Source: an uncultured Clostridia bacterium
GTDB lineage: Bacteria; Bacillota; Clostridia; Christensenellales; Borkfalkiaceae
Reading direction: 5' to 3'
NCBI GenBank assembly: GCA_947595585.1
Contig: CANQET010000015.1
Coordinates: 1 to 35,215 of the forward strand
Length of the DNA stretch: 35,215 nucleotides
In this document: piece after piece, positions 1-35,215 of the stretch
Position numbering within the stretch: the stretch's first letter is position 1
Layout: the number at the start of each line of letters is the position of its first letter
Program-made: the position numbers and the translations under genes
Notes under the pieces: generated by a model
Told to the model about the DNA's origin: nothing
The model's database searches: none
Seen by the model: the letters and a program-made list of their open reading frames with translations, nothing else

Positions 1-5
1 ATGCA

Positions 6-11
6 ACTCCT
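6..11 (-). promoter_or_regulatory. ribosome-binding site of a gene lying beyond the left edge
   Basis: Read on the minus strand the first bases of the window give AAGGAGTTGCA. This is almost the same leader as the AAGGAGTTACAAA in front of the gene that starts at 835. It follows the stop of the gene at 11-199, so the accessory operon most likely continues leftwards with another gene whose start codon lies just outside the window. Confidence 0.5.
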
Positions 12-199
12 TAATTGATTTTGTACACGGACTCCTTTGAGAATTTGTCCGTGATTTCGTAGCTATTCTTGCCGACGTGCTTGATTTCGTAAAATCCCCA
101 GCCTGCGAAGTTTACCCGTACCCATTGGAGCAGGGGGAGAAATTTCGTGTCGATCTCGCGTGTTTCGTTTTTCCTGTAATCGTAGAGCTTCGCTTTCAT
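11..199 (-). CDS. small hypothetical protein of accessory operon (62 aa)
   Basis: I do not recognise this 62-residue protein. It is basic at the N-terminus, has one aromatic stretch near residues 25-38 (WVRVNFAGWGFYEIKHV) and probably forms a small beta-rich domain; no signal peptide or membrane helix is seen. Its start codon overlaps the end of the upstream gene by four bases, the usual sign of translational coupling. It belongs to a minus-strand series of small AT-richer genes that includes ardA, which suggests a mobile-element accessory role. The function is unknown. Confidence 0.6.
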   Translation of the reverse strand: MKAKLYDYRKNETREIDTKFLPLLQWVRVNFAGWGFYEIKHVGKNSYEITDKFSKESVYKIN

Positions 200-414
200 C
201 CTTCGATTCTCCCGTAAACGTCATCTGCGTAGAAGCAGCCGTTGAAACCGTTCAGGATCGCGGTGCATTTCACGCCTTTGTAGTTGGCAATGTAATATCT
301 GCCTTTTTCGTAGTCTTCCTTTTCTTCGAGAATGGTTATCTCGTCCATTTCGTCGCTTTGCATCTTGCCCCTGTTGAGGGAGTAGATATAGGCGTAAACA
401 GTGTAGGGGTTCAT
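196..414 (-). CDS. small hypothetical protein of accessory operon (72 aa)
   Basis: This 72-residue protein is acidic in its middle (residues 20-35 are rich in Asp and Glu) and then has alternating hydrophobic residues with two cysteines (YKGVKCTAI, GCFYADD), consistent with a small beta-sheet protein. Its Shine-Dalgarno GGAGG lies in the intergenic sequence just after the stop of the gene at 434-835. It overlaps the next gene by four bases. The family is not recognised. The setting with ardA points to a plasmid- or ICE-type accessory gene. Confidence 0.6.
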   Translation of the reverse strand: MNPYTVYAYIYSLNRGKMQSDEMDEITILEEKEDYEKGRYYIANYKGVKCTAILNGFNGCFYADDVYGRIEG

Positions 415-433
415 CGTTATTTTACCTCCATGT

Positions 434-835
434 TTAATACATTCTGACTAAGCCGCCGAATTGCGGTTTTACCCCGATGCTGCCGAACTCGGAACAGAAA
501 TCATCGTCCATGTTTTTCACATAGACAAGTGCGTAACCGTCTTTAAGGTCGTTTCTGTCGTCTTCCCATTCTTCCTCATACTTGGAAACGTAGAGAAGGG
601 AATACAGCTCTCCAAATTCGGTGCAGTCGTGAATGACGTGGTAGACAAGGGCATCGTGTTCTGTTTCAAATTCATCGACGATTGCCTGCTGGTCGCTGTC
701 GAGCCAATAGAGGAATCCGCCGCTTTCGGAGAGGTTGACGATACCTTCTTTGTCGAACTCTTTGATGATGTTGCCGTGAAGTTTTAACATCTTCATGCGT
801 TCGAGTGCTTCTTGCTTCTGTTTTGCCTTTTCCAT
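434..835 (-). CDS. acidic hypothetical protein of accessory operon (133 aa)
   Basis: A 133-residue acidic protein with a lysine-rich helical start (residues 1-25), then a mixed alpha/beta region with many Asp and Glu (YEEEWEDDRNDLKDGYA around 85-101). The start is supported by AAGGAG about eight bases upstream of the ATG. There is no signal peptide or TM segment. Highly acidic small proteins are common next to anti-restriction genes on conjugative elements, but this family is not one I can name. Its 3' end carries the ribosome-binding site of the next gene, so the genes are co-transcribed. Confidence 0.65.
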   Translation of the reverse strand: MEKAKQKQEALERMKMLKLHGNIIKEFDKEGIVNLSESGGFLYWLDSDQQAIVDEFETEHDALVYHVIHDCTEFGELYSLLYVSKYEEEWEDDRNDLKDGYALVYVKNMDDDFCSEFGSIGVKPQFGGLVRMY

Positions 836-901
836 TTTGTAACTCCTTATAAATTGTTTATTTGCTCGGATAACTCCGTAAGCATCTCTTGTATGGCGGG
901 C

Positions 902-1459
902 TTATCTTCTTATCTCGACGATGCCGCCGTCGTACTCATAGAACCCATCGTAGCTGAACTGTTCCCCGTAGCTCTCGTAATCTATGTAGTTTTCAAGGCA
1001 TTCGGGGATCTGGATGCAGTCAACTTCATGCAGGAAGTAGTAGCCTAAATCAGCCCAATCCATATCGGGATAAAGGTAAATATCTTCATCCCAATCGTCC
1101 TCGCGGTCTTCCACCCGTTGTTTCCAATAGTGGTAGCCCTCGATGTCACAGTAGATAACGGCTTTCAGGAACTTTTCATCGTCGTCGAGAACGCCCGACT
1201 TTTTCAGCAACTCAAACAGGTCTTTCGGGTGAACATAATCCCAATTCACCGCGCCGCTGACTATAAAGTTCTCGATGTCCTGTATGAACAGTTCTTCGTC
1301 AATGCCATCGAGCTGAAAGCCTTCCTTTTTGAGTTCTTCCTCGATTTCTTCCCAATCGTCGTAATCGTTGAGCGTAAGCCATTTCGAGCCTAACGCCCGT
1401 TCGTTGCATTCGTTGTAACTGCCCCAAGAGCCGATAACAACTTTGACTTCATTTGTCAT
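902..1459 (-). CDS. ardA: anti-restriction protein ArdA
   Basis: ArdA is a DNA-mimic protein: an elongated, strongly acidic dimer that occupies the DNA-binding groove of type I restriction-modification enzymes, so that an entering plasmid or integrative element is not cut. The 185-residue length is in the normal range. Family hallmarks are visible: an N-terminal GSWGSYNECN strand with the following KWLTLNDY segment, the LGYYFLHE motif near residue 140, and IPECLENYIDYESYGEQF near 152-169. Asp and Glu are abundant throughout. The gene starts one base after the stop of the DUF4326 gene and shares its minus-strand operon. ArdA is almost always carried by mobile DNA, which is the best single argument that 1-2530 is an acquired segment. 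Confidence 0.88.
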   Translation of the reverse strand: MTNEVKVVIGSWGSYNECNERALGSKWLTLNDYDDWEEIEEELKKEGFQLDGIDEELFIQDIENFIVSGAVNWDYVHPKDLFELLKKSGVLDDDEKFLKAVIYCDIEGYHYWKQRVEDREDDWDEDIYLYPDMDWADLGYYFLHEVDCIQIPECLENYIDYESYGEQFSYDGFYEYDGGIVEIRR

Positions 1460-1460
1460 T

Positions 1461-1778
1461 TCAGTTTTCCTCCAAGTATTTCATTAAAAAATTTCTTATT
1501 GTTTCGCCGTGACACTTTTTCGGAGCGCACCAGCAAAATAATTCAAGTTTCCCGTATCGTCTGGCGATCCTGTATAATTCCCGCAAGGCGTTCGTGAAGG
1601 CTTCATCGTGAAAAACCTGTAATGCGAAGTAGTCCCTGTATTTTCGGCATACTTCTTCGCGCTCGTCCTCTGAGTGCATATAGAACGGATTGCAGAGTAT
1701 CGAATGTCCTCTGTCGATTCTGACTTGATAGGGCTGTGTCGGTTGTTCGTTTCGCAAGTTCTTGATTTCGATGTTCAT
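1461..1778 (-). CDS. DUF4326 domain protein
   Basis: A 105-residue protein matching the DUF4326 pattern by eye: IDRGHSILCNPF near residues 22-33, an acidic helix with the RDYF segment near 48-51, and the conserved C-terminal cysteine/histidine motif FCWCAPKKCHGE near residues 81-92. The family is widespread in phages and mobile elements; its molecular function is not established, though the conserved Cys and His residues suggest a metal site or catalytic centre. The start has GGAGG about eight bases upstream. It lies directly upstream of ardA in the same operon. Confidence 0.8.
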   Translation of the reverse strand: MNIEIKNLRNEQPTQPYQVRIDRGHSILCNPFYMHSEDEREEVCRKYRDYFALQVFHDEAFTNALRELYRIARRYGKLELFCWCAPKKCHGETIRNFLMKYLEEN

Positions 1779-1799
1779 TATTCATTCCTCCATGTTAAT

Positions 1800-1973
1800 T
1801 TAATTTTTTTCGTTTTCCACTTTTGAAAGGATGTATGCCAGCCAGCATTTTCTACACTCGTCTTTCTCACAATCTCCGATCCAAAATTCATCATACGGTG
1901 GGCATTCCGAATCTAATTCGGTATAGTCGTATAAGATATCCCATGCCTTTTTGTACTTTTCCAGCTCTTCCAT
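1800..1973 (-). CDS. small Cys-rich acidic protein (57 aa)
   Basis: This short gene encodes 57 residues beginning MEELEKYKKAWDILYDYTEL and ending in a lysine/asparagine tail. Four cysteines occur, the last three as CEKDECRKC, a plausible small metal-binding knuckle. The start is supported by GGAGG about ten bases upstream; that site is formed by the last codons (Met-Glu-Glu-stop) of the gene at 1980-2216, so the two are translationally coupled. The family is not recognised. Spacing and coupling make it a convincing member of the operon despite its size. Confidence 0.65.
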   Translation of the reverse strand: MEELEKYKKAWDILYDYTELDSECPPYDEFWIGDCEKDECRKCWLAYILSKVENEKN

Positions 1974-1979
1974 GTTTTG

Positions 1980-2216
1980 TTATTCCTCCATGTTTACAAA
2001 TTCATTTACGGGGATCTTGCATTCCCCGAAGATGCCATACTCGAAGTAGGGGGCATTCATATCGCCCTTCAGATCGTAAGCTGTCTGTGTCAATCTGCCT
2101 TGATTGCTGACGGCAAGCGTGATTTCCCGCCGCTGCTCGTTGACTTCAATGATGTTGAAAATGACGGTGTGATCTCCGTCAAAGTGATGATATTCGTGCA
2201 TATATCGTTTATCCAT
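1980..2216 (-). CDS. small hypothetical protein of accessory operon (78 aa)
   Basis: The reading frame is open further upstream, but the start at 2216 (MDKRYMHEYHHFDGDHTV) is preferred because AGGAGG lies at the right distance and an earlier start would run into the preceding gene. The 78 residues have a His/Asp-rich N-terminus and then alternating hydrophobic strands (TVIFNIIEVNEQRREITLAV), typical of a small beta-barrel or sheet. The last three codons double as the ribosome-binding site of the next gene. Function unknown. Confidence 0.6.
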   Translation of the reverse strand: MDKRYMHEYHHFDGDHTVIFNIIEVNEQRREITLAVSNQGRLTQTAYDLKGDMNAPYFEYGIFGECKIPVNEFVNMEE

Positions 2217-2229
2217 TTCTCCGTCCTCC

Positions 2230-2529
2230 TCAATCTGCGTATTTGTACCAGACGTAGTACTCAACTTCGAGGTAGTCACGCGTTTCGTATCTGTCTTTCT
2301 CTTTGTTGAAGATAGGTACATTTTCAAGTGCTTGTGTTACGATCCCGCTGTATTCTTTGTCTCTTCCGTTGGGTACGCAGTGTCCTTTGATACCTTCGAT
2401 TACCTTGATGTACGGTTTTCCGTTTTTCGAGATCGCAATGGTGAACAGGTTATCTTCTGCCAGATACCCAACACCCGACCACTTTTGACTTCCATTCCTT
2501 TTGGAAACCGAGTAAACTACTTTTTTCAT
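2230..2529 (-). CDS. small hypothetical protein, first gene of accessory operon (99 aa)
   Basis: The frame extends to 2568, but the added residues are a low-complexity lysine run; the ATG at 2529 (MKKVVYSVSKRNG) follows AGGAG at proper spacing and is chosen. The 99-residue product is basic and probably beta-rich (VVYSVSK, LFTIAISKNGKPYIKVIEG), ending in an acidic aromatic stretch (DYLEVEYYVWYKYAD). No family is recognised. It is the first gene of the leftward operon. Confidence 0.6.
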   Translation of the reverse strand: MKKVVYSVSKRNGSQKWSGVGYLAEDNLFTIAISKNGKPYIKVIEGIKGHCVPNGRDKEYSGIVTQALENVPIFNKEKDRYETRDYLEVEYYVWYKYAD

Positions 2530-2604
2530 TTTCTTTTTCTCCTTTTTTTCTTTTTTGCCTTTCGGCAACGGGGGAAGGGAGCATGACCCGAACAGTCTTG
2601 CCTT

Positions 2605-2632
2605 TTCATATCGGAGAGGTGGGGGAAGTCAA
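2605..2632 (-). promoter_or_regulatory. possible promoter of accessory operon
   Basis: Minus-strand TTGACT (2627-2632) and TATGAA (2605-2610) are separated by 16 bases and lie about 75 bases upstream of the first gene start at 2529. The -10 is weak. It sits between the hairpin terminator at 2650-2717 and the operon, where a promoter would be expected. Confidence 0.35.
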
Positions 2633-2649
2633 CGAAGGCGAAAAAATTT

Positions 2650-2717
2650 GCATAAAACGAAAAACCGCCCGAAGGCAGTCCTCGAACAAACGCTGTTCTT
2701 TGACCGTCTTCGGGCGG
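2650..2717 (-). terminator. large hairpin with T-rich tail upstream of accessory operon
   Basis: A perfect 10-bp stem (CCGCCCGAAG at 2665-2674 with CTTCGGGCGG at 2708-2717) encloses a smaller GAACA/TGTTC stem. On the minus strand the structure is followed by TTTTTCGTTTT, as in an intrinsic terminator. It would block read-through from the tRNA unit into the accessory genes. A role as an attenuator or structured RNA is also possible. Confidence 0.55.
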
Positions 2718-2823
2718 ATCCGTATCCAAAGCAAATTTTTTCACCCGTTTACTTCCGCCGAGGGTTATGCTACCATCCATCCGTCGAAAGGCAAAAAAGG
2801 AGAAAGTGTTGTTTTTATATGCA

Positions 2824-2851
2824 AAAAAGCCACTCCAAATGGAGTGACTTT
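2824..2851 (-). terminator. terminator of the tRNA unit
   Basis: CACTCCA (2831-2837) pairs with TGGAGTG (2840-2846). On the minus strand the stem is followed by GCTTTTTTGC, giving a short intrinsic terminator about 75 bases beyond the 3' end of tRNA-Glu. The region 2570-2919 otherwise holds only the larger hairpin and a tentative promoter. Confidence 0.75.
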
Positions 2852-2919
2852 CTCGCTTATAACGGAAAAACGACCCGAACATTTCGTTCATCGACGAAAG
2901 TGTTCGAGCCGTCCCATTC

Positions 2920-2994
2920 TGGTGACCCGTACGGGAATCGAACCCATGTTACCACCGTGAAAGGGTGATGTCTTAACCGCTTGACCAACGGGCC
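2920..2994 (-). tRNA. tRNA-Glu (UUC)
   Basis: A full cloverleaf can be drawn: acceptor GGCCCGT/ACGGGTC, anticodon loop CCTTTCACG giving anticodon TTC, T-arm GGGTTCGAATCCC, discriminator A and an encoded CCA. It is the last gene of the tRNA unit. Its 3' end points towards the ardA segment, the position where tyrosine-recombinase elements usually insert. Confidence 0.95.
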
Positions 2995-3072
2995 GTATGA
3001 AGTTTTTGGAAGTCGCGCCCCGAGAAGAGGCGGGGGACCGCTATATAAAAACGGCTTTGCGCCGCATATATT

Positions 3073-3149
3073 TGGTAGCGATGAGTGGAGTCGAACCGCT
3101 GACCTATCGGGTATGAACCGATCGCTCTAACCAACTAAGCTACATCGCC
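3073..3149 (-). tRNA. tRNA-Met (CAU), elongator
   Basis: The sequence begins GGCGATGTAGCTTAG and ends CATCGCTACCA with CCA encoded. The anticodon stem-loop ATCGG-TTCATAC-CCGAT gives CAT. The acceptor stem is fully paired at position 1-72 and the body resembles elongator tRNA-Met rather than the initiator. A tRNA-Ile with modified CAT cannot be excluded from sequence alone, but is less likely. Confidence 0.9.
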
Positions 3150-3152
3150 GTG

Positions 3153-3229
<77 letters not shown>

Positions 3230-3263
3230 ATAAAAATATTCGGTGCTTACCGAACGTGTATCC

Positions 3264-3292
3264 ATTGTACCCGAATATGCGTCGTTTGTCAA
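3264..3292 (-). promoter_or_regulatory. sigma-A promoter of the tRNA unit
   Basis: Minus-strand TTGACA (3287-3292), 17-base spacer, TACAAT (3264-3269), about 35 bases upstream of the initiator tRNA. Confidence 0.88.
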
Positions 3293-3360
3293 TCGTTTTT
3301 GCGCGGAAATGAGAAATTTTTTCGTGAAGTCCCATTGTCGCGTTTTTGCCCTCACATTTC

Positions 3361-3389
3361 TTGCTTTTTCCCGCCGTCTGTGCTATAAT
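3361..3389 (+). promoter_or_regulatory. sigma-A promoter of hpt
   Basis: TTGCTT (3361-3366), 17-base spacer, TATAAT (3384-3389). It implies an untranslated leader of about 200 bases before hpt; I see no riboswitch I can name in that leader. Confidence 0.8.
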
Positions 3390-3596
3390 GGCTGCGCAAG
3401 AGGGGAAGAGCGCATTGCGGGATGCCGTTGCGGCTTTTTGTTACGCGCGCTCCCCGGCCTACCTCATTTGCCCTTTGGGGGCATACGAGCTTCCTTGGCA
3501 AAAGGACGGGGGCCTACATCGATCTTTCGCCGAATTTCGGGGGAAGAGGACAGCGGAAAGCGGGCTTCGTGCCATAAAATACGGAGGAAAACCAAC

Positions 3597-4136
3597 ATGC
3601 ACCAGGATTGTGAACGCATCATGCTGACGGAGGCGCAGCTCCGCGACCGTGTGAAGGAGATCGCCGAAGAGGTAGACGCAAAGTACAAAGACAAACTTCC
3701 GCTCGTCGTCGGCATTCTGAAGGGGAGCATCATCTTTTATTCGGATTTCATCCGTCATCTCTCCTGCCCCGTGCAGCTCGATTTCATGGCCGTCTCCTCT
3801 TACGGGGGCGGGGCGGTGTCTTCGGGCAAGCTCAAGATCAAGAAGGACCTCGATAACGACGTTACGGGGCGGGATGTCATCGTTGTGGAAGATATCATCG
3901 ACAGCGGCTTCACGCTTGCCAATCTCAAGCAGTTGCTTCTCGAGCGCGGGGCGGCCTCCGTCTGCATCGTGACGCTGCTCAACAAGAAGGCGCGGCGGGA
4001 ATACGAGATCGCCCCCGATTTCAACGGATTCGATATCGAAAACGAGTTCGTCGTGGGATACGGGCTCGACTACAGCGAGCGGTACCGCAACCTGCCCTAC
4101 ATCGGCATTTTGAAGCGGGAGATCTACGAAAAATAA
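3597..4136 (+). CDS. hpt: hypoxanthine phosphoribosyltransferase
   Basis: This enzyme salvages hypoxanthine and guanine by transferring the phosphoribosyl group of PRPP, giving IMP and GMP. The 179-residue product has the normal length. The PRPP-binding motif VIVVEDIIDSG (around residues 97-107) and the flexible-loop segment MAVSSYGGG (around 64-72) are clear, and LPYIGILKREIYEK is the usual C-terminus. The frame is open far upstream, but the start at 3597 is chosen because GGAGG lies nine bases before it and homology begins there. The gene has its own promoter and terminator, so it appears to be monocistronic, unlike the common ftsH-linked arrangement. Confidence 0.93.
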   Translation: MHQDCERIMLTEAQLRDRVKEIAEEVDAKYKDKLPLVVGILKGSIIFYSDFIRHLSCPVQLDFMAVSSYGGGAVSSGKLKIKKDLDNDVTGRDVIVVEDIIDSGFTLANLKQLLLERGAASVCIVTLLNKKARREYEIAPDFNGFDIENEFVVGYGLDYSERYRNLPYIGILKREIYEK

Positions 4137-4150
4137 TACATGAGTGCAAA

Positions 4151-4196
4151 AAAAGACCTCACAGAGCGATCAAGCTCCATGGGGTCTTGTTTTTTT
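4151..4196 (+). terminator. terminator of hpt
   Basis: AAGACC pairs with GGTCTT, with an inner GAGC/GCTC stem, followed by GTTTTTTT. On the minus strand an A-run before the stem would also give a T-tract, so it may serve the convergent lipoprotein gene as well. Confidence 0.8.
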
Positions 4197-4200
4197 GGAC

Positions 4201-5190
4201 TTATTTCGTATTGAACGTCGCGGAGCGCAGCGTATAGTCGAAGGCGCCGAGCGATTCGGGGGCATACGTCTTCATGTGGAGGAGGACGTTGCGGTAGGTA
4301 TTCGCCGCGGGATCGGTGCAGACGGCGTAGGTGAGTTCCTGTTCCCTGCCGCGGAAGGTGCCGCTGTAGTGGACGGAGAGGGAGGCGGTATTGAGTTTGC
4401 GGTCCTCTTCGGCGCTGGCGTTGATGGCAAATTTGTAGGTACGTTCCTCAAGCGTGGGCACTTCGTCGCTCATGAGAGTGACGACGCTACGGTCGAGCGG
4501 GTTGACCGTTTGGAAGGAGGGTGCGCTCTGCATATTGAATCCGCGGAGAGCGAAGAGATACTCTTCGTTATCGAGGAAGGTCCCCTTGCCGAGGCGGATA
4601 TCCCATTCCTCGGGCGCTGCGGCGCTCTCCAAGTCGTCGTAAACTACGTGTGAAGTCCGCGTCTCGGGATCGTATTGGGCCGTGTACGAATAATGATACA
4701 GGACCCCCGCCTCTTCGACGGTCTCCGCGGTGGTGCGCGGCGAAGTGCTGTGGACGGTCTTCTTGCTGTAGAGCGGGAAGAGGGCGCTCGTCGCATCCAT
4801 GAACCAGATATCCGAGACGACGCTATCCGAAAATTCTTCGCCTGTGGCCCCGCCGACCGTATACCGCCCGCGGATGGAAAGCTCCGCGTGCAGATGGTAG
4901 CACGGGACGCCGATGGGGACGCCCTCGATGGGGCGATCGGCGGTGCTCATTTCGTCGCGGAGGGAAGTCGTATAGGTGCCGTCCTCATAGGCGACGGAGA
5001 ACCCCTCCTGCTCCCCCGCGGTGAAGGTGACGGTGTAGACGAGATCTTCGCTCGTGCCCGTGATATCCTTGCGGATGCCCGTATTGCTGTACCAATTGGG
5101 TGCGAGCTCGAGGGTGGGGGTGGCGGTACACGCCGAGAAGAGGAGCGTCGCCGCGATGAGGCAGGCGGGCGCAAGCAGCTTGTGTTTCAT
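4201..5190 (-). CDS. putative lipoprotein (329 aa)
   Basis: The start at 5190 gives a typical lipoprotein signal peptide: MKHKLLAPACLIAATLLFSA followed by the lipidated Cys21 (lipobox LFSAC), with GGGAG upstream. An in-frame extension to 5247 would put residues before the signal and overlap the promoter, so it is rejected. The remaining 300 residues are beta-rich, Thr- and Ser-rich and without TM helices, as in many extracellular substrate-binding or envelope proteins, but no named family is recognised. It is transcribed alone, convergent with hpt and divergent from addB. Confidence 0.82.
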   Translation of the reverse strand: MKHKLLAPACLIAATLLFSACTATPTLELAPNWYSNTGIRKDITGTSEDLVYTVTFTAGEQEGFSVAYEDGTYTTSLRDEMSTADRPIEGVPIGVPCYHLHAELSIRGRYTVGGATGEEFSDSVVSDIWFMDATSALFPLYSKKTVHSTSPRTTAETVEEAGVLYHYSYTAQYDPETRTSHVVYDDLESAAAPEEWDIRLGKGTFLDNEEYLFALRGFNMQSAPSFQTVNPLDRSVVTLMSDEVPTLEERTYKFAINASAEEDRKLNTASLSVHYSGTFRGREQELTYAVCTDPAANTYRNVLLHMKTYAPESLGAFDYTLRSATFNTK

Positions 5191-5235
5191 GGTTTCTCCC
5201 TGCGGCATGGGCCGCATTTTCAGCGATTTTTCCCC

Positions 5236-5264
5236 ATTATAGCACAAAATTACGCGTTTGTAAA
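5236..5264 (-). promoter_or_regulatory. sigma-A promoter of the lipoprotein gene
   Basis: Minus-strand TTTACA (5259-5264), 17-base spacer, TATAAT (5236-5241), about 45 bases upstream of the lipoprotein start. Confidence 0.85.
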
Positions 5265-5290
5265 TAAATTGCCCGCATGTGCGGAAAAAG

Positions 5291-5321
5291 TTTATGAATT
5301 CCCGCGAAAGTATGATATAAT
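5291..5321 (+). promoter_or_regulatory. probable promoter of addBA
   Basis: TATAAT at 5316-5321 is perfect. The best -35 is TTTATG/TTATGA at 5291-5297 with an 18-19 base spacer, so the -35 is weak. The start codon of addB is 20 bases downstream, with GGAGG between. Confidence 0.6.
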
Positions 5322-5341
5322 AGAGCCGAACGGAGGAAGAT

Positions 5342-8300
5342 ATGGCAAAGATCTACGAAGCACCGACGCTCGACGGCGCCGCAGAGGCGCTGAAAAAGCT
5401 CGTCGAAAAAAACGAAACGGCGGGGGAGCGCACACTCGTCTTCTGCGAGGACAGGCTCACGCTGCTTGCCGAGCGGACGGTCATCTCGGCTTGCGGGGGG
5501 AGTTTTCTCACCGAGGTCTCGACCTTCCGCAGATTTCTCGAACGGCGAAAGAAGACGCAGAAGATCCTCTCCAAGCAGGGGGCCGTCATGGAGATCGCGG
5601 CCCTGCTCGGCGAATACAAGGAGCAGCTCGGCTGTTTCAAGCGCAACGCGGCGCAGGCGGTCTACGAGACCATCGCCCAGCTCTCCGCTTCCTGCGTCGA
5701 TGCCGATCTTCTGCGGCGGAGCGCGGAAGAGACGGAGGGCGTGCTCTCGCGTAAGCTCTCCGACCTCGCCCTCCTCTTCGAAAAATATGAAGAATTTCTG
5801 AAGACGCGGGGGATGCTCGATGAAAACGGCTACCTCGCCCTCCTTCCCGCAAGCCTCACAAAGGAGGAGATCGGGGGGGTACATATCGTGTTTTTTGCAT
5901 ACGACGCCTTCACGCGGCAGGCGCGGGAGTGCATCCGCGCTTCGGCAAGGAACGCGAGGTCTGTGACGGGCATCTTCCTCGGAGACGGGGCGCCCTACTG
6001 CACCCACGAGGCCGCACGCGCCTTTGCAGGCGTTATGCAGGACCTCGGCATGGCCTTCGAACACACCATGCTACCCGCAAGCGACACGGGCGACGCCCGC
6101 AGGATCCGCGAGGGGCTCTTCTCGGTGAAGGGCAGTCACGGCGAAAAAGCGGGGGGATGTAGTATTTCTTTCGATGAATTCGGCGATGAAGGCGAGGAGA
6201 TGAACAACATTGCCGCCCGCATCCGCATGCTGACGGCACAAGGGAAGCGCTTTCGGGATATCGCCGTGCTCGTGGGCGGGGAGAGCTACTTCCTCGCCGC
6301 GGCCAAGGCGTTTGCGGCGTATAAGATCCCTTACTATGCCGACCGTAAGCGCAGTTTGCTCACCCATCCCTTCTGCGGGTTCACGCTCGCCGTGCTCCAT
6401 GCGGCGGACAGCGGCGTGCTTTACGACCAAGCCGAGGAGATCGCATCCTCGGTCTACTTCGGCGACGGGGGAAAATATCGCAATTATCTGATGCGGTACG
6501 GCACCTCCCGCGGCGCCGTCTCGCGGGAGATCGGGGAGACGGGCGAAGATCGGGCGGAGCTCGAAAATGCACGTCTTCGCATGCTCGCGATCCTTGCTTG
6601 TATTCCCCGCAGCGGCACGGGGAGCGCGTATGCCGCAGGGATCCGCAAATTATACGAGACGGTGGAGGGGGAGCGCATCACCGAAGAGCTCGCCGCCCGC
6701 CTGCCTGCGGAAGACGCTCCGTTTTTGAACATCACGCCCCTCTTCGAGATCCTCGATGAGATCGAAAACGTCGTAGGGGACCGCACTTTTCCCGCGAGAG
6801 AGTTCGCCGTCCTCCTGCGCAGCGGCTTGGAGGCGCGGGGCGTCTCCGCCCTTCCCCAACATGCCGACGCCGTCTTCCTCGGCGACGCCACGGAGAGCAG
6901 GATAAAGCGGGTACCTGTGTTGTTTTTTGCGGGCCTTTCGGAGGGACTTCCCCGCATTTCGCAGGATACCGCCGTCATCACCGACGGGGAGATCGTGCGG
7001 CTCAAGGACCTCTCCATGGAGATCGAACCCGCGATCGCCGTCGTCAACGCAAGATTTCGCGAAGTCTTCGCGCGCAACCTCGCCTCGTTCTCCGAACATC
7101 TCTATTGCAGCTGCCCCAAACAGCTTTCGGGCAGTGCGACGACGTATAGCGAAGCGGTCTATTATCTTTTGCGTATGTTCGGGCAAAATACGCAGATGGG
7201 GTCGGAAAAACTGCCCTGTGCACCCGACGTCTACCCCTATGACTGTGCGGAATCCGCACCCGCGCTGCTGCGCTACTTCGAGATGACGGAGGAGGCGGGG
7301 GAGAGCGTGCGGAGCGCTTCGCTCAAGGAAGTGCTCGCGCGAAGCCCTGCGGACGCCGTGGGGGATCCCGACGCCCTGCGGGCCGAGAAGGATGCGCTTC
7401 CGCCCCGTGCAAGCGGGAAGATCTCGCCCACCGAGCTCGAAGAATACTTCTCCTGCCCCTACAAATGTTTTGCAAACCATGTGCTCGGACTGGGGCAGAA
7501 GGAGGAGCGCACGCCCTTCGGCGCCATGGATGCGGGCAAGTTTGTCCATGCCGTCCTCGAGGAGACGACGCGGGATTTTGCAGGGCTCAAGAGCGAAGAA
7601 GAATGCGCGGCCCGTGCAAGGCAGGTCGCCGAAAAATTGATGACGTCCCCCGCCTTTTCCGCGCTCAAGGCGACCGCGGCGGGCAATTATACGGGCAAGC
7701 GGCTCATCGGAGAGGCCACGGCGGTCACCGTAGCCGCGTATCGTCAGGTCGCAGGCTCGGATTACCGCGTAAAAGACAGGGAACGCAAACTCAGGATCGA
7801 CGCCTTGGGCCTCGAAGGCAAGGCCGATCGGATCGACGATGCGGGGGGACTGTTACGCATTATCGACTACAAGACGGGCGGCATCGAGAGCGGGGCAGAC
7901 GCCTATTACACGGGGCGGAAACTTCAGCTCGAGCTCTATCTTACGGCCGCCCTCGAAGATAAAACGCTCGCGCAAGAGGGCACGAGGCCGGGGGGCGTCT
8001 TCTATTTTCCCGCCGCCGACGATTTCGTCAAAGAGGGGGAGAAGCAATACTGCATGTCGGGCTTCTATTGCACGGATCCCGACGTCATCGTCCATATGGA
8101 TACCTCCCGCGCCGCCCGCGAGAGCACCTATTTTCACGCCGAAAAGGATCTCGACCACGGCATGGACGGGGAGACGTTCTCGTATTTCCTGAAATACGGC
8201 CTCCTCGTCGCCGATGGGGCGCGTCGGGAGATGCAAGGCGGGAACATCCGCCCTTCGCCCTACAAAGGCGTCTGCACCTATTGCGATCTTTTGGGTATGT

Positions 8301-8437
8301 GCGGATTTTCGGGGGTCCCGCGGTCGGAATCGGGCGTCACGTGCACGGAGATCGCAAGCATCGCGGGAAGGCCCGACCGCCCCGCGGCGAAGGGCAAAAA
8401 GGGCAAGAAAGATAAGGAGGAATGCGCACATGAGTAA
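5342..8437 (+). CDS. addB: ATP-dependent helicase/nuclease subunit AddB
   Basis: AddB pairs with AddA to process double-strand DNA breaks, degrading ends to Chi and loading RecA. The 1031-residue length is a little short for the family (about 1150). The C-terminal RecB-type nuclease is clear: LEGKADRID, then IIDYKTGG with Asp842 and Lys844. The iron-sulfur cysteines have the family spacing: Cys705 in SCPYKCF, then Cys978, Cys981 and Cys987 in CTYCDLLGMC (C-x2-C-x5-C). The N-terminus lacks the Walker A loop seen in Bacillus AddB, beginning instead MAKIYEAPTLDGAAEALKK, so ATP binding by this subunit is probably lost. It overlaps addA by eight bases. Confidence 0.93.
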   Translation: MAKIYEAPTLDGAAEALKKLVEKNETAGERTLVFCEDRLTLLAERTVISACGGSFLTEVSTFRRFLERRKKTQKILSKQGAVMEIAALLGEYKEQLGCFKRNAAQAVYETIAQLSASCVDADLLRRSAEETEGVLSRKLSDLALLFEKYEEFLKTRGMLDENGYLALLPASLTKEEIGGVHIVFFAYDAFTRQARECIRASARNARSVTGIFLGDGAPYCTHEAARAFAGVMQDLGMAFEHTMLPASDTGDARRIREGLFSVKGSHGEKAGGCSISFDEFGDEGEEMNNIAARIRMLTAQGKRFRDIAVLVGGESYFLAAAKAFAAYKIPYYADRKRSLLTHPFCGFTLAVLHAADSGVLYDQAEEIASSVYFGDGGKYRNYLMRYGTSRGAVSREIGETGEDRAELENARLRMLAILACIPRSGTGSAYAAGIRKLYETVEGERITEELAARLPAEDAPFLNITPLFEILDEIENVVGDRTFPAREFAVLLRSGLEARGVSALPQHADAVFLGDATESRIKRVPVLFFAGLSEGLPRISQDTAVITDGEIVRLKDLSMEIEPAIAVVNARFREVFARNLASFSEHLYCSCPKQLSGSATTYSEAVYYLLRMFGQNTQMGSEKLPCAPDVYPYDCAESAPALLRYFEMTEEAGESVRSASLKEVLARSPADAVGDPDALRAEKDALPPRASGKISPTELEEYFSCPYKCFANHVLGLGQKEERTPFGAMDAGKFVHAVLEETTRDFAGLKSEEECAARARQVAEKLMTSPAFSALKATAAGNYTGKRLIGEATAVTVAAYRQVAGSDYRVKDRERKLRIDALGLEGKADRIDDAGGLLRIIDYKTGGIESGADAYYTGRKLQLELYLTAALEDKTLAQEGTRPGGVFYFPAADDFVKEGEKQYCMSGFYCTDPDVIVHMDTSRAARESTYFHAEKDLDHGMDGETFSYFLKYGLLVADGARREMQGGNIRPSPYKGVCTYCDLLGMCGFSGVPRSESGVTCTEIASIAGRPDRPAAKGKKGKKDKEECAHE

Positions 8438-11400
8438 GGAAAAAAGGTCTCCCACCCCCGAACAGAGCGCCGCGATCGATATCGAAAAGACACACGGCAA
8501 GGTGATCGTCTCCGCCTCGGCGGGGAGCGGAAAGACCTTCGTGATGGTACAGCGCCTTCTCTCCCTCCTTCGCGCGGGCGTGCGCATCGAAGAATTGCTC
8601 GCCGTGACGTTTACCAACAAGGCGGCGGCGCAGATGCGCGATCGGATCCGCAGTACGCTGCTCGACGAGATCGCGGAAGGGAGCGATTTCCTGCGGGAGG
8701 CCCTAAGCTCGCTGCCCGCGGCGGATATCTGCACCATCCATTCCCTCTGCGGGCGGCTTATCAGGACGTATTTCTATCTCGTGGGCGTCGATCCCGCCTT
8801 CCGCATCGTGGGGGGAGAAGACGCCGAATGCCGTGCCCTCTCCGCACGTGCCATGGACCGCGTCTTCGAGGAGGCGTACGAGACGGGCGAGCTCGAAGAG
8901 TTGCTTGCGGTCTACTTCCGCAAGAAGAAGGATACCCGCCTCAAGGACAACGTTCTGAAGCTCTATGAGAAGGCCCGCCTTGCGCCCGACTATCGCGCTT
9001 TGCTCGAAAAAGCAGCAGGGGGGGTGGACTATTTCGACGAAGCGGTGCAATATCTCGTCGATCTCATCGCCCCCGTCGCGCAGAGCGATCTTGTGGCGCT
9101 TCAGGCGATCAAGGGGGACATCGCACAGCACACCGACGAGAAGGGACAGGCGTATTACGAGGCCGTACTCGAGACGATAGGATATCTCGCGGACGGCGAT
9201 CTCTTCACCATGCGCAATGCAAAGCGCGTGGAGATCCCCCGCAGCCCCTCCCGTGATAAGAACGACCCCGAGAATTATCGGGTCCTCACCATCGTGCAGG
9301 AGATCGCGGCGCGGGCCAAGAAGCAGAGGGACTTCATCGGAGGGCTCAAAGATGAGGCCGAAGAGCGGCGCATCTGTGCCGCGGCGGAGCGCCTCGGCCG
9401 CGGGCTTGCCAAACTTACCCTCGCCTACGACGCCGAGTTTTCGGCCGTGAAGCGGGAGGCGGGCGTCCTCGACTACAGCGATCTCGAGCATCTCGCCCTC
9501 GAAGTGCTCAAGACGGAGGAGGGGCAAAAGGCCGTCCGCAGCAAATACAAGTATATCTTCGTCGACGAATATCAGGACGTCAACCCCATGCAGGAGCGCA
9601 TCCTCGGCGAACTCGGCGGGGAGGAAGTCTTCCTCGTCGGCGACGCCAAGCAGGCGATCTACGGCTTCCGCGGGAGCAAGACGGAGTACTTCTTGAAGAA
9701 GTCGGGGGGCACCGATGGATTTTCGGCCCTGCCCCTCGATACCAACTTCCGCTCGGAAAAAAGCATCCTCGAGGCGACCAACCGCGTCTTCACCGCCGTG
9801 CTCGGCAGCGCCTACACGCCTATGCGGGGGAGCATCGCGGCGGAGGGCAAGGTGTGCATCCATGTGCTTTCGGCGGCGGAAAAGGAGAAAAAACAGAGGG
9901 GGGTGTACTCTGTTTCCGCGGCCGAGACGGTCATCTCCGTCGATCCGCTTGCCCAAAAAGCCGCAGACCTCGCCGAACAGGCCCACGCGGAAGGGGCGTC
10001 GTATTCCGAGATCGCCGTCCTCGTGCGCAAAAACAGCAAGGCGGCGAAGGGGATCGTCTATGAGCTCGGAAGACGCGGCATCCCCGTCTCTTCGACGGCA
10101 GAAGTCAACATCTGCGATTACTACGAGGTGCGCATGCTCCTCGATTGGCTCTCCTATCTCGACAACGCGGAGCAGGATATCCCCATGGCTTCGGCGATGC
10201 TCTCCGCGCTCGGCGGGTTTTCGGAGGAAGACCTCGTCCGTATCCGCATGAAGACGAAGGAGCAGAGCTTCCGCGCCGCATGCCTTAACTGTCCCGAAAA
10301 CGGGGACGGGCTTATGGAGAGGATCCGCACGTTTTCGGAGAAGGCGGCAAGATTTCGGGATCTGATGCGGGTGCGCTCTGCCGCCGAGATGCTCACCCTG
10401 CTCCTCGCCGAAGGGCTGGAGGCCGAGATCGCGGCCAAGGGCGGACGAAGCGCCCTCGCGCGGGTACGGCGGCTGATCGTCGAGAGCCAAATGAGCGGGG
10501 ACGTACATGATTTTTTGCGCCGTCTCGAGAATTGCGGCGAAAAGATCGAGCTCTCCGAGAGCGGCGGGGAGAACGCCGTAAGGGTGATGACCATCCACTC
10601 CGCGAAGGGGCTGGAATTCCCCGTCGTTATCCTCACCGAGCTCGAAGAGCGCTTCCACGGCGCCGATCACGACGACCTCATGTATACCGATCGTTTCGGC
10701 TGTGCGCCCCGTTATCACGACCTCGAGGCCCGCACGTATCGCGATACCGTGGTGCGGATGGCGGCCACGCGGTACCTCCGCAGCGAGGAGATCGAGGGGG
10801 AACGTAATGTTTTATACGTCGCCATGACGCGTGCCGAGCGCGTACTGCATATGATCCTCGGCGAGAAGGGGGACTTCAAGCCGCAGGAGGCGGGCAAGCT
10901 CTCCAATTTCCTGCCCCGCGAGGCGCTCGAGGAGTATTTCGTGGAAGACGTCGCCCCGCCCTGCCCCGCCGCATCGCCCGCGGCGCCGCGTTTCACGGCG
11001 GAGAAGGGGGAGATCGCGAAGATCGAAGCGGCACAGCTGCCCTATCCCTACCCCGACAGCGTGACGATCCCCGTCAAGAGTTCGGCGACGGGCCTCATGC
11101 GGCTTCAGGCACAGCACGTTTTGCGGGCAGACGAGCCGCCTCTCAGGGACGAGCAAGCCGAGCTCATGGGGAGTTTCGACCCCGAGACGGGCACGGCCTA
11201 CCACGCTTTTTTGGAGCATGCGAACTTTTCGGAAGGGGCGAAGATCCAGCTCGCCCGCATGAAAGAAATGGGTACGCTCCCCCCCGAACTGCTCGAAAAG
11301 CTCGATCCCGAGCGCCTCGAACAGATCTTATCGCTCCCTTATTTCCAACAGATCGGTACAAAGAAACTCTTCCGCGAACAGAGCTTTCTCGTCTCCTTCC

Positions 11401-11672
11401 CCGCCCGTGATTTCGGCGAAGTCTACGGCGGGGCGGCCGAAGATGAAGTCGTCTACCAAGGCGCCATCGATCTTCTCGTCGAGGAAGGGGAGGGAAGATA
11501 CACCGTGGTGGATTATAAATATTCCTCCCTGCCCCCGGAGGCCATCCGCAAAAAGTACGCCGCACAGCTCAAACTTTACCGCAAGACGGTCGCAAAGATC
11601 ATGCACATCCCCCTCGAAAACGTCGGGGTACGCGTCTTGAACATCGCCCGCGGCGAAGAGATCGAGATCTGA
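8430..11672 (+). CDS. addA: ATP-dependent helicase/nuclease subunit AddA
   Basis: AddA is the motor and second nuclease subunit of the AddAB recombination complex. The 1080-residue protein has the UvrD/RecB helicase fold: Q-like motif TPEQSAAI, Walker A SASAGSGKT (residues 28-36), VTFTNKAA motif Ia, Walker B/motif II FVDEYQDVNP (around 378-386), NFRSEK motif IV region, TIHSAKGLEFPVV motif V and VLYVAMTRAE motif VI. A RecB-type nuclease closes the protein (AIDLLVE, then VVDYKYSS with Asp1028 and Lys1030). The start at 8430 follows AAGGAGG and overlaps the addB stop, so the two are translationally coupled. An earlier in-frame start at 8214 lies inside addB and is rejected. Confidence 0.95.
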   Translation: MSKEKRSPTPEQSAAIDIEKTHGKVIVSASAGSGKTFVMVQRLLSLLRAGVRIEELLAVTFTNKAAAQMRDRIRSTLLDEIAEGSDFLREALSSLPAADICTIHSLCGRLIRTYFYLVGVDPAFRIVGGEDAECRALSARAMDRVFEEAYETGELEELLAVYFRKKKDTRLKDNVLKLYEKARLAPDYRALLEKAAGGVDYFDEAVQYLVDLIAPVAQSDLVALQAIKGDIAQHTDEKGQAYYEAVLETIGYLADGDLFTMRNAKRVEIPRSPSRDKNDPENYRVLTIVQEIAARAKKQRDFIGGLKDEAEERRICAAAERLGRGLAKLTLAYDAEFSAVKREAGVLDYSDLEHLALEVLKTEEGQKAVRSKYKYIFVDEYQDVNPMQERILGELGGEEVFLVGDAKQAIYGFRGSKTEYFLKKSGGTDGFSALPLDTNFRSEKSILEATNRVFTAVLGSAYTPMRGSIAAEGKVCIHVLSAAEKEKKQRGVYSVSAAETVISVDPLAQKAADLAEQAHAEGASYSEIAVLVRKNSKAAKGIVYELGRRGIPVSSTAEVNICDYYEVRMLLDWLSYLDNAEQDIPMASAMLSALGGFSEEDLVRIRMKTKEQSFRAACLNCPENGDGLMERIRTFSEKAARFRDLMRVRSAAEMLTLLLAEGLEAEIAAKGGRSALARVRRLIVESQMSGDVHDFLRRLENCGEKIELSESGGENAVRVMTIHSAKGLEFPVVILTELEERFHGADHDDLMYTDRFGCAPRYHDLEARTYRDTVVRMAATRYLRSEEIEGERNVLYVAMTRAERVLHMILGEKGDFKPQEAGKLSNFLPREALEEYFVEDVAPPCPAASPAAPRFTAEKGEIAKIEAAQLPYPYPDSVTIPVKSSATGLMRLQAQHVLRADEPPLRDEQAELMGSFDPETGTAYHAFLEHANFSEGAKIQLARMKEMGTLPPELLEKLDPERLEQILSLPYFQQIGTKKLFREQSFLVSFPARDFGEVYGGAAEDEVVYQGAIDLLVEEGEGRYTVVDYKYSSLPPEAIRKKYAAQLKLYRKTVAKIMHIPLENVGVRVLNIARGEEIEI

Positions 11673-11701
11673 CGCGATCTCCCGTTTTCCGACAAGAAAT
11701 T

Positions 11702-11748
11702 CTCCCGTTCGCAGCCCGAAAGCGGCTATCCTTGAACGGGAGTTTTTT
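11702..11748 (+). terminator. terminator of addBA, overlapping the next gene's ribosome-binding site
   Basis: CTCCCGTTC (11702-11710) pairs with GAACGGGAG (11734-11742), followed by TTTTTT. The GGGAG of the descending arm is also the only plausible Shine-Dalgarno for the gene starting at 11751, so folding would both terminate transcription and hide the ribosome-binding site. Confidence 0.85.
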
Positions 11749-11750
11749 CT

Positions 11751-12347
11751 ATGAAGATCTTATCCGCGATCATGGGCGCCCTTGCGCGGACGCCCGAATT
11801 CGTACCCATGTGCATTTTTCCCGCCCTCATCCTCGCAGTTTGCCTCTTGCATACCTTCCTCGGCATGCGCAAACTCTATTATTTCGAGGGGGTGGGCGTC
11901 TCGCTGTTCGGGGCGGTGCTCATCGCCTGCCGCACGGATGCACGCGCGGCGCTCGTCGCGGGAGGGCTGCTTCTTCTGTGGACGGGCCTGCTCCTTCCGC
12001 TCTTTTTCTTGCCCCTGCCCCGCAAAACGCATCTTTCGGCGGAAGAAAAGCTCTATCGCAAATTCTGTGCGGAGCGGCCGCAGCCCGTGCCCCCGCCCGC
12101 CAAGGTGTGCCGCTTCGAGGAGCCCGTGCGCTCTGCCGAGGACTGCGGTATGCGCCTCTCCCACGCCGAAGAGCTGCTTTCCCGTCTGAAGACGGCGCCG
12201 CTCGCGGGTTCGGATCGATTGGAAGCGGATGCGCTCTCGAGGACCCTTTGCGGCATGCGGGAGCGGAAACTGACGGCGGAGGAGATGCGTATCTTGAACG
12301 ACTGCCTCGCCTCGGTGCTCAAACTCACGGCAAAATATAAGCTCTGA
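11751..12347 (+). CDS. small membrane protein of unknown function (198 aa)
   Basis: I do not recognise this family. The N-terminal half holds about three hydrophobic segments: VPMCIFPALILAVCLLHTFL (residues 19-38), VGVSLFGAVLIAC (about 48-60) and a long one ending GLLLPLFFLPLPRK (about 78-91). The C-terminal half (residues 92-198) is soluble, charged and mostly helical, with an acidic ESV-like region EEPVRSAEDCGM. It sits immediately after the addBA terminator, whose stem carries its ribosome-binding site, and converges with the PRC-barrel gene. Another ATG at 11772 would still retain the first helix. Confidence 0.65.
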   Translation: MKILSAIMGALARTPEFVPMCIFPALILAVCLLHTFLGMRKLYYFEGVGVSLFGAVLIACRTDARAALVAGGLLLLWTGLLLPLFFLPLPRKTHLSAEEKLYRKFCAERPQPVPPPAKVCRFEEPVRSAEDCGMRLSHAEELLSRLKTAPLAGSDRLEADALSRTLCGMRERKLTAEEMRILNDCLASVLKLTAKYKL

Positions 12348-12349
12348 AG

Positions 12350-13021
12350 TCAGGAAAGCGTGGCGAGAAAGAGCTTGAGAAGGCAGTTCTTCCGCCGCGC
12401 GAGGGAGAGCATGGGGCAGGTCACGGTATCTCCCGTTTTGGCGAGGACGACCCCGTGCCGATCGGCGACCTCCCGCAGCACGACTTTCCCGAGCAGGCCG
12501 CGTTCGGAAGGCACGTTTTGCACACATGAGGGAAGATCTTCGCTGCTTTGCGCCTTTTTCGTACGCTTTTGGGCGGGACGACGCGTCCCGCCGCACGCCC
12601 GCCGCGCCGCTTCCTTTTGGGCGGGGTCGCGGAAGAGGACGATCTTCTCCCCCAAACTCGCGAAAGAGACGGGGACCGTAGCATGTTTTTGGGCCTCCGA
12701 GAGCACGAGTACGCTGCCTTCTTCGCGCAGGATGAGATCGCTCACATAGCCGAGGCGGTCGCCTTCCGCGGTGAAGACTTCCCTGCCTACGGGAGAGGGA
12801 ATGCCCTGTGGCGCTGCGTCCTTTCCGCCGACGGCGACGACGGCATCCCCCCACGAGCGCACATTGCGGACGGGGAGATAGTATTCTTCCTCTTCTTCAT
12901 CCGCGACGACGAGCGCCGCAAGTCGCTCACCGCCCCGCGTGAGAGTGGCGCCGAGGACGTAGCCGCATGTATTCCCATGCGGGGTGATCACGGGTTTTCC
13001 GATGATGCCCGAAAGCTGCAT
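12350..13021 (-). CDS. PRC-barrel domain protein (223 aa)
   Basis: The first 60 residues (MQLSGIIGKPVITPHGNTCG, then YVLGATLTRGGERLAALVVA) have the PRC-barrel pattern, a small beta-barrel found in RimM, YlmC-like sporulation proteins and photosynthetic reaction centre H. A second copy follows near residues 78-125 (SPVGREVFTAEGDRLGYVSD, then LILREEGSVLVLSEA), so this is a tandem PRC-barrel protein. The C-terminal 80 residues are Arg/Lys-rich with scattered cysteines and no recognised fold. GGAGG lies ten bases before the ATG. The gene is transcribed alone and converges with the membrane-protein gene, with only two bases between their stops. Confidence 0.75.
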   Translation of the reverse strand: MQLSGIIGKPVITPHGNTCGYVLGATLTRGGERLAALVVADEEEEEYYLPVRNVRSWGDAVVAVGGKDAAPQGIPSPVGREVFTAEGDRLGYVSDLILREEGSVLVLSEAQKHATVPVSFASLGEKIVLFRDPAQKEAARRACGGTRRPAQKRTKKAQSSEDLPSCVQNVPSERGLLGKVVLREVADRHGVVLAKTGDTVTCPMLSLARRKNCLLKLFLATLS

Positions 13022-13118
13022 AAAATAAGACCTCCGAATGCTTCTATATAGCTATGGTATGCCCGTGGGCTTGTGTGCTTGCGGGCCATCTTTGTATTAT
13101 TTTGTCTTTTTTGCTTGT

Positions 13119-13240
13119 TTGGACTTCGTAAGAGCGAACTGCGGATAAGCTACGCATAACTTTGTCGCGCTTGCGTTTCCCTTGGTCACGTACAATTAGA
13201 GTACGCTCCCGTCGGGAAGCCGCGCGCTCCTCGTTCTGCT
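13119..13240 (+). repeat. dispersed intergenic repeat, copy 1
   Basis: This sequence recurs at 35106-35215. Shared landmarks in the same order are GGACTTCGTA, GAACTGCGGATAAGCTACGCA, TTTCC(C)TTGGTC, a GTAC...GTAC hairpin, CTCCCGTCGG and CTCGTTCT. Neither copy is coding. The GTAC hairpin is kept with one paired base change between copies. Confidence 0.8.
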
Positions 13241-13308
13241 TGCTTCTCCGCAGTTTAACGGTACCCATTTTCGCTTATCACGAGCGAAAGGCCTACCCCC
13301 ATCGGGGT

Positions 13309-13361
13309 CGCAAAGCGCAATTCTCGCGAAAAGCACAGTGCGCTTTTCGCGGCGCTTTGCG
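13309..13361. repeat. 53-base double hairpin
   Basis: Two stacked perfect stems: the outer CGCAAAGCGC (13309-13318) with GCGCTTTGCG (13352-13361) and the inner CGCGAAAAGC (13325-13334) with GCTTTTCGCG (13342-13351). They have a six-base bulge on the left only. There is no T-tract, so a simple terminator is unlikely. Confidence 0.75.
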
Positions 13362-13473
13362 GTGAGTGAGCGCATCGGAAGGCGCGAACGGTGACCGAAC
13401 GCGGGGCTCTACCCGTGTGAGACGGCTCCGCGTAGCGGTGGTGGGGTGCAAGGGAGACGACGTAGCCAATCAG

Positions 13474-13599
13474 TACGTCATTCCGCCCCGTGCGAGGCTT
13501 CTATTGTTTATCGAAGCACGGCACGAGCCGTTAGGCGAAGTAGGGCGTTAGCCGAGGAATCTTGACCTTGAGATTTCTCACTACGTTCGAAATGACGTA
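13474..13599. repeat. MITE-like element type A, copy 1
   Basis: Perfect 9-bp terminal inverted repeats TACGTCATT (13474-13482) and AATGACGTA (13591-13599) bound 126 bp. A core that includes GGCACGAGCCGTTAGGCG and AGTAGGGCGTTAGCCGAGG recurs in copy 2 at 13965. It is non-coding and can fold on itself. Confidence 0.75.
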
Positions 13600-13807
13600 T
13601 GTACCACCCCCTCCATTGGAGGGGGTAGGGGGGTGGGCAGGAGACGACGGGGCACATCATGAGCGACCCCTTGGCTCCCCTCGTAGGGGAGCTGGCGCGG
13701 CGTAAGACGCGGCTGAGGGGTTTCGAAACCCCTTCCCCCGCTACGCGGGTACTTCCCCTGAAAGGGGCAGCAAGGGTTCGGACTGCGTAGGGGCTTTCAT
13801 GTGCGAA

Positions 13808-13876
13808 CCTCATACCGAGCGTAGTGAGTGTATCTTTAAGATCCGCTCACTCCGCTACGCTTCGTTCGGGATGAGG
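13808..13876. repeat. inverted-terminus element type B, copy 1
   Basis: 69 bp bounded by CCTCATACCGAGCG and an imperfect inverted CGTTCGGGATGAGG (12 of 14 positions), with the palindrome ATCTTTAAGAT near the centre. It is almost identical to 14120-14188, and similarity continues about 50 bp past the right end into a C-rich block. Confidence 0.75.
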
Positions 13877-13964
13877 GACGGACTGCGTACTTGCTTTTTC
13901 GCCGCCCCACCCCCTTGGTCCCCCTCCCACGGAGGGGGTAGGCGGAGACGACGGGGCACATCAG

Positions 13965-14087
13965 TACGTCATTCCGCCCCGCGCGCATTTCTAATTCTCT
14001 AAGCGCGGCACGAGCCGTTAGGCGAAGTAGGGCGTTAGCCGAGGAATCTCGACTTTGAGATTTCTCACTAACGTTCGAAATGACGTG
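13965..14087. repeat. MITE-like element type A, copy 2
   Basis: ACGTCATT (13966-13973) and AATGACGT (14079-14086) bound the second copy. The left third differs from copy 1 (GCGCGCATTTCTAATTCTC), while the core from GGCACGAGCC to GAGGAATC is almost unchanged. Confidence 0.75.
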
Positions 14088-14119
14088 CGCCATGCATGGG
14101 CTTCGGCGGGGGGGGGCGA

Positions 14120-14188
14120 CCTCATACCGAGCGTAGCGAGTGTATCTTTAAGATCCGCTCACTCCGCTACGCTTCGTTCGGGATGAGG
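14120..14188. repeat. inverted-terminus element type B, copy 2
   Basis: A 69-bp copy of the element at 13808, differing by a single base (GTAGCGAG for GTAGTGAG) inside the unit and followed by the same C-rich block. The A-B order is therefore repeated. Confidence 0.75.
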
Positions 14189-14318
14189 GACGGACTTCGT
14201 ACTCACCTCGTCGCCGCCCCACCCCCTTGATCCCCCTCCCATGGCGGGGGACGGGGGCGAAAAAGTCGATTTTTTTGTGAATTTTCCATATTTTGTCAAA
14301 AAAATTTTGCGGGAACGC

Positions 14319-14347
14319 TTGACATTGTGAAATCGTGAGCGTATAAT
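14319..14347 (+). promoter_or_regulatory. sigma-A promoter of the zinc-ribbon/TPR gene
   Basis: TTGACA (14319-14324), 17-base spacer, TATAAT (14342-14347): a consensus promoter 36 bases upstream of the start at 14383. Confidence 0.92.
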
Positions 14348-14382
14348 TTAAGCATAAATGCCGATATGGCGGAGGATACGGA

Positions 14383-14982
14383 ATGCCGATCGCAAACATG
14401 AGTGACGAGATCAGGTGCCCTTCTTGCGGCGAACCGTGGACGATCGATCAGAAGGAATGCAACCACTGCGGTCGCCCCGTAGTGCTTCAGACGATGAAGG
14501 AAGCCGAGAGCGTTCCCGCACCTCAGCTCAATAAATTCGTCGTCACGCTGCGCCAAGCTTCGCAGCGGTGCGACGACGAACCCACCTTCCACCGCGCCCT
14601 CGCTTTCTGCTACCTGCGCCTCAAGCTCTATGATAAGGCCGCCGCCGCATTCGATCGCGCCATGGAAGAGGAGTTCGATAACCCCGAGACCTATTTCTAT
14701 GCGGCAGTATGTCTGCTCGGCGGGAAGAAAGCCTTCCAGACGCCGCGCCCCACGATCGATAAGATCGAGGAATACGTGAATGCCGCCATCGAGCTCGACC
14801 CCCGTGGCATTTTCTACTACTTCCTCGCATATATCCGTTACGATCACCACAAGCGGAAATTCTACAACGTCTCGCCCAACTGGCAGCAATACCTTGCGAT
14901 GGCAAGGCAGAGGGGAGTTACCGAGCGCGATATCCAGCAGCTCTTTGCGCTGCTCTGCGTTCCCCGCCCCGAAGTCATGTGA
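14383..14982 (+). CDS. zinc-ribbon and TPR-like protein (199 aa)
   Basis: The N-terminus carries a four-cysteine zinc ribbon (Cys12, Cys15 in CPSCG; Cys26, Cys29 in CNHCG). Residues about 50-130 read as TPR-like helical repeats (AFCYLRLKLYDKAAAAFDRA, then ETYFYAAVCLLGGKKAF and further helices), a protein-interaction scaffold. There is no TM segment. GGAGG lies seven bases before the ATG; a second Met at residue 6 is a possible alternative start. It is the first gene of a two-gene unit that ends at the terminator 15737-15771. The same kind of zinc ribbon occurs in the SPFH, TIR and protease proteins downstream, which ties this gene to the ensemble. Its exact role is unknown. Confidence 0.8.
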   Translation: MPIANMSDEIRCPSCGEPWTIDQKECNHCGRPVVLQTMKEAESVPAPQLNKFVVTLRQASQRCDDEPTFHRALAFCYLRLKLYDKAAAAFDRAMEEEFDNPETYFYAAVCLLGGKKAFQTPRPTIDKIEEYVNAAIELDPRGIFYYFLAYIRYDHHKRKFYNVSPNWQQYLAMARQRGVTERDIQQLFALLCVPRPEVM

Positions 14983-15047
14983 GGCCCAACATCGATCCAT
15001 TGTGTCCTTTGGATACAGAAAATAATTTTTAAGGAGAATAAAGAACT

Positions 15048-15719
15048 ATGGAAGCTGCTCAACTCAAGCAACTCAAGAAGGGGCGTACGCCCGATCAGTG
15101 CACGGCGCTCGACTATTTCTTTGAAGAAAAGTCCGGTTGCTTTGCGAAACCGATGCCCGATAAGGAATTCGACGACGTCGTCACCAAGCTCCTCAACACG
15201 CTCGGTACGCAAGAGAAGGCCCTCAACAAGGTCGGTATGGATCCAGATGATGTGAAGGAGATCGCTCCCGTCTGCTTCCACGGCTACATCGGCGGGCCGT
15301 TCGATATCCGCAGCTGGAAAGTCGGTACGGATAACCGGCTTCGTTCCACTGCTTACGAAGTTACTTGGCTGTTCTTCAGCGCCGAGCAGGTCTTCATGTA
15401 CAACGTGATCTTCGATACCGTTTCCGATTCCAAGAAGGAGCGCACCGAAGAGTACTTCTATCGCGATATCACCAACTTCTCGACTTCGACGGATACCGTT
15501 TCCGATATTCAGACGATCACCACCACGACGAAGGGTGGTTGCTTCCGCGGCAGCAAGACCAAGGAGACCTCGCGCCAGACGACGAAAGAGATCGCTATGT
15601 TCTCGCTCATCGTCCCCGGCGACAAGTTCACCTGCTCCATGACGGGCAACGCGAATGCGGAGTCGACCGTTCAGGGCATGAAGCAGAAACTTCGCGAGAA
15701 GAAATCCGCCATGCACTAA
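15048..15719 (+). CDS. uncharacterised protein, possibly PH-like (223 aa)
   Basis: No family is recognised with confidence. The first 95 residues are helical and acidic. From about residue 97 there is a run of predicted strands (STAYEVTWLFFSAEQVFMYN, then EEYFYRDITNFSTSTDTV), a Thr/Ser- and Gly-rich loop with a basic CFRGSKTK, another strand pair (AMFSLIVPGDKFTCSM) and a closing helix (ESTVQGMKQKLREKK). That order, seven or so strands capped by a helix, recalls bacterial PH-like domains, which often bind membranes; this is inference only. AAGGAG precedes the ATG by ten bases. It is the second gene of the unit and ends at a strong terminator. Confidence 0.7.
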   Translation: MEAAQLKQLKKGRTPDQCTALDYFFEEKSGCFAKPMPDKEFDDVVTKLLNTLGTQEKALNKVGMDPDDVKEIAPVCFHGYIGGPFDIRSWKVGTDNRLRSTAYEVTWLFFSAEQVFMYNVIFDTVSDSKKERTEEYFYRDITNFSTSTDTVSDIQTITTTTKGGCFRGSKTKETSRQTTKEIAMFSLIVPGDKFTCSMTGNANAESTVQGMKQKLREKKSAMH

Positions 15720-15736
15720 GCGACAAGAAAAGTTCG

Positions 15737-15771
15737 GGCAGGCGCGCATTATGGCGCCTGCCTTCTTTTTT
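15737..15771 (+). terminator. terminator after the 223-residue protein gene
   Basis: GGCAGGCGC (15737-15745) pairs perfectly with GCGCCTGCC (15754-15762), followed by TTCTTTTTT. Confidence 0.9.
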
Positions 15772-15791
15772 CCGTACCCCATGTATCAAAA

Positions 15792-16298
15792 ATGAAGCTT
15801 TTTCATCGCAAAAAGAAACAGACGCTCACCGTGCCGCAGCTGCGTGAGCCGGGCTCGCAAGACGACCTCGTGCGCTACGTCACCGAGCACAGGCCGCTCT
15901 TCCGGCCGCAGTTCGATGGGTGGAAGATCGCGCGCAACATCCTTTTTTCCCTGTTCGGGGCGGCGGTGTGCGGCGTCTTCTACGGCTATGTGTTCTTCCT
16001 CATCTGCAGGGAGCGGCCCGATGTGCCCCTCGACCCCGTGCGCTGGGGCGTGATCTTCGCCGCGATCGCGCTGTTTTGCATCCTCTTCTGGGCGAGGAAG
16101 CGGCTGTGCGCCTTCGTCATCCATATCTACCAAGCCAAGGCGCCCGACCATGTGCGGCTGCGGTGCGTATACACTCCGAGCTGTTCGGAATATATGCTCC
16201 TCTCCATTCAAAAATACGGCTTGGTGCGGGGCATATGGCGGGGGTGGAAGCGCCTGAAGCGCTGCCATAACCCCAACGGCGGCGAGGATTGGCCTTAA
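15792..16298 (+). CDS. yidD: YidD-domain protein with N-terminal TM extension
   Basis: The C-terminal 55 residues match YidD, a small protein that helps the YidC insertase place membrane proteins: Cys125, the PSCSEY signature (129-134), a KYGLVRGIWRGWKRLKRC helix and the closing NPNGGEDWP. Ordinary YidD is about 70-85 residues and is encoded beside rnpA, yidC and rpmH. Here the protein has 168 residues, with a basic N-terminus, two TM helices (about 47-72 and 84-103) and no such neighbours. It lies between the terminator at 15771 and the promoter at 16369. No good ribosome-binding site is visible before the ATG at 15792. Confidence 0.8.
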   Translation: MKLFHRKKKQTLTVPQLREPGSQDDLVRYVTEHRPLFRPQFDGWKIARNILFSLFGAAVCGVFYGYVFFLICRERPDVPLDPVRWGVIFAAIALFCILFWARKRLCAFVIHIYQAKAPDHVRLRCVYTPSCSEYMLLSIQKYGLVRGIWRGWKRLKRCHNPNGGEDWP

Positions 16299-16368
16299 GC
16301 AGGGTGCCCCGTAGGGGCAAATCCGGGAAAAAATCATACAATTTTTCGAGAAGATACGCTTCGGGTGA

Positions 16369-16397
16369 TTGACAAAGCCCGAAGTGTTTGCTATAAT
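16369..16397 (+). promoter_or_regulatory. sigma-A promoter of the ESCRT-like operon
   Basis: TTGACA (16369-16374), 17-base spacer, TATAAT (16392-16397). The seven genes that follow run to the terminator at 25476-25513 with no other clear promoter. Confidence 0.92.
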
Positions 16398-16461
16398 AAT
16401 TTTGTCAAGCATTTTGCACCTGTGCGCCGAAGACATCGGATGCGCAAAAAAGGAGAGAAAA

Positions 16462-17493
16462 ATGTTCGGTAGAAAACCGCAGATCATCAAGTTTGAACAG
16501 AACCATTGCCATGCTTCCGTCAACGACAACAACGTGCTCTTCGTGCGCGTGAAAGACGAAGTGCAGGGCAAGGACACGATGTTCGAAGTCCCCTTCACGC
16601 ACAATGCCTACGTCATCAAGGGCGGCGGCGACGGCAGATTTTACAAGAGCGGCACCTATGAGGTCTTCGACGACAAGAAGGAGATCAAGAATTGGAAGAA
16701 GGGCTACTCGGTGGATATCGTCTACATGCCCAAGGATACGAGCGTGCTCATCCTTTGGGGGACGCCCGAGCGCGTGAAGTACCGCGACGAAGCGAGCAAC
16801 AAGGTCGTGAGCGTGGGCGCCCGCGGGCAGTTCGGCATTACGATCACGAACCCCGAGCAATTCTTCCGCAAGGTCGTCGGCGTACGCACGGAGTTCGACC
16901 TCAACGATTTCAAGAAGCGCTTCACGGCGGCCGTCATCGATGAATTCGCAGATTGCTTCCTCCGCGTCGTCCGCGAGGAGAAGCTCACCTACGACCAATT
17001 CGACGCCAACCGCAAGCAGATCGGCAAGGCCGTCGGCAAGATCCTGAGCCCCAAATTCGAACAGAGCTGGGGTATTGCGCTCGTGGACTTCATCATCGAG
17101 TGGCTGGGCATCTCCGAAGAGGACAGCAGCGCCGTCGAAGACGCGGCCGCCGAGGTCCAGAAGCAGAAGAAGCTCAAGGAGTACCTCGCCGAGCTCGAGC
17201 GGCTCGACGATAAGCAGTGGGAGCGCGAGAAGTATCTCCGTCAGCTCGAACTGCAGGACCGCAACGCCTACTACGAGGTGCTGAAGGTCGTAGGGAACAG
17301 CGAAGGCAGACCCAAGCCCCAAGAGGAGCCGAAGTGCCCGAACTGCGGCCTGCCCTATAAGCCTACGGATAAATTCTGCCCGCACTGCGGCAAGCGTGTG
17401 AGCAAGGAACCCATCATTTGCCCCGATTGCGGCAAGGCAAACGAGAGCACGGCACTCTTCTGTGCCAATTGCGGCAAGAAGCTCGTAAACTAA
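16462..17493 (+). CDS. YdjI-like SPFH-domain protein with two C-terminal zinc ribbons
   Basis: This 343-residue protein has the layout of Bacillus YdjI (virion-core/SPFH family): an N-terminal SPFH region (residues about 20-210, with VLFVRVKDEVQGKDTMFEVP and a long FKKRFTAAVIDEFADCFLR helix), an alpha-helical coiled segment (225-270) and two zinc ribbons (Cys292, 295, 306, 309 and Cys320, 323, 334, 337). SPFH proteins form oligomeric rings or cages at membranes. In B. subtilis the relative is co-transcribed with PspA, itself an ESCRT-III-superfamily protein, which matches the neighbours here. There is no TM helix. The start at 16462 follows AGGAG; an upstream in-frame extension overlaps the promoter and is rejected. 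It is the first gene of the operon. Confidence 0.85.
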   Translation: MFGRKPQIIKFEQNHCHASVNDNNVLFVRVKDEVQGKDTMFEVPFTHNAYVIKGGGDGRFYKSGTYEVFDDKKEIKNWKKGYSVDIVYMPKDTSVLILWGTPERVKYRDEASNKVVSVGARGQFGITITNPEQFFRKVVGVRTEFDLNDFKKRFTAAVIDEFADCFLRVVREEKLTYDQFDANRKQIGKAVGKILSPKFEQSWGIALVDFIIEWLGISEEDSSAVEDAAAEVQKQKKLKEYLAELERLDDKQWEREKYLRQLELQDRNAYYEVLKVVGNSEGRPKPQEEPKCPNCGLPYKPTDKFCPHCGKRVSKEPIICPDCGKANESTALFCANCGKKLVN

Positions 17494-17511
17494 AAACAAG
17501 GAGAAATTACC

Positions 17512-17850
17512 ATGGCATTTTTCGGTTTATTCGGGAAGAAGAAGGGCGCGGCGAAGACTTCGGAAGACCGCGAACTCGTCAGCGAGAACGAGCGCTCGGT
17601 GAATGCGCTCATCGTCCTTGCGGACGGCGACGACGTACTCGTCGAAAAACTCAAGAACCTTCAGGAAAAGCTCAAGTATCTCATCGCCACCGACGACGGG
17701 AAGGTCATCGATTTCGATAAGAAGATCCGCAACCTCATCGGGGATCTGCGCATCGCCCTCACCAAGGCAGACGGGGAGACCAACAAGAAGGTGCAGAATC
17801 TTCTGCGCGATCTCGAGCTCACCCTTGCCGACCGCAACGCCAAACTTTGA
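17512..17850 (+). CDS. short helical protein with amphipathic N-terminus (112 aa)
   Basis: The protein begins MAFFGLFGKKKG, a short hydrophobic and basic stretch of the kind that inserts shallowly in membranes and is seen at the N-terminus of several ESCRT-III and PspA relatives. The rest (residues 20-112) is entirely helical, alternating hydrophobic and charged residues in two or three helices (VLVEKLKNLQEKLKYL, VIDFDKKIRNLIGDLRIAL, KKVQNLLRDLELTLADR). No family is recognised. GGAG lies ahead of the ATG, and it is followed eight bases later by the next gene. It may be a small partner or a nucleating subunit of the filaments inferred for its neighbours. Confidence 0.72.
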   Translation: MAFFGLFGKKKGAAKTSEDRELVSENERSVNALIVLADGDDVLVEKLKNLQEKLKYLIATDDGKVIDFDKKIRNLIGDLRIALTKADGETNKKVQNLLRDLELTLADRNAKL

Positions 17851-17858
17851 GGTAAATT

Positions 17859-18455
17859 ATGTGGCCCTTTAAGAGCAAATACGATAAATTGACCCGTGAA
17901 GAGGTCGTCTCCGCCATCTGCAAACTCGAGCAGGAGGCACAGGAGATCGAAGACGGGCTCGCGACCAAGCAAAAGCAGATCGATGAGCTCATGGCGAAGG
18001 GGAAGGCGGAGAAGTCGAAAGACGTCAAGCTCTTCTATGCGAAGAAGATCAACGCCCTCAAGACGGAGCGGGAAAACAGCGTACAGCGGGCGATGTATCT
18101 CATGTACAACGTCCAGCTCCTGCAGAAGCTCAAGACGGCGATCGACGACAACCAATTTTTCAAAAACACCTCCAACGTATCGCTCGGGAACTTGCTTGCC
18201 GATCAGAAGGGGCTTGCAAAGTTTTTGAACAAGACGTTGGGGACCCGTGTCGCTGCGGAGGATGTTCTCACCACCGCAGACGAGACCTTCCGTGCCGTCG
18301 AAGAGGCGTATGAGAAGAACGATACGATCTACGGCATGAGCAGCCAGGACGATGCGCTTCTCGCCATGTTCGAGACGGAGGAGCAGGTCGAAGACGAGCA
18401 GGCGATGTTCTCGGAGCATGCCGATAAGGCGCACGGCTCGGGCGAAGAGGAGTAA
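17859..18455 (+). CDS. ESCRT-III/Snf7-like coiled-coil protein 1 (198 aa)
   Basis: The N-terminus MWPFKSKYDKLTREE resembles the membrane-anchoring start of Snf7-type proteins. Residues 12-45 and 55-95 form a long basic helical hairpin (VSAICKLEQEAQEIEDGLA, KLFYAKKINALKTERENSV, QRAMYLMYNVQLLQKLKTAI). A shorter helical set follows (SLGNLLADQKGLAKFLNKTL), and the tail turns acidic (from about residue 165, DDALLAMFETEEQVEDE). The basic hairpin with an acidic C-terminal tail is the general ESCRT-III layout. The assignment is by architecture, not by a strict motif; a generic coiled-coil protein remains possible. The gene is tightly packed between its neighbours. Confidence 0.68.
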   Translation: MWPFKSKYDKLTREEVVSAICKLEQEAQEIEDGLATKQKQIDELMAKGKAEKSKDVKLFYAKKINALKTERENSVQRAMYLMYNVQLLQKLKTAIDDNQFFKNTSNVSLGNLLADQKGLAKFLNKTLGTRVAAEDVLTTADETFRAVEEAYEKNDTIYGMSSQDDALLAMFETEEQVEDEQAMFSEHADKAHGSGEEE

Positions 18456-18466
18456 GGAGGCAGAAA

Positions 18467-19033
18467 ATGGCAGCACCTACCAAAAAAGAGATGGAAAAAC
18501 GCATGCTCATCAAGAAGACCATCAACGAGATGAACAAGCAGATCCAGAAGCTCGAAGAGCAGAAGAAGACCTACATCGAAGCGGGCAGGCAGGCAAAGGA
18601 GAAGGGGCTCACGGCGCAGTATAATCTCGCGCTCTCGGGGCTCCGCATGACCATCATCCAGCAGCGCCGCGTCTATGAGATGAAGCTCAACTTCGAGATC
18701 ACTTCGCAGATGAAGGATATGACGAAGATGACGGGGGAATTCCTGCAGGGCATGAGCTCGCTCAGCAAGGATATGATGAAGCTCACCAAGGAGAAGGACT
18801 TCCTCAAGGTGCAGAAGCAGTTCAACGAGGCCATGATGGGCGTCGAGATGCAGACCGAGCAGATCGAAGACTTCATGGATGAGACCGAGTCTGCCTTCTC
18901 GACCGTCGCCCCCGGTTCCGAAGACGACAACAAGGAGATCGAATCGCTCTTCACCAACGAGGCCGCGAACGGCGCCGCCGCAGGTGCGATCGAGCGCGAA
19001 CTCGCGGAGCTCAAAAAACGCATGTCGGAGTGA
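18467..19033 (+). CDS. ESCRT-III/Vps2-like protein 2 with MIM1-like C-terminus (188 aa)
   Basis: Residues 6-75 form a basic helical hairpin (INEMNKQIQKLEEQKKTYIE, then AKEKGLTAQYNLALSGLRMT). Residues 76-140 follow the CHMP1-3/Vps2 pattern closely: an I/M-rich helix (FEITSQMKDMTKMTGEFLQG, MSSLSKDMMKLTKEKDFLKV), then QKQFNEAMMGVEMQTEQIED and an acidic FMDETESAF. The tail is acidic, and the last helix IERELAELKKRM (175-186) matches the MIM1 consensus L-x-x-R-L-x-x-L-K/R except that Glu178 replaces Arg. MIM1 is the segment by which ESCRT-III subunits bind the MIT domain of Vps4, and an MIT-like ATPase is encoded two genes downstream. No signal peptide or TM helix is present. GGAGG precedes the ATG. 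Confidence 0.75.
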   Translation: MAAPTKKEMEKRMLIKKTINEMNKQIQKLEEQKKTYIEAGRQAKEKGLTAQYNLALSGLRMTIIQQRRVYEMKLNFEITSQMKDMTKMTGEFLQGMSSLSKDMMKLTKEKDFLKVQKQFNEAMMGVEMQTEQIEDFMDETESAFSTVAPGSEDDNKEIESLFTNEAANGAAAGAIERELAELKKRMSE

Positions 19034-19055
19034 TCCGCAAAAAGGAAATACGCAA

Positions 19056-19081
19056 CGCCGCACGGGTCTCCCCGTGCGGCG
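19056..19081 (+). terminator. strong hairpin between the ESCRT-like gene and the TIR gene
   Basis: CGCCGCACGGG (19056-19066) and CCCGTGCGGCG (19071-19081) form a perfect 11-bp stem with a four-base loop. No T-tract follows, so it is more likely a transcript-stabilising or partly terminating element that lowers expression of the downstream genes than a full terminator. Confidence 0.5.
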
Positions 19082-19138
19082 CATTTCGGAATGTACAACT
19101 TTCCGTAAGGCAGCGAAAGAAGACCCAAGGGGAAGGGA

Positions 19139-22100
19139 ATGGATAACTTACATACCTACAACTGCAAGACGTGCGGAAATCCGCTCGATGAGCTCGTCGT
19201 CGCGTCGCAAAACGGGATCGTCAAATGCCCCATCTGCGAACATGTATGGACGATCGCGCGCAAGGAGGCTTCGCCCGACACGCTGTATTTTCTGCGTATG
19301 GGCGAACACGACCTCGATACCTGCAAATTCGAGGACGCCCGCGTCGCCTACGAGAAGGCCGCGGAGATCGATCGCAACGAGCCCGAGGCATACTTCGGCA
19401 AGGCGCTCGCCGCCTTCAAGGTACAGTACATCAAAGACGACGCAAGAAGGTGCCTTCAGCCCATCTGCCACACGTTCACCGATAAGAAATTCAGCGAAAA
19501 TATCGACTACAGGAAGGCACTTTCTCTCGCGACGCCCGAGCAACAGCAGCTCTACCGCAGCCGTGCCAAGGAGATCGAAGCGATCGCCGAGGAGTTCAAC
19601 CGTCTGCAGCAGGAGGGGCTCGATTATGATTGCTTCATCTGCGTCAAAGTCTCCGAGCTCGATGAAGCCGAGCGGGGCGGCGGCAGAAAGACCGAGGATA
19701 GCTCCCGTGCGACGGAGATCTACTACGACCTGATCGACGCGGGGCTCAAGCCCTTCTATTCCGAACGGGATGTGAAGAACCGCGCGGGCGTGGATTACGA
19801 GGCCCTCATCCTCTATGCGCTCTACACCTCGGAGTGTATGCTCATCGTCTGCAGCGACGAACGCTATCTCGAGACCAAGTGGATGCGCAGCGAGTATACC
19901 CGTTTCTCGGCGATGATCGCAAACGAAGAGAAGGAGCGGGACGCCATCACCTTTATTTTCAAGGGGACCCCCATCGAAAAACTGCCCGGGAGAAACGGCA
20001 AGATCCAGGGGATCGACTACGGTTTGCGGGGCGCCACCGATCGGATCATCAAGTTCGTGCAGAACCATACCGTGGAGGCCCGCCGCCGTCGTGAAGAGGC
20101 GAAGCACCGCGAACAGGAGCGGGAAGCCGAACTGCGCCGTGCCCTCGAAGAGCAGAAAGAGGAGCGGCGTGCCATCGAAGAACAACAGCGTGCCTTCGAG
20201 GCCCAGCTCAAGAAGATGCAGGCCTCGGGTGGCGGCGTCAGCGTGGAAAATCTACTTCTTCGTGCCGAGCAAGAGCTCATGGACGGGGAGACGGAGTCCG
20301 CCAAGAAATATTATACCCGTGCCCTCGAGACCGATCCGCGCAACGGCAACGTGTGGTGGGGGCAGTTCCTCATCGAACGCGGCGTGAAGAGCGAGGCCGA
20401 AATTTTGGAGCGGCTCGATTGGCAGTCGGTCGAGACGATCACCGCAAGCCGCAATTATACCAACGCCCTGCGCTATGCCGATGAGAAGCTCAAGGAGCGC
20501 ATCGGCGCCTTCCGTGCACAGATGGAGTCGCCCGCCCTCTGGTGGGGGAAGTTCCTCGGCGAGATGGGGGTGCAAAACGAGCAGGAGATCCTCGATACCG
20601 TCACCAAACAGCGCATCAAGGAAGTCAAGCAGAGCAAGAACTATAAGCTCGCCCAAAAGTATGCCGACGAGGCCTTTTCGGCGAGAATCGACGCCTTCGA
20701 AGAGGGCCTCAAGTCTCCCGATACGAACTTCGAACTCTTCCTGCAGGAGTTCTCCGTCGCCGACGAGCGCCAACTCATCGACGGCATCACGGAGAAGTCT
20801 CTCGAATCCATCGAGGCGAGCGACCTCTTCCGCACCGCAGATCGCGGGGCACAGGGGGCGTTGAAAGAGCGCATCGACCGCTTCAAGGGCGCCCTCTATT
20901 CGGGGGAGACGTGGTGGGCACGCCTGCTCGAGGAATTCAACGCGGGCAGCGACGAAAAACTCATCGGCGAGATGGATCCCAAGCTGCTCTCCCGCGTGGA
21001 GAGGAGCGATAACTACCGCAACGCCGTGAAGTACGCTTCGGGCGAATTCAAGGAGCGCCTCGAGCGCTTCCAGGATACCGTGTACGCGGGGGACATCTGG
21101 TGGGATAACTTCCTCGCGGAGTTTCGTATCGACGACGAAGAGGAGATCTTCGAACACATCCGCCCCGCGACGCTCAAACAGATCCAGGAGAGCCCTTCCT
21201 TCGATCTTCTCTCCAAATACGCAAAGGATGCGTCGCTCACGCGGCTCGAATCCTTCCGCAGCCGCCTCTATTCGGGCGAGCTTTGGTGGGAGGCCTTCCT
21301 GCGGGAATCGCATGTGAAGGAGCCCGCGGAACTTCTGCAGGATTACGACGACGCCCTGCGCCGTTCCATCCTGCAAAATCCCTATTTCGTCAACGCGCAA
21401 AAGTATGCGAGCAAGGAGTTTTCTCCCACGATCGTCGAGTTCGAAGAGCTGCTCTCCGAACATGCCAAAAACTACGAGGCGGCGAACAAGGAATGGGAGG
21501 AGATGCTCCATAGCTATAAGGTGAAGAACGTCGCCTCGCTCAACAGCTTGCGCGAGCCCATTTCGAGCAACATCCACTACATGAAGGCCGTCGAGTACGC
21601 GGAATGCGCCGAGGCGAATAAGCTCGCCGCAAAATTCCGTGCGGCGGCGGAGACGCAGGAGAGCCATGTGCTCGAAAACCTGCGCGAGGACGATAAGAAC
21701 CGCCGCATCGAAAAGCACAGGCGGCAGGCAGAACAGGCCAAGGCGGCGCGGGTCATCGTCGGCGCCGTCCTGCTCTTCGTCATTCCCTTCACCATCGCCA
21801 TGTTGCTCGAGAGCTTTGGGGCGCGGCTCGCGATGACGTATGTGCGCATCGCGATCGTCTCCGCGATCGCCATTCTCGCGATGCTGCTCTCTATCAAGCA
21901 CAGAAACGAGGGGATCGACGCCGTACGGAAGTATTTGCGCGGCATGGGGTGGAAATATGTGCTGCTCATCGTGTGTACCGTCGTGTCCAACTGGGCCGAG
22001 GCAGCCTATCATCATTCTCTTATCTATTATTACAGCCCCGATAACATCACCGCTTACTACATCTTCTCCTTGGCGATGCTCATCACCGTATCCTGCATCA

Positions 22101-22504
22101 CGTTCTTCTACCGTGCGAGCATTGCCGCATCGCTGCCCACGATCTTCTGCGGCATCCTCTACAACGTCAACATTTGGTTGTTCCATATCATTTGGGGTGA
22201 AAATTGTCTCCACTGGAGCCTGTTGCTCCTCTTCACGATCCTCGGCCTCCTCGCGGTGCTGCTCACCCTCATCGATCGCTACGATTCCGTGGCGGCGTGG
22301 ATCGTCTTCGGCGTCTATGCGGCGGTCACGGTGCTCTTCTTCTTCACGCTGTGGTATTGCGTCGCGAAGGTCGCGGGAAACGTCCCTCTCATCGATCTGG
22401 GAGACTTCCTGCTCGCACTCGTGCAGCTTATCGGGTGGATCATCGGCGCCGTCGTCGTGATCGGTATCGTGATCGGCGTCATCGCACATTTCTCAGGCAG
22501 CTAA
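19139..22504 (+). CDS. zinc-ribbon/TPR/TIR/62-residue-repeat multi-TM protein (1121 aa)
   Basis: Domains in order: zinc ribbon (Cys9, 12, 30, 33); TPR-like helices (about 48-100, with FEDARVAYEKAAEIDRNEPE); TIR domain (about 162-305, from DYDCFICVKVSE through LKPFYSERD and ECMLIVCSDERY to KWMRSEYTRF); charged coiled coil (about 312-365); six or seven repeats of exactly 62 residues beginning WWxxFL (406-780); a helical linker; and about eight TM helices (870-1115). TIR domains either scaffold signalling or cleave NAD; Glu252 in WMRSEY stands where NADase TIRs such as SARM1 keep their catalytic glutamate (WVHKE). Such zinc-ribbon TIR proteins occur in other Clostridia but have no known function. 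AGGGGAAGGG precedes the ATG. In this operon it is a candidate sensor or effector anchored in the membrane. Confidence 0.83.
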   Translation: MDNLHTYNCKTCGNPLDELVVASQNGIVKCPICEHVWTIARKEASPDTLYFLRMGEHDLDTCKFEDARVAYEKAAEIDRNEPEAYFGKALAAFKVQYIKDDARRCLQPICHTFTDKKFSENIDYRKALSLATPEQQQLYRSRAKEIEAIAEEFNRLQQEGLDYDCFICVKVSELDEAERGGGRKTEDSSRATEIYYDLIDAGLKPFYSERDVKNRAGVDYEALILYALYTSECMLIVCSDERYLETKWMRSEYTRFSAMIANEEKERDAITFIFKGTPIEKLPGRNGKIQGIDYGLRGATDRIIKFVQNHTVEARRRREEAKHREQEREAELRRALEEQKEERRAIEEQQRAFEAQLKKMQASGGGVSVENLLLRAEQELMDGETESAKKYYTRALETDPRNGNVWWGQFLIERGVKSEAEILERLDWQSVETITASRNYTNALRYADEKLKERIGAFRAQMESPALWWGKFLGEMGVQNEQEILDTVTKQRIKEVKQSKNYKLAQKYADEAFSARIDAFEEGLKSPDTNFELFLQEFSVADERQLIDGITEKSLESIEASDLFRTADRGAQGALKERIDRFKGALYSGETWWARLLEEFNAGSDEKLIGEMDPKLLSRVERSDNYRNAVKYASGEFKERLERFQDTVYAGDIWWDNFLAEFRIDDEEEIFEHIRPATLKQIQESPSFDLLSKYAKDASLTRLESFRSRLYSGELWWEAFLRESHVKEPAELLQDYDDALRRSILQNPYFVNAQKYASKEFSPTIVEFEELLSEHAKNYEAANKEWEEMLHSYKVKNVASLNSLREPISSNIHYMKAVEYAECAEANKLAAKFRAAAETQESHVLENLREDDKNRRIEKHRRQAEQAKAARVIVGAVLLFVIPFTIAMLLESFGARLAMTYVRIAIVSAIAILAMLLSIKHRNEGIDAVRKYLRGMGWKYVLLIVCTVVSNWAEAAYHHSLIYYYSPDNITAYYIFSLAMLITVSCITFFYRASIAASLPTIFCGILYNVNIWLFHIIWGENCLHWSLLLLFTILGLLAVLLTLIDRYDSVAAWIVFGVYAAVTVLFFFTLWYCVAKVAGNVPLIDLGDFLLALVQLIGWIIGAVVVIGIVIGVIAHFSGS
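20354..21469 (+). repeat. six in-frame 186-base repeats (62 residues each) within the TIR gene
   Basis: The repeat starts fall at residues 406, 468, 530, 592, 654 and 716, each 62 residues apart without insertions. Four are marked by Trp-Trp and a fifth by Trp-Trp at 716; only the third has Asn-Phe instead. Each unit contains FLxE, a short linker, a helix, S-x-x-Y/F-x-x-A-x-K/R-Y-A and a final ERIxxF helix. The DNA copies have diverged, so the repeats are old and kept at the protein level. A degenerate seventh unit follows at about residue 786. Confidence 0.8.
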
Positions 22505-22527
22505 ATCCTTATCAGGGAGGATAAATC

Positions 22528-24603
22528 ATGGCGGATATGAATTTGTTGAACGAAACCTTCGACCTCTACTACAAGAAGGCGAAGGAGTGCTTCGAAAAGA
22601 AGGACTTGATGCTCGCGCGGCGGTATTACTTGCTCGCCGCGGAGCAGATGCTCAAGATGGCGAAGGAGAGCAAGGGGGAGCTTCAGAAGGCCCGCTACAA
22701 TCGCGCCAAGAGCATCATCGAATTTGCCGACAGCATTCCCGCGGCTCGGCGCATGCAGAGCGGCGATAAGGTCGAGGACGGGGTACGCGTGAAGTCCAAT
22801 GAGAAGGTCACCCTCGAGGAGGCATTGAAGAGCCTCAATGCGCTCGAAGGGCTCGCGCGGGTCAAGAGCAAAGTGCGCGATTGGGTGGATACGATCAAGG
22901 TGTTCCAGATGCGCAAGGAACGCGGCTTCTCGGTGCCCGAGATGTCGTATCACATGGTGTTCACGGGCAATCCCGGCACGGGCAAGACGACCGTCGCCCG
23001 CATCATGGCACAGATCTATTGCGCCCTCGGCATCCTCTCGGAGGGGCAGCTCGTCGAAGTCGAACGCAGCGACCTCGTCGCGGGGTACGTCGGGCAGACG
23101 GCGATCAAGACGAAGGACGTCCTCAAAAAGGCCTACGGCGGGGTGCTCTTCATCGACGAGGCGTATACGCTCGTGGGTGCGGGGAACGACTTCGGACAGG
23201 AGGCCGTCGATACCATCCTCAAGGATATGGAAGATAAGCGCGACGACCTCGTGGTGATCGTGGCGGGGTACGATGAGCCCATGGAGGAATTCATCGCCTC
23301 CAACCCCGGGCTTCGTTCCCGCTTCAAGAACTTCATCCAATTCAGCGATTACAGCGGCGCCGAGCTCTACAACATCTTTGCGGGGCTGTGCACCAAGAGC
23401 CAATATGCGATCGATCCCGCCGCCCGTAGCATGCTTGCGGCCTACTTCGAAGAACTCTACGCGACGCGGGATAAGAACTTCGGCAACGGCAGAACGGTCC
23501 GCAACCTCTTCGAGGATATCGTCACCCGCCAATCCAAGCGCATCGCGCGGATGAGCAGCCCTTCCAACGACGATATGATGACGATCACCGCCGCCGATCT
23601 TCCCTTCACGTCGGTGCCCCATGCGCCCGCAGCGCCGCCCGAGCCGCCCAAGCCCGTGGAACCGCCCAAGCCCGTAGAGCCGCCCAAGGAAGAGAAGCCC
23701 ACGCCCGAGGAGAAGATCCTCGAAGAGGGGGGCGGAAACACGGATTTCAAATTCGATTGGGATAGCCTTCCCACGATCACCTTCGACGACATCGCCGGTC
23801 TCGACGACGTGAAGGAGACCGTGCGGGTGAAGGTGCTCCTTCCCCTGCAACACCCCGAAGTCTTCGAGGGCTATGTGCGCAAGAGCGGGGGCGGGCTGCT
23901 GCTATACGGCCCTCCCGGGACGGGCAAGACGATGGTCGCCGCCGCGATCGCCAACGAGATCGGGGCGAAGTTCTGTTCGGTGAAGCCCTCCGACCTCTTG
24001 AACCAGGGGGCAGGCAACACCGAAAAGGCGGTGCGTTCGCTCTTTGCACAGGCAAGGCAGTTCCCCTGCGCCGTCATCTATTTCGACGAGATGGATTCCA
24101 TTTCGCCCAAGTCCACCAAATCGCAATACGCCAAGCAGCTCCGTTCGGAATTTTTGGCACAGCTGCAGGGTATCGAGGAATACGGCAAGAAGAAGGATAA
24201 CATCCTCTTCCTCATAGCGGCGACCAACAAGCCGTGGGAGATCGACAGCGCATTCGTCCGCCCCGGCCGGTTCGGGACGCGGATCTATGTGGGTCTGCCC
24301 GACGACGCAGCCCGTGAATACATGATCTCGCGGCGCATCCAAAAGATCAAAGAGAAGGGGATCGTGCGCATTGCGGACGACGTCGATATCGCTTGGGCCG
24401 TCGCCGAGACCAACGGCTACAACGGCGCCGATATGACCAACTTCTTGGACCGCGTGGAGGAGATCTCCGCGCTGCGCGGCGTGACGACGGGCGTAAAGAC
24501 CATCGAAAAGCGCGATTTCGAGGAGGCGCTCACGCAGGTCACTTCCTCCGTACAGAGCGAAGATATCGAAAAGCTCCTCGCTTGGAAAGGCGACAATGAA
24601 TAA
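22528..24603 (+). CDS. MIT-like domain plus tandem AAA+ ATPase (CbbX/SpoVK-type then Vps4-like)
   Basis: Residues 5-76 form three helices with the MIT pattern (LYYKKAKECFEKKD, LMLARRYYLLAAEQMLKMAK, then KARYNRAKSIIEFADSIPA). The first AAA domain (about 95-345) is of the CbbX/SpoVK type: Walker A GNPGTGKT (147-154), SDLVAGYVGQTA, Walker B VLFIDEA (206-212), arginine finger region NPGLRSRF. A proline-rich linker (366-392) follows. The second AAA domain (about 410-680) has Vps4/katanin-clade features: FDDIAGLDDVKE, GPPGTGKT (461-468), VIYFDEMDS (516-524), SEFLAQLQGIE, AATNKPWEIDSAFVRPGRF and IYVGLPDDAARE. Vps4 disassembles ESCRT-III filaments by threading them; the ESCRT-III-like genes are two and three genes upstream. 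No TM helix is seen. Confidence 0.88.
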   Translation: MADMNLLNETFDLYYKKAKECFEKKDLMLARRYYLLAAEQMLKMAKESKGELQKARYNRAKSIIEFADSIPAARRMQSGDKVEDGVRVKSNEKVTLEEALKSLNALEGLARVKSKVRDWVDTIKVFQMRKERGFSVPEMSYHMVFTGNPGTGKTTVARIMAQIYCALGILSEGQLVEVERSDLVAGYVGQTAIKTKDVLKKAYGGVLFIDEAYTLVGAGNDFGQEAVDTILKDMEDKRDDLVVIVAGYDEPMEEFIASNPGLRSRFKNFIQFSDYSGAELYNIFAGLCTKSQYAIDPAARSMLAAYFEELYATRDKNFGNGRTVRNLFEDIVTRQSKRIARMSSPSNDDMMTITAADLPFTSVPHAPAAPPEPPKPVEPPKPVEPPKEEKPTPEEKILEEGGGNTDFKFDWDSLPTITFDDIAGLDDVKETVRVKVLLPLQHPEVFEGYVRKSGGGLLLYGPPGTGKTMVAAAIANEIGAKFCSVKPSDLLNQGAGNTEKAVRSLFAQARQFPCAVIYFDEMDSISPKSTKSQYAKQLRSEFLAQLQGIEEYGKKKDNILFLIAATNKPWEIDSAFVRPGRFGTRIYVGLPDDAAREYMISRRIQKIKEKGIVRIADDVDIAWAVAETNGYNGADMTNFLDRVEEISALRGVTTGVKTIEKRDFEEALTQVTSSVQSEDIEKLLAWKGDNE

Positions 24604-24661
24604 GCAAAATGTGAGAATGGGGTGCGAAAACACGCCTCATCCCATCGGATAGGAGGGTATT

Positions 24662-25417
24662 ATGGCATATAGTTGCAAACAATGCGGCGCTTCGCTTACC
24701 GCCAAGGGAAACAAATACGAGTGCCCGTTCTGCGGTACGACGTATGAGGCTTCGGACTTTGCGCCTAAGCAGCAGGCGGCGGCCGCGCCCGTACGCCAGC
24801 AGGGCGGCGCCGACGTCTTCGAACAGAACATCGACGGCATCCTCGAACTTCGCTGGCAGGGCGGGCAATACATCTACTCGGGCTCGGGCTTCCTCATCAG
24901 CGCGGGCGGGTATGCGATCACGAACACGCACGTCGTCACCTATGAAAACGGCAGATCGTGCGGGACGCTCACCGCACGCCTCAAGGGGCAGGAGATCCAG
25001 GCGAGCGTCGTCCTCCTCGGCGACGACCGCCACGGCAACGGCAGCGGGGTGGACCTCGCCCTCATCAAACTTTCCCGCCTTCCCTTGGGCGCCAAGCCGC
25101 TGCACTTCGAGCAGGCAGGCAACGTGCGCAACGGGGAGCAGGTCTACGTCATCGGCAACTCGCTCGGCTACGGCACCGCGATCACGAGCGGGATCGTCAG
25201 CGACCGTGCGCGCAAGATCGGGAATCAGACGTACGTCATGACCGACTGCGCCACCAACGGCGGAAACTCGGGCGGGCCGCTCTTCAATGCGAAGGGGAAC
25301 GTCATCGGCGTGCACGTCTCGGCACAGAACAATGCCGACGGCATGAAATACGCCATCCCCGTCGAATCGGTGAACGCCTTCCTCGAGAAAGCAAGGCGGG
25401 CGGGCGTCCGTCTGTAA
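24662..25417 (+). CDS. zinc-ribbon trypsin-like serine protease, apparently cytosolic (251 aa)
   Basis: An N-terminal zinc ribbon (Cys5, 8, 21, 24) is joined by an Ala/Gln linker to an HtrA-type trypsin fold (residues 55-250). The catalytic triad is complete: His90 in TNTHVV, Asp131 in GVDLALIKL and Ser203 in TNGGNSGGPLF. There is no PDZ domain and neither a signal peptide nor a TM anchor, so unlike HtrA/DegP the protease should stay in the cytosol. GGAGG lies nine bases ahead of the ATG. It is the last gene of the operon, before the terminator at 25476. Its ribbon resembles those of the SPFH and TIR proteins, suggesting recruitment to a common complex. Confidence 0.88.
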   Translation: MAYSCKQCGASLTAKGNKYECPFCGTTYEASDFAPKQQAAAAPVRQQGGADVFEQNIDGILELRWQGGQYIYSGSGFLISAGGYAITNTHVVTYENGRSCGTLTARLKGQEIQASVVLLGDDRHGNGSGVDLALIKLSRLPLGAKPLHFEQAGNVRNGEQVYVIGNSLGYGTAITSGIVSDRARKIGNQTYVMTDCATNGGNSGGPLFNAKGNVIGVHVSAQNNADGMKYAIPVESVNAFLEKARRAGVRL

Positions 25418-25475
25418 GGCCGCATACTTTCGGCGTTTTGCAAGGCAGAGCGCGGAAAAATTCAAGATATCGCAC

Positions 25476-25513
25476 GGCGCGCGGAGAAAATTTGCTCCCG
25501 CGCCTGATTTTTT
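25476..25513 (+). terminator. terminator of the ESCRT-like operon
   Basis: GGCGCGCGGAG pairs with CTCCCGCGCC (one bulged base) around an AAAATTTG loop and is followed by TGATTTTTT. Confidence 0.8.
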
Positions 25514-25545
25514 CATAAAAGCTTGGAAAAAATGCCTTGAAAGGC

Positions 25546-25574
25546 TTGTATTTTCCAAAAAAATAGTGTACAAT
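25546..25574 (+). promoter_or_regulatory. promoter of ppdK
   Basis: TTGTAT (25546-25551), 17-base spacer, TACAAT (25569-25574), 39 bases upstream of the ppdK start. Confidence 0.75.
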
Positions 25575-25613
25575 TACATTTGGTTCAAAGAGAAAAATCA
25601 GGAGGAATTCCAA

Positions 25614-28286
25614 ATGGCAAAGAAGTATTGTTACCTTTTCACGGAAGGCAACGCGAACATGCGCGAACTGCTCGGCGGCAAGGGCGCGAACCTTGCGGAG
25701 ATGACCAACATCGGTCTTCCCGTCCCGCAGGGCTTCACGATCTCCACGGAGGCGTGCACGCAGTATTATGAAGACGGCAGACAGATCAATCCCGAGATCC
25801 AGGCCGAGATCATGGAATACGTCGATAAGATGGAGAAGATCACGGGCAAGAAGTTCGGCGATAAGGAAAATCCTCTGCTCGTCTCCGTCCGTTCGGGCGC
25901 AAGAGCCTCCATGCCCGGTATGATGGATACCATCCTCAACCTCGGGCTCAACGAAGAGGTCGTCGAGGCGATCTCCAAGAAATCGGGCAATCCCCGTTGG
26001 GCGTGGGACTGCTACAGAAGATTCATCCAGATGTTCTCCGACGTCGTCATGGAAGTCGGCAAGAAATATTTCGAGAAGCTCATCGACGAGATGAAGGAAA
26101 AGAAGGGCGTGAAGCAGGACGTCGAGCTCACGGCAGACGACCTCAAGGAACTCGCCTTCCAGTTCAAGTCCGAATACAAGGCACAGCTCGGTAAGGACTT
26201 CCCCTCCGATCCCAAGGAGCAGCTCTTCGAGGCGATCAAGGCCGTGTTCCGTTCGTGGGATAACGACCGCGCCAACGTCTACAGAAGAGATCACAATATC
26301 CCCTATAGCTGGGGCACCGCCGTCAACGTCCAGATGATGGCCTTCGGCAACATGGGCAACAACTGCGGCACGGGCGTCGCCTTCACCCGCAATCCCGCCA
26401 CGGGCGAGAAGGGCCTCATGGGCGAGTTCCTCATCAACGCACAGGGCGAAGACGTCGTCGCAGGCGTCCGTACCCCCATGCACATCGACGAGATGGCACG
26501 CGTCTTCCCCAAGGTCTACGAGCAGTTCCAAGAGGTCTGCAAGATCCTCGAGAACCACTACCGCGACATGCAGGATATGGAGTTCACCGTCGAGAACGAG
26601 AAGCTCTATATGCTCCAGACCCGTAACGGCAAGCGCACGGCGGCTGCCGCCATCAAGATCGCATGCGACCTCATCGACGAGGGCATGATCGACGAGAAGG
26701 AAGCCCTCATGCAGATCGATGCTTCCACGTTCGATATGCTCCTTCACCCGCAGTTCGATCCCAACGCCCTCAAGCAGGCCGAGAAGAACGTCATCGGCAA
26801 GGGCATTGCGGCTTCCCCCGGCGCCGCGGCGGGCACCATCGTGTTTACGGCAGAAGACGCCGTGAAGCTCGGCAAGCCGAGCAAGAACGAGAAGGGCGAA
26901 GTCATCCCCGGGAAGAAGGTCGTCCTCGTCCGCCTCGAGACTTCCCCCGAAGATATCGAGGGCATGAAGTATTCGCAGGGCATCCTCACGGTGCGCGGCG
27001 GACAGACTTCGCACGCGGCCGTCGTCGCACGCGGCATGGGGACCTGCTGTGTCTCGGGCTGCGGCGACATCAAGATGGACGAAGAGAACAAGTGCTTCAC
27101 GCTTGCGGGCAAGCTCTATAAGGAAGGCGATCCCATCTCCCTCGACGGCTCCACGGGCAAGATCTACGACGGGCTCATTCCGACCGTTCCCGCAGATCCC
27201 AACAGCGGCTACTTCAAGCGCATCATGGACCTTGCGGATAAATACAAGGCGCTCGGCGTCCGCACGAATGCGGATACGCCCAAGGACGCCACGCAGGCCG
27301 CCATCTTCGGCGCGCAGGGCATCGGCCTCTGCCGTACCGAGCACATGTTCTTCGATCCCGCAAGGATCGGCGCATTCCGCAGAATGATCTGCGCGGATAC
27401 CGTCGAAGAGCGCGAGAAGGCGCTCGCCAAGATCGAGCCCATGCAGCAGGCAGACTTCGAAGGTCTCTTCGAGGCCCTCGGCGGCCAACCCGTCACCATT
27501 CGTTTCCTCGATCCGCCGCTCCATGAGTTCGTTCCTACCGAAGAAGCGGATATCGCCGCCCTCGCCAAGGCACAGAAAAAGACCGTCGCCCAGATCAAGC
27601 AGATCATCGCCGACCTCCACGAGTTCAACCCGATGATGGGCCACCGCGGCTGCCGTCTCTGCGTCACCTATCCCGAGATCGCCGTCATGCAGACCCGTGC
27701 CGTCATGAAGGCCGCCATCGCCGTCGCGAAGCGCCACAGAGATTGGAAGGTCGTGCCCGAGATCATGATCCCGCTCACCGGCGAAGTGAAGGAGTTCAAA
27801 TTCGTCAAGGATATCGTCGTGAAGACGGCCGAAGAGGTCATCAAGTCCAAGCACAAGAAGATCAAGTATGAAGTGGGTACCATGATCGAGATCCCGCGTG
27901 CGGCCCTCACCGCCGATGCGATCGCGAAGGAAGCGGACTTCTTCTGCTTCGGCACCAACGACCTCACCCAGATGACCTTCGGCTTCTCCCGCGACGACGC
28001 AGGCAAGTTCCTCAAGGCATATTACGACACCAAGATCTATGAGAGCGATCCGTTTGCACGTCTCGATACGACGGGCGTCGGCCAGCTCATGGAGATGGCG
28101 ACGAAGAAGGGCAAGAAGGCCAACAAGAAGTTGCACCTCGGCATCTGCGGCGAACACGGCGGCGATCCTTCGTCCATCGAGTTCTGCCACAACATCGGCC
28201 TCAACTACGTCTCCTGCTCGCCTTACCGCGTTCCCACGGCACGCCTCGCCGCGGCACAGGCGAACATCAAGAATCCGAGGAAGTAA
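25614..28286 (+). CDS. ppdK: pyruvate, phosphate dikinase
   Basis: PPDK interconverts pyruvate, ATP and phosphate with PEP, AMP and pyrophosphate; in anaerobes it usually serves PPi-linked glycolysis. The 890-residue length is typical. Domains in order: N-terminal ATP-grasp nucleotide-binding region (FTEGNANMRELLGGKGANLA at the start; SVRSGARASMPGMMDTILNL near 99-118), the phospho-histidine swivel domain (GGQTSHAAVVARGMG with His467) and the C-terminal PEP/pyruvate TIM barrel (GLCRTEHMFF, FGTNDLTQMTFGFSRDD, and GICGEHGG with Cys845 as the general acid). The start at 25614 follows GGAGG and begins the family's usual MAKKYCYLF. The gene stands alone between its own promoter and terminator. No pyruvate-dikinase regulator is adjacent. 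Confidence 0.97.
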   Translation: MAKKYCYLFTEGNANMRELLGGKGANLAEMTNIGLPVPQGFTISTEACTQYYEDGRQINPEIQAEIMEYVDKMEKITGKKFGDKENPLLVSVRSGARASMPGMMDTILNLGLNEEVVEAISKKSGNPRWAWDCYRRFIQMFSDVVMEVGKKYFEKLIDEMKEKKGVKQDVELTADDLKELAFQFKSEYKAQLGKDFPSDPKEQLFEAIKAVFRSWDNDRANVYRRDHNIPYSWGTAVNVQMMAFGNMGNNCGTGVAFTRNPATGEKGLMGEFLINAQGEDVVAGVRTPMHIDEMARVFPKVYEQFQEVCKILENHYRDMQDMEFTVENEKLYMLQTRNGKRTAAAAIKIACDLIDEGMIDEKEALMQIDASTFDMLLHPQFDPNALKQAEKNVIGKGIAASPGAAAGTIVFTAEDAVKLGKPSKNEKGEVIPGKKVVLVRLETSPEDIEGMKYSQGILTVRGGQTSHAAVVARGMGTCCVSGCGDIKMDEENKCFTLAGKLYKEGDPISLDGSTGKIYDGLIPTVPADPNSGYFKRIMDLADKYKALGVRTNADTPKDATQAAIFGAQGIGLCRTEHMFFDPARIGAFRRMICADTVEEREKALAKIEPMQQADFEGLFEALGGQPVTIRFLDPPLHEFVPTEEADIAALAKAQKKTVAQIKQIIADLHEFNPMMGHRGCRLCVTYPEIAVMQTRAVMKAAIAVAKRHRDWKVVPEIMIPLTGEVKEFKFVKDIVVKTAEEVIKSKHKKIKYEVGTMIEIPRAALTADAIAKEADFFCFGTNDLTQMTFGFSRDDAGKFLKAYYDTKIYESDPFARLDTTGVGQLMEMATKKGKKANKKLHLGICGEHGGDPSSIEFCHNIGLNYVSCSPYRVPTARLAAAQANIKNPRK

Positions 28287-28318
28287 GGCGAAGGATCCAC
28301 GAAATTCTTTATCGAACG

Positions 28319-28347
28319 AACAGCGCTCCGTTACGGAGCGCTGTTTT
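28319..28347 (+). terminator. terminator of ppdK
   Basis: AACAGCGCTCCG (28319-28330) and CGGAGCGCTGTT (28334-28345) form a perfect 12-bp stem with a three-base loop, followed by a short T-run. Confidence 0.88.
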
Positions 28348-28461
28348 CATAAAATAAGGGCAGAATTTCGTGAGCGGACGTCTTGTTTGTTTTTATTTAC
28401 GTTCAGCCGCACACACAGATTTGTTTCATCGGACAATCGGCGCAAAGCGCAAATCGGAGAG

Positions 28462-28491
28462 AAAAAACAAAAAGCGCGGTTTTTGTTTTTT
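28462..28491. repeat. A/T-only hairpin with GC loop
   Basis: AAAAAACAAAAA (28462-28473) is perfectly complementary to TTTTTGTTTTTT (28480-28491) across a GCGCGG loop. The stem is nearly all A-T, the reverse of a normal terminator. Nothing else recognisable lies between 28348 and the promoter at 28516. Confidence 0.6.
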
Positions 28492-28515
28492 CAGCCGCCA
28501 TAGATTGTTGAACAC

Positions 28516-28544
28516 TTGATTTATCTTGAAAAAAGTGCTAAAAT
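28516..28544 (+). promoter_or_regulatory. promoter of the 116-residue hypothetical gene
   Basis: TTGATT (28516-28521), 17-base spacer, TAAAAT (28539-28544) with an upstream TG at the extended -10 position. Confidence 0.7.
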
Positions 28545-28580
28545 ACACAAATAGAATAAGGAATGGTTTGATTTTTGGTC

Positions 28581-28931
28581 ATGATGTCTACGTTGCCGTA
28601 TCGGGAGTGTATTGACAAGTTGAACGATGGTACGATCCGTAAAATAGTATTTCAAGTCGAAAACTATGCGCATTATAAAAGTTGTTCGATGGAAAGAAGG
28701 AGAGACTGTATAAAAGGCCGTGCAGTCAATTTCATCGACGTCAAACTGACGGAGGATGGCACAGAACGCGTCTGTTTTTTCGGAAAATTCAACGAGTCAT
28801 ATAAATTGTTCGGCTTGGGGCGAAAGGGACGATTTACGTTAGAGCAAATTTGGGACCGGATACGGTTGATCCGGATAGAATACGAAGAATCGGGCGCATC
28901 GGGTCAGGACAGCCGCCAATGCGTGGAATAA
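28581..28931 (+). CDS. hypothetical protein (116 aa)
   Basis: No family is recognised. The protein has a charged N-terminal half (LNDGTIRKIVFQVENYAHYK), a Cys/Arg-rich piece (SCSMERRRDCIKG), then beta-like strands (AVNFIDVKLTEDGTERVCFF) and a helix (FTLEQIWDRIRLIRIEYEE). The start is uncertain: AAGGA at about 28557 fits the TTG at 28575 better than the ATG at 28581. Base composition is noticeably AT-richer than in the genes on either side, and codon use includes AAA, ATA and TTG rarely seen nearby, so it may have been acquired. It has its own promoter and no visible terminator before the next gene. Confidence 0.55.
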   Translation: MMSTLPYRECIDKLNDGTIRKIVFQVENYAHYKSCSMERRRDCIKGRAVNFIDVKLTEDGTERVCFFGKFNESYKLFGLGRKGRFTLEQIWDRIRLIRIEYEESGASGQDSRQCVE

Positions 28932-29046
28932 GTATGTTTCGCTTTGCAGGATGTCTGCTTTGCGATGATCGGAAGGCGGATCGCATTGTCGTTCGCGAAA
29001 GATCGGGGGCGGACGAAACAATTTTCAGTGAAGTAAGAGAGAGATT

Positions 29047-29715
29047 ATGGAACAAATCGAATGTGCGGAAGATCTCGTAAAATTGATCCACGGGGTGGGG
29101 TTTTTGCCCTTTTTCCGCGGGAATATTGCGGGATTTTCGGTCGAGGAACACTGTCCCGCCGAACTGTGGTTTGCGGATGACAGGGAGGGCCCGTGGGAGT
29201 GGAAGGGGCCCGTCATCCGCACGGGGACCTGCGTCTACGGCAAGCTGTTCGGCGGCAAGGCGGGCTTTGTCGCCAAGGAATGGGCGCCCGATCTCTTCAA
29301 TTACCGCAGGGACGGCTACGATTTCGACGCCCGTTGCGATGAGGGCCTCGCCCCGTATAAGGATCAAGCCGTCATGCGGGCCGTCGCCGCGCAAGGGAAG
29401 ATGCTCTCCAAGGAGATCAAGCGGCGCTGCAACTACAAAAAAGGGGGGAATGTGGGCTTTGAAACGGTCATCACCCGCCTTCAGATGCAGACCTATCTCG
29501 TCGTTTCGGACTTTGTGTATCTTCGCGACCGTTTCGGAAGGCCCTACGGCTGGGGGGTGGCGGAGTATGCGCCGCCCGAGCTCCTCTTCGGAGAGGACTT
29601 CTTTTCTTCCGCCTACAAAGTGTCGCCCGCGCGTTCCAAGGGATCGATCGAGGCACACTTGAAGGCCCTGCTCCCGCAGGCGAGCGCCGAGGAGATCGCA
29701 GGCCTTCTCGGATAA
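29047..29715 (+). CDS. AlkZ-related winged-helix protein, tentative (222 aa)
   Basis: The sequence resembles a clostridial family annotated as AlkZ-related: GPWEWKGPVIRTGTCVYGK, FGGKAGFVAKEWAPDLFNYR, then RDGYDFDARCDEGLA, VITRLQMQTYLVVSDFVY and YGWGVAEYAPPE. True AlkZ/YcaQ enzymes are DNA glycosylases that unhook interstrand crosslinks and are about 400 residues long, so this is a short relative, perhaps only the winged-helix DNA-binding part; I do not see the QxQ catalytic motif. There is no signal peptide. The ribosome-binding site is weak (AAGAGAGAG). It may be co-transcribed with the preceding gene. The family assignment is from memory of similar proteins and needs a profile search. Confidence 0.65.
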   Translation: MEQIECAEDLVKLIHGVGFLPFFRGNIAGFSVEEHCPAELWFADDREGPWEWKGPVIRTGTCVYGKLFGGKAGFVAKEWAPDLFNYRRDGYDFDARCDEGLAPYKDQAVMRAVAAQGKMLSKEIKRRCNYKKGGNVGFETVITRLQMQTYLVVSDFVYLRDRFGRPYGWGVAEYAPPELLFGEDFFSSAYKVSPARSKGSIEAHLKALLPQASAEEIAGLLG

Positions 29716-29743
29716 AACCGCAGAAAAAACCACCGCTCCCGCA

Positions 29744-29772
29744 TTGACATTGCCGCGGGAGTTTGGTATAAT
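29744..29772 (+). promoter_or_regulatory. sigma-A promoter of tmk-rimM
   Basis: TTGACA (29744-29749), 17-base spacer, TATAAT (29767-29772), 56 bases before the tmk start. Confidence 0.92.
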
Positions 29773-29827
29773 ATAGGAGAAAAAAGCAAGGGCATGGGGG
29801 CTTTCCCCGCCCTTCGGAGAAGTGAAG

Positions 29828-30457
29828 ATGGCACGCGGGAAATTTATCGTATTCGAGGGTACGGACGGCAGCGGCAAGACGACGCAGATGAAACTTTTGG
29901 GCGCATACCTTCGGGAGCGCGGGGTCGCTACGCACCTCACGCACGAGCCGACGGCTTCCCCCTACGGCACGCTGCTCCGCTCCTGCATGGCGGGCAAGAC
30001 GGACGCCGATGAGCACGTCATCGCCCTTCTCTTTGCGGCCGACCGCATCGACCACATCCAAAATGCCGAAAACGGCATGAAGCAGCTGCTCGAGCAGGGG
30101 GTCACCGTGCTCTGCGACCGCTATTATTTTTCTTCCTTTGCCTACAACGGCGGCTTCGTTCCCCTCGAGTGGGTCGTAGAACTCAACCGCCCAGCCATGG
30201 AGATGCTGCGGCCCGACCTCGTCATCTATCTCGACGTCTCCCCCGAAGACGCCATGGCAAGGATCGCACAGCGGGGGGAGCGGGAGCGCTACGAGGATCT
30301 CGCGCGGCAGAAGCTCATCCGCGAGAAATATTTCGAGGTGTTTGCGCGCTTTCGGGCGCAGGAGAACATCGTCGTCGTCAAAAATGAAGCCGCCCCCGAG
30401 GCGACGCAGGCAAAACTTCGCAAACTATGCGACGATCTTTTCGGAGGCAACGCATGA
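29828..30457 (+). CDS. tmk: thymidylate kinase
   Basis: This kinase converts dTMP to dTDP on the way to dTTP. The 209-residue protein has the P-loop FEGTDGSGKTTQ (residues 8-19), the DRY motif CDRYYFSSFAY (about 98-108) and a lid with arginines (AQRGERERYEDLARQ). The ATG at 29828 follows GGAG at eight bases; an in-frame GTG at 29822 is the weaker alternative. The stop overlaps the rimM start (ATGA), so the two are translationally coupled. In most Firmicutes tmk precedes holB, so the pairing with rimM is less common. Confidence 0.93.
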   Translation: MARGKFIVFEGTDGSGKTTQMKLLGAYLRERGVATHLTHEPTASPYGTLLRSCMAGKTDADEHVIALLFAADRIDHIQNAENGMKQLLEQGVTVLCDRYYFSSFAYNGGFVPLEWVVELNRPAMEMLRPDLVIYLDVSPEDAMARIAQRGERERYEDLARQKLIREKYFEVFARFRAQENIVVVKNEAAPEATQAKLRKLCDDLFGGNA

Positions 30458-30951
30458 AGACGCTCACCGTGGGGACGATCTTAAAGCCGCAGGGCATCCG
30501 CGGCGAACTCAAGGTGAAGCCCTTCACCGACAGCGCGGAGACCTTCCGCAAATTCGGGAGCGTCCGCATCGACGGCGAGGCCTATAAGGTGCTCTCCGTG
30601 CGCACGGGAGACGGCATGGTCTACCTCGCCCTCCGCGGCGTGCCCGACCGCAACGCAGCCGAACTTCTGCGCGGGAAGCCTGTGGAGATCTTGCGGGAGG
30701 AGGCCCCCGAGCTCCCCGAGGGAAGCTATTATATCGCCGACCTCTTGGGGGCGGAGATCGTCACCGAAACGGGGGAAGTTTTGGGGCATTTGAAGGACGT
30801 GACGAAGGCGGGCACGGATATCTACACGTTGGAGACGGACGGACGGGAGATCCTGTTCCCCGCGGCGGAGGGCGTCGTCCTCTCCGTCGACCTTGCCATG
30901 CGCCGCATCACGGTAGAGAAAAAACGCTATCTCGAAGTTGCCGTTTTATAA
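30454..30951 (+). CDS. rimM: ribosome maturation factor RimM
   Basis: RimM binds ribosomal protein S19 and assists 30S head assembly. The 165 residues show its two barrels: an N-terminal RimM domain (VGTILKPQGIRGELKVKPFT, residues 5-24) and a C-terminal PRC-barrel (EGSYYIADLLGAEIVTETGE, then VLGHLKDVTKAGTDIYTLE). GGAGG lies before the ATG, which overlaps the tmk stop. An in-frame start at 30427 lies inside tmk and is rejected. The usual partner trmD is separated from it by an inserted ABC transporter pair. Confidence 0.93.
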   Translation: MKTLTVGTILKPQGIRGELKVKPFTDSAETFRKFGSVRIDGEAYKVLSVRTGDGMVYLALRGVPDRNAAELLRGKPVEILREEAPELPEGSYYIADLLGAEIVTETGEVLGHLKDVTKAGTDIYTLETDGREILFPAAEGVVLSVDLAMRRITVEKKRYLEVAVL

Positions 30952-30968
30952 CAAAACGGGAGGGGCCT

Positions 30969-31667
30969 ATGTCGATTATTTTCGAATGCGACCGACTATA
31001 TAAGAGCTACGGCAAGATCCCGGCGCTTCTCGGCGTGGACTTGAAGATCCAAGCGGGGGGCGTCGTGGGGCTCCTCGGCCCCAACGGCAGCGGCAAGAGC
31101 ACGCTCATCAAGCTCGCCATGGGGATGCTACAGCCCACCGACGGCGCGATCCTCATCGAAGGCAAAGCGCCTTGCCCCGCGACCAAGGCGATCACGGCCT
31201 ATCTTCCCGACGCGAACTTCCTCACGGAGTGGATGCGCGTCGAGCAGGCCGTCGCCTTCAGCCGCGATATGTTTGCGGATTTCGATGAAGCCCGTGCCAA
31301 GGGCATGCTCGCGCGGCTCGGCATCGAACTCGGGCAGAAGATCAAGACGCTCTCCAAGGGGACCAAGGAAAAACTTGCCCTCATCCTCACCATGGCACGG
31401 AACGCAAAATTGTATATTCTCGATGAGCCGATCGCGGGCGTCGACCCCGCCGCGCGGGACTTCATCCTCGATACGGTGATGAAAAATCGTGCCCCCGGGT
31501 CGACGATCTTCCTCTGTACCCACCTCATTGCGGATATCGAGCCCGTCCTCACGCATGCGATCTTTTTGAACCGCGGCAAGGTCGTCCTCGATGAAGAGGT
31601 CGCAGCCGTGAAAGAGCGGACGGGCAAGACCCTCGATGAGCTCTTTCGGGAGGAATTCCGATGGTAG
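30969..31667 (+). CDS. ABC transporter ATP-binding protein (YtrB/YxlF-like)
   Basis: The 232-residue protein has all ABC ATPase motifs: Walker A GPNGSGKST (about 38-46), a signature in the variant form LSKGTKEKL, Walker B LYILDEP and the H-loop CTHL. The LSKGTKEKL signature and the small partner permease are typical of the YtrB/GntR-linked and related exporters, often involved in peptide-antibiotic or envelope-stress response. No GntR regulator is adjacent. It overlaps the permease by seven bases and lies between rimM and trmD. Confidence 0.9.
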   Translation: MSIIFECDRLYKSYGKIPALLGVDLKIQAGGVVGLLGPNGSGKSTLIKLAMGMLQPTDGAILIEGKAPCPATKAITAYLPDANFLTEWMRVEQAVAFSRDMFADFDEARAKGMLARLGIELGQKIKTLSKGTKEKLALILTMARNAKLYILDEPIAGVDPAARDFILDTVMKNRAPGSTIFLCTHLIADIEPVLTHAIFLNRGKVVLDEEVAAVKERTGKTLDELFREEFRW

Positions 31668-32470
31668 GAAAACTCTTGAAGCACGAACTTTGGGCGCTCT
31701 TCCGCATCTTGTTTTGTGTCGCGATCGCCGTCGTCGGCTTTGCGGTCCTGAGCCGCATCCTTTTCGCGGTGCGGCTTACGGCTTCCTCGGCGGGGGAAAA
31801 CTCCATGCTCTTCGAGATCGCACAGATCGTCTCGTTGCTCTTCTATATGTTCGCCATCGTCTCCTTCGTCTTCGTCGCGTTCGGGCTGGGCGTCCACCGC
31901 TTTTACCGCACGATGTTCACGGGAGAGGGGTATATGACGTTCTCCATCCCCGCAACGCCCATGCAGATCGTATGGGCCAAGCTCATCGCCGCCATCCTCG
32001 GCATCTTGTTTGCGTACGTCGTGAGCTTTGCCTCGCTGTGCATCTTTGCGATCGGTTGGCAGGCCGACGTGATGGAGGGGATCGCAAGCTTCTTCCAAAA
32101 CGTGTTTACGACCCTTGGAGACGACATCCGCGCGGCGCCGCTCCTCTTTGCGGAAAACGCCATCCTCTCCGCCGTGACGCTGCCGAGCCTTCTGCTCCTA
32201 TCTTACGCGCTCCTCTCGGTGGGGCAGCTCTTTACGTCGCACCGCAAGCTCATGTGCTTTGTCTTGGCGCTCGCGTTCATCTTCGGGCTCTCGTTTTTGG
32301 AGACCCTCCTCGTCGACCCCGTCGTCTATACCCTCCTCAGAGCGGTGCCCGCGGCGGTCGCAGAGCATCTCGCTGTCTGGCTCGATATCCTCGGGGCGCT
32401 TCTTACCGACGTCATCTGTATTTTCGTCGTGCGCTACATCTTGCGCAACAAAGTCAATTTGGTCGCATAA
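31661..32470 (+). CDS. ABC transporter permease (269 aa)
   Basis: A membrane protein with about six TM helices (near residues 14-35, 50-75, 101-130, 172-192, 200-215 and 238-258) and the motif RFYRTMFTGEGYMTFSIPAT on the first cytoplasmic loop, a feature of ABC-2 type permeases (conserved TGEGYLTFTLPV-type segment). Its start ATG lies within the last codons of the ATPase gene, so the two form one transporter. The substrate cannot be told from the sequence. Confidence 0.87.
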   Translation: MVGKLLKHELWALFRILFCVAIAVVGFAVLSRILFAVRLTASSAGENSMLFEIAQIVSLLFYMFAIVSFVFVAFGLGVHRFYRTMFTGEGYMTFSIPATPMQIVWAKLIAAILGILFAYVVSFASLCIFAIGWQADVMEGIASFFQNVFTTLGDDIRAAPLLFAENAILSAVTLPSLLLLSYALLSVGQLFTSHRKLMCFVLALAFIFGLSFLETLLVDPVVYTLLRAVPAAVAEHLAVWLDILGALLTDVICIFVVRYILRNKVNLVA

Positions 32471-32480
32471 CGGAGAAGGC

Positions 32481-32573
32481 ATGGGCAGGGCGTTCGGGAA
32501 GAGTTTGGGCGATCTCGGAAGACGGCTCTTCCGTGCCGCGTTCGCGATCCCGCTTGCGGCCTTTCTCGTGTAG
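32481..32573 (+). CDS. possible 30-residue amphipathic peptide
   Basis: GGAGAAGGC sits immediately before an ATG that opens 30 codons: MGRAFGKSLGDLGRRLFRAA, then a hydrophobic tail FAIPLAAFLV. The peptide is basic and amphipathic, like a small membrane-active or regulatory peptide. It lies in the 148-base gap between the permease and trmD. It may be spurious. Confidence 0.35.
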   Translation: MGRAFGKSLGDLGRRLFRAAFAIPLAAFLV

Positions 32574-32618
32574 TCGTCCGCAGGATCGACCGCAACGAAG
32601 CAGAAAGGAAAATAAGTC

Positions 32619-33284
32619 ATGAAGATCATCATTTTAACGCTCTTTCCCGAGATGTTTACGGCGCTCGGAGCGAGCATCATGGGTCGTGCACAGAAGGCGG
32701 GAAAACTTGAGATCGAGGTCGTGGATATCCGCAGCTACACCGAGGACAAGCACCAGAAGTGCGACGACTATCCCTTCGGCGGCGGCGCGGGCATGGTCAT
32801 GATGGCACAGCCCATCGGGAGTGCGATCGAGGCCGTCGATCCGAATCACAAGGCCCGCAGGATCTATCTCTCGCCCAAGGGGCGGCGGCTCGATCAGGAG
32901 CACGTCATCGCCCTTGCGGAGGAGGAGACCCTTGTTCTGCTCTGCGGACATTACGAGGGCGTCGACCAGCGTGCGATCGACCTCTTCATCGATGAAGAGC
33001 TCTCGATCGGCGACTACGTGCTCACGGGAGGAGAACTTCCCGCCATGGTGCTCACCGACTGCGTGGCGCGGTATATCGACGGGGTGCTCTCGCCCGCCTC
33101 GCTCGTGGATGAGAGCTTCTCCGATGGCCTCCTCGAATATCCGCAATATACGCGGCCCGTGGAGTATAGGGGGCTTACGGTGCCCGAAGTGCTGCGGAGC
33201 GGCAACCACGCCGAGATCGACCGTTGGCGCCACGAACAGGCCCTTGCCCTCACCCGCAAGCACCGCCCGGATCTCTTAAAATAA
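32619..33284 (+). CDS. trmD: tRNA (guanine-37-N1)-methyltransferase
   Basis: TrmD methylates G37 next to the anticodon, using S-adenosylmethionine, and prevents +1 frameshifting. The SPOUT trefoil-knot motifs are present: ILTLFPEMF at the start, SIMGRAQKAG, DDYPFGGGAGMVM, YLSPKGRRLDQ, LLCGHYEGVDQRAID and SIGDYVLTGGELP. At 221 residues it is shorter than typical (about 240), mainly at the C-terminus. AAAGGA precedes the ATG. It is followed by rbgA with only seven bases between, and rplS, the usual next gene, is absent. Confidence 0.95.
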   Translation: MKIIILTLFPEMFTALGASIMGRAQKAGKLEIEVVDIRSYTEDKHQKCDDYPFGGGAGMVMMAQPIGSAIEAVDPNHKARRIYLSPKGRRLDQEHVIALAEEETLVLLCGHYEGVDQRAIDLFIDEELSIGDYVLTGGELPAMVLTDCVARYIDGVLSPASLVDESFSDGLLEYPQYTRPVEYRGLTVPEVLRSGNHAEIDRWRHEQALALTRKHRPDLLK

Positions 33285-33291
33285 ATCTTCT

Positions 33292-34140
33292 ATGAAAACG
33301 ATACAGTGGTTCCCGGGGCACATGGCCAAGGCCATGCGCATGATGGAAGAAAATCTCAAGCTGTGCGATGCGGTCGTGTTCGTGCTCGACGCCCGTTGTC
33401 CCGCGGCAAGTTATAATCCCCGCCTGCGCGCGCTCGCGGGGCAAAAACCCGTGCTCTTCGTGCTCAACAAGAGCGATCTTGCCGATGGGAGACGGGACGA
33501 CGCCGCACTTCTTCGCACCGCGGGAAGGGCCGCGATCGCGGTCTCGGCGACGCCTGCCTTCGTCCGTCCGCTAAAGAGCGCCATGGCGGAGGTCGCGGCA
33601 GAGCGCATCGCCCGCAACCGTGCGAAGGGGATCGCGGGCAGGGTACGCTTCATGATCGCGGGGATCCCCAACACGGGCAAGTCTACGCTCATCAACCTGC
33701 TCGCGGGTAGCCGCAAGGCGCAGGTCGGCGATAAGGCGGGGGTGACCCGCGCGAAACAGTGGGTCGCGTGCGGCGATTTCGACCTCCTCGATACGCCAGG
33801 TACGATGCCGCCCGCATGCGAACGGCAGGACCTCGCCGCGCGGCTGGCCTTCGTCGGCAGCCTCAACGATGAGATCCTTGCCCTCGATGAAATCGCCCTG
33901 CTTCTTCTCGAAACATTGCAAAAATCTTACCCCATGTCCCTTGTTTTGCGCTACGGCACCGCGGAGGGGACCCCTTTGGAGCTCCTCGATGCCGTCTGCA
34001 AGAAGCGCGGCTTCCTCACGCGGGGCGGCTACGACTACGAGCGCGGCGAGCGGGCGGTGCTCGATGACCTGCGGCGGGGAAAGCTCGGGCGGATCTCCTT
34101 CGATAGTGACGAAGATCTTCGCGCCGTGGGGCTCATTTGA
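33292..34140 (+). CDS. rbgA: ribosome biogenesis GTPase RbgA (YlqF)
   Basis: RbgA is needed for late 50S assembly (incorporation of L16, L27 and L36). The 282-residue protein is a circularly permuted GTPase: the G4 motif NKSD (about 60-63) comes first, followed by G1 GIPNTGKST (about 122-130), G2 near GVTR and G3 DTPG. The N-terminus MKTIQWFPGHMAKAMRMMEE is diagnostic. A short C-terminal RNA-binding domain follows. It is co-transcribed with trmD and rnhB. Confidence 0.95.
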   Translation: MKTIQWFPGHMAKAMRMMEENLKLCDAVVFVLDARCPAASYNPRLRALAGQKPVLFVLNKSDLADGRRDDAALLRTAGRAAIAVSATPAFVRPLKSAMAEVAAERIARNRAKGIAGRVRFMIAGIPNTGKSTLINLLAGSRKAQVGDKAGVTRAKQWVACGDFDLLDTPGTMPPACERQDLAARLAFVGSLNDEILALDEIALLLLETLQKSYPMSLVLRYGTAEGTPLELLDAVCKKRGFLTRGGYDYERGERAVLDDLRRGKLGRISFDSDEDLRAVGLI

Positions 34141-34153
34141 GGGGGGGGATGCT

Positions 34154-34771
34154 ATGGATCTTTTGACGTATGAAAATGAATACTTCGCAAGAGGATATGC
34201 CGCCGTTGCGGGGGTGGATGAGGTCGGAAGAGGCCCTTTGGCGGGGCCTGTCGTCTGTGCTGCCGTCGTGCTTCCGCGCGAGGAGGCGCTCCGCGTTGCG
34301 GGGGTAGACGATTCCAAAAAACTCTCCAAAAAGAAGCGGGAGGCGCTTGCAGAGCGGATCCGCGAAGTCGCACGCGCTTACAACATCGTCGAGATCGACG
34401 CGGAGACGATCGACGAGATCAACATCCTGCAGGCGACCCGCCTCGGGATGAAACGGGCGGTGGAAGGGCTGAAGATCGCCGATTTCGTCCTCACGGACGG
34501 CAACATGACCCTCGATATCGCCCTGCCGCAGAGGAGCATCGTCAAGGGGGATGCCCTCGTCTACAGCATCGGCGCGGCGAGCATCCTCGCAAAAGTCTAC
34601 CGCGACGCGCTCATGTGTAGATTCGACGGCGAATTCCCCGAATACGGCTTTTGCCGCAACGTCGGCTATGGGACCGCCGAGCATATCGCGGCGATCCGGG
34701 AGTATGGAATATGCAAAATTCACCGCAAGACCTTCGTAAAAAAATTCTGGGACGGAAGGGAGAGGACCTGA
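34154..34771 (+). CDS. rnhB: ribonuclease HII
   Basis: RNase HII cuts RNA in RNA-DNA hybrids and single ribonucleotides in DNA. The catalytic acidic residues sit in GVDEVGRGPLAGPV (Asp and Glu around 21-22), the Asp of LTDGN and the Asp of VYRDALM. The 205-residue protein has the normal length, with GYGTAEHIAAI and HRKTF as expected near the C-terminus. The start at 34154 is chosen because homology begins there; the upstream in-frame part lies inside rbgA. The ribosome-binding site is the unusual G-run just after the rbgA stop. Confidence 0.94.
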   Translation: MDLLTYENEYFARGYAAVAGVDEVGRGPLAGPVVCAAVVLPREEALRVAGVDDSKKLSKKKREALAERIREVARAYNIVEIDAETIDEINILQATRLGMKRAVEGLKIADFVLTDGNMTLDIALPQRSIVKGDALVYSIGAASILAKVYRDALMCRFDGEFPEYGFCRNVGYGTAEHIAAIREYGICKIHRKTFVKKFWDGRERT

Positions 34772-35073
34772 CCGCGAAATACCTCAAAAAGCATGGGTAT
34801 AAGATCCTCGCCCGCAACTACACGACCCCCTTCGGCGAGGCGGATATCGTCGCCTTCAGCCCCGACGGCTACACGTGTTTTGTGGAAGTCAAAGCACGTG
34901 AGAGTGACGCCTTCGGGCTGCCCGCGGAGGCCGTGACCCGCGAAAAACAACAGAGGTACCGCCGCATTGCGCTCTACTACTGCACGGGAAAGAAACGGGA
35001 AGTGCCCGTGCGGTTTGATGTGGCGTCGGTGTGGGAGGGGGAGTTGGAGTATTTCGAGAATGCCTATATCTAA
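34711..35073 (+). CDS. yraN: YraN/UPF0102 family endonuclease-like protein
   Basis: A 120-residue protein with the UPF0102 pattern: LGRKGEDLTAKYLKKHGYKI, ARNYTTPFGEADIVA, CFVEVKARESDAFG and a final FDVASVWEGE. The fold is of the restriction-endonuclease-like (PD-(D/E)xK) type, with GEADIV and FVEVKAR as the core; the cellular role is not firmly established. The start at 34711 follows GGGAG and overlaps the end of rnhB by 61 bases in another frame, as is usual for this pair. Confidence 0.92.
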   Translation: MQNSPQDLRKKILGRKGEDLTAKYLKKHGYKILARNYTTPFGEADIVAFSPDGYTCFVEVKARESDAFGLPAEAVTREKQQRYRRIALYYCTGKKREVPVRFDVASVWEGELEYFENAYI

Positions 35074-35074
35074 C

Positions 35075-35105
35075 AAAAAACCGCACATGGGGTGCGGTTT
35101 TTTTC
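35075..35105 (+). terminator. terminator of the trmD-yraN block
   Basis: AAAAAACCGCAC pairs with GTGCGGTTTTTTT around ATGGG. The A-run on the left means that it could work on both strands. Confidence 0.9.
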
Positions 35106-35215
35106 TGGACTTCGTACTTACGAACTGCGGATAAGCTACGCAATACATCGTCGAACTGCGCTTTCCTTGGTCGTGTACGACAAAGTACACTCCCGTCGGA
35201 AATGCTCGTTCTCCT
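35106..35215 (+). repeat. dispersed intergenic repeat, copy 2 (cut by window end)
   Basis: Matches 13119-13240 in order and spacing: GGACTTCGTA, GAACTGCGGATAAGCTACGCA, TTTCCTTGGTC, GTGTAC-GACAAA-GTACAC, CTCCCGTCGG and CTCGTTCT. It begins immediately after the terminator and continues past the window. Confidence 0.8.

Follow-up and report, generated by a model that had tools for sequence, protein, structure and literature searches.

Does a single bacterial operon hold both an ESCRT-III-like protein and an MIT-domain ATPase, and what might such a pair do beside TIR and protease proteins? Systems that combine ESCRT-III genes with Vps4 genes have been described as restricted to archaea and eukaryotes (Makarova 2024, PMC10936438). 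The locus considered here comes from an uncultured Clostridia bacterium (GCA_947595585.1, contig CANQET010000015.1, positions 1-35,215, forward strand), and the window refers to this whole stretch of 35,215 nucleotides. Seven genes, A to G, all on the plus strand, form one operon between a promoter and a terminator-like hairpin (Table 1), the layout that had been read from the sequence originally. The 10-kb region holds five promoter-like sites with at least 9 of 12 consensus matches, against 3.2 expected from shuffles, and the listed promoter is the sole 12/12 site among them. The fold of positions 25420-25530 has z = -2.3; the hairpin was not listed by the scan that gave the promoter, and its stem is bulged in the fold. 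The original prediction had tied the system to a gene order kept in relatives, and the order A-B-C-D followed by F, with E between or not, was found in 8 of 8 relatives reaching that far (L001-L008, identity 46-82%); two others (L009, L010) start too close to D for gene order to be judged.

Table 1. Features of the operon, in positions of the window.
Feature	Position	Strand	Basis
Promoter, TTGACA-17-TATAAT, TG ahead of -10	16369..16397	+	12/12 matches
A: YdjI-type SPFH (Band_7_1) protein, C-terminal double zinc ribbon	16462..17493	+	Domain matches; ATG at 16462
B: short helical protein, N-terminus MAFFGLFGKKKG	17512..17850	+	ORF
C: coiled-coil protein, basic N-half, acidic C-half	17859..18455	+	Profile comparisons, charge
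D: ESCRT-III/Snf7-like protein	18467..19033	+	Profile comparisons, Pfam, charge pattern
MIM1-like C-terminal motif of D, IERELAELK	18989..19015	+	Pattern count
E: zinc ribbon-TPR-TIR-repeat protein, several hydrophobic membrane-type C-terminal stretches	19139..22504	+	Domain matches
TIR domain of E, residues 186-294	19694..20020	+	TIR_2 E 3.6e-8, above cut-off
F: MIT-like domain + CbbX/SpoVK-type AAA + Cdc48/Vps4-type AAA	22528..24603	+	Domain matches
MIT-like domain of F, residues 3-70	22534..22737	+	Family profile; relatives' Pfam MIT
Classical AAA of F, residues 414-687, Vps4_C-like tail	23767..24588	+	Alignments, Pfam
G: zinc ribbon + trypsin-like (HtrA-type) serine protease, H-D-S motifs	24662..25417	+	Trypsin_2 E 3.3e-27
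Terminator-like hairpin + T run	25476..25513	+	Sequence and fold

The two coiled-coil proteins, C and D, had been predicted to be ESCRT-III-like, and the prediction is supported for D and not for C. Profiles of D aligned with ESCRT-III in hhalign at 95-97% with scores of 56.6-77.1 over 126-165 collinear columns; the best comparison (97%) scored 77.1 against 23.1 for its reversed control, and no reversed or column-shuffled control exceeded that value. In a Pfam search with 24,736 models, Snf7 was the family matched by most D members (8/24 at E<=0.05, 6/41 at E<=0.01), and any other family was matched by at most two. The D of locus L094 lies above the Pfam Snf7 cut-off (34.0 against 27.3 bits, E 2.8e-8), and the window's D falls under it (18.6 bits, E 0.0015). 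The N-half of the window's D carries a charge of +9 and its C-half -10, and a basic N-half with an acidic C-half occurs in 52 of 56 standalone D proteins. When six D subgroups were compared singly with ESCRT-III, the best values were 44-48%, with 3% for type IV first copies. Profile comparison found no ESCRT-III similarity in two D domains fused to motors, and a D profile of 24 sequences searched against all PDB sequences retrieved no ESCRT-III chain. The family profiles, the Pfam match of the L094 protein and the charge pattern support the assignment of D to a bacterial ESCRT-III/Snf7-like family. PspA was ruled out as an identity for D, as the genome (97% complete) has no PF04012 match and D-PspA scores are 16-20. 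The MIM1-like pattern, defined by hydrophobic spacing and a final K/R, is present in 31 of 56 standalone D tails, against a mean of 1.3 and a maximum of 8 in shuffled tails. The Arg of the eukaryotic MIM1 consensus is not conserved in D tails, and a stricter MIM1 pattern occurs in 1 of 56.

Against ESCRT-III, C scored 25.2 and its reversed control 25.5, and a C profile of 10 sequences retrieved no ESCRT-III chain from all PDB sequences. C has a weak full-length match to D (score 27.2, reversed 13.4), and it may be a divergent paralogue of D.

The ATPase F had been predicted to carry an MIT-like N-terminal domain and a Vps4-like AAA module. A profile of the N-terminal domain from 48 sequences aligned end to end with MIT (89.5%, score 33.6, 64 columns); as a yardstick, archaeal and eukaryotic MIT aligned at 89.7% with a score of 35.6. 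The ATPase of locus L095 matches Pfam MIT at E 1.3e-6 (28.9 bits, cut-off 30), and among its 14 close homologues the precomputed Pfam matches include MIT in nine and Vps4_C in three. Pfam MIT does not match the domain of the window's F, and a profile of 14 sequences retrieved no MIT chain from all PDB sequences. With 48 sequences the domain matches TPR at 82% (score 29.0, 28 columns); TPR outscored MIT in profiles of 14 or 17 sequences and MIT was ahead with 48, and MIT itself matches TPR at 93%. An MIT-like domain at the N-terminus of F is supported by these profiles at the level of the family, not by the window copy alone. The second predicted part, the Vps4-like AAA, is supported by domain matches and alignments as a Cdc48/Vps4-type AAA: the classical AAA of F shares 40% identity with VPS4A (155 bits) and 36% with p97 D2 (172 bits), and the PDB search with F ranks p97 chains highest, both p97 domains contributing to the score. 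Vps4_C in the window's F reaches 21.0 bits (cut-off 21.3), and in 10 tails it was above the cut-off in four, below it in four and absent from two. Vps4 proper is not claimed for F, as the Vps4 beta-domain insertion is absent from its alignments and p97 D2 scores as high. Both Walker A motifs of F are intact. A whole CbbX/SpoVK-type AAA, which the original prediction had missed, occupies residues 101-358 between the MIT-like and Vps4-like parts. Among 49 MIT-like ATPases, 15 have a double motor, 22 a classical one, seven a CbbX-type one (including L086, cut by a contig end) and five another; in L035 and L039 the motor is fused to D.

The remaining genes supply candidate membrane and effector parts. 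The identification of A as a YdjI-type SPFH protein was confirmed by Band_7_1 (E 4.9e-15) and a C-terminal zinc ribbon (Zn_Ribbon_1, E 1.4e-12), and A is likely to be a membrane scaffold. B matched no known family above cut-off in the domain search, and A, B and C all have hydrophobic-basic N-termini. The predicted TIR domain of E and trypsin-like protease G are both present with their motifs kept. The sequence WMRSE of E occupies what we take to be the position of the catalytic Glu in TIR NADases; this W-x-x-N/S-E motif is found in the window's E and in 24 of 30 TIR domains, with the other six lacking it. E can be counted as a TIR protein with the catalytic Glu, and NADase activity is predicted for it. 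In all eight E-like proteins compared, TIR_2 exceeds its cut-off; their C-termini vary, and LRR_5 is above cut-off in five of the eight; E is likely to be both effector and sensor. The protease triad motifs were found in 17 of 17 proteins. PADLOC named no whole known anti-phage system, and its single-protein matches included IetA (F), RT-protease (G) and a weak PtuB1 (D, E 5.4e-4).

The distribution of these genes was surveyed at three taxonomic levels. In the order, D is patchy and occurs in 36 of 297 genomes (20 of 125 genera), the MIT-like domain in 35 and both in 32. Four D genomes (G099, G218, G289, G387) have D only in part, matching profile columns 95-180 in frames of about 810 aa, and lack the MIT-like domain; the remaining 32 D genomes all have it. 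Three genomes carry the MIT-like domain without D, with weak domain matches (G670, E 4e-4; G688, 2e-6; G693, 3e-4). The association has a Fisher probability of 7e-40 without the four partial-D genomes and 4e-35 with them, genomes being treated as independent though they are not so. Across the class D was found in 10 of 391 genomes, three of which, the window's own included, match nearly the whole profile; among 398 genomes across the phylum it was found in the window's own only. No tblastn match to D was found on plasmids or phages.

After removal of duplicates (L038, L080, L081, L082) and of 18 loci without 4.5 kb on one side, 30 of 48 D loci were well flanked. An SPFH gene was found in 27 of these and an MIT-like ATPase in 28 (three and two, respectively, lacked them nearby), B in 19, C in 18, TIR in 18 and the protease in 13, counts for which some HMMs had been trained on the very loci they count. 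The effectors are not fixed because TIR and the protease are present in these fractions only. The families are conserved as a set: D, the MIT-like ATPase and the SPFH protein form the core, and motors and effectors change from locus to locus. Overall, the original prediction is supported for D, F, A, E, G and the conserved set, the last by the genome-neighbourhood survey that it had proposed, and is not supported for C as a second ESCRT-III protein. Sixteen same-genus stretches lying upstream of the gene next to the operon, one of which (L146) is only about 0.8 kb long, showed no clean empty site before that gene. The window's upstream genes were likewise not found in these stretches, and tblastn of A, D, E, F and G yielded a lone match, to a single AAA module of F (34%, L145). 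One same-genus genome (G023) has the system elsewhere.

Partial likenesses to known systems are found in archaea, eukaryotes and bacteria. As in archaeal and eukaryotic ESCRT-III with MIT-Vps4, an ESCRT-III-like protein lies near an ATPase that begins with an MIT-like domain and also has a Cdc48/Vps4-type AAA; the operon differs in being bacterial, in the extra CbbX-type AAA and missing Vps4 beta-domain of F, and in its TIR, LRR and protease partners. Archaeal Meth_adaptin loci include an SPFH protein with a coiled coil and zinc ribbon, according to the available part of that work (PMC10936438). In the available portion of Ravi 2024 (PMC11237479), some bacteria have Snf7-clade or PspA genes adjoining AAA ATPases, including a form with two AAA domains, and ATP-dependent membrane remodelling like that of Snf7-Vps4 is proposed. 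The N-terminal AAA of that two-AAA form is called inactive, whereas neither Walker A of F is degraded; the same portion has bacterial VPS4-like genes without snf7 and names no bacterial MIT, SPFH or TIR partner, whereas D, MIT-like ATPase, SPFH and TIR are all together here. The NTP-dependent conflict systems of Kaur 2020 (PMC7159879) resemble the operon in grouping exchangeable TIR and trypsin-like effectors about a central NTPase. In the sections available, the cores of those systems include vWA-MoxR among others, and the main text of that paper contains neither "ESCRT" nor "Snf7". A bacterial system of ESCRT-III-like protein, MIT-ATPase and TIR was not found in the literature, searched mostly outside subscription papers.

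The best reading of the operon is an accessory, membrane-associated ESCRT-like machine that likely controls TIR and protease effectors in phage defence. In full, this reading, to which we would give about an even chance, is a membrane-bound ESCRT-like machine that would keep these effectors poised to act on phage attack or membrane damage. A would gather at the membrane and nucleate a D filament, in which C and B might also take part. F would grip the D tail through its MIT-like domain and thread subunits through its AAA rings, and the filament would therefore turn over. E and G might dock by way of zinc ribbons like those of A. A filament trapped or overgrown, for example at a membrane breached by phage, would be the trigger, on which E would cleave NAD, G would cut its targets and the cell would be stopped.

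The same machine could instead serve membrane upkeep: like PspA-YdjI in B. subtilis, the SPFH protein, D and F would repair or remodel the envelope under stress, and the TIR and protease proteins would have a part in regulation or quality control, not in phage defence. This fits the YdjI type of A, YdjI being required to bring PspA to the membrane in B. subtilis, and the HtrA-like nature of G; no PspA was found in the genome, and D could therefore fill its place. The B. subtilis system likewise pairs an ESCRT-III-superfamily protein with an SPFH protein bearing a zinc-finger motif near its C-terminus, whereas its pspA-ydjG-ydjH-ydjI operon has no ATPase, TIR or protease and D is not PspA (PMC8581546, in the part available). 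Housekeeping repair is rather unlikely, given the patchy occurrence in the order and the changing TIR-LRR and nuclease-like partners. An improbable further alternative is a conflict system aimed at nucleic acid, with D and the MIT-like domain serving solely as protein-protein connectors and no membrane being remodelled. Its basis is in variants that have a RuvB-like AAA with TnsA-like domains, a D-FtsK fusion or a neighbouring SNF2/helicase protein, and the RuvB-TnsA-like and FtsK partners hint at DNA over membrane in some of them; the near-constant SPFH gene of the well-flanked loci, the hydrophobic C-terminal stretches of the window's E and the N-termini of A, B and C speak against it. That D is an ordinary coiled coil resembling ESCRT-III by chance, and F a CbbX-Cdc48 double ATPase whose N-domain is TPR-like, would suit the PDB searches and the TPR scores near or above MIT, and is very improbable given the failing reversed and shuffled controls, the L094 match above a curated cut-off, the Pfam MIT matches in L095 homologues and the 32 genomes shared by D and the MIT-like domain.

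The ESCRT-like machine holding effectors ready admits a bolder extension, which we regard as possible and put forward tentatively: some bacteria may have a complete ESCRT-III/MIT-ATPase immune platform, with an SPFH-anchored filament as sensor, an MIT-AAA motor as timer and TIR-LRR and protease proteins as executioners. If true, this platform would be a membrane-based counterpart of the inflammasome made of ESCRT parts, beyond archaea and eukaryotes. The operon offers a compact setting for joint tests of filament, motor and effector, and the swapping of motors with the MIT-like domain kept offers a test of the idea of MIT as a portable filament-binding tag. A bacterial set of ESCRT-III-like protein, MIT-like ATPase, SPFH and TIR bears on the origin or spread of ESCRT.

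The seven genes of the operon (A to G) run in one direction between a promoter that matches the consensus at 12 of 12 positions and a terminator-like hairpin, followed by a gene that we take to resemble PPDK. No match to PspA was found in the genome of the window (1.69 Mb in 30 contigs, 97% complete), and nine of the ten named relatives are Clostridia or Clostridiales MAGs. The zinc ribbon and TPR protein just upstream, built like the N-terminus of E, may be a partner loosely tied to the operon. The ArdA gene near one contig end (Pfam E 5.5e-14) is a mark of a mobile element.

Features of the window (coordinates in nucleotides)
Feature	Position	Strand	Description
ArdA	905-1459	-	antirestriction protein
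Upstream gene	14383-14982	+	zinc ribbon + TPR protein
Promoter	16369-16397		
A	16462-17493	+	SPFH/Band_7_1 protein, two zinc ribbons at C-terminus
B	17512-17850	+	short helical protein
C	17859-18455	+	coiled-coil protein
D	18467-19033	+	ESCRT-III/Snf7-like protein
E	19139-22504	+	zinc ribbon, TPR, TIR, repeats; several hydrophobic, membrane-type stretches in C-terminal part
Repeats in E	20352-21448	+	DNA repeats with spacings that are multiples of 186 nt (62 residues), after the TIR domain and before the hydrophobic part
F	22528-24603	+	helical N-domain, CbbX/SpoVK-type AAA, Cdc48/Vps4-type AAA
G	24662-25417	+	zinc ribbon + trypsin/HtrA-type protease domain
Hairpin	25476-25513		terminator-like

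The D protein of the window scores 18.6 bits against Pfam Snf7, below the 27.3 cut-off; a homologue in the same gene context (L094:3992-4567) passes it with 34.0 bits (E 2.8e-8), and that of locus L097 falls slightly short (26.9 bits). Snf7 is matched by 8 of 24 family members at E<=0.05 and by 6 of 41 at E<=0.01, and any other family is matched by at most two members at either threshold (24,736 models in the first search). Profile-profile comparison of 24 D sequences with four human ESCRT-III proteins gave 95% and a score of 56.6 over 127 collinear columns, and 62 D sequences against 64 ESCRT-III proteins gave 97% and 77.1 over 165 columns, with 23.1 for the reversed control and at most 14.6 for column-shuffled controls (n=5); the ESCRT-III references were mostly animal and none was archaeal, and several reference sequences were entered by hand. 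Against a two-sequence PspA/Vipp1 profile, D scored 16-20. Because the known relation between ESCRT-III and PspA scores only 19.3 with the same small profiles, D is by this measure closer to ESCRT-III than PspA is.

Taken by subgroup, the ESCRT-III similarity was 44% (score 33.1) for window-like D alone, 48% over 43 columns for type II second copies alone, 28% for type II/III first copies, 10% for the single G042 copy and 3% for type IV first copies; the profile comparison found none for two D domains fused to motors. The D profile retrieved no ESCRT-III chain from all PDB sequences, which counts against ESCRT-III identity. ESCRT-III proteins have a basic N-terminal and an acidic C-terminal part, and 52 of 56 standalone D members are basic in the first 75 residues and acidic beyond residue 95 (+9 and -10 in the two parts of the window's D). 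An IxxELxxLK-type pattern, whose spacing matches MIM1, occurs at the C-terminus in 31 of 56 members (mean 1.3, maximum 8 in 200 shuffles). The MIM1 Arg is not conserved in these tails, and a stricter MIM1 pattern matches 1 of 56.

Protein C, which the original prediction also placed with ESCRT-III, showed no similarity to it above control (25 sequences, score 25.2, reversed 25.5). A profile of 10 sequences matched neither ESCRT-III, PspA nor D, and found no ESCRT-III chain in PDB. The 25-sequence profile aligns weakly with D over its full length (14.6%, score 27.2, 162 columns; reversed 13.4), and charge polarity is as in D (N-half positive in 23/25, C-half negative in 25/25). C, which begins MWPFKSK, is possibly a distant paralogue of D.

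For the N-domain of the ATPase F (residues 3-70), TPR (79%, 68%) ranked above MIT (19%, 44%) with 14 or 17 sequences, and none of 16 PDB matches was MIT, the top ones being "Orf c02003 protein" and designed TPR proteins. With 48 sequences, MIT reached 89.5% and 33.6 over 64 columns, the whole domain (reversed 17.3), and TPR 82% and 29.0 over 28 columns. As yardsticks, archaeal against eukaryotic MIT gave 89.7% (score 35.6) and MIT against TPR 92.9% (score 37.8, 19 columns); MIT is therefore itself TPR-like. Pfam matched MIT in 1 of 31 members (L095, E 1.1e-6, 28.9 bits, below the cut-off of 30) and TPR_2 weakly in four, with no MIT match for the window's own domain. Precomputed Pfam assignments for 14 database sequences homologous to the L095 domain (70-100% identity) include MIT in nine and Vps4_C in three, with both in one.

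By bit score, the classical AAA of F (residues 414-687) lies closest to p97/Cdc48 D2; by percent identity, it lies closest to Vps4. F lacks the Vps4 beta-domain, and its tail scores 21.0 bits against Vps4_C, a family not specific to Vps4, whose cut-off of 21.3 is passed by 4 of 10 family tails. We therefore term the module Vps4-like in use; it may or may not belong to Vps4 proper. Motors vary among 49 proteins with the MIT-like domain: 15 are double, with both Walker A motifs intact in all, 22 classical, 7 CbbX-type and 5 other, two of the latter (L030, L031) being RuvB-like with a TnsA-like domain (Pfam). D itself is fused to such a RuvB-like motor with a TnsA-like domain (L035:5974-8676, -) and to FtsK (L039:1427-3307, -). 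Since motors bear either the MIT-like domain or D, the sequences suggest that it is the MIT-like domain that contacts D. An ESCRT-III-like domain is also fused to a CbbX/RuvB-like AAA (L102:6966-8633, -), and L099, L100 and L101 hold further D-bearing proteins of 511-637 aa.

Counting the window's own genome each time and ignoring kinship, D is present in 11 of 121 close relatives and in 36 of 297 genomes of the order (20/125 genera). In the class it appears in 10 of 391 genomes (three matching nearly the whole profile), and in the phylum in 1 of 398, that of the window. Of the 297 genomes, 35 carry the MIT-like domain and 32 combine the two; where D stands alone (four genomes) its matches are partial, and where the MIT-like domain stands alone (three genomes) its matches are weak. 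At least 4.5 kb of sequence flanks D on each side in 30 of 48 non-redundant loci, and near D in these 30 lie SPFH (27), the MIT-like ATPase (28), B (19), C (18), TIR (18) and trypsin (13). At L036:8982-9563 and L096:9123-9704, D stands with SPFH and B, and the ATPase lies on other contigs. In 16 same-genus genomes, A, D, E and G are absent from the region preceding the gene that follows the operon. The open frame around a PPDK match at G087:C11:87999-88679 is given as 24,257 aa long and may be a run of N.

E-like proteins retain the zinc ribbon, TPR and TIR, with TIR_2 exceeding its cut-off in all 8 tested, and vary behind TIR, with BspA-type leucine-rich repeats above cut-off in 5/8, a ribosomal L12 domain in one and 4Fe-4S in one. 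Such TIR proteins include L008:11104-13845 (+), with 4Fe-4S ferredoxin-type repeats and LRR, and L005:12955-16662 (+), whose C-terminal domain is of the ribosomal L7/L12 type. In L001, the protein after F carries LRR and lacks TIR. Of 30 TIR domains, 24 have the Glu motif, and all 17 proteases keep the triad motifs.

In B. subtilis, PspA is recruited to the membrane by the SPFH protein YdjI, which has a zinc-finger motif (PMC8581546). Makarova 2024 (PMC10936438) limits systems that pair ESCRT-III with Vps4 to archaea and eukaryotes; in the archaeal Meth_adaptin loci described there, one SPFH protein combines a coiled coil with a zinc ribbon and is close to A. Ravi 2024 (PMC11237479) reports Snf7-clade genes and PspA adjoining AAA ATPases in some bacteria, one double-AAA protein with an inactive N-terminal AAA, and VPS4-like genes in bacteria without snf7; bacterial ESCRT-like pairings are thus not wholly new. 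The literature searches turned up no conserved set that combines the MIT-like domain, SPFH and the TIR and protease effectors. In its changing TIR-LRR and protease partners and its patchy distribution, the operon resembles conflict systems (Kaur 2020, PMC7159879). The core of SPFH, D and MIT-like ATPase is likely a membrane filament with its motor, and we infer filament formation, membrane binding, MIT-tail binding, NAD cleavage and defence. Because of this filament/motor-type core, the changing partners, the patchiness and the same-genus stretches without A, D, E and G, we propose that a membrane filament would form and that its state would gate the TIR and protease effectors.
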